DNA of 51,757 nt from Plantactinospora alkalitolerans (GTDB taxonomy: Bacteria; Actinomycetota; Actinomycetes; Mycobacteriales; Micromonosporaceae): NCBI RefSeq assembly GCF_015690345.1, contig NZ_JADPUN010000203.1, forward strand, positions 1 through 51,757, in the 5' to 3' direction. A program made the translations under genes and the position numbers. The notes below the pieces were generated by a model that saw nothing but the letters and a program-made list of their open reading frames with translations, was not told where the DNA came from and did no database searches. This document shows, in pieces, positions 1-51,757 of the stretch; position 1 is the stretch's first letter, and each line of letters opens with the position of its first letter.

Positions 1-254
1 CCCCGTCCCCACACACTAAACCCCCCGCCAACGACGGGAAAATCGGTCATCGGTACAGCGTCTCGGCGCGAACCGGTCGACCGCCTTCGTCATCGGCACT
101 CCGACGGCGACCGGCCTCGTCGCGACGCGACGCACAGGCGCCGGTCGCCGTGGTCATGGTGCACGTGGGGACGGGCAATGGACGAGGCCCAGACCCGCCA
201 TTGCCACCCGAACATCCCATACGCATTCGCCCGCTAGATCGCTACGCTCTTGTT
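1..254. other. Intergenic stretch before the beta-glucosidase
   Basis: No coding region that I can support lies here. The reading frames that cross it lack a credible ribosome site and run on into the glucosidase. The first 50 bases are C- and A-rich. A TTGCCA at about 200-205 and a TACGCT at about 243-248 could be promoter pieces for the downstream gene, but their spacing is too long for a confident call. Confidence 0.4.
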
Positions 255-268
255 TGGGAGCGCTCCCG
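255..268. promoter_or_regulatory. CebR-type LacI-family operator
   Basis: TGGGAGCGCTCCCG is a 14-bp palindrome with one end mismatch, centred on GC. It differs in the last base from the published Streptomyces CebR box, TGGGAGCGCTCCCA, which silences cellobiose-uptake and beta-glucosidase genes until cello-oligosaccharide is bound. It sits 37 bp before the GH1 start codon, as expected for a repressor site. I infer that the beta-glucosidase is induced by cellobiose or cellotriose. No CebR gene is in the window. Confidence 0.8.
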
Positions 269-305
269 GGCGTCCTGTGGAGGGCCCCACTCACGAGGAG
301 ACAGC

Positions 306-1805
306 ATGTCCGTACTGACTCGGCGGCATCTGCTGCACCGCGCCGCGTTGTCCGCCAGCGCCGTCCCGGCCGCCCGCCTGTCGACGAGCGCAGCCGTGAC
401 CGCCGCCACCGCTGGCACGGCGGCCACCGGATGCGACGGCGAGTCCGAGGCCGACGACGAGCGCCTTCCGGCACCCGAGTCGCAGCTCGGCCTCCGCTTT
501 CCGGACAACTTCGGATGGGGCGCCGCCACCTCGGCGTACCAGATCGAGGGCGCGGCCAAGGACGACGGTCGGGGCGAGTCGGTCTGGGACACCTTCAGCC
601 ACACTCCGGGACGGGTCCGGGGTGGCGACACCGGCGACATCGCCGCCGATCACTACCACCGGTACGTCGAAGACCTGGACCTGATGAAGGATCTCGGACT
701 GGGCAGCTACCGGTTCTCCATCTCCTGGCCCCGGATCCAGGCCGACGGCACCGGCGCCCCGAACCAGCGCGGCCTGGACTTCTACCGGCGCCTGGTGGAC
801 GGGCTGAACGAACGCGGCATCGCCCCGATGGCCACCCTCTTCCACTGGGACCTGCCCCAGTCGCTGCAGGACATCGGCGGCTGGGAGTCGCGAGACGTCG
901 CCTACCGCTTCGCCGACTACGCGGAGGCCGTCTTCGAGGCACTCGGCGACCGCGTGCCCGTCTGGCTGACCATCAACGAGCCCAAGACGGTGGTGCAGAA
1001 CGGCTACCTGCAGGGACACCACGCCCCCGGGCTCCAGGATCCGGGCGCCGCCTACCTGGTCGCGCACCACCTGCAACTGGCGCACGGCCTTGCCGTACGC
1101 GCACTGCGCGCCACCGACAGCACCAGCCGGATCGGCCCGGCGCTCAACCTGCACCCCTGCTACCCGGCCGACGACGCCCCGGGGGTCACCGAGGCCACCC
1201 GGCTCTACGACGGCTACGAGAACCGGCTCTACCTCGACTCGATCTTCAAGGGCGCCTACCCCGCCGACGTGCTCGACGATCTCGGTCCGGACGACCGGAT
1301 GGTCCGGGGCATCCGGGACGGCGACCTGAAGATCATCTCCTCCCCGGTGGACCTGCTCGCGGTGCAGTACTACACCCCGCTGTACATCAGCGCGGCCGGC
1401 GAGACCGTACGGAAGTGGCCGACCTCCGAGGCGAGCTGGCAGCAGATCTTCCCCGACGGGATGTACGACATCCTCACCCGGGTCACCCGGGACTACGGCA
1501 CCGTGCCGCTGACCATCACCGAGAACGGTCTGCCCACCCCCGACGTCCTCGACGCCGACGGCACCGTCGCCGACCCGGCGCGGATCGCCTTCCTGCGCGA
1601 CCACCTCGCGGCCCTGCACCGGTCCATCGCCGACGGGGTGCCGGTGGAGAGCTACCACGTCTGGTCGCTGATGGACAACTTCGAGTGGAACGAGGGTTAC
1701 GAGCAGCGATGGGGACTGATCTACATTGACTTCCCGACCCAGCGTCGCATCCCCAAGCGCAGCGCCGACTGGTACCGCCGGGTGATCGCCGCCAACACCC
1801 TCTGA
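306..1805 (+). CDS. GH1 family beta-glucosidase, probably Tat-exported
   Basis: This 499-aa protein should hydrolyse beta-glucosides such as cellobiose. The GH1 barrel starts near residue 60 (FPDNFGWGAATSAYQIEG). It carries the acid/base Glu225 in TINEP and the nucleophile Glu406 in ITENG, and ends with the usual SLMDNFEW segment. The N terminus is unusual for an actinobacterial BglC-type enzyme. It has a twin-arginine motif (TRRHLL, residues 5-10), an Ala-rich stretch, then TAATGC with Cys43 followed by an acidic linker, which suggests a Tat substrate and perhaps a lipoprotein. ATG 306 follows GAGGAGAC at proper spacing; a longer upstream frame lacks a ribosome site. A CebR-like box lies just upstream. 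Family assignment is certain; export is inferred. Confidence 0.93.
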   Translation: MSVLTRRHLLHRAALSASAVPAARLSTSAAVTAATAGTAATGCDGESEADDERLPAPESQLGLRFPDNFGWGAATSAYQIEGAAKDDGRGESVWDTFSHTPGRVRGGDTGDIAADHYHRYVEDLDLMKDLGLGSYRFSISWPRIQADGTGAPNQRGLDFYRRLVDGLNERGIAPMATLFHWDLPQSLQDIGGWESRDVAYRFADYAEAVFEALGDRVPVWLTINEPKTVVQNGYLQGHHAPGLQDPGAAYLVAHHLQLAHGLAVRALRATDSTSRIGPALNLHPCYPADDAPGVTEATRLYDGYENRLYLDSIFKGAYPADVLDDLGPDDRMVRGIRDGDLKIISSPVDLLAVQYYTPLYISAAGETVRKWPTSEASWQQIFPDGMYDILTRVTRDYGTVPLTITENGLPTPDVLDADGTVADPARIAFLRDHLAALHRSIADGVPVESYHVWSLMDNFEWNEGYEQRWGLIYIDFPTQRRIPKRSADWYRRVIAANTL

Positions 1806-1882
1806 CCCCGTCGGCGTACCGGCCGCCACTCGGGCGCGTACCGCAGCCGTCCGAGGCGCAACCACCGAAGACGGGGGGGTCC

Positions 1883-2911
1883 ATGGAGATCTACAGTTCG
1901 ACCAGAAGACACGTCACAGAACCGGAACTCCGGTCCCTGGTCCGCCGTGGTTTCGGCGACCGGGCCGAGATCGACCGATGGCAGGAACTGACCGGCGGCA
2001 CCTACAACGCCGCGTACGCCGTCACCCTGGTCGACGGCACCGACCTCGTACTCAAGGTCGCGCCGCCGCCGGATCTGAAGTTGCTCAGCCACGAGGTCGA
2101 CCTGATGCGCACGGAGGTGGACTTCTACCGCCGCGCCGGCCGGGCCGGTGCCGCCGTACCGGACGTGGTCTACTTCGACTTCGGCCGGGACCTGATCGGC
2201 ACCGACTTCGTGTTCCTGAGCCGGGTGCCCGGGACCGACCTGCGCGGAACCCGGGACGACCTGACCCCGGCGCAGCTCGCCGCCGTACGCGGGGAGATCG
2301 CCGCGATCGCGGCCCGGCTGCACACGGTCACCGGCCCCGCGTACGGATATCCGCTACGGGGCAGCCGCAGTTGGCAACCCTCCTGGCGGGCGGCGTTCGG
2401 CGCCATGGTCGACGACATCCTCGCCGACGCCACCCGGCTCGGCAGCGCGCTGCCCGCACCACCGGAGCGGATCGGCGCGCTGCTACGCCGGCACGCGGAC
2501 GCGCTCGACGAGGTGCGCCGGCCCGCGCTGGTCCACTTCGACCTGTGGGACGGCAACGTCTTCATCGCCGCCGACGCCGCCGGCACGGTCCGGGTGACCG
2601 GCCTGATCGACGGTGAGCGGGCGTTCTTCGGCGATCCGCTGGCCGAACTGGTCTCGATGACCATGTTCCGGAACCTGGACGACGAACCGGAGATCCTCGC
2701 CGGCTACGCGTCGGCCGGGCACGGCGGGCTCGAACTGACCGACACCGCCCGATGCCGGCTGACCCTCTACACGATCTACCTCTATCTGATCATGGCGATC
2801 GAGGGCGCCACCCGGGGCTGGGACGGCCCGGAACGGTCGAAGCGCGAGCAGTGGCTTCTCGGGCTGCTCGACACGGAACTCGGTCGGCTCGACCAGGTGC
2901 GGCGCGGATGA
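1883..2911 (+). CDS. APH/choline-kinase-fold phosphotransferase
   Basis: 342-aa small-molecule kinase of the aminoglycoside-phosphotransferase (APH) superfamily. The N lobe has a GGTYNAAY glycine loop (about residue 36) and LVLKVAPP with the likely ATP-binding Lys. The C lobe has the Brenner-type motif HFDLWDGN (His218, Asp220) and the metal-binding IDGERAFFGDP (Asp243). Start ATG 1883 follows a run of G. The substrate is unknown: actinomycete genomes carry many such paralogues acting on sugars, amines or choline-like compounds. Nothing in the neighbourhood argues for antibiotic resistance. It converges on the roadblock-protein gene across a 13-bp hairpin. Confidence 0.82.
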   Translation: MEIYSSTRRHVTEPELRSLVRRGFGDRAEIDRWQELTGGTYNAAYAVTLVDGTDLVLKVAPPPDLKLLSHEVDLMRTEVDFYRRAGRAGAAVPDVVYFDFGRDLIGTDFVFLSRVPGTDLRGTRDDLTPAQLAAVRGEIAAIAARLHTVTGPAYGYPLRGSRSWQPSWRAAFGAMVDDILADATRLGSALPAPPERIGALLRRHADALDEVRRPALVHFDLWDGNVFIAADAAGTVRVTGLIDGERAFFGDPLAELVSMTMFRNLDDEPEILAGYASAGHGGLELTDTARCRLTLYTIYLYLIMAIEGATRGWDGPERSKREQWLLGLLDTELGRLDQVRRG

Positions 2912-2930
2912 GCCGGACCGGCTCCGCTGT

Positions 2931-2960
2931 CCCGCTGACCGACCACCGTCGGTCAGCGGG
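2931..2960. terminator. Bidirectional stem-loop terminator between convergent genes
   Basis: A perfect 13-bp stem (2931-2943 with 2948-2960, arm CCCGCTGACCGAC) closes a 4-base CACC loop. It starts 20 bases after the phosphotransferase stop. Its right arm overlaps the stop codon of the minus-strand roadblock gene. There is no U tract, which is common for actinobacterial stem-loop terminators. It probably serves both genes. Confidence 0.75.
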
Positions 2961-3375
2961 GCAGCGCCTGCTGGAGTTCGGCACGCAGTGCGGGGGTCAG
3001 CATCTCGCCGGCCGCCTTGGCCAGCTTCGCCATCTCGTAGCCGACCACGCCGATGTCGGCGTCGATGGCGGCGAGGGTCGCAAGGATCGAACCGTCCCTG
3101 ATCTGCATCACCAGGAAGTATCCCCGGCCCATCTCGACCACCGTCTGCTTCACGATGTCGCCGTCGAACATCTCGGCGGCTCCGGTGGTGATGCTGCACA
3201 GTCCCGACGTGACCGCCGCGAGTTTGTCCGCGTGGTCCCGGGGCAGGTGCTCGGAGACGGCCACCAGCAGTCCGTCGGCGGAGACGACGATCGCGTGGGC
3301 CACTCCGGGTACCCGTTCGGTGAAGCCGCTCACCAGCCAGTTCAGATCCCGTGCCTCTTGACTGAGCGTGCTCAA
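2953..3375 (-). CDS. Roadblock/LC7 domain protein (CvnB-like)
   Basis: This 140-aa protein is a single roadblock/LC7 (MglB-like) domain. It opens with [22 protein letters not shown] and continues with the typical [30 protein letters not shown]. In actinobacterial conservons the B subunit partners the CvnA sensor and regulates the CvnD small GTPase. The start is a TTG that overlaps the stop of the upstream sensor gene (TTGA), so the two should be translationally coupled. The usual next genes, cvnC (DUF742) and cvnD (GTPase), are absent: the operon ends here in a convergent terminator. Confidence 0.88.
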
Positions 3376-5933
3376 TACTGCTCCTCTTCGCTGCGCGCGC
3401 CGGCCGGCGCCATGGGTATCACAATCGTGTCCTCGGCCTCGGCCCGCCGGACGCCGCCGTAGTACCGCGACAGCGTCCCGGCCACCTGCTCCGGATCCGG
3501 CTCCTCGCGCTGAACCGGGGTCCTCGGCCGGACCGGTTCGGACTTCACCGGCAACTGTGCCATCGGCACCCGGATCGGCAGCCCACTGGGCTTGATCCCG
3601 CCGGTCACCGGCACCGCGGGCGGGGCGTTTCCGGTGGGCAGTGGAACATGTGGCCTGGCCGGCGAGGACGCCGATCCGGACCGGCCGTGTCGGGACCACC
3701 AGGTGCTGCCGGGCTCCGGACCGCCCTCGGCGGCCCTTCCCAGCACGTCCTCGGCCCGGGTCGGGGTCTCCCGCCGGACCGTACGCCGAGCCTGCGCCGC
3801 CTCGCCCGGCGCACCGCCGCCCGGCCGTCCACCGGCCGGCAGGTGCGTCCCGTTCGTACCGGCCACCGCACCGGCGACAACCGTGAGCATCCGGCGCCCG
3901 CGCCCGTCCACCGGTTCCGGAGCCGGTGCCGCCGCCAGCAGGTTCGCCGGCAGCCAGACCGTCGCCAGCAGTCCACCGACGTCGGTGGCGCGCAACCGCA
4001 CCCGTACGCCCTGCCGGGCGGCCAGGTGGCTGACCACGAACAGGCCCATCCGCTCCGACGCCGACACGTCGGCGGCCGGCGGTACGGCCAGCACCTCGTT
4101 GGCCTCGACGAGCGCGGTCGGGCTCATTCCGAGACCCTCGTCGAGGATCTCCACCAGCACGCCGCCGTCCGGCTGGCCGGTGGCCACGGTCTGGACCACC
4201 GTGTCGGGTCTGGAGAACGAGGAGGCGTTCTCCAGCAACTCGGCGAGCAGGTGCACCAGGTCGGCAACGGCGTGCCCGACGATGTACAACTCGTCGGCGA
4301 CGTTGTGCCGGATCCGCTGATACTGCTCGATCTCGGCGACAGCGGCGAGCATCACCGTGGAGAGCAGCACCGGGCGGTTCCACCGCCGGGTGGCCTCGGT
4401 GCCGGCCAGCACCAGCAGGCTGTCGTCGTTCCGGCGCATGCGGGCGGCGAGATGGTCCAGTTTGAACAGGTTCTCGAGCTGGTCGGGATCGCCCTCGTCC
4501 TGCTCGAGCTCGTCCAGCAGCTCAAGCTGACGCTCGACCAGCACCTGACTCCGCCGGGCGAGGTTGACGAACATCGCGTTGACGTGCCGGCGCATGACCG
4601 CCTGCTCCAGCGCCACCGTGACGGCGCTGCGGTGCACCGCCACGAAGGCCTCGGCCACCTCGCCGATCTCGTCCATCGACCGTACGTCCGCCGGGGGCAC
4701 GTCGAACTCGGACGACACCGGATCCACCGTACGCAGCCGCTCCAGTGTCTCCGGCAGCTCGACCTGGGCGACCCGCAGCGCCTGGCTCCGCAACATCCGC
4801 AGCGAACTGGCGATGGACCGGCCGATCGCGATCGAGGTGAACAGCGCGGCGACCAGTACGGCCAGCACACCACCGGCGGTGAGCACCGTACGGCGGAGCT
4901 GCTCGCCGCTACGGGTCTCCGCCAGCTCGACCGCGTCGCCGACCGCACCCGCCTCGATCTGCCGGAGCAGATCCTGGCGCTGCTGGCTGATCGTCCACCA
5001 GGACTTCGGCTCCAGCACGGCGGCGATGCGGCCGCCGGACGCGAACGTGGTCTCCTCCATCCGGACGGCGGCCACGAAGTTCGGATTGCCGGCGGCGCTG
5101 GTGTACCGCTCGATCTGCCGGTCGGTCGCCGACAGCCGGAAGTCGGCGAGCCCGCTGAGCTGCTGAGTTCGCAGGTCGGTGAGCGCGACCAGGTCGCTCG
5201 GGTCGTACCGTCCGGCCCGTGCGGCGGCGTAGAGATGACCCCGGATCTTCGAGTTGACCTCTTTCACCTGGGCGAACTCGACGTACCGCAGCACCGCGTC
5301 GGTCAGGTCGGCACGGTCCGTACCCGGCGACGGCTCGGCCAGCAGCACCAGCAGCACCTCGATGACGCGGTCGTACTCGCTGAGCACCGGATTGGGGGTC
5401 AGTCCGGCGGCCGGCACCGCGGACCGGACCTCGGGCAACCGATTGAGCGCGTCGTCGACGCGGTCGTAGGAGATCCGCCAGGACGCCTCGCCGCGCGCCA
5501 ACGGCTCCGCCGTCGCCCGGAACTGGTTGACCGCCCGGTCGACGACCGGGTACACCGCCTTGAGCGCCGGCAGGACCTGCCCCGGCTCCAGCTGTCCCGC
5601 CGGTACCGAGGCGAGCGCCGACAGCTCGCCGGCGGTCTGGTCGCGTTCGCGCTGCAACTCGTGGATCAGTGCCGTGATCTCGCGGCCCACCCCGACCTGG
5701 TCGGCGAACTCGCCGAGCTGGCCCGCCTGGCCGACCAGTGCACCGGTCTGCGCCCCGGCCAGCACCAGGAAGGCGATCGACGGAACGACCAGGACGGCGC
5801 CCAGCTTGGTACGCATCCGCCAGTCCCGGAGCCGGAACGCGGAACGGCGCCGGTGCGGTACGACCCGGACGTCGAGACGGCGCCGGCGGTGACGCGAGAC
5901 GGCGCCGTGTGACGGTTCCGGGGCAACAGCCAC
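3372..5933 (-). CDS. Nitrate/nitrite-sensing-type sensor kinase (CvnA-like)
   Basis: About 853-aa membrane protein of the conservon CvnA type. An Arg-rich cytoplasmic tail precedes TM1 (about residues 44-68), followed by an extracytoplasmic NIT-type helical sensor, TM2 (about 345-365), HAMP, and the family segment [25 protein letters not shown] ATPase follows, with N-box [16 protein letters not shown] and GLFVVSHLA. The C-terminal ~180 residues are Pro/Arg-rich and disordered-looking. A canonical phospho-acceptor H-box is not obvious, as is usual for this family. The start is uncertain: GTG 5933 follows GGAGG closely; TTG 5969 is an alternative without a ribosome site. Cotranscribed with the roadblock gene. 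Confidence 0.87.
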
Positions 5934-6031
5934 CACGCCTCCTACCGTCCTCGATGCCGGGCGCGCCAAGGAGCGGAGCTATTTCAAATCAGGCCCGGTC
6001 CTGCTGTCAATGATCTAGTGGGCAGAACAGC

Positions 6032-7444
6032 TCACGAAGGATACTGCGGGCGATCCGATCTTGTCGCTGTCGCCGACTCGTCCTCATCCGTCCGGACGAT
6101 GCGTTCAAGTCCGGTCGCTCCGTCGAGTCGGCCGATCGCCACCAAAGCCGCACCGACCGCACCGATCTCCGGATTTCGGACGTGGTGTACCTCGCGCGGG
6201 GCCAGCTCGACCGCGAAGGTCCGCCGCCACCACCCGGACGCCGCGACCGCACCGCCACCGAGTACCACCTGGACCGAGGCGTCCAGGGTGGACTCGATCG
6301 CGGCGACACCCACCGCCACCTGGACGCAGAGCGCGCCCATCAGGCCGGCCAGGATGTCCACCGAGGTCGTGTTGAACCCCAGTCCGGCCAGCATGCCGGA
6401 GCCGGCCGGAGCCAGTCCGGGCGGTCGGTCACCACCGAGCCGAGGGTCGGCCGGCACCCCACTGCCGGGCGGTATCCGGGCCAGTGCCTGGTCCAGCTCC
6501 GGCCCGTCGGGCAGCCGCATCTCCCGCCGGGCCCACGCGTACAGGCTGCCGCCGCCGGAGAAGGCGGTTCCGGTGACCACGTGGTCGTGGTCCACCCGGT
6601 ACCGCCAGAGCTCCTCGGGCAGCGGGGGCAGCTCCGCTCCGGCCTCGACGCGCTGCACCAGCCGGACGGCCGCCGAGGTGCCGACCGTTACCGCCGCCCG
6701 GCGGGTGTCGAAGCATCCGGAGCCCACGTTGGAGGCGGCACCGTCACCGGAGGGCGGTGCCCACCGGGCGGTACGCAGCGCGGGCCAGCGGCGGGCGAAG
6801 TCGGCCCGCAACCGGCCGGACCAGGATGGTGCGGCCAGCGCCGGCAGCTCTCCCGGGCGGACACCGGCCAGTTCGCACGCCTCCGGATCCCAGTCCAGGG
6901 TGCGCAGGTCGAGCAGGCCCGTACCGGACGCCTGGGAGATCGACATGACCTCCTCGTCGAGCAGCATGCCGAAGATGTACTCGACCAGGCCGGCGAAACG
7001 CATCCGGCCGTCACCCGCGCGCTCCCGCAGCCACGGCAGCCGGACCGACCAGTAGAACCGGTGCCACCAGGTCCCGGTCCGCCGATGGAAGGCGTCGGCA
7101 TCCTGGGGGCCCCGGACCCCGGCCGGCGCCACGGGTCGGGTGTCCAACCAGGTCAGCACGGGCCCCAGCGGGCCACCGCCGGGATCGAGGGGCACCACCG
7201 AGTGCCACTGGGCGGAGGCGACGACCAGTTCGACTCCGTCGAGGTGCCGGGCCCCGGCCAACTCGTCCAGGCACTCGATGAGGGCACCGAGGTAGGCCCG
7301 CGCGTCCAGGGTCGCCTCGCCGGTGTCGCCGATGACGACGTCGGCCGGACGCCGGGCCAGCGCACCGGGCAGCGGCCGGGCGGCGGCGTCCAGCACCAGG
7401 CCACGCACCGACGACGTACCCAGGTCGAGAGCGAGAATCCTCAT
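6032..7444 (-). CDS. FGGY-family carbohydrate kinase
   Basis: 470-aa sugar kinase of the FGGY family (gluconate, xylulose, ribulose and glycerol kinases), which phosphorylates a sugar or polyol with ATP in the cytoplasm. It starts with the phosphate-1 motif ALDLGTSSVRG, then VLTWLDTR. The C-terminal ATPase half has TVGTSAAVRLV (phosphate 2) and VLGGGAVAASGWW (adenosine motif), followed by EIGAVGAALVA. Closest in feel to gluconate kinases, but the substrate cannot be set from sequence alone. ATG 7444 places the phosphate motif at the extreme N terminus; the longer open frame upstream is spurious. Monocistronic as far as visible. Confidence 0.85.
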   Translation of the reverse strand: MRILALDLGTSSVRGLVLDAAARPLPGALARRPADVVIGDTGEATLDARAYLGALIECLDELAGARHLDGVELVVASAQWHSVVPLDPGGGPLGPVLTWLDTRPVAPAGVRGPQDADAFHRRTGTWWHRFYWSVRLPWLRERAGDGRMRFAGLVEYIFGMLLDEEVMSISQASGTGLLDLRTLDWDPEACELAGVRPGELPALAAPSWSGRLRADFARRWPALRTARWAPPSGDGAASNVGSGCFDTRRAAVTVGTSAAVRLVQRVEAGAELPPLPEELWRYRVDHDHVVTGTAFSGGGSLYAWARREMRLPDGPELDQALARIPPGSGVPADPRLGGDRPPGLAPAGSGMLAGLGFNTTSVDILAGLMGALCVQVAVGVAAIESTLDASVQVVLGGGAVAASGWWRRTFAVELAPREVHHVRNPEIGAVGAALVAIGRLDGATGLERIVRTDEDESATATRSDRPQYPS

Positions 7445-7582
7445 CGACGAAAACCGTACCCGTTCGGCGTGCCGCCGAAGCCAAGGTGGCGCGGAGCGGC
7501 CGGAAGTGGTGTCGACATACACCGAACCGCCCATCTGATGGACGGTTCGGCGACACGGGTGCCGGGCTGGGCTCCACTGCCC

Positions 7583-7588
7583 TAGACT
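7583..7588 (+). promoter_or_regulatory. Likely -10 element of the trp leader transcript
   Basis: TAGACT lies 7 bases before the leader-peptide ATG, so transcription would begin at or within a base or two of that ATG and the leader mRNA would be nearly leaderless. No good -35 is seen at the expected spacing. Confidence 0.45.
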
Positions 7589-7595
7589 TTCCGCC

Positions 7596-7655
7596 ATGCT
7601 CGCGCGACTTCAATCCTGGTGGCCCGCCATTCCGGCGGCCGACCTCCGCGCGTAG
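7596..7655 (+). CDS. trpL: Tryptophan leader peptide (attenuator)
   Basis: A 19-codon open frame reads MLARLQSWWPAIPAADLRA and then TAG, with two adjacent Trp codons at 7617-7622. It lies 94 bases before the anthranilate synthase gene. The WW-x-A-x-P-A-A ending recalls the known Streptomyces trp leader peptides. The Trp codons sit immediately at and before the 5' arm of the first leader hairpin. Ribosome stalling on scarce charged tRNA-Trp would therefore free the second arm to form the antiterminator. It is a regulatory peptide, unlikely to act as a protein. Confidence 0.88.
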   Translation: MLARLQSWWPAIPAADLRA

Positions 7656-7695
7656 CTCTTCCACGCGGCCGCCCCACGCGGCGGCCGCCAGCCTT
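7621..7695 (+). promoter_or_regulatory. Transcription attenuator of the anthranilate synthase gene
   Basis: Three mutually exclusive pairings are visible. Arm 1 GGCCCGCC (7621-7628) pairs with arm 2 GGCGGCC (7634-7640) with one bulged C. Arm 2 can instead pair with GGCCGCC (7667-7673), 7 bp, as antiterminator. Arm 3 GCGGCCGCC (7665-7673) pairs perfectly over 9 bp with arm 4 GGCGGCCGC (7680-7688), loop CCACGC, followed by a pyrimidine run CCTTTCCTCC as terminator. This is the classical trp arrangement and predicts termination when Trp is abundant. Confidence 0.82.
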
Positions 7696-7749
7696 TCCTC
7701 CAGTCTTCCGGCCACCGCACCGGACGGCCCCGGCTGTGAGGGACGACTG

Positions 7750-9774
7750 ATGAACCTGCTGCACCACCTGATCGCCACCGTCGTGGCCGGCGCCGATCCG
7801 GGCCCGTTCGCCCTGGTCCGCCGGGACGGCGCCGCTGCCCTCGACGTCTTCACCGGCTTACCGCGTACGGTGTCGAGGCTCGCCGACATTCCCCTCCCGC
7901 CGGGTCCGGCCGGGCCACGGACGCTCGCCCTGGTGCCGTACCGGCAGATCACCGAGCGCGGCTTCGCGTGCGTCGACGACGCCGCCCCGCTGGAGTGTCT
8001 GGTGCTGTCCGGGCACGTCCGGGTCCCGCTCACGGAGGTGCTCGCCGCGCTGCCCCGGACACCGACACCCGTCCGGGACGCCGCCTTCGACCTCTCCGAC
8101 GAGACGTACGCGGAGATCGTCGAGCGGGTGCTGCGCGACGAGATCGGCCGGGGCGAGGGTGCGAACTTCGTGATCTCCCGCTCGTTCGTGGGCACGCTGG
8201 CCGGGCCCGCCCTGCCGGCGGCGCTGGCCGCGCTGCGTCGGCTGCTGCACGGCGAGCGGGGCGCGTACTGGACGTTCCTGGTGTACACCGGCACCCGGAT
8301 CCTGGTCGGCGCCTCCCCGGAACGCCACGTCAGCGTCGAGGACGGCCTGGTCATGATGAACCCGATCAGCGGCACCCTCCGGCATCCGGACGGCGCGGCG
8401 GACCGGGAGTCCCTGCTCCGGTTCCTCGCCGATCCGAAGGAGATCGACGAGCTGTACATGGTGCTCGACGAGGAGCTGAAGATGATGGCGACCGTGGCCG
8501 AGCAGGGCGGCCAGGTGATCGGCCCGTACCTGAAGGAGATGGCGCACCTCACCCACACCGAGTACCTGCTCGCCGGACGGGGTTCGCTGGACGTTCGGGA
8601 GGTGCTCCGGGAAACCATGTTCGCCCCCACCCTCACCGGCAGCCCGATGGAGAACGCCTGCCGGGTGATCGCCCGGCACGAGCGGCGCGGCCGGGGCTAC
8701 TACGGAGGCGTACTGGCACTGCTGGGTCGGGACGACGCCGGCCGGCAGACGCTGGACGCGCCGATCCTGATCCGTACCGCCGAGATCTCCCCGGCCGGAG
8801 CGCTGCGGGTGCCGGTCGGCGCGACCCTGGTACGCCACTCCACCGCGGCCGGCGAGGTGGCCGAGACGCATGCCAAGGCGGCCGGGGTGCTGGCGGCGCT
8901 GGGGTTGCGGTCAGCCTCGGCCCCGCCGGTCACCGGACCGGCGGACACCGGACCGGCGGGCGCCGCGCCGGACACCGGACCGGCGCCGTTCGGGGCCGGA
9001 CCGGCGGCGGAGCTCCGTCTGGCCGAGGATCCGGCGGTACGCGCGGCACTCGCCGCCCGCAACCACCGGCTCGCGCCGTTCTGGCTGGAGGAACGGACGC
9101 CGGGCGCCGGGGTCCTGCCGGAGCTCGTCGGGCGGCGGGTGCTGGTCGTCGACGGCGAGGACACCTTCACCGGGATGCTCACGCACCAGTTGCGGGCGCT
9201 CGGACTGACCGTCCGGACCCGGCCCTGGGGCGACGCGCTCGACCACGGGCGGTTCGATCCGACCGACGCCGATCTGACCGTGCTGGGTCCGGGACCTGGC
9301 GACCCGGAGAGTCCGACCGACCCGAAGATGACCGCTCTGCGCGGCGTGGCCGAACGCCTGCTGGCGGCCGGGCACCCCACCCTCGGGGTCTGCCTCGGCC
9401 ATCAACTGCTGGCCGGGCGGCTCGGCCTGTCCCTGCACCGCCGGTCCGCGCCCTACCAGGGGCTGAGCCGGGAGATCGAGATCTTCGGCGCCGTCCGGCG
9501 GGTCGGCTACTACTCCAGCTACACCGCGCTGGCCGACGCCGACGAGGTGGTCACGGGGTACGGGTCGGTACGGCTGGCCCGGGACGCGGCGGACGGCGCG
9601 GTGCACGCACTACGCGGGCCGACGTACGCCGGGGTGCAGTTCCATCCCGAGTCGGTGCTGAGCCAGGACGGCATGGCGGTGCTGACCGATCTGATGAGGT
9701 GGCTGCTGCCGACCCCGACCGTGCCGACCCGCCGTGGCACGCCTGAGCCGCATACTTCTCGGCATCCCGGGTAG
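7750..9774 (+). CDS. trpE: Fused anthranilate synthase (TrpE-TrpG type, PhzE-like)
   Basis: 674-aa bifunctional enzyme. Residues 1-400 are a chorismate-binding domain (YWTFLVYTGTRILVGASPE, MNPISGT, KEMAHLTHTEY, FAPTLTGSPMENAC, GRGYYGGVLA). A Pro/Gly/Thr linker with repeated DTGPA joins it to a class I glutamine amidotransferase (about 450-655) with the triad Cys548 (GVCLGHQ), His632 and Glu634 (QFHPES). The expected reaction is chorismate plus glutamine to anthranilate. Domain order and sequence resemble PhzE/ADIC synthases, but the Trp-Trp leader and attenuator directly upstream, and the absence of other phenazine genes, argue for tryptophan supply. No other trp gene adjoins. ATG 7750 follows GAGGGACGACTG. 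Confidence 0.9.
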   Translation: MNLLHHLIATVVAGADPGPFALVRRDGAAALDVFTGLPRTVSRLADIPLPPGPAGPRTLALVPYRQITERGFACVDDAAPLECLVLSGHVRVPLTEVLAALPRTPTPVRDAAFDLSDETYAEIVERVLRDEIGRGEGANFVISRSFVGTLAGPALPAALAALRRLLHGERGAYWTFLVYTGTRILVGASPERHVSVEDGLVMMNPISGTLRHPDGAADRESLLRFLADPKEIDELYMVLDEELKMMATVAEQGGQVIGPYLKEMAHLTHTEYLLAGRGSLDVREVLRETMFAPTLTGSPMENACRVIARHERRGRGYYGGVLALLGRDDAGRQTLDAPILIRTAEISPAGALRVPVGATLVRHSTAAGEVAETHAKAAGVLAALGLRSASAPPVTGPADTGPAGAAPDTGPAPFGAGPAAELRLAEDPAVRAALAARNHRLAPFWLEERTPGAGVLPELVGRRVLVVDGEDTFTGMLTHQLRALGLTVRTRPWGDALDHGRFDPTDADLTVLGPGPGDPESPTDPKMTALRGVAERLLAAGHPTLGVCLGHQLLAGRLGLSLHRRSAPYQGLSREIEIFGAVRRVGYYSSYTALADADEVVTGYGSVRLARDAADGAVHALRGPTYAGVQFHPESVLSQDGMAVLTDLMRWLLPTPTVPTRRGTPEPHTSRHPG

Positions 9775-9965
9775 CCATTGGAGTAAGCCGGCGGTCCGGG
9801 TGGGTCGAGAGCCCCTGCCCGGGCCACCGGTGCAGACTGACCGCCCCATGATCGGCCGTTCCGGTTCGCACTCGACGCCCGTGCGACCATGGGCGGACCG
9901 GCCGGGAACGCCATCGTCAACCGCTGACAGGCGCGTACGGCCCCGCACTCTGGAGGTCGGCCGCG

Positions 9966-11243
9966 GTGTCTGAGCACGTTCCGGTGCCCCGCCCGGAATC
10001 CGGAACCGACCATGGCGCCCAGGCTCGCCTCCCGGACGCGGGCGAGGCGGAACCCGGCGACTGGCAGGCCGGCTACCGGTTCTGGGACGCCTACTTCGGG
10101 CTGGTCGTCCTGGCCGTCGCCGGGTTCGCGGTGGCCAGCAGCCCGCAGCCGATGCCACAGCGGCTCGCCGTCCTGCTCCCGCTCGCCGGGCTCACCGGCT
10201 GGTACCTCGGCTACGGTCGCCGGCTCATGCGTGACGAGGTCGAGGACTGGCGCGGGTACGGCTACCTCGCCGGCGCCCTCGTACTGTATGTACCGGCGGT
10301 ACTGCTCAACGGATCGGCGTCGTTCGTGCTGTTCGCGCTCTGTCCGCAGGCGTACATGCTGGCCGGGTCGGTACCGGCGACGGTGGCGGTGGTGGTGTTC
10401 AACTCCGTACATCTGACGGTCCTGCTGGCCCGCGGCGTCGACCCGGTCGAGGTCGCGACGCATCCGCTCCCGGTCGCGGCACTGACGGTCGTCTTCTCCG
10501 CGACGTTCGGTAGCTCGATCCGGCGGGTGGTCGCGCAGAACGCGGAGCGGGCCCGCCTGATCCGCGAGTTGGACCGGTCCCGGGGCGAGGTGGCGCGGCT
10601 GTCCCACGAGGCCGGCATCCTCGCCGAACGGCAGCGGCTGGCGGGCGAGATCCACGACACCGTCGCCCAGGGTCTGACCAGCGTGGTGCTGCTGGTCCAG
10701 GCCGCCGACGCCGGCCTCGACGACGACCCCGAAGCGGCGCACCGGCATCTGGCGCTGGCCGCGCGTACCGCCCGGGAGAACCTGGCCGAGACCCGCGAAC
10801 TCATCGCGGCGCTGACCCCGGCGGCGCTGACGGACTCGTCGCTGGCCGACGCCCTCGCCCGGCTGGTCGCCCGGTTCGGCGCCGAGACGGGCATCGCGGC
10901 GGAGTTCCGTCGGGACGGCACGCCGGTGCCGCTGTCGACCCGGACCGAGGTGGTGCTGCTCCGCGCCGCGCAGGAGTCGTTGGCCAACGTTCGCAAGCAC
11001 GCCGAGGCCCGAAGCGCCACGGTGCGGCTGGCCTTCACCCTGGAAACGGTCCTGCTGGAGGTGACCGACGACGGTCGGGGCCTGACCGAGCCGGCCACCA
11101 CCGACGCACCGGCGCGCGGCTACGGTCTCACCGCGATGCGGACCCGGGTCGACCAGGTGTCCGGCCTGCTCACCCTCGGACCGGCGGTTCCCGGTAGCGC
11201 CACCGGACCGGGCACGACGGTACGGGTCGCGGTGCCGATCTGA
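9966..11243 (+). CDS. NarL-type sensor histidine kinase (orphan)
   Basis: 425-aa membrane kinase. Five to six hydrophobic segments fill residues 35-200. The HisKA_3 dimerisation helix follows, with the phospho-acceptor His230 in EIHDTVAQGLTSVVLLVQAAD, then an N-box (AAQESLANVRKHAEAR) and VTDDGRGLTE of the ATPase. Such kinases normally sit beside a LuxR/NarL-type response regulator; none is present on either side. The start is GTG 9966 with GGAGGT upstream. The stop abuts the stop of the next, convergent gene in a shared TGATCA. The signal is unknown. Confidence 0.88.
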   Translation: MSEHVPVPRPESGTDHGAQARLPDAGEAEPGDWQAGYRFWDAYFGLVVLAVAGFAVASSPQPMPQRLAVLLPLAGLTGWYLGYGRRLMRDEVEDWRGYGYLAGALVLYVPAVLLNGSASFVLFALCPQAYMLAGSVPATVAVVVFNSVHLTVLLARGVDPVEVATHPLPVAALTVVFSATFGSSIRRVVAQNAERARLIRELDRSRGEVARLSHEAGILAERQRLAGEIHDTVAQGLTSVVLLVQAADAGLDDDPEAAHRHLALAARTARENLAETRELIAALTPAALTDSSLADALARLVARFGAETGIAAEFRRDGTPVPLSTRTEVVLLRAAQESLANVRKHAEARSATVRLAFTLETVLLEVTDDGRGLTEPATTDAPARGYGLTAMRTRVDQVSGLLTLGPAVPGSATGPGTTVRVAVPI

Positions 11244-12380
11244 TCAGTTCGGGTCCGCTCCGGCGGTGCGGGTCCGATCACCGGCGCCGTCCGGCGCGGA
11301 CCTGGTACCGGCCCAGGCGTCGATCTCGGCGAGTGCGCCGCGTAGCCCGGCACCACGGTCGGTCAGTGCGTAGCTGATCCGGATGGGCGGCCCGGTCACG
11401 ACCTGGCGGCGCAGCAGACCCTCGTCGGCGAGTTGCCGCAGCCGCTCGGTGAGCACCCGCCGGGAGACGCCGGGGACGGCCTCGACGAGATCGGTGAACC
11501 GGGCCTCTCCGTGGCTGAGCACGAAGAGCAGTTCGAGGGTCCAGCGCCGGCCGAGCAGCTCCAGCGCCGCGGCGGCGGCCGGTGACGGTGACCGGTCGGC
11601 AATGGTGGTTACTTTTTCAAACTTGGTCGCTTCGGCCGTCCCCGAACCGGTTCCGGTGCTGGTCGCTGCGGATCCGTGTCGGTGCCGCTGCTCCGCGAGG
11701 AAGACCTCGAGCCCGTCGAGCACCCGCCGGAGGCCGAACTCGAAGTCCTTCACCACCAGCGTCGGCGCGCTCGCGGCCCGGTCGAAGAGCCCGGACAGCA
11801 GCGGAAACCGGCCGCTGCACAGCAGCCGGAGCAGCGTCGCCGCCTCGGCCGCCCACCACTGCTCGGCGGTCACGCCGGTCCGCCGTTCGTCCTCGGTCTC
11901 GTTCCGGATGTACAGGGCGGCGCCCTGCACGTAGTCGCTGACGGTGAAGTAGATCTGGGTCATCGTCGCCCGGTCCAGCCCGAAGCCGTCGACCGCCCGC
12001 AGCACCCACTCGACATTGGCCAGCACGTTCGGCCCGAGCGGCGGCCGGGTGGTGCCCGCGACGATCGACAGCACCCACGGGTGCCGCTGGTACATCGCCC
12101 ACTCCCGCCGGGCGGAGAACTCGATTCTCGCCCGCCAGCCGGCGGGTCCGGGATCGGGATAGTCGAGCTCGCCGAACACGGTCTCCACCATCAGGTTTAC
12201 CAGTTGTCTCCGGCCCGGCACATGGCGGTAGAGGGACATCACCCCGGCGTCCAGCGCGGTGGCGACCCGCCGCATCGAGAGTGTCTCCAGACCCTCCGCG
12301 TCGGCGAGCCGGACCGCTGTCCGCACGATGCGGTCCGGGCCCAGCCCCGCTCCGGGCCGATTGCTCCGGTCGTCTCCCAT
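11244..12380 (-). CDS. TetR-HxlR fusion transcriptional regulator
   Basis: 378-aa protein with two different DNA-binding modules. Residues 10-60 are a TetR HTH (IVRTAVRLADAEGLETLSMRRVATALDAGVMSLYRHV), followed by a TetR_C-type helical ligand domain to about 230 (YFTVSDYVQGAALY). After a Thr/Ser/Gly linker, residues 265-345 form a complete HxlR-type winged helix (LELLGRRWTLELLFVLSHGEARFTDL, then VPGVSRRVLTERLRQLADEGLLRR and ISYALTDRG). Start ATG 12380 has GGAGG 8 bases upstream; GTG 12395 is an alternative. It is divergent from a GNAT acetyltransferase gene, which it may control together with its own promoter. Ligand unknown. Confidence 0.88.
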   Translation of the reverse strand: MGDDRSNRPGAGLGPDRIVRTAVRLADAEGLETLSMRRVATALDAGVMSLYRHVPGRRQLVNLMVETVFGELDYPDPGPAGWRARIEFSARREWAMYQRHPWVLSIVAGTTRPPLGPNVLANVEWVLRAVDGFGLDRATMTQIYFTVSDYVQGAALYIRNETEDERRTGVTAEQWWAAEAATLLRLLCSGRFPLLSGLFDRAASAPTLVVKDFEFGLRRVLDGLEVFLAEQRHRHGSAATSTGTGSGTAEATKFEKVTTIADRSPSPAAAAALELLGRRWTLELLFVLSHGEARFTDLVEAVPGVSRRVLTERLRQLADEGLLRRQVVTGPPIRISYALTDRGAGLRGALAEIDAWAGTRSAPDGAGDRTRTAGADPN

Positions 12381-12435
12381 CCGCGCCGCCTCCACTTCCG
12401 CCGCCGTCGCCGGCGCGCACTTCGCACGCTGGCGC

Positions 12436-12446
12436 GTACACTGTAC
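12436..12446. promoter_or_regulatory. Palindromic operator candidate in divergent promoter
   Basis: GTACACTGTAC is a perfect odd-length palindrome midway between the divergent starts of the TetR-HxlR regulator (12380) and the GNAT gene (12474). It overlaps TACACT, a plausible -10 for the rightward gene. It is a natural candidate binding site for the adjacent regulator. Confidence 0.45.
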
Positions 12447-12473
12447 CCATCATGTCGAGGTGAGGGGGTGGCG

Positions 12474-13145
12474 ATGACCGGAACCATGACGGTACGACCG
12501 GCCGGGCGCGACGACGCCAGGGAGGTCGCCGTGGCACTCGGCCGGGCCGGGCTGGACGAGACGGTCTTCAGCTGGGTGGTGCCGGACGAGCAGGCCCGAC
12601 GTGCCCGGGTCGAGGCGTGGACCGACCATGCCCTGGGCTGGGTGTCCGGCGTGCTCGACACCGGCGAGATCCTGGTGGCGCAGCAGGACGGCGGGGAGAT
12701 CCTCGGCCTGTCGGTGTGGGAGTTCTTCCCCGGCGGTCCGGCTCGGCCCGATCCCGCTGCCGCCGCCGAGCAGGCCGCGTTCGTCGCGCGGGCCTACGGC
12801 GAGTACGCGCCCCGGATGGCCCTGGTCGCCGAGGTGACCCGGGCCCGCCACCCGGACCGGGAACCGTACTGGTACCTACAGCAGATGGCGGTCGTACCCG
12901 CGTCGCGCGGCCAGGGCCTCGGCGCCGCGATGCTGCGCCACCAGGTCGCCAAGGCGGACGCCGCGGGGATCGGGGCGTACCTGGAGGCGAGTTCGCCCCG
13001 CAACCGCGCGTTGTACGCACGGCACGGGTTCCGGGCCCGGGGCGAGCCGATCTGGTTGCCGGACGGCGGGCCGGGCATCCAACCGATGTGGCGCGAACCC
13101 CGAGGCGACCCGTCGACGGCGCCGTCGACGCCGCCGGTCGGTTAG
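12474..13145 (+). CDS. GNAT family N-acetyltransferase
   Basis: 223-aa acetyltransferase. The fold begins at MTVRPAGRDDAREV. The acetyl-CoA pyrophosphate loop is VVPASRGQGLGAAML (Q/R-x-x-G-x-G/A, about residues 142-156), preceded by the YLQQMAVVP strand and followed by GAYLEASSPRNRALYARHGF, the conserved C-terminal strand pair. The acceptor substrate is unknown. ATG 12474 follows GAGGGGGTGGCG. Divergent from the TetR-HxlR gene 94 bp away, a common arrangement for a regulator and its target. It converges on the DMT transporter gene. Confidence 0.85.
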   Translation: MTGTMTVRPAGRDDAREVAVALGRAGLDETVFSWVVPDEQARRARVEAWTDHALGWVSGVLDTGEILVAQQDGGEILGLSVWEFFPGGPARPDPAAAAEQAAFVARAYGEYAPRMALVAEVTRARHPDREPYWYLQQMAVVPASRGQGLGAAMLRHQVAKADAAGIGAYLEASSPRNRALYARHGFRARGEPIWLPDGGPGIQPMWREPRGDPSTAPSTPPVG

Positions 13146-13174
13146 GCCCACCGGTCAGTAGGCCCACCGGTCAG
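13143..13174. repeat. 16-bp tandem direct repeat at a convergent gene junction
   Basis: TAGGCCCACCGGTCAG occurs twice head to tail (13143-13158, 13159-13174). The first copy contains the TAG stop of the acetyltransferase gene; the second ends in the stop codon of the minus-strand transporter gene. It looks like a recent local duplication of the junction. Confidence 0.8.
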
Positions 13175-14043
13175 TTCGTCGGTGCACCCTCGAAGCCCTC
13201 CCGGCCGGACGGGCGGGTGCTGGCCAGCCAGATGCCGAAGATCATCGCCAGTACGGCGGGCACCTCGACCAGCAGCCGGAGGCCGCCGAACGACAGCGTC
13301 TCGTGGAAGGCGGTGACACCGATGACGACGCTGCTGACCGGGTCCACCAGGGTGATCGCCGTCAACGGCGCGGCGAGCGGGCCGTTCTGGAAGGCGTTCT
13401 GGTTCAGCGCCACCGCCGCGATCCCGATCACGGCCAGCGCGTAGAGATGCCAGTCGGTCAGGGCCGAGAGCGGGTCGCTGAACACCCGTTCGGCGAAGGT
13501 CTTCAGCACGGAGGCCGTGCCGGCGTAGAGCACGCCGGTGGCAACCCCGAGCAGGGTGCCGCGGAGGGCGCCCCGGGCCCGGTGGGCGAGGACCAGGCAG
13601 ATCCCGATCAGCGAACCGCCGATCAGCGCGACCCCGAGCCAGCCCATCATTGAGGGCTCGGAGACACCCGCCCTGGGCTGCGCGGCGGCGAGGAAGGCGC
13701 CCAGACCGAACACGCAGGAGGCCACCGCCGTGACGTCCCGGGGGTGCGGTCGGCGGTGGTCGAGCGCCGCCTCCAGAGGGATCGCCAGGAACATTCCGCT
13801 GATCAGCAGGGGCTGGACGAGGGTGAGCGGCCCGAACCGGAGGGCGAGGGCCTGTAGGGCGGTACCGGTGAAGTCGGGGAGCTTGGCGAGCAGCCAACGC
13901 TTGCGCCGGAGCATTCGCAGGAACAGCCGGGGATCGGCCGTACCGTGCGGTGGTTCCCGGCGTACGGCACGCTGTTGCAGTGCGGCCCCGAGCGCGAAGC
14001 AGCTCGCGGAGGCGAGCGCGAGCAGCACCGCGGCGATCGTCAC
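13171..14043 (-). CDS. DMT/EamA superfamily membrane transporter
   Basis: 290-aa integral membrane protein with about nine to ten hydrophobic helices. It has the DMT pattern: an N-terminal SASCFALGAALQQRAVR (helix 1), GPLTLVQPLLISGMFLAIPLEAAL, and the repeat-like LAAPLTAITLVDPVSSVVIGVTAFHETLSF near the C terminus. Transporters of this type export or take up small metabolites or divalent cations (the NIPA-like branch is similar); the substrate is unknown. The start GTG 14043 has no strong ribosome site. The upstream region has a duplicated ATAACG...ACGTG element. Confidence 0.78.
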   Translation of the reverse strand: MTIAAVLLALASASCFALGAALQQRAVRREPPHGTADPRLFLRMLRRKRWLLAKLPDFTGTALQALALRFGPLTLVQPLLISGMFLAIPLEAALDHRRPHPRDVTAVASCVFGLGAFLAAAQPRAGVSEPSMMGWLGVALIGGSLIGICLVLAHRARGALRGTLLGVATGVLYAGTASVLKTFAERVFSDPLSALTDWHLYALAVIGIAAVALNQNAFQNGPLAAPLTAITLVDPVSSVVIGVTAFHETLSFGGLRLLVEVPAVLAMIFGIWLASTRPSGREGFEGAPTN

Positions 14044-14073
14044 GCCCGGGTCCCATCGCCGCCGCTGCGGGAC

Positions 14074-14109
14074 ATAACGGGTAACGTGCGCACAAAATAA
14101 CGCTACGTG
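14074..14109. promoter_or_regulatory. Direct-repeat regulatory element upstream of DMT gene
   Basis: ATAACGGGTAACGTG (14074-14088) is followed after 8 bases by the related ATAACGCTACGTG (14097-14109). The pair lies 30-65 bp upstream of the GTG start of the minus-strand DMT transporter, in an AT-rich island of otherwise GC-rich sequence. Read on the minus strand it gives GTTAT-type -10 candidates. It is probably a promoter with a duplicated binding site. Confidence 0.4.
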
Positions 14110-14143
14110 ATCTCCGCTCCCGCCAACGGCGGTTCGCGGTGGG

Positions 14144-14232
14144 ACCTGATCCCCGGGGGTGACAGATGCCCGGGTCGCGATTGCCGCGGCAGGCGGCCCT
14201 CGCGACCCGGGCCCCGGTCATCCGGATCAGGT
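14144..14232 (-). terminator. Large stem-loop terminator after sugC
   Basis: A nested hairpin has an inner perfect 13-bp stem GCCCGGGTCGCGA (14168-14180) paired with 14200-14212. A short TGAC/GTCA extension and an outer 9-bp stem ACCTGATCC (14144-14152) with GGATCAGGT (14224-14232) lie outside it. It lies 16-105 bases beyond the sugC stop, in the direction of transcription. There is no U tract. Confidence 0.7.
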
Positions 14233-14248
14233 ACGGGCGGAGAAACGG

Positions 14249-15457
14249 TCAGGACGCCAGCGCCCCGGCCGCCCGCCCCTCGTGCAGGGTGAGGTTCCGG
14301 CCGTTCGACGGGTCGAAGAGATGGATCTTCTCCAGGTTGAACCAGATCCGCCGGCTCTCCCCCTCGGCGACCGTGGACTCCGCCGACAGCCTGGTGACCA
14401 GGCTGGACCCGGAACCCGTGAGGTCCTCGGTGCCGACATCGGCGGCGAGTTCCTCCAACTCCGCCGCGCTGGCCCGCTCACCCTCGACGGTGAGGTACAC
14501 GTACTTGTCCGAACCCATCGACTCAACGATCTCGACCGGCGCCTCGAACTCCGTCCCCCGGGCCCGGGTCTCGTCGTCGATCAGCGACGCGTCCTCGAAG
14601 TGCTCGGGACGGATACCGAGGATCAACTCACGAGGCGCGTCCTCCGCCGTCAACTCCCGGCGGATCCGGTCACCGAGCGGCACGTCGCCCACCGCCGTGC
14701 GCAGCTTCCCGTCCTCGACCGCCGCGTGCAGGAAATTCATCGACGGCGAGCCGATGAACCCCGCGACGAAGAGGTTGGCCGGGTTGTCGTACAACTCCTG
14801 GGGCGGGCCGACCTGCTGCACGGCACCGCCCCGCATGATCACCACCCGGTCGCCGAGGGTCATCGCCTCGGTCTGGTCGTGGGTGACGTACACCGTCGTG
14901 GTGCCGAGTTTCTTCTGCAACCGGGACACCACGGTACGCATCTGCACCCGCAGCTTGGCGTCGAGGTTGGAGAGCGGCTCGTCCATCAGGAACGCCTTCG
15001 GGCTGCGTACGATCGCCCGACCCATCGCCACCCGCTGGCGCTGCCCGCCGGAGAGGTTCGCCGGCTTGCGGTCCAGCAGCGCCGTCAGCTCCAGCACCTT
15101 CGCCGCCTCGCTGACCTTCTGCTCGATCGTCTCCTTGTCGAGCTTGGCCAGTCGGAGCGGGAAGGCCATGTTCTCCCGTACGGTCATGTTCGGATAGAGC
15201 GCGTACGACTGGAACACCATCGCGATGTCCCGGTCCCGGGGCGCCTTGTCGTTGACCCGCTCCCCCGCGATCCGCAACTCGCCCCCGGTGATGTCCTCCA
15301 GCCCGGCGATCATGTTCAGCGTGGTCGACTTCCCGCAGCCCGACGGACCGACCAGGATGACGAACTCGCCATCGGCGATCTCCAGGTCGACGTCGCGCAC
15401 CGCGACCGTTCCGTCCGGGAAGCTCTTGCTCACCTTGTCCAGCACGATGTCAGCCAC
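14249..15457 (-). CDS. sugC: Trehalose ABC transporter ATPase SugC
   Basis: 402-aa ATP-binding subunit of the MalK/UgpC class. It has Walker A GPSGCGKST (about residues 37-45), Q-loop, signature LSGGQRQRVAMGRAI, Walker B AFLMDEPLSNLDA and H-loop VYVTHDQTEAM, then the C-terminal MalK-like OB regulatory domain (GIRPEHFED onwards). It energises import through the SugAB channel just upstream. Start GTG 15457 lies 6 bp after the sugB stop. MalK-class ATPases are often shared between sugar transporters, so it might also serve the ATPase-less system at 34-37 kb. Confidence 0.9.
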   Translation of the reverse strand: MADIVLDKVSKSFPDGTVAVRDVDLEIADGEFVILVGPSGCGKSTTLNMIAGLEDITGGELRIAGERVNDKAPRDRDIAMVFQSYALYPNMTVRENMAFPLRLAKLDKETIEQKVSEAAKVLELTALLDRKPANLSGGQRQRVAMGRAIVRSPKAFLMDEPLSNLDAKLRVQMRTVVSRLQKKLGTTTVYVTHDQTEAMTLGDRVVIMRGGAVQQVGPPQELYDNPANLFVAGFIGSPSMNFLHAAVEDGKLRTAVGDVPLGDRIRRELTAEDAPRELILGIRPEHFEDASLIDDETRARGTEFEAPVEIVESMGSDKYVYLTVEGERASAAELEELAADVGTEDLTGSGSSLVTRLSAESTVAEGESRRIWFNLEKIHLFDPSNGRNLTLHEGRAAGALAS

Positions 15458-15463
15458 TGCGAT

Positions 15464-16303
15464 TCACCCCTTGACGGCGCCGGACGTCAGGCCCGACACG
15501 ATGCGACGCTGGAAGAACAGCACGAACAGAATGATCGGAATCGTGATCACCACGGCCGCGGCACAGATCGCCCCGGTCGGGTCCTCGAACTGCGACTCCC
15601 CGGTGAAGAAGGACAGCGCCACCGGCACCGTGCGGGACCGCTCGGTGGAGGTCAGCGAGATCGCGAACAGGAAGTCGTTCCAGCAGAAGATGAAGACCAG
15701 GATCGCCGTGGTGAAGACCCCGGGTGCGGCCAGCGGCGCGATCACCCGACGGAACGCCTGCCCCTGGGTGGCCCCGTCCATCTTGGCGGCCTTCTCCAGG
15801 TCCCACGGGATCTGTTTGAAGAACGCCGAGAGGGTGTAGATGGCCAGCGGAAGGGCGAACGTGATGTACGGCAGGATCAGGCCCGGCCAGGTGTCGAAGA
15901 GCCCGAGCGACCGCTCGATCTCGAACAGCGGGGAGACCAGCGACACCTGCGGGAACATCGCGATCAACAGGGAGACCCCGACCAGCGCCTTCTTGCCCGG
16001 AAAGTCGAGCCGGGCGACCGCGTACGCCGCCATGGTGCCCAGCACCACGGCGATCGTCGTCGCGATCAGCGCGATGCCGATCGAGTTGACCAGGGCCCGG
16101 ACGAACTGGTCGGTGGAGAAGATCGTCCGGTAGTTGTCGAGGGTCCACTCGCGGGGAATGAAGTTCCCGTCGGTGAGCGTGCCGGTGGTCTTGAACGACA
16201 GCGACGCGATCCAGAGCACCGGAACCAGCGCGAAGACCACCACCACGACGTCCAGCAACCCCCACCGCCACTTGGCCGCGGCCGTGGTGTCCATGGCGGC
16301 CAT
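15464..16303 (-). CDS. sugB: Trehalose ABC transporter permease SugB
   Basis: 279-aa MalG-type permease with six predicted membrane helices. The EAA loop is the segment [26 protein letters not shown], which docks on the ATPase. [20 protein letters not shown] is typical of carbohydrate family 1 permeases. Start ATG 16303 has AAGGAG at ideal spacing. It is third in the lpqY-sugA-sugB-sugC order found in mycobacteria and relatives. Confidence 0.9.
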
Positions 16304-16358
16304 CAGATTCTCCTTCCGTTCGCGACTGCGGTGCTCCGCCTCGCCACGCTTTCCGCGC

Positions 16359-17339
16359 TCATCGGCGGCCTCCCTCGTCGGTGCTGCCGGGAGCAGCCGT
16401 GCCGAACAGCTTCACGAAGACGAACGCGATGATCGCCACGGCGATGAAGATCAGCACCGACATGGTCGACCCGATCCCCAGGTTCAGCCCTCGGATCAGG
16501 TTGTTGTAGGCGAGCATCGACACCGACGAGGTCTGGTTCGCCCCGGCGGTCAGCACGAAGATGTTGTCGAAGACCCGGAACGCGTCCAGGGTGCGGAAGA
16601 GCAGCGCGACCAGGATCGCCGGTTTCATCACCGGCAGCATCACCTTCGTGAACCGCTGCCAGGCGGACGCGCCGTCCATCGAGGCCGCCTTGAGCAGGTC
16701 CTCCGGCACCAGGGCCAGACCCGCCATCAGCAGCAGCGCCATGAACGGGGTGGTCTTCCAGATCTCCGCCAGCATGATGATCGCCAGTGCGCTCGCCCGC
16801 TCGGTCAGCGGCGCCCCCTCGCCGAACAGGGTGGCCAGGTATCCGGTACCGGGCGTCCAGGCGTACCGCCAGGAGAAGGCGGCCACGACGGTGACGATCC
16901 CGTACGGGATCAGCGCCGACGTCCGGACCAGCCCGCGCCCGATGATGGTCCGGTGCATCACGATGGCCAGTCCCATCCCCAGCACCAACTCGACCGCGAC
17001 CGTCACGACGGTGATCAGCATGGTCACGCCGAACGCCGTCCACCAGTACCCGTTGCTCAGCACCGTGACGTAGTTGGACAGCCCGACGAACTCCCGCTGA
17101 TCCGGAAACTTCAGGTCGAAGCGCTGCAACGACAGCCAGACGGAGTAGAGGATCGGGTACGCGGTGACGGCCAGCATCACCAGGGCGGCCGGGGCGCAGA
17201 GCAGCCAACCCAGTTTCCGTTCGGCCCGCTTGCCCTCGCTCAGCGGCACCCGGCCACGGCCCCGGCGGGGCGCCGGCACGCGCCCCTTCGGCCCGGCCGC
17301 CTCGGTGCGGTCAACGGTGGTCGTGGAGTCCGTGCTCAT
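16359..17339 (-). CDS. sugA: Trehalose ABC transporter permease SugA
   Basis: 326-aa MalF-type permease. After a basic cytoplasmic tail come six helices. The stretch [36 protein letters not shown] closely follows mycobacterial SugA as I remember it. The EAA loop is [24 protein letters not shown]. The ATG overlaps the lpqY stop (ATGA), implying translational coupling. It pairs with SugB to form the channel. Confidence 0.9.
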
Positions 17340-18622
17340 GGGAGTACCCCCTTGGACTCGAGCGCGTCCTGTGCCGCCTCGCGCATCCGGTCCGCGGTCC
17401 GCTCGGGCTGGATTTTGGACGGCGGGGAGAGCGTCGCCGACAGCACGGTGGAGATGTTCTGGTACGCCGGACTGAGCGGCCGGGTCGCCGCGTCCTTGAG
17501 TTCGGCGAGGATCGTGTCCCGCATCGGGTACGCCTCGGCCATCTCCGGCTCGGCGTAGACGCTCTCGATGGTCGGCGGCACCCCGTCGTTGATCGCCGAG
17601 AACTTCTGGTGCTCCGGGTTACGCAGACAGGTGGCGGCCTCGAAGGACTCCTCGGGATGCCGGGAGAACCGGCTGACCGCGAGGTTGACGCCGCCGATGG
17701 TGACCTTGCTCGGCGTGTTCGGATCCACTCCCGGGAACCGGGCCCATTTGACCTTCTTGGCCAGTTCCGGATCGGCCTCCTGCATGGCCGGATAGACGAA
17801 GGGCCAGTTGAGCTGGAAGGCGCCGGCACCGGACTGGAAGTCGAGCCGGGCCTGGTCCTCGATGGTGTTCGAGAACGACGAGGTGGTGATTCCGGCGTTG
17901 GCGAAGTCGCGGAGCACCTCCAGGGCCCGGACCGCACCGTCGTCGAAGACGGCCTTCGTGCCCTCGGAGTTCAGGATCTGCCCGCCGGCACTGGCCACCA
18001 GGGTGTTGTAGAGGACCACCAGGCCCTCGTACTGGGCACCCATCGTGATCACCCGGTACGGCTGGCCGCGCCCCTTGAGACCGAGCGCAAAGTTGATCAT
18101 TTCGTCCCAGGTACGGGGCGGCTGGGACACCAGGTCGGTCCGGTACCAGAGCAGTTGCACGTTGGTGTTCTTCGGCGCGGCGTACAGCTTGTCCTCGTAC
18201 TGGGCGGTTTCGAGCGGTCCGGCCAACGTGCCGCGCTCGGCCTCGGCCCGGCGCTCGCCCGTCCACTCCAGCAGCCAGCCGGCGCTCGCGAACTCCTGGG
18301 TCCAGGTCACGTCGAGGCCCAGCACGTCCATGCCCGAGTCCTCGGCGGCCAGCCGGCGCACCAGTTGCACCCGCTGTTCGTCAGCGGCCCGGGGCAGGAC
18401 CCGGTACTTGATCTCGTACCGTCCGCCCGCCTGGGCGTTGCAGTCGTCGACGACCTTCTGCAGGTTCTGTTCCGGGGAGTAGTAGAGGTTGATGGTGGGG
18501 ATTCCGCCGTCCTCGCCGGAACCGCAGGCGGCCATCGGGGCCAGCAGGGCCAGCGCGACCGCACCGGCCGCGAGCCGGATCCGGCCGCTCCGAGCCGGGC
18601 CGCCCCGGTGCGGATCAGTCAT
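17336..18622 (-). CDS. lpqY: Trehalose-binding lipoprotein LpqY
   Basis: 428-aa solute-binding lipoprotein with signal peptide and lipobox MAAC (Cys33). The mature part matches the LpqY pattern I recall from mycobacteria: VLPRAADEQRVQLVRRLAAEDSGMDVLGLD, then NTNVQLLWYRTDL, KVTIGGVNLAVSRFSRHPEESFEAATCLRN and ISTVLSATLSPPSKIQPE. LpqY-SugABC recycles trehalose released from cell-envelope or medium sources; in a non-mycolate organism it would be plain trehalose or disaccharide uptake. First gene of the operon. A small in-frame reading frame with its own ribosome site overlaps its start. Confidence 0.9.
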   Translation of the reverse strand: MTDPHRGGPARSGRIRLAAGAVALALLAPMAACGSGEDGGIPTINLYYSPEQNLQKVVDDCNAQAGGRYEIKYRVLPRAADEQRVQLVRRLAAEDSGMDVLGLDVTWTQEFASAGWLLEWTGERRAEAERGTLAGPLETAQYEDKLYAAPKNTNVQLLWYRTDLVSQPPRTWDEMINFALGLKGRGQPYRVITMGAQYEGLVVLYNTLVASAGGQILNSEGTKAVFDDGAVRALEVLRDFANAGITTSSFSNTIEDQARLDFQSGAGAFQLNWPFVYPAMQEADPELAKKVKWARFPGVDPNTPSKVTIGGVNLAVSRFSRHPEESFEAATCLRNPEHQKFSAINDGVPPTIESVYAEPEMAEAYPMRDTILAELKDAATRPLSPAYQNISTVLSATLSPPSKIQPERTADRMREAAQDALESKGVLP

Positions 18623-18794
18623 GTCGGCACCCCGCCGTCGGATCCGGAGCCGGCCCGGCCAGAAGTGTCCCGGCCGGATCCGGGCCGGCCGGGGCCCACC
18701 GGCCCACCACCGTCCCCCCCACGTCGACCTCGGAGCATCGGAAGCACTGCTCGGACCGCGCCGACCGTACGTCGCGCACCCGGTGACCGCTCAT
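18615..18794 (-). CDS. Possible small protein upstream of lpqY
   Basis: A 59-codon frame starts at ATG 18794 with GGAAGG 7 bases upstream. It ends in a TGA inside the first codons of lpqY (8-base overlap), so it could be coupled to it. About five sixths of third codon positions are G or C. It contains a CFRC pair and little else recognisable; I know no family for it. The good ribosome site and the overlap favour a real gene; short length and lack of any domain argue against. Confidence 0.35.
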   Translation of the reverse strand: MSGHRVRDVRSARSEQCFRCSEVDVGGTVVGRWAPAGPDPAGTLLAGPAPDPTAGCRHD

Positions 18795-19235
18795 CACGCC
18801 GCCTTCCTCTCCCACGACGACCGGAACGCCATCGTCCCGGCACACGGCGAAAGCACCCCGCCTCCGGCCGTAACCGAACTGCCGACCGGGCGTGGGTGTC
18901 CTGCGCCTCCCACTGCCCCGTCGGCCACGAGGCGAAACCTCGGCCCCCGCCCGGGGTGTCCGCCAGGTGCCCGGATGGCCGGTTTGACGGCCGATGCCCC
19001 CGCCCGCCGAGGGCTCGTCGGCACGGACGGCCACCATCGGGCTCCACAGTGGTATTCCCCCGGCACCGCCGCCTCCGCTAGCGTGGGTCGCACCTCCGGC
19101 GCCAGCAGGTCGCCGTCGACGCCGACACGCTCCCGGACCAGCGCATGCCGCCCGATCGGCACCCGCGTCGATCGCCGAAACGCGCCCCGTCCCGCGATCC
19201 TTTCGGCAGGATCGTCTGCAAGAGGAGGTGCCGTC
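18795..19235. other. Non-coding stretch between lpqY region and RusA-like gene
   Basis: I see no credible gene on either strand. Frames that cross it are Arg/Pro-rich shadows without ribosome sites. It must hold the divergent promoters for the lpqY operon (leftward) and the RusA-like gene (rightward). I cannot assign clear -35/-10 pairs or a palindromic operator. Confidence 0.4.
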
Positions 19236-19667
19236 GTGCAGCACACCAGGGCGCTCACGTTGTCCTTCGAGGTTCCCGGACCGCCACCGGTCAGGACCGA
19301 AGCACTATCGATCTTCGCGGCCGGGCACCGGCAGGCCGCCCGGGTCCGGACGCTGCTGGAGGCCGCCTGCGATGCGGCACAGCGCACCGGCTGGACCGCC
19401 CTGACCGAACCTGTCGATCTCGAGGTCGTGCTGCGCTGCCCGCCGGGCCGCCGGACGGCCGACGCGGCGACGCTGCTCGGCGGAATCGGCGCGGTGCTCC
19501 AGGACAAGAAGCGCGCCGCCGACATCGGCCTGGCCCACCTGGGCGTGCTCGCCGACGTCGTGCTCTACGTCGACGACCGGCAGATCCAACGAATCTCGTA
19601 CCGGGAGGAGCCGGCCGAGGACATGTCCTACCTGGTCCGGGTGAGCACGCTGGCGACGCCGGCCTGA
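19236..19667 (+). CDS. RusA-like small protein
   Basis: 143-aa protein. The pattern (FEVPGPPPVRTEALS..., then PVDLEVVLRCPPGRRTADAATLLGGIGAVLQDK, then VLYVDDRQIQRISYREE) follows the RusA-type Holliday-junction resolvase fold: an Asp region before a helix, and DD-x-Q near the end. The exact D-x-D-N motif of active RusA is weak here (TADAATLL), so it may be a non-catalytic relative. GTG 19236 has a perfect AGGAGG 7 bases upstream. It is followed after 70 bp by a small unknown gene. Host recombination genes are not nearby. Confidence 0.5.
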   Translation: MQHTRALTLSFEVPGPPPVRTEALSIFAAGHRQAARVRTLLEAACDAAQRTGWTALTEPVDLEVVLRCPPGRRTADAATLLGGIGAVLQDKKRAADIGLAHLGVLADVVLYVDDRQIQRISYREEPAEDMSYLVRVSTLATPA

Positions 19668-19737
19668 ACGCCGGGCGGCGACGGTTTCATCACCACCGAC
19701 GGCTGGGTAACGCGGAGCCGCGACGGAGGGAGCAGCA

Positions 19738-20022
19738 ATGTCGGAACCACACATCACCCTCGATCCCAGCGGGCTCGGCCAGGCGCAGCAGCACCTGCGG
19801 GGGCCGCTGGAGGAACAGCTCAACTCGGCGCTGCGGGTGGCGGCCGAGCGGGTCCGGGCGGAGTACGCCGACGAACCGGTGGAAGAGGTGTGCCAGCGGC
19901 TGCTCGACGAGACCCGGTCGGGGCTGCACCCCGACATCGCCGAGGGATTCAACCCGGACATGGAGGAGTTCTGCCGGGTGGCGGTGGCGATCGTCCGGCG
20001 GGACAAGGCCGGGGACCGTTGA
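19738..20022 (+). CDS. Small hypothetical protein
   Basis: 94-aa hydrophilic, acidic/helical protein (HITLDPSGLGQAQQHLRGPLEEQLNSALRVAAERV...). It has no signal peptide, membrane segment or motif I recognise. The start ATG 19738 is preceded by GGAGGGAG at good spacing, and codon use matches its neighbours. The RusA-like gene 70 bp upstream on the same strand suggests cotranscription, and possibly a functional pair. Confidence 0.65.
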   Translation: MSEPHITLDPSGLGQAQQHLRGPLEEQLNSALRVAAERVRAEYADEPVEEVCQRLLDETRSGLHPDIAEGFNPDMEEFCRVAVAIVRRDKAGDR

Positions 20023-20178
20023 CCACACCCGACGGGCGGCAGCACCGGTGGCCGCCCCGACCGAGGTTGCCCATTGGCTGATGGTGGTCGGCCTCCGTAC
20101 ACTCAGTGCGCCGTTCCGGCCGACCGTGTTCGTCTGGCGTCCTCTGCCGGGATCCGGTCGATCTCTACGGGAGGCCAT

Positions 20179-22206
20179 GTGCCCGCGCTGCCGTCCAGTG
20201 TGCCCGCCGCGGTGCTCGACACCACCTCGATCGCGCTGCTGACCGCGACCGAGCAAGGCGAGGTGACCTGGCACAACCGGGCGGCGCAGCGACTCGGCCA
20301 CCTGATCGGCGCCGACGTCGGTTCCCTGCCGTTCGCGACGGCGACCCCGGACGGCCCGCCGGTCGAGTTGCGTTGCCCGACGGTCGAGGGCACGACCCGA
20401 TACCTGCGGGTGACCTGCCGTCGGCTGTCCCCGCTGCGCGGCGAGGATCCGGCGACGCCGGTCCGGCTGGTCTACGAGTTGACGGACGTGACCGAGCAGC
20501 GGGCCGACCGGCGCCGCGCCGACGACTACGCCTGGCGGCTGACGCACATCGAGCAGCTTGCCCGGGTCGGCACCTGGGAGTGGCACCTGCCGACCGACGA
20601 GGTGGTGTGGTCGCCGACCCTGAAGTCCATGATCGGGCTGGGTCCGGACACCGCTCTGGACTACCCGACCTACCGGACGCTGATCCATCCGGACGACGTC
20701 CGCATGATCGAGGCGACCCTCGTCCAGGCCATCCGGGGCGGCACGTCGTTCACGTACACCCACCGGATGTTCCTGGCGCACAGCCGGGAGATGCGGATCC
20801 TGGAGTGCTACGGCGAGGTTTTCACCGACGAGTCCGGCAAGCCGCTCCGGATGCTCGGCACCGCACACGACATCACCGAGATCCGGCAGGTCCAGGACGA
20901 GCTGGCGTACCTCGCCGAGCATGATCCGCTGACCGGCCTGCCGAACCGCCGGGCCCTCACCGCCCGGATGAGCGAACTGACCTCGATCGCGGCCCCGACA
21001 TCGGCCGCCCTGCTCCTGATCGACATCGACAACTTCAAGGACATCAACGACCTGCGTGGTCACGTCGTCGGCGACGAGGTCCTCCGGCTGCTGGCCCGGC
21101 TGCTGACCGAACACCTGCCGCCCGGTGCCGTGCTCGGCCGGCTCGGCGGCGACGAGTTCGCCGTCCTGTTGCCGTCCTGCGACGCAGACCGGGCGCTCGC
21201 GATCGGCGCCGGAATCTGCGACCTGGTCGCACACACCCCGTTCGCGGTACGCGGAGAGCCGCTGCGGGTGACCCTGAGCATCGGGGCCGCTCCGCTGGAC
21301 ACCTCCGACGGCGACACGCTGCTGCTCGCCCACGCCGATCTCGCGCTCTACCAGGCCAAGGGCGAGGGCCGGAACCGGGCCCGGCTGTTCGCACCGGAGC
21401 AGCAGCGCCTGGCCGCCCAGCGGGTCGACCTGGTGTCCCGGGTCCGGAAGGCGCTCGACACCGGCCAGTTGCAACTCGACGCGCAGCCGATCATCGACCT
21501 CGCCGACCACCGGGTACGCAGCTACGAACTCCTGATGCGGGTCCGCGACGACCAGCGCCGGCAGATCGGCCCCGGCGACTTCCTGCCCGCCCTGGAGCAG
21601 GGCGACATGATCTACGAGTTGGACCGCTGGGTGGTGGAGACCGCCACCCACGCGCTCGCCGCGGCGCGCAGTGCCGGTGTCGACCTCCGGTTCGACGTGA
21701 ACATCTCCAGCCGGTCGCTGGAGGACCCCAGCTTCGGCGACTGGGTGGTCGCCACTCTGGCCGCCGCCGCCGTACCCGCCACCCTCCTCGGCCTGGAGAT
21801 CACCGAGACCACGGCCATCGCCAACCTGGACGCCGCGCGCCGGCTCGCGTCCACGCTCACCTCGGCCGGCTGCGGCTTCAGCCTCGACGACTTCGGCGCC
21901 GGCTACGGATCCTTCGTGTACCTCAAGCACCTGCCGTTCAGCACCGTCAAGATCGCGGGCGAGTTCGTCCGGCAGGCCGACCACGGCGGTTCGGATCCCA
22001 TCCTGATCGACGCCGTGGTCCGCGCCGCGCACGGGCTCGGGATGCGTACCGTCGCCGAACACATCGACCGGCCCGAGCTGGTACCCGTGCTGCGCCGGCT
22101 CGGCGTCGACTGTGGGCAGGGGTACCACCTCGGCCGACCGGAGCCGTTGCACCTGCTGATGGAACGGACCACCACCCGGAGTGGCGCCTCCGCGACCATT
22201 GCCTGA
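20179..22206 (+). CDS. PAS-GGDEF-EAL cyclic-di-GMP protein
   Basis: About 675-aa cytoplasmic protein. It has an N-terminal PAS-like domain (to ~110), a second PAS/PAC (HIEQLARVGTWEWHLPTDEVVW..., ~120-245), a GGDEF domain with an intact GGDEF at residues 323-327 and no RxxD inhibitory site, and a C-terminal EAL phosphodiesterase domain. In the EAL domain the signature reads ELL (Glu450 kept); the NISS, LEITET, DDFGAGYGS and GQGYHLGRP motifs remain. It is probably able to make cyclic-di-GMP; breakdown is plausible but less certain. Start GTG 20179 follows GGGAGG. Confidence 0.9.
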   Translation: MPALPSSVPAAVLDTTSIALLTATEQGEVTWHNRAAQRLGHLIGADVGSLPFATATPDGPPVELRCPTVEGTTRYLRVTCRRLSPLRGEDPATPVRLVYELTDVTEQRADRRRADDYAWRLTHIEQLARVGTWEWHLPTDEVVWSPTLKSMIGLGPDTALDYPTYRTLIHPDDVRMIEATLVQAIRGGTSFTYTHRMFLAHSREMRILECYGEVFTDESGKPLRMLGTAHDITEIRQVQDELAYLAEHDPLTGLPNRRALTARMSELTSIAAPTSAALLLIDIDNFKDINDLRGHVVGDEVLRLLARLLTEHLPPGAVLGRLGGDEFAVLLPSCDADRALAIGAGICDLVAHTPFAVRGEPLRVTLSIGAAPLDTSDGDTLLLAHADLALYQAKGEGRNRARLFAPEQQRLAAQRVDLVSRVRKALDTGQLQLDAQPIIDLADHRVRSYELLMRVRDDQRRQIGPGDFLPALEQGDMIYELDRWVVETATHALAAARSAGVDLRFDVNISSRSLEDPSFGDWVVATLAAAAVPATLLGLEITETTAIANLDAARRLASTLTSAGCGFSLDDFGAGYGSFVYLKHLPFSTVKIAGEFVRQADHGGSDPILIDAVVRAAHGLGMRTVAEHIDRPELVPVLRRLGVDCGQGYHLGRPEPLHLLMERTTTRSGASATIA

Positions 22207-22260
22207 CCCGAACACGGCCACGCCGCCCGGCGCCGCCGCGACGCCGGCTGCGGGCGATTC

Positions 22261-22677
22261 CTACCGTCCGCAGGATCCGACGTCGAGGTGGAAGTATCTC
22301 GCGTTGGCCCAGCGGCAGAGCCGGACGCCGACCACGATGCCCACGATCGTGACAAGCGCCGGCAGATAGCCGCTGGCGACCTGGACGATCGGGATCGCCG
22401 GGCATCCGCCGGAGACGGCCCAGCCCGTACCGAACAGCACCGCACCGGGTATCACGCCCGGATGAACACGTCCCGGTGTACGGCGGACCCGGATCAGCGC
22501 GAAGACGACCACGATCATCGCCACGCCGCCGCCGAACGCCAGGAGCATGCGCAGGTCCTGGAACGTGAACATCCGGTTCAGCTCGGCGTAGTCACCGAAG
22601 CCGATGTTGGCGACGACGAAGCCGAGGGCGAGCCCGGCGATGATATTGGCGACGAGAACCCCACCCCGGGTACGCAT
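22261..22677 (-). CDS. YeeE/YedE-type sulfur transporter, small subunit
   Basis: 138-aa membrane protein with about four helices. It has the half-motif GTGWAVSGGCPAIP (Cys92), which is characteristic of YeeE/YedE (TsuA-like) transporters that pass thiosulfate or related sulfur/selenium species by cysteine relay. In many bacteria both motif halves lie in one protein; here they are split over two genes. ATG 22677 shares its A with the TGA of the upstream gene (TGATG), so the two are coupled. Last gene of a three-gene operon. Confidence 0.8.
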   Translation of the reverse strand: MRTRGGVLVANIIAGLALGFVVANIGFGDYAELNRMFTFQDLRMLLAFGGGVAMIVVVFALIRVRRTPGRVHPGVIPGAVLFGTGWAVSGGCPAIPIVQVASGYLPALVTIVGIVVGVRLCRWANARYFHLDVGSCGR

Positions 22678-23333
22678 CACACCACCTTCCACAGCAGGAA
22701 CGACACGACGACGGCGGCGCCGAAGAAGACAGCCGTCGCGACCATGCTGTCCGGATGAAGTCGGCCGCAGCCGTTCAGGCCGTGTCCGGAGCTGCATCCC
22801 CCGGCGAGACGGGTGCCGAAGCCGACGAGGACACCGCCGACGAACAACACGCCGATCATGTGTGGTGGGCTGTCGGTCACCAGGTCGCGGAAGCCGTCGC
22901 CCATGTCCAGCCGGAGGTCGAACCGGCCGGCGGTGACCGCCGCCAGCCATCCACCGAGGAAGATCGACAGGAGCAGGGCCGCCTGGCTGACCAACGGCGC
23001 CGGACGCGGGCTCGCGACCGGAGCAGGCTCGCTCGTGGCCGGCCCGCCCTGCGGGCCGGGCGCCGCTGCCGCACCGGACACCGGGTACGGCGGCGTGGGT
23101 GCCCCGGTACGGGTTCCGAAGTGCTCGGCGGTGGCCGACGCGAGGGCCTCGGTGAGCAGGCGATCGTCGCCGAACTGGGCCTCCATGCGTTCGACCCGGC
23201 GTTCGGCCCGCCACTGCAGGACGCGTTCCCAGGCCGAGGACACCCCGAACGATCGGTCGGTGGTGACGGTGTAGTTGATGGTGACGACGGCGAGCCCCAG
23301 CGCGCCCGCCCACCAGGGCCAGTAATTACTCAT
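22677..23333 (-). CDS. YeeE/YedE-type sulfur transporter, large subunit
   Basis: 218-aa membrane protein. One N-terminal helix is followed by a cytoplasmic Glu/Arg and Pro/Ala-rich stretch of about 80 residues that is not usual for the family. Then come three helices with the hallmark GGCSSGHGLNGCGRL (Cys180). It should pair with the 138-aa product to form a complete YeeE/YedE unit. Its ATG overlaps the stop of the cysteine-motif gene (ATGA). Substrate not determinable; thiosulfate, sulfide or selenium compounds are the family precedent. Confidence 0.8.
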   Translation of the reverse strand: MSNYWPWWAGALGLAVVTINYTVTTDRSFGVSSAWERVLQWRAERRVERMEAQFGDDRLLTEALASATAEHFGTRTGAPTPPYPVSGAAAAPGPQGGPATSEPAPVASPRPAPLVSQAALLLSIFLGGWLAAVTAGRFDLRLDMGDGFRDLVTDSPPHMIGVLFVGGVLVGFGTRLAGGCSSGHGLNGCGRLHPDSMVATAVFFGAAVVVSFLLWKVV

Positions 23334-23773
23334 GCGGGACCTGAGATCCAATCGGCGAAGCGGGTCCACCAGCCACGCCGCCTGCCCGGCGGAGCCGCTG
23401 GTGATTCACCCGGGGTCTGTACGACATGCGCGGACCGTGCCGGCTCCACCGGTTGGGCCGTTCCCCGGATCCCCTCGAATCTGGCCTGGGGCGTCGGTGC
23501 CCAGGCCTGCCGGGAATCCGGCCCTGGCCAGCGGTTCTGGGTCGGCCGGGCCGGCCCGGCCGGCTCGACATCCGGGGTGGCGCGTTTCAGATGCTGCGCG
23601 TGGGCGCCGTTCGGGAGCAGCGTGATCGGCACGACGGCACCCGTGAGCGACAACTCGTATCGGGCACAGCCCCGCCATCCGTCCCCACTGTCACAGTAGT
23701 AGTCCCGCCAGCTGCGCAAACTGGCTCTGAGCAGCGGGAACAAGGGGCATCTTTCGGCGTGGGGGCAGCCCAT
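23330..23773 (-). CDS. Cysteine-motif small protein of the YeeE/YedE operon
   Basis: 147-aa soluble protein. The first ~50 residues carry four cysteines, C3-x5-C9-x17-C27-x8-C36, in the context CPHAERCPLFPLL, SWRDYYCD and GCARYELSLTG, then LLPNGAHAQHL. This could bind a metal or Fe-S cluster, or carry sulfur. The remaining 90 residues are Pro/Arg/Gly-rich and look disordered. First gene of the operon, overlapping the transporter gene by ATGA. I know this short Cys pattern only from unannotated small proteins; no function is proven. ATG 23773 has GGAG 4 bases upstream. Confidence 0.75.
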   Translation of the reverse strand: MGCPHAERCPLFPLLRASLRSWRDYYCDSGDGWRGCARYELSLTGAVVPITLLPNGAHAQHLKRATPDVEPAGPARPTQNRWPGPDSRQAWAPTPQARFEGIRGTAQPVEPARSAHVVQTPGESPAAPPGRRRGWWTRFADWISGPA

Positions 23774-23859
23774 ATCGCTCCAGTCTGATCGACATGCGTC
23801 ACCGAACGGATTGGCGGTCTGGCGTGAGCCCGATCTGGATTATCCAGCGAGCAAGCATA

Positions 23860-23885
23860 GAACATCGTCAGCATGTTCGCATTCC
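23860..23885 (-). promoter_or_regulatory. Promoter and inverted-repeat operator of the Cys/YeeE operon
   Basis: On the minus strand GGAAT (23885-23881) and GTT (23863-23861) are 17 bases apart. This resembles the sigma-R/ECF thiol-stress promoter GGAAT-N16-19-GTT. It coincides with a perfect inverted repeat GAACAT-N7-ATGTTC (23860-23878). Both lie about 90-110 bp before the first start codon, in an AT-rich island. The promoter assignment is inference from pattern only. Confidence 0.4.
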
Positions 23886-23998
23886 ACCATTGATCATGAA
23901 ATCACCGGCCTGGGCGTTGTGCACGCGTACGGCGAGCCCGCGGCAGGATCCGTCGTGCGGTGGCGACAGAGACGTACCCGGGTCCGCCGGGAAGCTCG

Positions 23999-24967
23999 TC
24001 AGGCCCGGCGGAAGGGCCGGGCCGAACCGGCGAGCGTGACGACCTCGTCCGCACAGCCCCAGGCCAGGGTGACCCCGGCGCCGCCGTGCCCGTAGTTGTG
24101 GACCAGCCGGACCCCGCCGTCGGCCCCCGAGCGGTCCACCGCCAGCCGCGCCCCGCCGTGCCGGGCGGGGCGCAGTCCGGCCAACTGCCCCAGGACCGGC
24201 GCCCCGGCCAACTCCGGGACGAGTGCGAGACACCGGGCCAGGATCGCGGCGCCGACCGCCTCGTCCGGGCCGGTATCCGTCTCCCCCGGCTCGAAGGTCC
24301 CGCCGAGCACCACGTCCCGACCGCGCGGATGCACGTAGGTGATCCCGGCCGGATTGCCCTCGTCCCGCCACGAGGTGACGAGTCCCGGGTTGGCGACCAG
24401 CACGATCCGGCCCCGGACGGGGTGCACGGCGGGATCGTCGGCCAACGTTCCGGCGGCCAGCCCGGTCGCGTTGACCACGACCGGCGCGACGCCGGCCGCC
24501 TCGTCGAGGGTCTCCACCCGGTGCCGGCGTACCTCCACCCCGAGTTCGTCGAGCCGGGCGACGAGCCAGTCCAGGTACGGACCCATCTCGACCGTCGGCA
24601 CGGTGAACCGCCACTGCGCCGCGTACCCGGACGGCGGCTCGGCGGTTCGGAAGTCGGGTACCGCGGCGGACCACCACGGGTCGCCGTCGACCGGGGCGCG
24701 GAGCAGCATCCGGGTCGGCCGCATGACCACACCCGGCACTCCGCCGCCGGCCTGGGCGGCCAGTTCGTCGAAGGTCCGGCGGGCCCAGTCCAGCACCCGG
24801 GGATCGGGGCTGGTCCGGGTCGGATACCAGACCGCGGCGGCGACCCGGGAGACGGTCCGGGCCGGCTCGTCGGCGGTCAGCACGACCACCCGGGCGCCGG
24901 CCTCGGCCAGCCGCACCGCAGAACTGAGGCCGACCACCCCGGCACCCACCACGACCACGTCCGCCAT
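23999..24967 (-). CDS. FAD-dependent D-amino-acid oxidase family protein
   Basis: 322-aa flavoenzyme of the DAO family. It starts with the Rossmann dinucleotide motif VVVGAGVVGLSSAVRLAEAGARV, has SRVAAAVWYP (substrate/FAD loop), VVNATGLAAGTLADD and VRGRIVLVANP. It closes with LVHNYGHGGAGVTLAWGCA, the standard C-terminal FAD-contact motif of D-amino-acid oxidases. Expected reaction: oxidative deamination of a D-amino acid with O2. ATG 24967 puts the FAD motif at the N terminus. It follows the lipoprotein gene by 53 bp in the same direction, so cotranscription is possible. Confidence 0.88.
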   Translation of the reverse strand: MADVVVVGAGVVGLSSAVRLAEAGARVVVLTADEPARTVSRVAAAVWYPTRTSPDPRVLDWARRTFDELAAQAGGGVPGVVMRPTRMLLRAPVDGDPWWSAAVPDFRTAEPPSGYAAQWRFTVPTVEMGPYLDWLVARLDELGVEVRRHRVETLDEAAGVAPVVVNATGLAAGTLADDPAVHPVRGRIVLVANPGLVTSWRDEGNPAGITYVHPRGRDVVLGGTFEPGETDTGPDEAVGAAILARCLALVPELAGAPVLGQLAGLRPARHGGARLAVDRSGADGGVRLVHNYGHGGAGVTLAWGCADEVVTLAGSARPFRRA

Positions 24968-25020
24968 TCGACCAGCGTGCCGCACGACCCGCCGGCTTGG
25001 AAAGGAGGAACCGACGCCGG

Positions 25021-25764
25021 TCAACCGCGCCGGACGTCCACCGCGATCACGAACGTGCCGTCCGTCCGGGTCAGCTCCAGTGCCCGGACCGGCAGCGCCT
25101 GGTCACTTCCGGGCGCCACCTGGAGGCCCAGTCCATAGGTGACATACCCCTCGAAGTCGCCACCGAAGTCGTACCCGCGCAGGGTGGGATAGCCGAGCGC
25201 CGGTCGGTGCGAGGCGGTGACCGACCCCCGGCCCCGCTCGTCGTGCGCCTGGGCCTGGATGAACCGGACGCGGAGAAAGGCGTTGCCCGGCAACCGAAGC
25301 GGCTCCCCGGTCCCCTCGGCGGAGACCTGTGCGACGTATCCGAGTTCGTAGGACGGGAAGCCGCCCCGGAAGGTGAACGAGATCCGGCTGTAGCCGGACC
25401 GCTCCTCCGGGTGGTCGGCGGCCCGGATCTCCACGAGGTACGGCAGCGGTGGAGCCGGCGGCGGGGCGACCGGCGGCCGGACCCGGTGGCGGACCAGGGC
25501 CGGCTCGGCCGGAACTCCCCACCCGTACGCCGTGCGGAACGAGGTGACGTCGTCGTCCGGTCCGGTCTGGGCGGGTCCGCCCGGGGTCCGTGGTGGCCCG
25601 GTGCCGGTGCCGGGCGCCACGGTCGCGGCCGGGTCGGTCGGCTGCGAGGAGGGCGCCGGAGGCTGTCCGGACGGTGTGCCGGAACTGCCGCCCGGGTTCG
25701 GTTCGCACCCGGTGAGCCCGAGGAGCAGGGCGAGAGCGAGCAGAGGTACGCGCTGACGTGTCAT
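25021..25764 (-). CDS. AMIN-like domain lipoprotein
   Basis: 247-aa exported lipoprotein: a short signal sequence ends in lipobox LTGC (Cys20), followed by ~65 residues of Pro/Gly/Ser/Thr linker. A beta-rich domain with RISFTFRGGFPSYELGYV and TLRGYDFGGDFEGYVTYGLGL resembles the AMIN-like domain of actinobacterial cell-surface proteins. Function is unknown, probably cell-wall associated. ATG 25764 is preferred because the signal then starts MTRQRVPLL; GTG 25782 adds six residues. Confidence 0.75.
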   Translation of the reverse strand: MTRQRVPLLALALLLGLTGCEPNPGGSSGTPSGQPPAPSSQPTDPAATVAPGTGTGPPRTPGGPAQTGPDDDVTSFRTAYGWGVPAEPALVRHRVRPPVAPPPAPPLPYLVEIRAADHPEERSGYSRISFTFRGGFPSYELGYVAQVSAEGTGEPLRLPGNAFLRVRFIQAQAHDERGRGSVTASHRPALGYPTLRGYDFGGDFEGYVTYGLGLQVAPGSDQALPVRALELTRTDGTFVIAVDVRRG

Positions 25765-25770
25765 GCCGCT

Positions 25771-25782
25771 GTGACGCGTCAC
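25771..25782. promoter_or_regulatory. Perfect 12-bp palindrome before the lipoprotein gene
   Basis: GTGACGCGTCAC is self-complementary and ends 6 bp upstream of the likely lipoprotein ATG, so a bound protein would block transcription or initiation. Alternatively the GTG at 25782, inside it, is the true start. Confidence 0.35.
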
Positions 25783-25982
25783 CGCGACGATCGGTTTACC
25801 CCGGCCATCGCGGGTCGACCGGACGATCCGTCCGATCCGAACGGATCCGTGCCGCCTCCCACCGGGTTCCGCTCGGCACTGAGACCCGCCCGGTACGCAT
25901 AATCCACGCAGGTAGATCTAATGTGGGTGGGTTCGTCATCGGCGAGCTGTACCGCTTTCCACGGGCGAGGGGGGCAGGCGGC

Positions 25983-27020
25983 GTGACCACACTCGGGATT
26001 CACTCCGACCGCGACGATGTCGGCTGGCTGGCGGAGAGCCAGGCGGCGGTACGACCCGCGATGCTGGCCGCGATCGGCGACCTGCGACCGCAGATGCGAG
26101 CGGTCTGCGAGTACCAGTTGGGCTGGCGGGACAGCGAGGGCCGGCCGGTCGAGGCCACTACGGGAAAACTGATCCGGCCCGCGCTGACGCTGACCAGCGC
26201 GGCCGCCGTGGGCGGCGAGATCGGGGCGGCGCTGCCTGCGGCGGTCGCCGTGGAGCTGATGCACAACTGCACCCTGTTGCAGGACGACGTGATGGACCAG
26301 GACACGGTCCGTCGGCACCGCCCGGCGGCATGGACGGTGTTCGGTGAGTCCGCCGCGGTCCTCGCCGGGGACGCCCTGCTGGCCCTCTCGTTCGCCGTGC
26401 TGGCCCGCACGCCACCGCAGCTGGCCGGGCCGGCCGCCGCCCAACTGGCCCGCACCACCGACGAGCTGATCGAGGGACAGGCTCTCGACCTCTCGTTCGA
26501 GGAGACGAACCTGGTAAGCGTGGCGGACGGGGAGCGGATGTCCGCCGCCAAGACGGCGGCCCTGCTCGGCTGCGCGTGCGCGCTCGGCGGCCTCTACGCC
26601 GGCGCCGGTGAGCCGACCCGGATCCTGCTCGAGCGTTACGGGCGTCATCTGGGCATGGCGTTCCAGCATCGGGACGACCTGTTGGGCATCTGGGGCGACC
26701 CGAGGCTTACCGGCAAGCCGGCGATGGCGGATCTGCGACGTCGGAAGAAGAGCCTGCCCGTCGTCGCCGCGCTGGCTGCCGACAATCCGGCCGCAGCGCG
26801 GCTGCGCAGCCGCTACGCGGACGCGACGCCGTGCACCGACGCCGAGTTGCGGGATCTCGCCGACCTGGTCGACGAGGCCGGGGGACGCGCCTGGTCGGAG
26901 CGGGCGGCCCGGCGCGAGGTGGAACTGGCCAGGGAGACGCTGGTGGAGCTGGCCCGCTTCGATGTGGACACCGTGCGGCTGACCGCGATCGGCCGACTCA
27001 TCGTCGGCCGGCAGGAGTGA
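25983..27020 (+). CDS. Polyprenyl diphosphate synthase
   Basis: 345-aa trans-isoprenyl diphosphate synthase. The first Asp-rich motif is LLQDDVMDQD (Asp101 first), followed by RRHRPAAW. The second is QHRDDLLGIWGD (Asp231). KLIRPALTL near the N terminus binds diphosphate, and DLRRRKKSLPVV is the basic loop. It condenses IPP with allylic diphosphates; chain length cannot be set, though the small residues before the first motif (NCTLLQDD) allow GGPP or longer. Start GTG 25983 follows GAGGGGGG; GTG 25923 is an alternative. No terpene cyclase, carotenoid or quinone gene adjoins. Confidence 0.9.
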   Translation: MTTLGIHSDRDDVGWLAESQAAVRPAMLAAIGDLRPQMRAVCEYQLGWRDSEGRPVEATTGKLIRPALTLTSAAAVGGEIGAALPAAVAVELMHNCTLLQDDVMDQDTVRRHRPAAWTVFGESAAVLAGDALLALSFAVLARTPPQLAGPAAAQLARTTDELIEGQALDLSFEETNLVSVADGERMSAAKTAALLGCACALGGLYAGAGEPTRILLERYGRHLGMAFQHRDDLLGIWGDPRLTGKPAMADLRRRKKSLPVVAALAADNPAAARLRSRYADATPCTDAELRDLADLVDEAGGRAWSERAARREVELARETLVELARFDVDTVRLTAIGRLIVGRQE

Positions 27021-27031
27021 GGAAGGAACTG

Positions 27032-27059
27032 GACCGCGACCTTCGCCCGCCACGCGGTC
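27032..27059. terminator. Stem-loop between convergent genes
   Basis: GACCGCG (27032-27038) pairs with CGCGGTC (27053-27059) over a 14-base loop in the 57-bp gap between the polyprenyl synthase and ABC permease stops. A modest, U-less terminator candidate for either strand. Confidence 0.4.
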
Positions 27060-27077
27060 ATGGTCCGAAGTGGGTGC

Positions 27078-29570
27078 CTATTCGCGTACGCCGGCCAGCT
27101 CGACGGCCCGGGACCGGAACGCGAGCCGGACCGGCAGCACCGCGCCCAGTACGGCCAGCGCGGCGCCGACGGCGGTGATCAGCGCCACCGGGCCCCAGGG
27201 CACGGTGACCGGGGTCGCCCCGACGAGCTGCCCGAGGGCGAGCCGCAGTCCCGCCAGGTTCACCGCCGAGGCCCCGACCGCCAGCAGTACGCCGACGCCG
27301 ACCACCAGCAGCGACTCCCCCGCGAAGACCCGCAGCACCTGTCTCGGGGTGGCCCCGGCCAGGCGCAGGATCGCCAGGTCCCGCAGCCGGTCCGAGGTCG
27401 CCATCACCAGGGTGTTGACGATCGCGATGAAGCAGAAGACGATCGCGATGCCGAGCACCAGGAGCATGCCGAGCGCGGTGGTCTCGCTGTTCTCGGAACT
27501 TTCCTCGCCGAGCCAGTCGCGCGCCGGGACGACGCGGGCCCCGAGTCCGGCGGTGGCGCCGTTCAGGGCGGCCCGGACGGCGGCCGGATCGGTGCCGGGA
27601 CGCACCGACACGTACACCCGCCGGGCGAGGCCGGTGAAGGCGTACCGGGCGGTGCCGGCGTACCGGGTGCTCAGGTACGCCACGTCGTTGCTGCCCGAGG
27701 TGGTGGAGAGCACCGCCACCACCCGCAGCGGCGCGACCGTGCCGTCGGCGAGGAACACCTCGACCGTCTCGCCGACCCCGACTCCCCAGTCCTCGTTGAC
27801 GATGATGGTGTCGTCGCGCAGCTCCGTCGCCGAGCCCTCCGCCACCGGCAGGTTCAGGGTGCGGGACAGCGCCGCCGGGTCCACCGTCTGGGCCTCGTGC
27901 TCGGCCAGCCGGGCGTCGTCCTTCGCGTACACCATCGTCGGCAGCGCGGCGACCACGTCGACGCCGGGGATCGCCCGGACCCGCTCGGTCACCGCCTCGT
28001 TGACCCCGGGGGTGCCGTCCGGGGTGACGACGAAGTCGGCGGCCACCTGGTTGCGCCGGCCGGAGTCCTTGGCCCGGTCGATGGTGGCGGCGGCGCCGAG
28101 CAGCGAGATGGAGAGCCCGACGGTGAGCAGCACCGGCGCGGCCGTGGCCGCCGTCCGACGCACGGCGGTCAGGGCGCCCTCGCGCACCAGCATCCCGGCG
28201 GCGCCGCCGAACCGGCCGAGCGGCCAGGTGAGAAGCCGGGCGATCGGCTTGACCACCACCGGCGCCAGCAGGGCGAAGGCGAGGATGGGGAACATCAGTA
28301 CTCCGATGTACCGGGTCGGCACCAGCACCATGCCCGGGTTCACCGCCGCCACCCAGCCGATGGTGACGAGCCCGAAGGCCAGCGCCAGCAGCCCGTGGAG
28401 CCAACGGCCCGGGGTCATCGTGCGCGAGTCCACCGCGGCGTCCCGGAGCGCCTCGATCGGTCGTACGTCGCCGGCCCGGCGGGACGCCGCCCAGACCCCG
28501 GCCAGCGCCACCCCCAGTCCCGTGCCGAAGGCGACCAGCAGCGGAACCCAGACGGCCGGGTCCGTGCCGACCTGGACGGTGAACCAGGACGGCGCCAGCC
28601 CCAGGTCGACCATCCAGCCGGCCAGCAGCGGTGCCGTGCCCAGTCCGAGCGCGCAGCCAGCGACCGCCGAGGCGATGCCGACCACCGTCGCCTCGCTGCC
28701 CACCATCCGCCGCACCTGCCGGGGGGTCGCGCCGACCGTCCGCAGCAGAGCGATCTCCCGGCGTCGTTGTGCCACCGCGAAGGCGAAGGTCGAGGCGACC
28801 AGGAAGACCGAGACGAAGCCGGCCACCACCGCCGTGATCGGCAGCAGGGTACGGGTGTTGTCGATCGCCTCCCGATCGGCGTTGTAGCTCGGGTCCAGCA
28901 CGTTGCGCCGGTCCCCGGTGAGCACCTCGGCGTCCCCGCCGACCGCCGACCGGATCGCCTCGGGCGCCCCGTACGCCACCAGCGCCTCCACCCGGGGGGA
29001 GAGTCGCGCGGCCTCCGCCTCGGTGAAGAAGACGGCCGACTCGAAACCGACCGGGGCGGTCACCCCGACCACTGTGTAGTCCTTCGGCCCGGCGGTGCGC
29101 AGGACGCTGACCCGTTCGCCCGGCGCGGCACCACCGGCCGGTACCACCACCTCGGTGTCCGCCTCCGGCCCGCGACCGGCGACGAGGCCGTACGGGGCGA
29201 ACTGGGCGCTCGACCAGCCGTGCCCCACCTGGTCGGTCTCGCCACCGGCGAGTTGTGCGTAGAACGAGCGGACCGGGACGGTCCGGCCCAGCGCCCCGAC
29301 CTGCGCGGCGAGCGCGTCCGAGATGCCCCGGGCCTGGACCAGGGACCGGCTGCCCGGATCGTGCCGGGCCGGGTCCCACGCCGGGTCGAGCGCGGCGACC
29401 ACCACCGGGGCGGCGGCGAACCGCTGCGGCGCGCGCTCCGGCAGGCCCAGCGTGGCGCCGATCTCCAGTCCCATCGCGGCGATCATCCCGGCACCGAGGG
29501 TCAGCGCCACGAACGTGCCGACGAACGCGGCCCAGCGGACCCGGATCGTCTGCAGCGCGATGGTCAGCAC
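27078..29570 (-). CDS. FtsX/MacB-type ABC transporter permease
   Basis: 830-aa permease with two FtsX domains. An N-terminal helix (FVGTFVALTLGAGMIAAM) is followed by a large extracytoplasmic region, three helices with RRREIALLRTVGATPRQVRRMV, more helices, a second extracytoplasmic region, and C-terminal helices with RLRDLAILRLAGATPRQVLRVF. This is the mechanotransmission/lipoprotein-export class (MacB, LolCDE, peptide exporters), in which the ATPase drives periplasmic or envelope-side work. Start GTG 29570 overlaps the ATPase stop by 7 bases. Substrate unknown; antimicrobial-peptide efflux or cell-wall work are family precedents. Confidence 0.88.
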   Translation of the reverse strand: MLTIALQTIRVRWAAFVGTFVALTLGAGMIAAMGLEIGATLGLPERAPQRFAAAPVVVAALDPAWDPARHDPGSRSLVQARGISDALAAQVGALGRTVPVRSFYAQLAGGETDQVGHGWSSAQFAPYGLVAGRGPEADTEVVVPAGGAAPGERVSVLRTAGPKDYTVVGVTAPVGFESAVFFTEAEAARLSPRVEALVAYGAPEAIRSAVGGDAEVLTGDRRNVLDPSYNADREAIDNTRTLLPITAVVAGFVSVFLVASTFAFAVAQRRREIALLRTVGATPRQVRRMVGSEATVVGIASAVAGCALGLGTAPLLAGWMVDLGLAPSWFTVQVGTDPAVWVPLLVAFGTGLGVALAGVWAASRRAGDVRPIEALRDAAVDSRTMTPGRWLHGLLALAFGLVTIGWVAAVNPGMVLVPTRYIGVLMFPILAFALLAPVVVKPIARLLTWPLGRFGGAAGMLVREGALTAVRRTAATAAPVLLTVGLSISLLGAAATIDRAKDSGRRNQVAADFVVTPDGTPGVNEAVTERVRAIPGVDVVAALPTMVYAKDDARLAEHEAQTVDPAALSRTLNLPVAEGSATELRDDTIIVNEDWGVGVGETVEVFLADGTVAPLRVVAVLSTTSGSNDVAYLSTRYAGTARYAFTGLARRVYVSVRPGTDPAAVRAALNGATAGLGARVVPARDWLGEESSENSETTALGMLLVLGIAIVFCFIAIVNTLVMATSDRLRDLAILRLAGATPRQVLRVFAGESLLVVGVGVLLAVGASAVNLAGLRLALGQLVGATPVTVPWGPVALITAVGAALAVLGAVLPVRLAFRSRAVELAGVRE

Positions 29571-30307
29571 GCGCCGACCTCCAGGCGCGTCATCCTGGCC
29601 GCGATCGTCTCCGCGGTCGGGTCGAACAGTTCGCCGGCCAGCGATCCGTCGGCCAGGAACACCACCCGGTCCGCCCTGGCCGCGGTCACCGGGTCGTGGG
29701 TCACCATCACGATGGTCTGGCCGTGCTGGTCGACGAGCCCACGCAGCAGCGCGAGCACCTCCCGGCTGGTGCTGGTGTCCAGTGCCCCGGTCGGTTCGTC
29801 GGCGAAGAGCACCGCCGGCTTCGTCACCAGGGCCCGGGCGATCGCGATCCGCTGCTGCTGGCCGCCGGAGAGTTCCGCCGGCCGGTGCCGGCCCCGGTTG
29901 CCCAGACCCACCTCGGCGAGTACGGCCGCGACCTCGTCCCGGCCGGGCCTGCGTCCGGCCAGCCGCAGCGGCAGTGCCACGTTCTGCTCGGCGGTCAGCG
30001 ACGGCAGCAGGTTGAACGCCTGGAAGACGAAGCCGATCCGGTCCCGCCGGAGCAGGGTCAGCGCCGTCTCGCTCAGCCCGGTCAGATCGGTGCCCGCGAT
30101 TACCACCCGACCACTCGTCGGCCGGTCCAGGCCTGCGGCGCACTGCAACAGGGTCGACTTACCCGATCCGGACGGGCCCATGATGGCGGTGAAGCTACCG
30201 GCCCGGAAGTCGAGGGAGACCTCCGTCAGTGCCGTCACCGCGTTCTGGCCCGAACCGTAGGTCTTGCTCAGCGACTCCAGCCGCACCGCCTGCTCCATAG
30301 CGAGCAT
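29564..30307 (-). CDS. MacB/LolD-type ABC transporter ATPase
   Basis: 247-aa ATP-binding protein with Walker A GPSGSGKST, Q-loop FVFQAFNLLPSLTAEQNV, signature LSGGQQQRIAIARALV, Walker B AVLFADEPTGALD and H-loop VMVTHD: the MacB/LolD class. It drives the FtsX permease whose gene overlaps it. Start ATG 30307 or 30298; neither has a ribosome site. TAACAAT lies 10-16 bases upstream of 30307, so a leaderless mRNA is possible. Confidence 0.9.
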   Translation of the reverse strand: MLAMEQAVRLESLSKTYGSGQNAVTALTEVSLDFRAGSFTAIMGPSGSGKSTLLQCAAGLDRPTSGRVVIAGTDLTGLSETALTLLRRDRIGFVFQAFNLLPSLTAEQNVALPLRLAGRRPGRDEVAAVLAEVGLGNRGRHRPAELSGGQQQRIAIARALVTKPAVLFADEPTGALDTSTSREVLALLRGLVDQHGQTIVMVTHDPVTAARADRVVFLADGSLAGELFDPTAETIAARMTRLEVGAC

Positions 30308-30518
30308 CGAATCACTGATTGTTAGATCGACACATGAGATACCACCCTGAGAACCCCCGGACCGGGCGACCCTGAGCCGTTCCGGGGTCGCGGGGTCCCG
30401 GAAGTCGGTCCCGGTTCACCGGCCGGGGCGACCGCGAGGCGGCCGGCGCCCCGGCCGAGACCCGCTACCACTGGTGCAGCCTGCGGTGACATCCAGTTAG
30501 GACCACAAGGCCATGATC

Positions 30519-30545
30519 AAAAAAGGCGAAGAATCTTGTCTTCGC
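30519..30545 (-). terminator. Intrinsic terminator on the minus strand with no gene upstream
   Basis: Read leftward, stem GCGAAGA (30545-30539) pairs perfectly with TCTTCGC (30532-30526), loop CAAGAT, then C and six T (30524-30519). This is a textbook Rho-independent terminator. No minus-strand gene ends here: to the right lies the plus-strand lacI promoter. It may end a short divergent RNA started near the lacI operators, or insulate the ABC operon downstream. Confidence 0.65.
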
Positions 30546-30552
30546 AAACGAT

Positions 30553-30594
30553 GTTGGTTACGTTAACAACATCCTGGAAACGTAACCGATAACG
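30553..30594. promoter_or_regulatory. Two LacI-type operators upstream of lacI-family gene
   Basis: GTTGGTTACGTTAACAAC (30553-30570) is a near-palindrome (14 of 18) centred on CG. CGTAACCGATAACG (30581-30594) is a second near-palindrome (10 of 14) also centred on CG, 26 bp away centre to centre. The sites lie 23-64 bp before the regulator's GTG. Autoregulation by the adjacent LacI-family protein is likely. The 10-mer AACCGATAAC in the second site recurs in inverted orientation at 42735-42744. Confidence 0.6.
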
Positions 30595-30616
30595 ATTGCA
30601 GTCCAGAGAGGGCGAC

Positions 30617-31678
30617 GTGGCCGAAGGCAGGGCGCCGATCACGATGAGCGATGTCGCCCGGGCGGCAGGCGTCTCCACCGCGACCGTGTCGCGAGTCGTG
30701 AACGGGCACTACGGCGTCAGCGCCAGCACCACGGCCCAGGTCCGTTCGGCCATCGAGCGGCTCGGCTACGAGTCGAGCCTGGTGGCCACGAGCCTGCGGC
30801 GCAGCCGCACCAACGTCCTGGGTCTGGTGACCCACAGCTTCCAGTCGTATACCGCCGAGGTGCTCAAGGGCGTGATGCAGGCCCTGCGCCGTTCGGGCTT
30901 CGACCTGATCATCTATGCCAACAGCGACCTCTACGGGACGTACTCGGAGGGTTGGGAGCAGCGGCACCTGACCCGCCTGTCGGGCACCCTCACCGACGGC
31001 TGCATCGTGGTCACGCCCTGGGGCGACGTACAGAGCCGAACTCCGGTCGTGGCCATCGACCCGGCCAGGGACTCGACGATGCCGTCGGTGACAGCGGACA
31101 ATCTCGCGGGTGCCACCACGGCGGTCGAGCACCTGCTCGGCCTGGGCCACCGGCGCATCGGATTCATCGCGGGCCGGTCCAGCCTGGCGGCCGCGTGGTC
31201 GCGGGAGGAGGGCTACCGCAGAGCGCTGGCCGGAGCGGGTGTGCCGATCGAACCGGGACTGATCGGCAGAGGGGACTTCAACCCCGAGTCGGCGGCGCCG
31301 TTGGCACGCGAGTTGCTGAAACGGCCCGACCCGCCAACGGCGATCTTCGCGGCGAGCGACGGGATGGCACTGGAGGTTCTGGAGGTCGCGAAGGACCTGG
31401 GGCTCACCGTGCCCGGTGACCTGTCGGTCATCGGATTCGACAACATCCCGGAGTCGGAACTGACCGAGCCCGGCCTGACCACAGTGGACCAGTCGATGTA
31501 CCAGCTCGGGTACGAGGCCGCCCGCATGCTGAAGTCACTGGTGACCGGTGACTGGGAGGGACCTCGCCAGATACTGCTCCCGACCAGCCTCGTGGTCCGC
31601 GGTTCCACCGCACCGCCCAGGACACACCGAACCCGTCACCCACACCTGGCAGCGCAAATATCCGGCCACACCCGCTGA
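30617..31678 (+). CDS. LacI family transcriptional regulator
   Basis: 353-aa regulator. The HTH is ITMSDVARAAGVSTATVSRVVNGHYGVS with the hinge helix SSLVATSLRRSRT after it. A periplasmic-binding-protein-like effector domain follows (NVLGLVTHSF..., HLLGLGHRRIGFIAG, AIFAASDGMALEVLEVAKDLGLTVPGDLSVIGFDN). GTG 30617 has GAGAGGG upstream; TTG 30596 would add seven residues without a ribosome site. It is first in the rightward cluster with the secreted esterase and sugar ABC genes and probably represses it and itself. It is not CebR by HTH sequence, so the CebR-like box at 255 is probably not its target. Confidence 0.92.
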   Translation: MAEGRAPITMSDVARAAGVSTATVSRVVNGHYGVSASTTAQVRSAIERLGYESSLVATSLRRSRTNVLGLVTHSFQSYTAEVLKGVMQALRRSGFDLIIYANSDLYGTYSEGWEQRHLTRLSGTLTDGCIVVTPWGDVQSRTPVVAIDPARDSTMPSVTADNLAGATTAVEHLLGLGHRRIGFIAGRSSLAAAWSREEGYRRALAGAGVPIEPGLIGRGDFNPESAAPLARELLKRPDPPTAIFAASDGMALEVLEVAKDLGLTVPGDLSVIGFDNIPESELTEPGLTTVDQSMYQLGYEAARMLKSLVTGDWEGPRQILLPTSLVVRGSTAPPRTHRTRHPHLAAQISGHTR

Positions 31679-31810
31679 CAAAGGTCAGGGAACACGGGTG
31701 GCGAATTCATGAAGGAGGCACAGACGCAGAATCCATGGCGATGAATCCACCAATAGATTGAGCCGGTAAGTCGGGTCGCGTCCCCTGCCGGCATATGAAA
31801 GGAGTGGAGC

Positions 31811-33994
31811 GTGAGGACAACATCGTATCACGGGCGCTTCCGCCGTACCGGCGCGCGCATGCTCTCGGCGGTCGTCACCGCCGGAGTTCTGGCAGCCGCG
31901 GTGGCATTGCTCGCACCACAACCGGCCGCGGCGGCGGAGACACCGTGGCTGACCGTTTCCGATGACCGCTACGCGTCGTTCAGTGTGCCGGCCGCCTACG
32001 TCCAGGAACACGCGGGCCAGGTGTCACAGGTCGTCATCGAGGGAAACTTCGGTCCCTCGTCCAGCTGGACGGAATTCGGTCTGACCCGTCGGGGTGACGT
32101 GTGGTCCGGAGTTCTCGGCCCGCTCAAGCCCGGTTTCTACTACTACCAGGTCACGGGCGACGACACCAAGAGCCTCAAGGACCCGACGAACAGCACAAGC
32201 GTGGCCTCCGAGCCGCTCTGGAGCACCTTCCTCGTTCCCGGAGACTCGGCGCGCTGGCTGGCGGACGTACCCGCGGGCACGGGCGGCACGGTGGCGACCC
32301 TGACCTACCGGGTCAACAAGGAGCAGCGGTCGGCCCTGGTGTGGACACCGCCTGGATATTCGGCCAAGGGTGCCAAACGTTATCCGGTGCTGTTCCTGGA
32401 ATCGGGCAGGGACGGCGCGGCCACCGACTGGCTCGACCTCGGCCGGGCCAGGCAGATCCTCGACAACCTGTCGGCCCGGGGCGCCATGGAGCCGATGGTG
32501 GTGGTGCTCAGCGACGGCAGCGCATCCGCTGACGACAAGGGCCGCAAGGACCTCCGGAAGGCGGTCGCCGACAACTACCGCGTCCATCGCGACCCGGCGC
32601 ACCAGGCGATCGCCGGGATCTCCGACGGTGGGACGCAGGCGTTGCGGGCCGCGCTCACCAAGCCGAACGATTTCGCCTACGTCGGTTCGTTCTCGGGACT
32701 GACGGAGAGCGTCGGCCGGGCGGGCGACAAGGCGATCAACCACCACCTCAAGCTGCTGCGCCTGTACACCGGGAACCAGACCGATCCCGCGTACAACGCC
32801 ACCTACCGCCTGAGCAAGGCGCTGAACCGGGCCGGCATCACGTTCGAGTTCGACGGGGTCAACCCGGACGGCGGCGCGAACTGGGCCACCTGGCAGGAGA
32901 ACCTCGTCGACTTCGTGCCCCGGCTGTTCCGGCACGTGTCGGATCACGGCCCGAGCGCGGGTCACCGGCCGCTGAAGGCGGAGTTCACCCCACCGCCGGC
33001 CGGCACCACCCCGACGCCCTTCGTGACCAAGGACGGATTCGTCACCTTCGAGACCACGACGGACTTCAAGGACGCCCAGCACGTCACGGTGTGGGCGAAC
33101 ATCGCGCCCGGCGGAAGCTGGCTGCGCGTTCCGATGTCCCGGGACGGTGACCGGTGGCGGGCGACCGTGGGTCCGCTGGAGCCGTGGTTCTACTACTACC
33201 GGTTCATCGTGGATCGCGTGCCGGTCAAGGACGTGTCGAACCCGACGAAGGTGACCACCGAGCCGATGTGGAGCACCTTCCTCATCCCGGGCGAGCGGGC
33301 CCGCCTGCTCACCGACGTACCGGCCGGCCGGGGCGGTGAGGTGACCAGCATGACCTACCAGAGCACCGTGGCCAACCAGGAACGGACCGCCCTGGTGTGG
33401 ACTCCGCCCGGGTACGACCCGAACCGCGCGCAGCCGTACCCCGTCCTCTACCTCCAGCACGGTGGCGGCCAGAACTACACGGACTGGCTGGAGATGGGGC
33501 GCGCCAAGCAGATCCTCGACCACCAGTTCCTCGACGGAGACCTCACCCCCATGGTGGTCGTGATGGGCAACGGCAACGTCTCCAACTTCAACCGCGAACT
33601 GCTGGAGAACATCGCTCCGACGGCTCGCGCCCGCTACCACATCTCCAGCGACCCGTCACAGCAGGCCATTGCCGGGCTGTCGATGGGTGGTGGTCATGCG
33701 TTCGGGGTGCTCAAGGCGTATCCGGGCGAGTTCGCCTACGTCGCGGCGTTCTCGGCCGGATTCGGCAGCGCCACCGGCGTCGATGCGACGGCGATCAACA
33801 ACGGAACCAAGATGTTGCGCCTCTACGTCGGCGACCAGACCGACTTCGTCTACCCGAGCTTCATGACGTCCCTGACCACGATGAACAACCTCGGTATCCG
33901 TTACGAGTTCGACGGGGTCACCCCCGGGCCACACGGCTGGGACGTGTGGCAGAAAAACCTCATCGACCTGGCGCCGCGTCTGTTCAAGCGCTAG
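31811..33994 (+). CDS. Secreted tandem esterase with one degenerate half
   Basis: 727-aa secreted protein: Sec signal peptide ending about QPAAAAE (residue 43), then two repeats of an Ig-like N-domain plus an esterase-D/feruloyl-esterase-like alpha/beta hydrolase. The second hydrolase is intact: LQHGGGQNYTDWLEMG, nucleophile Ser624 in GLSMGG, His708 in PHGWDVWQ. The first keeps Ser271 (GISDGG), but HGGG has become SGRDG and the His segment reads GANWATWQ, so it has probably lost activity. The likely role is removing acyl or feruloyl groups from polysaccharide before uptake. GTG 31811 has AAAGGAG upstream. It lies between the LacI gene and the ABC transporter. Confidence 0.87.
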   Translation: MRTTSYHGRFRRTGARMLSAVVTAGVLAAAVALLAPQPAAAAETPWLTVSDDRYASFSVPAAYVQEHAGQVSQVVIEGNFGPSSSWTEFGLTRRGDVWSGVLGPLKPGFYYYQVTGDDTKSLKDPTNSTSVASEPLWSTFLVPGDSARWLADVPAGTGGTVATLTYRVNKEQRSALVWTPPGYSAKGAKRYPVLFLESGRDGAATDWLDLGRARQILDNLSARGAMEPMVVVLSDGSASADDKGRKDLRKAVADNYRVHRDPAHQAIAGISDGGTQALRAALTKPNDFAYVGSFSGLTESVGRAGDKAINHHLKLLRLYTGNQTDPAYNATYRLSKALNRAGITFEFDGVNPDGGANWATWQENLVDFVPRLFRHVSDHGPSAGHRPLKAEFTPPPAGTTPTPFVTKDGFVTFETTTDFKDAQHVTVWANIAPGGSWLRVPMSRDGDRWRATVGPLEPWFYYYRFIVDRVPVKDVSNPTKVTTEPMWSTFLIPGERARLLTDVPAGRGGEVTSMTYQSTVANQERTALVWTPPGYDPNRAQPYPVLYLQHGGGQNYTDWLEMGRAKQILDHQFLDGDLTPMVVVMGNGNVSNFNRELLENIAPTARARYHISSDPSQQAIAGLSMGGGHAFGVLKAYPGEFAYVAAFSAGFGSATGVDATAINNGTKMLRLYVGDQTDFVYPSFMTSLTTMNNLGIRYEFDGVTPGPHGWDVWQKNLIDLAPRLFKR

Positions 33995-34014
33995 GAAGGC
34001 CCGCGAACGGCGAT

Positions 34015-34050
34015 GTCACCGGGGGCAGGGAGGTACCTGTCCCCGGTGAC
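34015..34050. terminator. Strong stem-loop after the esterase gene
   Basis: A 15-bp stem (34015-34029 with 34036-34050; arm GTCACCGGGGGCAGG, one G-U pair) closes a 6-base GAGGTA loop, starting 20 bases after the stop codon. There is no U tract. It is probably a terminator or an mRNA 3'-end stabiliser. Confidence 0.75.
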
Positions 34051-34097
34051 GTCCCACCGGACGCGGGAGTGTGTCGCGCACCAAGAGGATCGGCACG

Positions 34098-34179
34098 ACG
34101 GGCAGGTGGCGGTAACCCACCCCTGCCCGTCCCCGGTCTGTAGCTGGCCCTTCGTGACGGCGCCCGGATCACCGGGCGC
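34098..34179 (+). promoter_or_regulatory. Two further hairpins before the solute-binding protein gene
   Basis: ACGGGCAGG (34098-34106) pairs with 34122-34130 over a 15-base loop. GCGCCCGG (34160-34167) pairs with 34172-34179 over a 4-base ATCA loop, ending 25 bases before the ATG. With the terminator at 34015 this makes three stable hairpins in a 210-bp gap. They may form a structured leader controlling the ABC operon. Confidence 0.5.
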
Positions 34180-34204
34180 TGCGATCCCTAGGGGAGATCA
34201 CTCA

Positions 34205-35551
34205 ATGAAGAGAAGACGAATACTGGCCGCGGCGACCGCGCTCGTGGCCGCGAGCGGCCTTGTCGCCTGTTCCTCGGACGGCGACGGCGGCGGAACTGAC
34301 GCGAGCAACTGCACGAACAAGATCACCAAAACGGATCTGCCGGTCGTGACGATGTGGGCCTGGTACCCCAACATGCAGCTCGTGGTGGACAACTTCAACA
34401 AGCAGAACACCGAGGTGCAGGTCTGCTGGACCAACGTCGGGCAGGGCGGTGACGAGTACGACAAGTTCCAGACGGCCATCTCGGCCGGCACCGGCGCACC
34501 CGACGTGATCATGATCGAGATGGACCGGATCCCGAACTTCCAGATCCAGAACGCGATCGTGGACATCAAGAAGTACGGCTTCGACGCCGTCAAGGCCAAC
34601 TACAGCGAGGGCTCCTGGAAGGACGTCTCGGTCGGCGACGCGGTCTACGGTGTCCCGGTCGACGGTGGCCCGATGGGGATGATCTACCGGAAGGACATCT
34701 TCGACAAGTACGGCATCACGCCGCCGAAGACCTGGCCCGAGTACGAGCAGGCGGCGCAGAAGGTGAAGGACGCCGGCGGCCCCCAGTTCGGCGACCTCGG
34801 CGCGAACGTGCCGGCGGTCATGATGGCGCTCCAGATCCAGAAGGGCGCCTCTCCCTTCGCCTACGACCCGGCCCAGCCGAAGTCGATCGGCGTGAAGATG
34901 AACGACCAGGGCTCCAAGGACGTGCTCGACTACTGGGGCGGGCTCGCCAAGAAGGGCCTGGTCGGGACGCAGGACCAGTTCACCCCGGAGTACATCTCCG
35001 GCGTGATCAACGGGAAGTACGCGACGTACATCTCGGCGGCCTGGGCACCCGGTTACCTGACCGGCGCGGGCGTCGGCCAGGGCCAGGACACCGGCAAGTT
35101 CGCGGTGGCCCCGCTGCCGCAGTGGGATACGGCCAACCCGGTGCAGGTGAACTGGGGCGGATCGTCCTTCGCGGTGACCAAGCAGGCGAAGAAGCCGGAA
35201 CTCGCGGCGAAGGCCGCGTACGGCCTCTACGCCGACAAGGAGTCGCTCACCGACGGCTGGACCAACCAGGTCATCTTCCCGCTCAACCTCACGGCGCTCA
35301 ACAGCCCCGAGTTCGTGGACCTGAAGGTGAAGTTCTTCGGCGGCCAGCAGGCGAACAAGGAGGTCTACGTCCCCGCGTCGAACGCCTACAAGGGCATGAC
35401 CTACAGCCCCTTCGGCCAGTACTACTTCGACGCGATGACGAAACAGATCAGTGAGGTCATCAAGGGCTCGGTCACCGGCTCACAGGCCGCTGACCGGCTT
35501 CAGGAGGACGTGGCGAAGTACGCCAAGGAACAAGGATTCACCGTTCAGTGA
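34205..35551 (+). CDS. Carbohydrate ABC transporter solute-binding lipoprotein
   Basis: 448-aa family 1 extracellular solute-binding protein. Basic signal peptide, lipobox LVAC (Cys22), and the family core VTMWAWYPNMQLVVDNFNKQNT, DEYDKFQTAISAGTGAPDVIMIE, YGVPVDGGPMGMIYRKDIFDKYGI. It has many aromatic residues in the C-terminal lobe (WGGSSFAVT, YSPFGQYYFDAM). Captures a sugar or oligosaccharide at the membrane and hands it to the permeases encoded next. ATG 34205 follows GGGGAGA. A stem-loop just after the stop probably gives it higher mRNA levels than the permeases. Confidence 0.9.
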   Translation: MKRRRILAAATALVAASGLVACSSDGDGGGTDASNCTNKITKTDLPVVTMWAWYPNMQLVVDNFNKQNTEVQVCWTNVGQGGDEYDKFQTAISAGTGAPDVIMIEMDRIPNFQIQNAIVDIKKYGFDAVKANYSEGSWKDVSVGDAVYGVPVDGGPMGMIYRKDIFDKYGITPPKTWPEYEQAAQKVKDAGGPQFGDLGANVPAVMMALQIQKGASPFAYDPAQPKSIGVKMNDQGSKDVLDYWGGLAKKGLVGTQDQFTPEYISGVINGKYATYISAAWAPGYLTGAGVGQGQDTGKFAVAPLPQWDTANPVQVNWGGSSFAVTKQAKKPELAAKAAYGLYADKESLTDGWTNQVIFPLNLTALNSPEFVDLKVKFFGGQQANKEVYVPASNAYKGMTYSPFGQYYFDAMTKQISEVIKGSVTGSQAADRLQEDVAKYAKEQGFTVQ

Positions 35552-35557
35552 TCAAAA

Positions 35558-35594
35558 GGGTGGGCCGCGCCGTCCTCGACCGGCCGGCCCACCC
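35558..35594 (+). promoter_or_regulatory. Intercistronic stem-loop between binding protein and permease
   Basis: GGGTGGGCC (35558-35566) pairs perfectly with GGCCCACCC (35586-35594) over a 19-base loop. It starts 7 bases after the binding-protein stop codon. Such hairpins after solute-binding-protein genes typically reduce read-through and protect the upstream mRNA, giving excess binding protein. It also argues that the permease starts at 35629 rather than at the overlapping GTG 35548. Confidence 0.65.
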
Positions 35595-35628
35595 TCATCC
35601 CCCAGTGCACACGCCCCCGGAGCCCAAG

Positions 35629-36570
35629 ATGACCCTCCTTACCAGCAAGCGCGCACCGCGCGCCCAAGCGAAGACACACAAGATCCGCGGCAAGGTACAC
35701 CTCCGCGAGCACCTGATGGGATGGCTCTTCGTCGGGCCCTTCGGGATCGTCTTCCTCGCGTTCCTCATCGCGCCGCTGGCGTACGCGCTGTATCTCAGCC
35801 TCTTCAAGAAGCAGCTGATCGGCGGCACCAGTTTCGTCTTCCTCGACAACTACACGAAGGCGTTCACCGACCCGAGCTTCCTGTCCGGAGCCTGGTTCGT
35901 TCTCCGCTTCTCGCTCGTCGCCATTCCACTCCAGATCGTCATCGCGCTCGCGATGGCCCTCATCCTGGACGCGGTGACGTCGCTGTTCGCCCGCTTCTCC
36001 CGGCTAATGATCTTCCTTCCGTACGCGATCCCCACGGTCATCGGGGCAGTGATGTGGGGATTCCTGTACAGCCGGAGCTTCGGGCCACTCTCCGACGTCT
36101 TCGGGTTGTTCGGCGCGGAGGCGCCCGACTTCCTCAGCAGTAACCTGATCTTCTACGGCCTGCTCAACATCACCACCTGGCAGTGGGCCGGCTACTACAT
36201 GATCATCCTGTACGCGGCGCTACAGGGCATCGAGCCGACGCTCTACGAGGCCGCCCGCATGGACGGTGCCGGAAAGTGGCAGATCGCGGTCCGGATCAAG
36301 ATCCCGCTGATCGCTCCGGCGCTGATCCTGATCCTGGTCTTCTCGCTCATCGGCACCCTGCAGTTCTTCAACGAACCGCAGATCCTGCGATACCTCGCCG
36401 CCGGCACGATCGGCACGGACTTCACCCCCAACATGTACGCGTACCAGCAGGCGTTCGCGCTCGCCAACTTCAACTACGGGTCGGCGATCTCCTTCGCCCT
36501 CGGCGGAGTCGTCTTCATCTGCGTGTACGCCTTCCTGTTCATCACCCGCAAGCGGAGGAGCTTCCTCTGA
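35629..36570 (+). CDS. Sugar ABC transporter permease, MalF type
   Basis: 313-aa inner-membrane permease with six helices, beginning at MGWLFVGPFGIVFLAFLIAPLAYALYLSLF. The EAA loop is YEAARMDGAGKWQIAVRIKIPLIAP. It pairs with the next gene's product. ATG 35629 has GGAG 8 bases upstream; GTG 35548 overlaps the previous stop, but the intercistronic hairpin would then be inside the gene. The stop shares TGATG with the next start. Confidence 0.88.
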   Translation: MTLLTSKRAPRAQAKTHKIRGKVHLREHLMGWLFVGPFGIVFLAFLIAPLAYALYLSLFKKQLIGGTSFVFLDNYTKAFTDPSFLSGAWFVLRFSLVAIPLQIVIALAMALILDAVTSLFARFSRLMIFLPYAIPTVIGAVMWGFLYSRSFGPLSDVFGLFGAEAPDFLSSNLIFYGLLNITTWQWAGYYMIILYAALQGIEPTLYEAARMDGAGKWQIAVRIKIPLIAPALILILVFSLIGTLQFFNEPQILRYLAAGTIGTDFTPNMYAYQQAFALANFNYGSAISFALGGVVFICVYAFLFITRKRRSFL

Positions 36571-37451
36571 TGACCGACCGCACCAGCGCCAGGGCACGCC
36601 GCCGGCCGCAGCGCTACCTCCCCATGCAGATCCTCCTCGGTTTCCTGGTGATCTACTTCCTCGTGCCGTTCTGGTGGGTCATCGTCAACAGCTCCAAGGA
36701 CTCGCCGGGCCTGTTCGGCGGCGACAACACCCTGTGGTTCACCGACAAGGTCGACTACTTCGGAAACCTCCAGGAGCTGTTCACCTACGGCGGCGGCATC
36801 TACGGCAGGTGGATCCTCAACTCCACGCTGTACGCGCTCGCGGGTGGGATCGGCGCCACGATCCTGGCCGTCATGGCCGGCTACGGGTTCGCCAAGTACC
36901 GCTTCGCCGCCCGGCGCTTCAGCTTCGCGATCGTGCTCGGCGCGCTGATGGTGCCCGCCACCGCCCTGGTCATTCCCACCTTCATCATGTTCTCCCGGCT
37001 CGGCCTGACGAACACGATCTGGGCGGTGATCCTGCCCTCGCTGCTCAACCCGTTCGGGGTCTACCTGATGCACGTGTACGCGCGCGACGCGGTCCCCGAC
37101 GAGATCCTGGACGCGGCGCGGGTCGACGGCGCGGGCGAGGTGCGGACGTTCTTCCAGATCGCGCTTCCGCTGATGCGTCCGGCGGTGGTCACCGTGCTCC
37201 TGCTGTCCGCCGTCGCGTCGTGGAACAACTACTTCCTGCCGCTCGCCATGCTCTCCGACAACCGGCTCTTCCCGGTCACCGTCGGACTCGGCCTCTGGCA
37301 GGGAGTCGCCTCCGCGAACAACGCGGGCGGCACCTCCCTCTGGAGCCTCATCATCATGGGTGCGCTGGTGTCGGTGATCCCGCTCATCATCGCCTTCTTC
37401 AGCCTGCAACGGTACTGGCGCGGCGGACTGTCCGTCGGCGGCCTCAGATAG
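36570..37451 (+). CDS. Sugar ABC transporter permease, MalG type
   Basis: 293-aa permease with six helices (ILLGFLVIYFLVPFWWVIVNSSK first). The EAA loop is LDAARVDGAGEVRTFFQIALPLMRP, and WNNYFLPLAMLSDN is typical of MalG-like subunits. It is translationally coupled to the MalF-type gene by TGATG. It is the last gene of the operon: no ATP-binding subunit follows, so the system must borrow a MsiK/SugC-type ATPase. Confidence 0.88.
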   Translation: MTDRTSARARRRPQRYLPMQILLGFLVIYFLVPFWWVIVNSSKDSPGLFGGDNTLWFTDKVDYFGNLQELFTYGGGIYGRWILNSTLYALAGGIGATILAVMAGYGFAKYRFAARRFSFAIVLGALMVPATALVIPTFIMFSRLGLTNTIWAVILPSLLNPFGVYLMHVYARDAVPDEILDAARVDGAGEVRTFFQIALPLMRPAVVTVLLLSAVASWNNYFLPLAMLSDNRLFPVTVGLGLWQGVASANNAGGTSLWSLIIMGALVSVIPLIIAFFSLQRYWRGGLSVGGLR

Positions 37452-37465
37452 GCCGTACGCCTGTA

Positions 37466-37513
37466 AGGAAGGGCCCCTTCTTATCGTTTTCTGCATAAGA
37501 AGGGGCCCTTCCT
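37466..37513. terminator. Bidirectional terminator, GAAGGGGCCC repeat family copy 1
   Basis: AGGAAGGGCCCCTTCTTA (37466-37483) pairs perfectly over 18 bp with 37496-37513, loop TCGTTTTCTGCA. It fills the gap between the convergent permease and subtilase genes. A closely related hairpin occurs at 39995-40046. I recall this element as a widely dispersed terminator-like repeat in Micromonosporaceae genomes. Confidence 0.85.
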
Positions 37514-37519
37514 AACACG

Positions 37520-39820
<2,301 letters not shown>

Positions 39821-39994
39821 CCTTCTCCCCTCCTGCCGATGCCCGGGGGCCCGCGCGGCGGTGCCGCGACGTCACTTCGGAGATCGACTACGGGGACACT
39901 ACGAGGAGTACCGAGTCACTGGCGGACAGTAACCGACAGCAGGTCAGTCGGCATCCGGTCCCTGTGCGCTGGGTCACTTACCGTGCGATAGGTG

Positions 39995-40046
39995 TTAAGA
40001 AGGGACCCCTTATCGACAAAAAGCGATAAGAAGGGGCCCTTCCTTA
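39995..40046. terminator. Terminator, GAAGGGGCCC repeat family copy 2
   Basis: An imperfect hairpin has an inner stem CTTATCG (40009-40015) with CGATAAG (40024-40030), loop ACAAAAAG. Beyond an AA bulge, GAAGGG-A-CCC pairs with GGG-G-CCCTTC. The right arm is nearly identical to copy 1 (37496-37513), and its final TTA is the stop codon of the minus-strand glucosidase gene. Confidence 0.8.
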
Positions 40047-42698
40047 CCGGCGGAGCGTGAGGATGAGGTCGGCGACCAGGGCGGTCCAGCCCGTCTGGTG
40101 CCAGGCGCCGAGGCCGGCGCCGTTGTCACCGTGGAAGTACTCGGGGAAGGCGATCAGGTCCTTCCAGTCCGGATGGGTCTGGAAGAGTTCGCAGATGCCG
40201 TAGATCGGCCGCCGGCCCCAGGCGTCGGGAACGAACATCGAGATCAGCCGGGCGGAGAGGTCGTCGGCGATCTCGGTGAGGGTGTGCTTGGTGCCCGAGC
40301 GGGTGGGATATTCCACCAGCAGGTCGTCGCCGAAGAACGCGGCGTGGTCGCGCAGCGCGGAGATCAGCATGAAGTTGGTGGGCATCCAGATCGGACCGCG
40401 CCAGTTGGAGTTGCCGCCGAACAGACCGGAGGTCGACTCCGCCGGCTCGTAGCCGACCGTGAACTCCTGCCCGCCCAACTCCACAGTGAACGGCTCCTCC
40501 AGGTGCCGCCGGGACAACGTACGCAGCCCGTACGGAGACAGGAACTCCTCCTCGTCCAGCATCCGGGCCAGCAGCCGGACCACCTGATCCGGGCCGACCA
40601 TCGAGAGCAGCCGCTGCTGCCGCCCGTCACTGCCCAGCCGGCGGGCGCCGATCACCCCGGCGTACTCCGGCTTGTTGGACAGGAACCAGCGCAGCCGGGC
40701 GGTCAGCTCGGGCAGCCGGTTCAACGTCGCGGTGGTGAGCCGGGTGACCGCGGCCAGGGGCAGCAGGCCGACCACCGAGCGCACCTTCAACGGGGTGCTG
40801 GTCCCGTCCGGCAGCCGCAGCACGTCGTAGAAGAACGAGTCCTCCTCCTCCCAGAGCCCCTCGTTGGCCGCTGCCGCGATGTACGCGAAATGCTCGAAGA
40901 ACTTCGTCGCGATGTCGGAGTACGTCGGGTCGTGCACCGCCAGGATCAGCGCCATGTCGAGCAGGTTGAGCGCGTACATGGCCATCCAGCCGGTGCCGTC
41001 GGACTGCTCCAGCACCCCGGCCACCGGCAGCGCGGCGGAGCGGTCGAAGGGGCCGACGTTGTCCAGCCCGAGGAAGCCGCCCTCGAAGACGTTGTTGCCG
41101 CCGATGTCCTTGCGGTTGACCCACCAGGTGAAGTTCAGCAGCAGCTTGTGCATCATCCGGGCCAGGAAGTCGAAGTCCCGGCCGCCGTCGATCTCGAACA
41201 CCTTCAGCGCCGCCCAGGCGTGCACCGGCGGGTTCACGTCGCCGAACGCCCACTCGTACGCCGGGATCTGCCCGTTCGGGTGCAGGTACCACTCCCGGAG
41301 CAGCAGCAGCAGTTGCGACTTGGCGAACCCGGGATCGACCCGGGCGATGGTCACGCAGTGGAAGGCCAGGTCCCAGGCGGCGTACCAGGGATACTCCCAG
41401 GGATCCGGCATGGAGATGACGTCGAAACTGTTCATGTGCCGCCAGGAGCTGTTCCGGCCGAACCGGTGCCCGTCCGGCGGCGGGGTGGCGGCGGGGTCGC
41501 CGTCCAGCCACTGCTGCACGTCGAAGTGGTAGAACTGCTTGCCCCACATCAGTCCGGCGATCGCCTGCCGGGCCACCAGGGCCTCCTCCCGGGACGCCCC
41601 GCCCGGGATCAGCCGGGCGAAGAACTCGTCCGCCTCGGTCTGCCGGGCCGCCAGCACGGCCTCGAAGTCCGCGCCGAGATCCAACTCGGGCGCGGGCTGG
41701 TTGGCCGGCGGCGGAGAGGTACGGCTGAGCCGGACCCGGATCCGGGCCTCGCCGCGCGCGGGCACGTCCAGGACGTAGTGCAGCGCGCCCTTGGTGCCCT
41801 CCCCCGCCGGGTTGACCGTGTCGGCGCCGTTCACCACGTGGTCGTTGATGCCGTCCTTCGGGTACGCGCTCCGGCCCGGCAGTCCCCACAGCCGGTCGGT
41901 GTTGGTCTCGTTGTCGCACAGCAGCGTGGTCGGCTCGCCGTCGCCTTCGAGCACGAGTTGACCGAGCACCCAGTGCTCGCCGACCAGCCGGCCTGGCGAG
42001 CCGGTCAACCTCGGCACCTGGTCCCGCCCCGGCAACCCCCACGACCAGGTGTTCCGGAACCAGAGCGTCGGCAGCACGTGCAGTCGGGCCTCCTGGTCAC
42101 CCCGGTTCGCCACGGTGATCAGTACGCACATGTCGGTCGGTGACGCCTTGGCGTAGTCGACCGTCACCGCCCAGTACCGGTCGTCGTCGAAGACCCCGGT
42201 GTCGACGAGTTCGTACTCGGTCTCGTCCCGGCCGCGTTCGCCGTTGACGGCGACCAGCTCGTCGTACGGGAAGGCGGCCTGCGGGTAGTGGTAGCGCCAG
42301 CGCATGAAGGAGTGGGTGGGCGTGGAGTCCAGGTACCACCAGTAGTCCTTGACGTCCTCGCCGTGGTTGCCGCCGTCACCGCCCAGCCCGAACATCCGTT
42401 CCTTCAGGATCGGGTCGGCGCCGTTCCACAGGGCGAGCCCGAAGCAGAAGGTCTGCCACTCGTCGCAGATCCCCGCCATCCCGTCCTCGTTCCACCGGTA
42501 GGTCCGGGAACGGGCGTGGTCGTGCGGGAAGTAGTCCCAGGCCGTGCCGTGCTCGCTGTAGTCCTCCCGGACCGTTCCCCAGGCCCGCTCGGACAGGTAG
42601 GGGCCCCAGGCGCGCCACGGCTCCTCCCCGGCATCCGCCTGGGCCAGCCGGGTCCGCTCCGCGTCCCGCCGGTTCTCCATCCGATCCCTGCCCGTCAT
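40044..42698 (-). CDS. GH63-like glucosidase (MGH1-type (alpha/alpha)6 hydrolase)
   Basis: 884-aa cytoplasmic glycoside hydrolase with no signal peptide. It begins ERTRLAQADAGEEPWRAWGPYLSERAWGTVREDYS, the standard N terminus of the bacterial GH63-like group, with a beta-sandwich to ~330 and an (alpha/alpha)6 barrel to the end. Landmarks are NGQIPAYEWAFGDVNPPVHAWA, FLGLDNVGPFDRS, SNWRGPIWMPTNF and HQTGWTALVA. Relatives are mannosyl-oligosaccharide glucosidase, mannosylglycerate hydrolase and trehalase; the substrate is probably an alpha-glucoside. It is divergent from the glycogen debranching gene 116 bp away. ATG 42698 has AAGGAT upstream; ATG 42680 is an alternative. Confidence 0.88.
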   Translation of the reverse strand: MTGRDRMENRRDAERTRLAQADAGEEPWRAWGPYLSERAWGTVREDYSEHGTAWDYFPHDHARSRTYRWNEDGMAGICDEWQTFCFGLALWNGADPILKERMFGLGGDGGNHGEDVKDYWWYLDSTPTHSFMRWRYHYPQAAFPYDELVAVNGERGRDETEYELVDTGVFDDDRYWAVTVDYAKASPTDMCVLITVANRGDQEARLHVLPTLWFRNTWSWGLPGRDQVPRLTGSPGRLVGEHWVLGQLVLEGDGEPTTLLCDNETNTDRLWGLPGRSAYPKDGINDHVVNGADTVNPAGEGTKGALHYVLDVPARGEARIRVRLSRTSPPPANQPAPELDLGADFEAVLAARQTEADEFFARLIPGGASREEALVARQAIAGLMWGKQFYHFDVQQWLDGDPAATPPPDGHRFGRNSSWRHMNSFDVISMPDPWEYPWYAAWDLAFHCVTIARVDPGFAKSQLLLLLREWYLHPNGQIPAYEWAFGDVNPPVHAWAALKVFEIDGGRDFDFLARMMHKLLLNFTWWVNRKDIGGNNVFEGGFLGLDNVGPFDRSAALPVAGVLEQSDGTGWMAMYALNLLDMALILAVHDPTYSDIATKFFEHFAYIAAAANEGLWEEEDSFFYDVLRLPDGTSTPLKVRSVVGLLPLAAVTRLTTATLNRLPELTARLRWFLSNKPEYAGVIGARRLGSDGRQQRLLSMVGPDQVVRLLARMLDEEEFLSPYGLRTLSRRHLEEPFTVELGGQEFTVGYEPAESTSGLFGGNSNWRGPIWMPTNFMLISALRDHAAFFGDDLLVEYPTRSGTKHTLTEIADDLSARLISMFVPDAWGRRPIYGICELFQTHPDWKDLIAFPEYFHGDNGAGLGAWHQTGWTALVADLILTLRR

Positions 42699-42734
42699 CC
42701 GACCGATCCTTCCCGGTCATCCTTGCCGATCATT

Positions 42735-42744
42735 GTTATCGGTT
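42735..42744. promoter_or_regulatory. 10-mer shared with the lacI operator, in divergent glucosidase promoter
   Basis: GTTATCGGTT is the exact reverse complement of AACCGATAAC in the second lacI operator (30584-30593). It lies between the divergent starts of the GH63-like gene (42698) and the debranching gene (42815). The surrounding palindrome is poor, so binding by the same regulator is a hypothesis. Confidence 0.4.
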
Positions 42745-42814
42745 CGGTCATACCCGGCCAGGAACCTGGGACGTCCGCACCGCCCGTGTGCGCCCCGTCA
42801 CCTCAAGGGGCATC

Positions 42815-44803
42815 ATGGGCGCCATGCTGCCGATCGAGTTCGGGCCGCGGATCTGCGGTCACCTGGAGTCCGCCGTCGACCGGGAATGGCTGGTCCCGGA
42901 CGGCCTGGGCGGGTACGCGATGGGCACCGTGAGCGGGCTGCGTACCCGCCGCTACCACGGGCTGCTGGTGGTCGCGGGGGAAACTCCGGCGGCCCGCCGG
43001 CTCGGGCTGGTCAGCCTGGACCCCGAACTGATCCTGCCGTCCGGCGCCGTGGTGCGGCTCGGCGCCCACGAGTGGCGGTCCGGCGACGTCGACCCGCGCG
43101 GCTACGAGCTGCTGGAACGCTTCGACCTGGTCGACGGACTACCGCGCTGGCGGTGGCGGATCGGCGACCTGGTGCTGGAGCGCGAGCTGGCGCTGGCGTA
43201 CGGCCGGTCCTGCCTGGCGGTCCGGCACCGGCTCGTCTCCGGCGGCCCGGCCCGGCTCGGACTCGCGGCGGTGGTCACCTGGCGGGACAGCCACGGCGAG
43301 CGGCGAGCGGCGGGACCACCGCCCCGGGTCGCGCCGGCGGCCGGCGGTGCGGTGGTCGAGGACGCGTTCCGGCTGACCGGACCCGACTGGACACCGGAGG
43401 GCCAGTGGTGGCACGGCGTCCACCACCGGGAGGAGGCGGCCCGGGGGCTGACCCCGGACGAGGACCTCTGGTACGCGGGCCGGTTCACCGGCGCGCTCGA
43501 CCGGCCCGGCGACACCGTCTCGGTGCTCGCCTGGGCCGGTGACCTGGCGGACGAGCCGCCACCGGCCGACGACCTGATCGAGGCGGCCCGGCGGCGCAAC
43601 CGCCGGGTGGTGGCGGCGGCGAAGCCGGCGGACGAGGTGGCCGCGACGCTGACCCTGGCCGCCGACGCGTTCGTGGTCCGGACCGCCGCCGGCCCGGACG
43701 TGGTGGCCGGCTATCCGTGGTTCGGCGCCTGGTCCCGGGACACGATGATCGCCTACGAGGGGCTGTTCCTGGGCACCGGCCGGGCGGACGAGGGCCGGGA
43801 CCTGCTCCGGGCGTACGCCGGGGCGCTGGTGGACGGGATGCTGGCCAACACCGCCGACACCGGCCAACCGGAGTACAACACCACGGACGGCACGCTGTGG
43901 TTCCTGCACGCGGTGGCCCGGCACGTGACGGTCGCCAAGGACACCGATCTCGCCGCCGAACTGCTACCGGCGCTGCGCGCGGTGCTGCTCGGCCATCTCC
44001 GTACCGACCCCCGGGTCGCGACCTCCGCCGAGCCGTCGGCCTTCCGGGGCGCCCGGTACGGCATCGGAGTGGACCCGGCCGACGGGCTGCTCACCCAGGG
44101 CACTGCCGGCGAGGCGCTGACCTGGATGGACGCCCGGGTCGACGGCGAGCCGGTGACCCAGCGGGCCGGCAAGCCGGTCGAGGTGAACGCCCTCTGGATC
44201 AACGGGCTGGCGGCGGTCACCGAGTTGGCGGAACTACTCGGCCAGGACGCCGGTCCGCTGCCCGCCGCCCGGGACCGGGCCCGCGCGGCGTTCCGGCGCC
44301 GGTTCCCGTCCCCGGCCGGCTGGCTGTACGACGTGGTCGACGCCCCGCCGCCGGCCTATCCGCGCGGCGGCGCCGCCCGGCACGACGACGACCTCCTCCG
44401 GCCGAACCAGCTCCTCGCCTGGTCGCTGCCGCACGGCCCGCTGGATCCGGATCCGGCGACCGTGCGCCGGCTCGCCGAGGCGCTGCTGACCCCGCTCGGC
44501 CCGCGCAGTCTCGCCCCGGGCAGCCCCGGCTACGTCGAACGGCACCGGGGCGGCCCGGCCGAGCGGGACTCCGGCTACCACCAGGGCACCGTCTGGCCCT
44601 GGCTGATCGGCCCGTACGCGGACGCCTGCCGCCGCGCCGGGCTGCCCACCGACGAGCTTTTCGCGGGGCTGACGGCGCATCTGCCGGAGTTCGGCCTCGG
44701 ATCGGTCAGCGAGACGGCGGACGCGGTGGCACCGCACGACGGCACCGGAGCTCCATTCCAGGCCTGGTCGGTCGCGGAACTTCTACGGGTACGACCAAGC
44801 TGA
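42815..44803 (+). CDS. Glycogen debranching enzyme (amylo-alpha-1,6-glucosidase type, GH133)
   Basis: 662-aa cytoplasmic enzyme. The N-terminal GDE_N beta-sandwich starts with EWLVPDGLGGYAMGTVSGLRTRRYHGLLVV, a highly conserved signature. The C-terminal GH133 (alpha/alpha)6 domain has GYPWFGAWSRDTMIAYEGL, LTWMDARVDGEPVTQRAGKPVEVNALW and YHQGTVWPWLIGPYADA. It should remove alpha-1,6-linked glucose at glycogen branches. ATG 42815 has AAGGGG just upstream; ATG 42824 is an alternative. It works with the neighbouring glucosidase and the downstream GT4 in alpha-glucan turnover. Confidence 0.93.
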   Translation: MGAMLPIEFGPRICGHLESAVDREWLVPDGLGGYAMGTVSGLRTRRYHGLLVVAGETPAARRLGLVSLDPELILPSGAVVRLGAHEWRSGDVDPRGYELLERFDLVDGLPRWRWRIGDLVLERELALAYGRSCLAVRHRLVSGGPARLGLAAVVTWRDSHGERRAAGPPPRVAPAAGGAVVEDAFRLTGPDWTPEGQWWHGVHHREEAARGLTPDEDLWYAGRFTGALDRPGDTVSVLAWAGDLADEPPPADDLIEAARRRNRRVVAAAKPADEVAATLTLAADAFVVRTAAGPDVVAGYPWFGAWSRDTMIAYEGLFLGTGRADEGRDLLRAYAGALVDGMLANTADTGQPEYNTTDGTLWFLHAVARHVTVAKDTDLAAELLPALRAVLLGHLRTDPRVATSAEPSAFRGARYGIGVDPADGLLTQGTAGEALTWMDARVDGEPVTQRAGKPVEVNALWINGLAAVTELAELLGQDAGPLPAARDRARAAFRRRFPSPAGWLYDVVDAPPPAYPRGGAARHDDDLLRPNQLLAWSLPHGPLDPDPATVRRLAEALLTPLGPRSLAPGSPGYVERHRGGPAERDSGYHQGTVWPWLIGPYADACRRAGLPTDELFAGLTAHLPEFGLGSVSETADAVAPHDGTGAPFQAWSVAELLRVRPS

Positions 44804-44950
44804 CCGACCGGCGTTACATCCCCGCAACGGCGACGTCTTCACCGGTTTTTCCACTGACGGCAGTATTGGCCCCAACCCGATGACGCGTAGGCACCCGTAC
44901 CAGGTGTCTGTTCGCGGCTGCGTGGAACTCAACTCAAAGGGGGCTGGGCC

Positions 44951-46282
44951 ATGTCACCGAACGCCGAGGTCATCAACTTCCCCGCGGCCCACCCGCAACG
45001 CGTACTGATCCTCTCCTGGGAGTACCCGCCGGTGCTGGTCGGCGGGCTCGGCCGGCACGTACACGCGCTGGCCACCGCGCTCGCCACCGCCGGACACCAG
45101 GTCACGGTGGTGACCCGGCACGCCGAGGGCGTCCCGGTGGAGGCGTACGTCGACGGGGTGCACGTGCTGCGCGCCCCCGAGGACCCGGTCGGGTTCCCGC
45201 TGGCCACCCCGAGCCTGCTGGCCTGGACCATGGCCTTCAACCACACCCTCACCCGGACCGCCCTACGCGCCACCCGGACCCAGCGGTACGACGTGATCCA
45301 CGCCCACGACTGGCTGGTCGCGCACAGCGCGATCAACCTCGCCGACCACCTGGACATCCCCCTGGTGACCACGATCCACGCCACCGAGGCGGGCCGGCAC
45401 CAGGGCTGGCTGCCGGGCGAGATGAACCGGACCATCCACTCGGTCGAACACTGGCTCAGCTCCGCCTCGCACCGGGTCATCACCTGCTCCGGTTACATGC
45501 GCGACCAGGTGGCGGCCCTGTTCGGGCTGCCCGCCGGGCACGTCGACGTGGTACCCAACGGCGTCGACGACCGGGCCTGGTCGGCGCAGCCCCGGGCGGT
45601 CGCCGCCGCCCGCAAGCGGTTCGCCGGGTCCGGGCCGCTGGTCGGCTTCGCCGGCCGGCTCGTCTACGAGAAGGGTGTGCAGCACCTCGTGCACGCCGTA
45701 CCACGGCTGCGGGAGCGGTATCCCGAACTGCGGGTGGTGATCGCCGGGGACGGGCCGTACCGGTCGGAGTTGCAGGACCAGGCCCGGGGGCTCGGGCTGG
45801 ACCGCAGCGTCAGGTTCGCCGGGTTCATGACCGAACGCCAGTTGCCCGCGCTGCTCGCCGCCACCGACGCCACGGTGGTGCCGAGTCTCTACGAGCCGTT
45901 CGGGATGGTCGCCCTGGAGGCGGCCGCCGCCGGGGCACCGCTCGCGGTCGCCGCGACGGGCGGCCTCGCCGAGATCGTCGAGGCCGGGGTCACCGGGGTC
46001 ACGTTCCCGCACAGCGATCCGGACGCGCTGGCCGGTGCCGTCGACTCACTGCTCGACGACGAGGTCTTCGCGCGCCGGGTCGCCCGCCGGGCCCGCACCA
46101 TGGTCTCCGAGCGGTACGGCTGGGCGAGCATCGCCGCCCGCACCGCGGCGGTGTACGCCAGCGCGGCTGGCGCCGGCACGGCCGGACGTACCCGGTTCGG
46201 GGGTGGTGCGTCGGGCGGCGTTCCGGCGCCGATCGTCGTACCCGAGGGGAACCTGCTCGCCCTCGACGGCGCCGCCTGCTGA
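44951..46282 (+). CDS. GT4 glycosyltransferase, glycogen-synthase-like
   Basis: 443-aa GT-B glycosyltransferase. The acceptor half has ILSWEYPPVLVGGLGRHVHALATAL, the K/V-x-G-G-L loop typical of starch/glycogen synthase-like and maltose-1-phosphate-type GT4 enzymes, then DVIHAHDWLVAH. The donor half has VGFAGRLVYEKGVQHLVHAV and the E-x7-E signature VVPSLYEPFGMVALEAAAAG. It probably extends an alpha-1,4-glucan from a nucleotide sugar or maltose phosphate. The residue after the debranching enzyme gene (147 bp upstream) and the shared strand suggest a glycogen role. ATG 44951 follows AAAGGGGGCTGGGCC. Confidence 0.85.
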   Translation: MSPNAEVINFPAAHPQRVLILSWEYPPVLVGGLGRHVHALATALATAGHQVTVVTRHAEGVPVEAYVDGVHVLRAPEDPVGFPLATPSLLAWTMAFNHTLTRTALRATRTQRYDVIHAHDWLVAHSAINLADHLDIPLVTTIHATEAGRHQGWLPGEMNRTIHSVEHWLSSASHRVITCSGYMRDQVAALFGLPAGHVDVVPNGVDDRAWSAQPRAVAAARKRFAGSGPLVGFAGRLVYEKGVQHLVHAVPRLRERYPELRVVIAGDGPYRSELQDQARGLGLDRSVRFAGFMTERQLPALLAATDATVVPSLYEPFGMVALEAAAAGAPLAVAATGGLAEIVEAGVTGVTFPHSDPDALAGAVDSLLDDEVFARRVARRARTMVSERYGWASIAARTAAVYASAAGAGTAGRTRFGGGASGGVPAPIVVPEGNLLALDGAAC

Positions 46283-46312
46283 AGTCCGGCCGACGCCCCG
46301 ACACCGCTCGCT

Positions 46313-46346
46313 CCGATGCCGCCGGCCCCTCGGCCGGTGGCATCGG
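46313..46346 (+). terminator. Stem-loop terminator after the GT4 gene
   Basis: CCGATGCC-G-CCGGCC (46313-46327) pairs with GGCCGG-T-GGCATCGG (46332-46346): 15 bp with one G-U pair, loop CCTC, starting 31 bases after the stop. There is no U tract. Confidence 0.75.
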
Positions 46347-46457
46347 TGAAATCCTTTCCGATCAGCGCACGGAGCAGTACCTACGCCGCGATGGAGGATG
46401 CGAAAGACACTGTCCGCTCGCTATCGTGTACGGCGGGTAACAAAGGGGGAACCGCCG

Positions 46458-48434
46458 GTGCAGCAGGTACGAATCGCGGATCGTTACCTGTTGCTGGAAA
46501 CCGTCGGCAGCGGCGGGATGGGGCGGGTCTGGCTGGCCCGGGACGAGATGCTGCACCGCTCCGTCGCGATCAAGCAGGTCGTCCCGCCGACCTGGATGAC
46601 CCTGGAGGAGCGCCACGAGCTGCGGGCCCGGACCCTGCGGGAGGCCCGGACAGCGGCCCGGCTGAACCACCCCAACGTGGTACGGATCTACGACGTCGTG
46701 CACTCCGACGACTGCCCCTGGATCGTGATGGAGTACGTCCCGTCCCGCTCCGTGCAGCAGGTGCTCGACGCGGACGGCCCGCTCAGCCCGCTCTGGACCG
46801 CCGAGGTCGGTCTGGCTGTGCTGGCCGCGCTGCGCGACGCGCACCGCAACGGGGTGCTGCACCGGGACGTCAAGCCGCACAACGTACTGATCGCCGAGGA
46901 CGGCCGGGTGGTGCTCACCGACTTCGGTCTGGCCACGGTGGACGGCGGCGACGGGGCGTTGACCCGGGACGGCATCGTCCTCGGCTCGCCGCAGTACGTC
47001 TCCCCGGAGCGGGCCGCGAGCGGATCGTCCACCGCCGAGTCGGACCTGTGGTCGCTGGGTGCCACCCTGTACGCCGCCGTGGAGGGTCGGTCGCCGTACC
47101 GCCGGCCGACCACGATGGCCACGCTGACCGCGCTCGCCGTGGCACCACCGGATCCGACCAGGCTGGCTGGTCCGCTCCGGCCGGTCCTGAACGGGCTGCT
47201 CCGCCGGGATCCCCGGCAGCGGTTGACCGCCAACGAGGTCGAGCGGCTGCTGCGCCGGATCGTCGAGCCGCCACCGCCCCGGTCCGGGCGACACCCGCTC
47301 ACCCTGGCCCGCACCCTCGCCCGCCGATCGCCGGTCATCCCGCAGGCCGACCGGACCGGTCCCGGGGATCCGGGCGGTGCGGAGCCGGACCAGCGGCACC
47401 AGCCGAAGCAGCGTCGTACGCCCAACCAACGCCCCCAGCCCGAACAGCGCCCCCAGTCGAACCAACGGCTCCGGCCGAACCAGTCACTTCAGTCGCAGCG
47501 GTACGACGATCCGGACGGGCACCGGAACGCGGACCAGCGGAACGAGCCGGATCAGCACGGTGGGGCCGACCAGCACGGTGGAGCCGACCAGCACGGTGGA
47601 GCCGACCCGCACGGTGGAGCCGACCCGCACGGTGGAGCCGACCCGCACGGTGGAGCCGACCAGCACGATGGGGCCGACCAGCAGGACGAACCGGATCGGC
47701 ACGGTGGAGTCGACCAGCACGGTGCGGGGGCGGATCGGACCGGCGGGCGTCGGCGCGGCCGGCGTACCCGGTGGGTGTTGGCATTGGCCGGGACGCTCGC
47801 CGTGCTGACCGGCGTCGGCACCGGGCTGGTGCTGTGGAACCAACGCGGCGACGGGGCCCCGTCCGACGTCGCCGGGTCCCGCCGGCCGACCGTGCAGGTG
47901 CCGGCCGCGTTCCCCTGCGCTCCGCCGCCGGAAGAGAGCAGCAGGGTGACCGCCGCACCGAATCCCCCGGAGGAGCGCTTCGGACTGATCGAGAACTGGA
48001 CCTGGTACACCGACCCGTCCGGCTTCCGGATCGCCGTTCCGATCGGTTGGCGCCGGTACGTCGACGGTCCGGTCATCTGCTTCCGGGAGCCGGTGGCCGG
48101 CACCGCCCGAATGTTGAGCGTCGATCCGACCACCCCGACGACCACGGACGGCGAGGCCTACTGGCACGCGGAGGAGAGGCGGCTGCTCGGGCACGGTGCG
48201 CTGACCGGTTACGAACAGGTCGCCATCGGACCGTTCGACATCGGGGCCGGCGGTGCGACCTGGGAGTGCCGCTGGACCAATGCCCTCGGCGACCGGGTGC
48301 ACACCGTCCGGATGCTGATCAACACGTCTTCCCGGCGGGCGTACACGGTTTCCTGGTTGACCCGGGAGTTCGACTGGGGGGTCAACCAGAGCTATCTGCG
48401 GATGTTGCAGACCAGTTTCCGACCGGCTGCCTGA
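46458..48434 (+). CDS. Membrane Ser/Thr protein kinase (PknB-like)
   Basis: 658-aa transmembrane kinase. The catalytic domain (about 5-275) is complete: VGSGGMGRVW, VAIK (Lys39), HRDVKPHN (Asp137), DFG (Asp155) and GSPQYVSPERA. A long Gln/Asn/Pro/Arg juxtamembrane linker includes ten six-residue DQHGGA-type units (365-424). One TM helix (WVLALAGTLAVLTGVGTGLVLW, ~439-460) precedes a ~190-residue extracellular domain (NWTWYTDPSGFRIAVPIGWRRYVDG) of the kind used as a sensor in actinobacterial STPKs; it contains no PASTA repeats. GTG 46458 has AGGGGGA upstream; ATG 46398 is less likely. Confidence 0.92.
   Translation: MQQVRIADRYLLLETVGSGGMGRVWLARDEMLHRSVAIKQVVPPTWMTLEERHELRARTLREARTAARLNHPNVVRIYDVVHSDDCPWIVMEYVPSRSVQQVLDADGPLSPLWTAEVGLAVLAALRDAHRNGVLHRDVKPHNVLIAEDGRVVLTDFGLATVDGGDGALTRDGIVLGSPQYVSPERAASGSSTAESDLWSLGATLYAAVEGRSPYRRPTTMATLTALAVAPPDPTRLAGPLRPVLNGLLRRDPRQRLTANEVERLLRRIVEPPPPRSGRHPLTLARTLARRSPVIPQADRTGPGDPGGAEPDQRHQPKQRRTPNQRPQPEQRPQSNQRLRPNQSLQSQRYDDPDGHRNADQRNEPDQHGGADQHGGADQHGGADPHGGADPHGGADPHGGADQHDGADQQDEPDRHGGVDQHGAGADRTGGRRRGRRTRWVLALAGTLAVLTGVGTGLVLWNQRGDGAPSDVAGSRRPTVQVPAAFPCAPPPEESSRVTAAPNPPEERFGLIENWTWYTDPSGFRIAVPIGWRRYVDGPVICFREPVAGTARMLSVDPTTPTTTDGEAYWHAEERRLLGHGALTGYEQVAIGPFDIGAGGATWECRWTNALGDRVHTVRMLINTSSRRAYTVSWLTREFDWGVNQSYLRMLQTSFRPAA
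47550..47729 (+). repeat. 18-bp coding minisatellite in the Ser/Thr kinase gene
   Basis: Ten consecutive 18-bp units (type GACCAGCACGGTGGAGCC) run in frame and encode DQHGGA, DPHGGA and degenerate DQHDGA, DQQDEP, DRHGGV, DQHGAG. The central units are nearly identical, so the array is probably length-variable between strains. Confidence 0.9.
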
Positions 48435-48748
48435 GCCGACTCCCTCCGCGCCGGGGACGTCGCGGGGCCGGACGGGCTGGCGGCGACACGCCGGGGAGCG
48501 CCGGGCCAGCGCCGGTTTCCCGGCCGGCGTACGCACCGCTGCCAACGCTTGTACGACCACCTCCGACACCGCTTTGAGCTGCATGTGAAGGCGATTCACC
48601 GGTGGGTCTCGGAGGCACTGTGCCGGCCGTGCCGACCGTACCGGAACGACCCGGACAGCACTGTGGATCAAACGGTGATTGCCTGCCGATCCGGCGTTTG
48701 GCACAGTGGCGGGGCCATGTGGATGCTCCTGGGGAAGGACGTACGAAA
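48435..48748 (+). other. Intergenic region with an inverted repeat upstream of DUF457 gene
   Basis: There is no supported gene. CACTGTG..CAAACG (48659-48674) and its mirror CGTTTG-G-CACAGTG (48695-48708) can form a 13-bp interrupted stem with a 20-base loop, 41 bp before the next ATG. It could be an operator pair or a structured 5' leader. GGGGAAGGA at about 48731-48739 is the ribosome site. Confidence 0.45.
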
Positions 48749-49558
48749 ATGATGGGGCCATCCCATGCGTTGTCCGGTGCTGCCGTCTGGTTGGCCGGAT
48801 CCTGGGCGCTGAACCAGTTCGCCGGCTACGAGCAGTCTCCGCTGGCGATCGCGGTCGGCACGGCGGTCTGCGCCGGTGGGGCCCTCTTCCCCGACCTCGA
48901 CATGTCCGGCAAGGTCACCCGTAACCAGGGTGGGGCCACCGTCGCCCGCACCTTCGGCGTCGTGTCGCTGTTCTTCGCCGAGGTGATGGAGAAGATCTCG
49001 CTCGGCGTCTACCACGCCACGAAGCTGAGCAAGGACCCGCACCGCAACAACGGCCACCGCACCCTGACCCACACCCTGCCGTTCACCGTGCTGGTCGGCT
49101 GGGGTACCACCGCCCTCTGCACCGCGTACGGCAAGTGGGCGGTGATCGGCATCCTCTTCTTCATGATCGGACTGGCCCTGCGGGGCCTGTTCGACGAGTG
49201 GGCGAAGCGGGCCGGCTGGGTGATCGTCACGATAGTGTCGCTGGCGGCGGCCTACTTCACCTTCCTGCACCTGCCGGGCGACCGGGGCTACCCGATGCTG
49301 GGCCTGGCGGTCGGCGTCGGCTGTTTCGTCCACATCATGGGCGACATCATCACCAGCGCCGGAGTGCCGATCCTCTGGCCGATTCCGATCAAGCGTCGGA
49401 TGTGGATGATGATCGGCATCCCGAACAAGATCGCCGTCAAGGTGGGCGGCAAGGTGGAGACGATCGTACTGCGCGGCGTCTTCACCGTGGTCTCCGTGCT
49501 CGCCACGGCCGGCCTGCTGGCGCCGTCGGTGCTCCGCCGGTTCAACATCGAGGTCTGA
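48749..49558 (+). CDS. DUF457/YdjM-type membrane-bound metal-dependent hydrolase
   Basis: 269-aa membrane protein of the DUF457 (YdjM/LexA-binding membrane hydrolase) family. It begins MMGPSHALSGAAVWLA, with the typical His of GPSHAxSG, then GGALFPDLDM, NNGHRTLTHTLPFTVLVGW (HR-x-x-T-H) and VHIMGDIITSAGVPILWPI. These His/Asp residues suggest a metal site at the membrane, such as a phospholipase-like activity. About six helices. The real function in actinomycetes is unknown. Two ATGs in tandem (48749, 48752). Confidence 0.82.
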   Translation: MMGPSHALSGAAVWLAGSWALNQFAGYEQSPLAIAVGTAVCAGGALFPDLDMSGKVTRNQGGATVARTFGVVSLFFAEVMEKISLGVYHATKLSKDPHRNNGHRTLTHTLPFTVLVGWGTTALCTAYGKWAVIGILFFMIGLALRGLFDEWAKRAGWVIVTIVSLAAAYFTFLHLPGDRGYPMLGLAVGVGCFVHIMGDIITSAGVPILWPIPIKRRMWMMIGIPNKIAVKVGGKVETIVLRGVFTVVSVLATAGLLAPSVLRRFNIEV

Positions 49559-49616
49559 CCGGGTCGCCGCCGGTACGCGCGCGCCGGACCGGTCAGACCG
49601 CGGCCCGCCGGGCCGG

Positions 49617-50243
49617 TCAGACCGCGACCCGCTGGGCCGGCACCGGCACGGTCAGTCCCCAGGCGGCGAGCAGTTCGGGGGTGTTCGCCCGACTGCCGTC
49701 CGCCACGGCGTCACAGGCGATGTCGACGATCTCGTCCTTGTGCGCCATCAGGTACGGCCGGGCACCGACGTCGGCATTGGCCAGCGCGGCGATGCCGGCC
49801 CAGTGCCGGCGGCCGAACAGCATCGGGTAGCCGCGCAACCCCTCGTAGGTGGCGCAGACCAGTGCCTCGGGATAGGGCAGCGCCGCCACCCGGCAGACCG
49901 CCGCCGTGGTCAGACCCGGCATGTCCACCGGGACCACCACCACCGCCTCGATCCGGGGATCGGGCAGGGCGTCCAGGCCGAGTCGGATCGATGATCCGAT
50001 TCCGGTGCCCCAGGACCGGTTCACCACCACCATCGTCCCGGAGAGGTCGGCGGTCGTCCGGACCTGCTCGGCAGCGGCGCCGAGCACCACGACCAACGGC
50101 CCGCACCCCGCCTCGCGCATGGTGTCGAGTACCTGGTTCACCAGGGGTCGCTCCCCCTGGTGCAGCAACGCCTCCGGGCCACCGATCCGGCGTCCCCCGC
50201 CCGCGGCGATGATCATTCCTGCGATCCGACTCAGCTGCGTCAC
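49617..50243 (-). CDS. MobA/MocA-like nucleotidyltransferase
   Basis: 208-aa NTP_transf_3 protein. It has the nucleotide loop GMIIAAGGGRRIGG, then VVVLGAAAEQVRTTAD, GTGIGSSIRLGLDAL and VVVPVDMPGLT (the metal-binding Asp), as in molybdopterin cytidylyl/guanylyltransferases (MocA, MobA). The usual Lys of the loop (R-M-G-x-P-K-A-L) is Glu here (GGPEALL), which may change activity. No molybdenum-cofactor gene adjoins. GTG 50243 is chosen; ATG 50216 would cut into the fold's first strand. Confidence 0.8.
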   Translation of the reverse strand: MTQLSRIAGMIIAAGGGRRIGGPEALLHQGERPLVNQVLDTMREAGCGPLVVVLGAAAEQVRTTADLSGTMVVVNRSWGTGIGSSIRLGLDALPDPRIEAVVVVPVDMPGLTTAAVCRVAALPYPEALVCATYEGLRGYPMLFGRRHWAGIAALANADVGARPYLMAHKDEIVDIACDAVADGSRANTPELLAAWGLTVPVPAQRVAV

Positions 50244-50334
50244 CTTCCGCCTGTCGTACGGCCCCGCCGCACGCACACCGGACCCAACGAGCAGATGTCA
50301 ACCAGGTATCGGCACTAAACGGACTAATTTGGAG

Positions 50335-51757
50335 TTATGCCGCATCGGCGTAGCACTCCACCACCGAGACGTCGAGCGGAAACCGGACCGGACTGTCGCC
50401 GAACAACAACCGTCCCGCCTGCGCCGCCGCCCGGTCCACCAGGACGGTCACCTGGTCGGCCAGCTCCGCCGGACAGTGCACCAGCACCTCGTCGTGCTGG
50501 AAGAAGACCAGTTCGGGTCCGCCGGACCCGGCGGGCCCGGCGCCCAGACCGACGAGCCCGTTGCGCAGCCCGGCGAGCAGGGTCAGCGCCCATTCCGCCG
50601 CCGTGGCCTGGATGACGAAGTTGCGGGTGAACCGGCCCCGGGCCCGCGCGGCCGCCCGGGCCCGAGGGCCGAACGGATCACCGCCGGCCGAGTCCACGAC
50701 CGGACCCTCGCCCTCCTCCGAGTCCCGGACCGAGACCGAGGACGGCGGACAGGTACGCCCGAGCCAGGAACGCACCAGGCCACCGCCCTCCCCGGTCCGC
50801 GCCGCCGCCTCGACGTACTCGAAGGCGGTCGGATAGCTGCGCCGCAGCACGGCCAGCGCGGGAATCGCCTCGCCACCGGTCTGCCCGTACATCGCGCCGA
50901 GCAGGGCCAGCTTGGCCCGACCCCGGTCGCCGCCGAAGCTGTCCCGGGCCAACGCGGCGTAGAGGTCACCGGAGCCACCCGCGGCGGCCAGCCGGGCGTC
51001 ACCGGAGACCGCCGCCAGCACCCGGGGCTCCAACTGGCCGGCGTCGGCGACCACGAACCGCCAGCCCGGATCGGCCCGAGCTGCCCGGCGCACCACCTTC
51101 GGGATCTGCAACGCGCCACCGCCCCGGGTCGCCCACCGGCCGGAGACCACCCCGCCCGGTACGTACTCCGGACGGAACCGGCCGCCCCGGACCCACGCCT
51201 CCCGCCAGGCCCAGCCGTGCGCGGTCCAGATCCGGTACAGCTCCTTGTATTCGAGCAGCAGTGGCACCGCCGGATGGTCCACTCCCCGCAACACCCAGGC
51301 CCGGGTGTTCGGCAGGTCGAATCCGGCCCGGGCGAAGGCACGGAGCAGCTCGGCCGGCGACTCGGCGTGCAGTTGACGTACGCCGAACGCCGCCGCGATC
51401 CGCCCGGACAGCTCGGCGAGCCGGCGGGGCGGCCCACCCATCGGCGACGGCTCACCGAGCAGCTCGACCAGGAGCGCGTCGTGTACGTCGGCCCGCCACG
51501 GCAACCCGGTCGCACCCATCTCGGCGGCGATCAGGGCACCGGCCGACTCGGCCGCGACCAGTAGCCGGAACCGGCCCGGATGCTCGGTCGCGGCGATCCG
51601 GGCCTGCTGGTCGGCGTACACCCGGACCAGCGCGTCGAGCCCGAGCGGCGGCGACCCGGACGCCACCTCGAAGAGCGCGCCCTGGCCGTCCCCGGGCGGC
51701 GCCGCGGCCCGGGGCAGCGGATCGGCCGGCACCGGCGTGCCCGTCAGCCGGGCCCAC
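50335..51757 (-). CDS. PolA-family DNA polymerase (partial, 5' end outside window)
   Basis: C-terminal ~473 residues of a family A polymerase of the actinobacterial 'bifunctional 3'-5' exonuclease/DNA polymerase' kind. Motif A is VVADAGQLEPRVLAAVSGD; motif B is RGRAKLALLGAMYGQTGG; motif C is FFQHDEVLVHCP with the catalytic HDE. An ALIAAEMGATGLPW segment precedes the thumb. The frame stays open to the window edge, so the exonuclease-like N terminus lies beyond. Motif A has Ala-Gly-Gln-Leu-Glu-Pro in place of the usual Tyr-Ser-Gln-Ile-Glu-Leu, seen in this divergent subfamily. It is likely an accessory repair polymerase, not the main Pol I. Confidence 0.85.
   Translation of the reverse strand, partial: WARLTGTPVPADPLPRAAAPPGDGQGALFEVASGSPPLGLDALVRVYADQQARIAATEHPGRFRLLVAAESAGALIAAEMGATGLPWRADVHDALLVELLGEPSPMGGPPRRLAELSGRIAAAFGVRQLHAESPAELLRAFARAGFDLPNTRAWVLRGVDHPAVPLLLEYKELYRIWTAHGWAWREAWVRGGRFRPEYVPGGVVSGRWATRGGGALQIPKVVRRAARADPGWRFVVADAGQLEPRVLAAVSGDARLAAAGGSGDLYAALARDSFGGDRGRAKLALLGAMYGQTGGEAIPALAVLRRSYPTAFEYVEAAARTGEGGGLVRSWLGRTCPPSSVSVRDSEEGEGPVVDSAGGDPFGPRARAAARARGRFTRNFVIQATAAEWALTLLAGLRNGLVGLGAGPAGSGGPELVFFQHDEVLVHCPAELADQVTVLVDRAAAQAGRLLFGDSPVRFPLDVSVVECYADAA

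Follow-up and report, generated by a model that had tools for sequence, protein, structure and literature searches.

A four-cysteine protein encoded in front of a split YeeE/YedE-type transporter: a candidate accessory subunit of a PmpAB-type importer in actinobacteria

Introduction

How sulfur leaves channels of the YeeE type is an open question, and the part of the YeeD study cited here leaves open both the next recipients of the sulfur and the source of electrons (PMC11073785). According to the portions of the literature used here, TsuA is a single chain of nine helices with three cysteines (PMC11582611), and YeeD, a TusA-type protein with a CPxP motif, is required in vivo and binds at YeeE's inner mouth with a "fourth cysteine" (PMC11073785). 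The same portions describe a split form, in which PmpA (about 130 aa) corresponds to the C-terminal half of YeeE and PmpB to its N-terminal half, with one cysteine kept in each (PMC11582611), and an importer of zero-valent sulfur from Cupriavidus, YedE1E2, in which one cysteine per half is required (PMC10812762). In the part of Table 2 consulted from a survey of 8671 genomes, Rubrobacteria are the only actinobacteria with YedE1 or YedE2 (PMC10812762).

Here we ask what a small cysteine protein does in front of such a split transporter in Plantactinospora alkalitolerans, at a locus in a stretch of DNA of 51,757 nucleotides (the window) that a sequence-only reading had taken for a possible sulfur or selenium import module. 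The split importer and its gene order, A before B, are already known; what we add is a four-cysteine gene in front of them, in scattered actinobacteria.

Results

Three overlapping genes on the minus strand

The window sequence reads as a minus-strand trio of overlapping genes, in which the gene for the cysteine protein is followed by a PmpA half and then by a PmpB half, and the range 22261-23885 also takes in 112 bases of DNA upstream of the cysteine gene:

23854..23859, minus strand: promoter-like TATGCT, a putative -10 element judged from sequence, in 10 of 17 aligned upstream stretches
23774..23781, minus strand: RBS-like GGAGCGAT before the cysteine gene, with GGAG in 17 of 17 aligned upstream stretches
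23330..23773, minus strand: four-Cys protein gene (P0001, 147 aa), with cysteines only at positions 3, 9, 27 and 36
22677..23333, minus strand: PmpA/YedE1-like half-transporter gene (P0002, 218 aa), with C180 in GGCSSGHG and an extra invariant C189
22261..22677, minus strand: PmpB/YedE2/DUF6691-like half-transporter gene (P0003, 138 aa from ATG), with C92 in SGGCP and extra invariant C121 and C136

Both structural claims of the sequence-only reading, that P0001 carries four N-terminal cysteines (it has no others) and that the genes overlap end to end, were confirmed. The P0001/P0002 junction reads ATGA and is kept in all 18 loci compared, window included, and the P0002/P0003 junction, TGATG, recurs as (G/C)TGATG in 16 of 16. 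Since the codon at 22680, upstream of P0003, is GTG in the window and five more of these 16 loci but CTG in the other 10, we place the P0003 start at the ATG at 22677 and not at the GTG at 22680.

Two further genes flank the operon: a convergent PAS-GGDEF-EAL gene (20074-22206, plus strand), a relative of which lies near the operon in the close relative G003 alone among the loci in a crude comparison, and, upstream, a gene for an FAD-dependent oxidoreductase (23999-25024, minus strand; DAO family, with a ThiO match below cut-off).

P0002 and P0003 match the two halves of a known importer

Both membrane proteins scored above the cut-off for Pfam Sulf_transp (1.1e-11 for P0002 and 6.6e-7 for P0003), covering positions 177-309 and 10-101, respectively, of the 310 in the profile, and they are the only two such matches in their own genome. 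The GGCSSGHG of P0002 aligns with the AGGC..GH stretch of S. thermophila TsuA that lies in the second half of that protein; the alignment with the stretch in its first half is weaker. As references we used five half-size plasmid pairs (Spirosoma, Halomarina, Paracoccus, Deinococcus and Sphingomonas), picked from 194 weak P0003-matching records, and in profile comparisons P0002 matched the first proteins of these pairs at 99% versus 10% for the second, while P0003 matched the second at 99% versus 4% for the first. Against DUF6691 itself (PF20398) the score was 16.3 bits for a gathering cut-off of 27, yet two of the five proteins matched at 99% are annotated as DUF6691.

The family scan, the TsuA alignment and the profile matches bear out the assignment of the two membrane genes to a split YeeE/YedE, which the sequence-only reading had made while regarding one chain as the normal state. 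That last point needs correcting: because P0002 and P0003 match PmpA/YedE1 and PmpB/YedE2 (DUF6691-type) proteins that are already known, the split is a known form, as the cited parts of PMC11582611 and PMC10812762 describe. Thiosulfate transport, which had been invoked for the family, is known for the one-chain form, but the measured split pair that we found, in the part of PMC10812762 used here, imports zero-valent sulfur. Two other assignments were rejected. A single-chain TsuA/YeeE (about 330-350 aa, three conserved cysteines) is ruled out by the presence of two chains and by an NCBIfam TsuA score of 34.5 against a cut-off of 400, and a selenium YedE is ruled out by family scores, with P0003 reaching 22.4 versus 200 bits and 15.9 versus 350 bits (TIGR04112 and NF033796), so that the suggested selenium import found no support.

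As in PmpA/PmpB (YedE1E2), the membrane genes of the window are short, adjacent and ordered A then B, each with its key cysteine (GGC.SGH and CP); these residues, C180 of P0002 and C92 of P0003, are kept in 16 of 16 sequences. It differs from PmpA/PmpB in the greater length of a hydrophilic stretch of the A half, in three extra invariant cysteines and in the four-Cys gene in front. P0002 is longer than the roughly 130 aa given for PmpA in the cited part of PMC11582611, and its hydrophilic stretch, conserved in the first part and variable in the second, lies between the first two helices and exceeds that of the five references by very roughly 50 residues. Where four transmembrane helices per half are expected, hydropathy gave three regions in P0002, whose first helix was placed by alignment to the references, and four partly overlapping stretches in P0003. 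The extra cysteines (P0002 C189; P0003 C121 and C136, numbered from the ATG) do not vary in any of the 16 sequences, and the five reference pairs have no cysteine in these columns, although C136 falls past the end of most reference proteins and C189 is less special than it appears, since a cysteine (GVCG) stands two residues ahead of its column in three of the five PmpA references. Judging from the positive charges, C121 and C136 of P0003 probably face the cytoplasm, and the additional cysteines would favour a role in sulfur handling.

The cysteine gene and the transporter genes occur together

Among 200 genomes of the family (the organism's own included), P0001 matches occurred in 16 and P0002 matches in 17 before weak rows were dropped, namely G063, which covers residues 62-144 only, and G104 and G193, which are partial (E 7.8e-4 and 2.0e-4). 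After this step, relatives of P0001 and P0002 were found in the identical 15 of 200 genomes, in four genera and adjacent, a coincidence that does not stand for 15 independent events because the genomes are related. In each of the 15 the P0001 relative (a remnant in G069) lies directly before the P0002 relative, three Streptomyces loci show the same arrangement, and P0003 follows P0002 in 17 of 18 loci, Streptomyces included, the contig of G077 ending inside P0002. Within its own genus the cysteine protein is present in 6 of 7 genomes, and the seventh (G005) lacks both it and the PmpA half. A class search with the bare 62-aa domain returned the own genome only, among 296, and the unit is therefore rare outside the family.

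The cysteine domain evolves slowly (dN 0.05-0.22 versus dS 0.26-1.01, window against seven relatives). Because relatives of the parts keep their order in other genomes and dN is low relative to dS in this domain, the unit is not a product of chance; the view that the genes are chance neighbours, or that P0001 is a mispredicted ORF, is contradicted by the co-occurrence, the conserved overlaps and the purifying selection on the domain, and we regard it as barely conceivable.

Beyond the unit, no orthologue-like gene recurs across genera in the fetched neighbourhoods of the 18 loci (crude ORF picking), which makes the three genes a compact test case. The other cross-genus clusters from this crude ORF comparison, with family names assigned by eye, are alpha/beta-hydrolase-like (25-38% identity, 4 loci), LysR-like (~32% identity, 3 loci) and one weakly matching pair (47% identity over 87 residues, at 2 loci), and we took them as members of large families and not as a conserved neighbour. 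Pfam detected no sulfur-metabolism family among the 12 neighbour genes of the window at 13-34 kb, which encode parts of a sugar-type ABC transporter, GGDEF-EAL, DAO oxidoreductase, AMIN-like, polyprenyl synthetase, FtsX, LacI and esterase proteins, with one unmatched. The five plasmid pairs differ here, having nearby an MBL-fold or beta-lactamase-domain gene in 5 of 5 cases, TauE/SafE in 3, rhodanese in 1 and TusA plus DsrE in 1. The single TusA match of the own genome lies on another contig. A mobile or viral origin of the unit was also considered and rejected: the plasmid collection held no relative of P0001 or P0002, viral contigs gave no match to the P0001 alignment, and phages held no relative of two distant four-Cys members.

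P0001 has a conserved cysteine domain, a variable linker and a conserved tail

Alignment, substitution rates and structure prediction divide P0001 into three parts:

23588..23773, minus strand: four-Cys domain, residues 1-62, with C3, C9, C27 and C36, and H5 invariant in close relatives
23375..23587, minus strand: variable Pro-rich linker, residues 63-133, delimited by alignment, dN/dS and pLDDT
23333..23374, minus strand: conserved C-terminal WWTRxxDWI, a helix in a low-confidence model and predicted to be amphipathic from its hydrophobic moment

In 16 aligned close sequences, a set that leaves out two altered copies (G069 and G126), C3, H5, C9, C27 and C36 are invariant and the surrounding CPLFP, YCD, CARY and LLPNG nearly so; conservation of the cysteines, which the sequence-only reading had singled out for checking, is thus complete in this set. 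The domain is followed by a Pro-rich linker of variable length and then by WWTRLADWI.GPA, of which WWTRxxDWI is conserved in 15 full-length relatives. The linker evolves fast (dN 0.24-0.56 and dN/dS 0.33-0.81 in five pairs within the genus), and for the last 14 codons dN/dS is about 0.3-0.9 and once undefined, in seven pairs of very short stretches, values that lend the helix no support. The predicted models are weak (mean pLDDT 56.5 for whole P0001 and 69.7 for the domain alone), with pLDDT below 50 at residues 66-107 and 112-125 and a helix at 135-143 in the low-confidence P0001 model; the hydrophobic moment of this tail helix is 0.48-0.81 in 12 sequences. The disordered tail described earlier therefore stands for the linker but not for its end, since the last residues, WWTRxxDWI, are conserved.

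P0001 resembles no protein to which it could be assigned. Scans of Pfam, NCBIfam and PHROGs gave no family match, and identity with TusA, rhodanese or another named family was rejected; hydropathy revealed no transmembrane stretch; the weak domain model had no fold match in the PDB; and PDB sequence matches of P0001 and the domain stayed at chance level (E 0.91; 0.42 and 0.78). Pieces of the domain and distant members gave, against family models, only weak matches or a match to a fused glycosylase. A name for the domain is absent from the Pfam, NCBIfam and PHROGs scans and from the literature searched, where it may be described under other words.

The arrangement is like YeeE-YeeD (TsuA-TsuB) in that a small cysteine protein is encoded next to an importer of the YeeE family, and unlike it in that the transporter consists of two chains and P0001 is not of the TusA type. 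Identity with a YeeD/TusA partner is ruled out by the missing TusA match and by a CP site that reads CPLF and not CPxP. The YeeD precedent might nevertheless be followed in function, with single cysteines of P0001 carrying a persulfide or thiosulfonate from the channel in succession, like C17 of YeeD, and the extra invariant cysteines in both transporter halves would suit such a relay. Against it speak the lack of any TusA family match and of the CPxP motif given in the cited part of PMC11073785, and the fact that all four cysteines are equally invariant even in members without a transporter (see below), so that they look more like ligands of one centre. We consider this relay rather unlikely.

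The four-cysteine domain is wider than the transporter unit

Our searches for the domain covered one phylum of whole genomes, plasmids, phages, viral contigs and one scan of genome contigs for close relatives. With the profile of close relatives only, matches were obtained in G609 (7.7e-8), G629 (1.8e-5) and G777 (5.1e-5). These three and the own genome were the ones used of 12 matches in 396 genomes from the first phylum search at E 0.01; the eight others (E 0.0017-0.0081) were treated as chance. Six of the eight loci (L026-L030 and L033) were checked with one motif pattern, which also misses L024 and L025, and a wider profile, applied at E 0.001, had no hit in two of the eight genomes (G706 and G569). 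Wider profiles and the plasmid search added a Leptolinea protein, G525 and G772, as well as G613, G643 and G662 (three copies each), G628, G647 and G687, these last six from a search of 296 genomes in which 10, the own genome among them, matched at E 1e-4. The domain is seen in at least two phyla.

Across 30 sequences of this wide family, C3, C9, C27, C36, R38, P49 and P54 are invariant. The first cysteine pair is C-x5-C, and the second is C-x6-C in 16 distant rows versus C-x8-C in the clade of the window. Profile comparisons gave 96.9% between the close and the distant set, 95.0% between the close and the glycosylase-linked set and 89.2% between the two distant sets, percentages that are strong hints and not proof because the alignments are shallow. 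Small four-Cys proteins of the pattern C-x5-C...YC-x6-C.R...P....P (for example BCY19589.1, on a Leptolinea plasmid) share the domain of P0001 at the first of these values, but those examined have no such linker or tail helix and no YeeE-type gene nearby. The second value refers to a C-terminal tail of family-4 uracil-DNA glycosylase, present in G687 and G628 of the same phylum, which shares YC...C.RY and LPDG and, unlike P0001, is fused to a DNA-repair enzyme. The glycosylase fusions lie at L104:1416-2219 and L105:738-1454, and a stand-alone version lies in L106. At another locus (L074:1-2700), repeats whose translations repeat "SIHAPAWGAT" resemble a CRISPR-type array about 2.3 kb from a four-Cys gene.

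No YeeE-type motif was found in any of 19 distant loci of 3 to 12 kb from 12 genomes and one plasmid (nine of the loci belong to one genus), where the best match to P0002 or P0003 had E 0.20. The co-occurrence that had been proposed as a check thus holds for the carriers among the 200 family genomes (15 of 15, beside the transporter) but not for distant members of the domain (0 of 19), and because of the latter the domain appears general and its union with the transporter a special use. Since all 19 lack a YeeE-type neighbour and two are fused to uracil-DNA glycosylase, the chemistry of the domain need not concern sulfur.

These observations bear on a structural role, in which the cysteines would bind zinc to hold the fold only and the protein would stabilise or assemble the two half-transporters. 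Two invariant cysteine pairs in a domain of 60 aa whose sole other invariant residues are R38, P49 and P54 are in line with this idea, as are the recurrence of the domain in unrelated contexts and a conserved tail helix through which P0001 could contact the transporter; however, no zinc-ribbon or other fold was found (with a weak model), and the extra cysteines of the transporter would be left unexplained. We hold an adaptor of this kind to be possible but not probable. The equal conservation of the four cysteines throughout the family would in any case favour one common centre.

Three genomes carry a second four-cysteine gene

In G116 (L009/L017), G126 (L014/L018) and G069 (L015), the four-Cys domain also occurs in a second gene, joined to an unknown part some 240 residues long, and this gene starts 1.1-1.3 kb or so upstream of the transporter-side gene (about 1.1 kb in G069); the fusion proteins of L014 and L017 matched nothing in Pfam or NCBIfam. 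The transporter-side copy is intact in G116 and has four cysteines without a tail helix in G126. In G069 it keeps the helix and only C3 of the four cysteines, which counts against reading P0001 as an accessory subunit, although the upstream fusion gene there is intact. The small sample hints that domain and tether may be supplied by different genes.

Such fusions could also point to a sensor, in which P0001 would read cytoplasmic sulfane sulfur or the redox state and gate the importer or report to a regulator. A precedent is SoxT1B, a YeeE relative that signals with a repressor according to the cited part of PMC11582611. Across genera, though, no orthologous regulator is linked to the unit, the LysR-like genes near 3 of 18 loci sharing only about 32% identity, and we find a sensor distinctly improbable.

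Discussion

Our preferred reading, which we hold with slightly more confidence than doubt, is that the three genes encode a PmpAB-type importer of sulfane sulfur with P0001 as an accessory cytoplasmic subunit. The position of the cysteine gene right before the split importer suggests, as far as gene order can, that its product is a working part of the importer; the formation of a complex, the membrane side, the substrate and the chemistry are what we infer from the comparisons above.

Under this accessory-subunit reading, P0002 and P0003 would form a channel of the PmpAB (YedE1E2) type through which sulfane (zero-valent) sulfur, or else a related ion, enters via the membrane cysteines C180 and C92. 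The C-terminal amphipathic helix of P0001 would anchor the protein to the membrane or the channel, and the flexible linker may place the four-Cys domain at the inner mouth. By analogy, the YeeE-YeeD structure shows that a place of this kind exists and that a cysteine there matters. The four cysteines would function together in a single centre, whose likeliest form is a bound metal or Fe-S site or a set of two dithiol pairs, and this centre may accept, reduce or gate the incoming sulfur where the TusA-type YeeD sits in YeeE systems. A direct hand-over of sulfur is possible, and a metal or Fe-S centre about as likely.

More tentatively, a widespread four-Cys mini-domain may have been co-opted by actinobacteria as a third, tethered PmpAB subunit, forming at the inner mouth a redox or metal centre by which sulfane sulfur is reduced or accepted, a proposal we think could be right without expecting it to be. 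The unit offers a possible functional context for a four-Cys domain that is unmatched in the copies of Pfam, NCBIfam and PHROGs scanned. If the proposal is true, a tethered four-Cys subunit would be a new solution to the problem of what receives sulfur from channels of the YeeE type.
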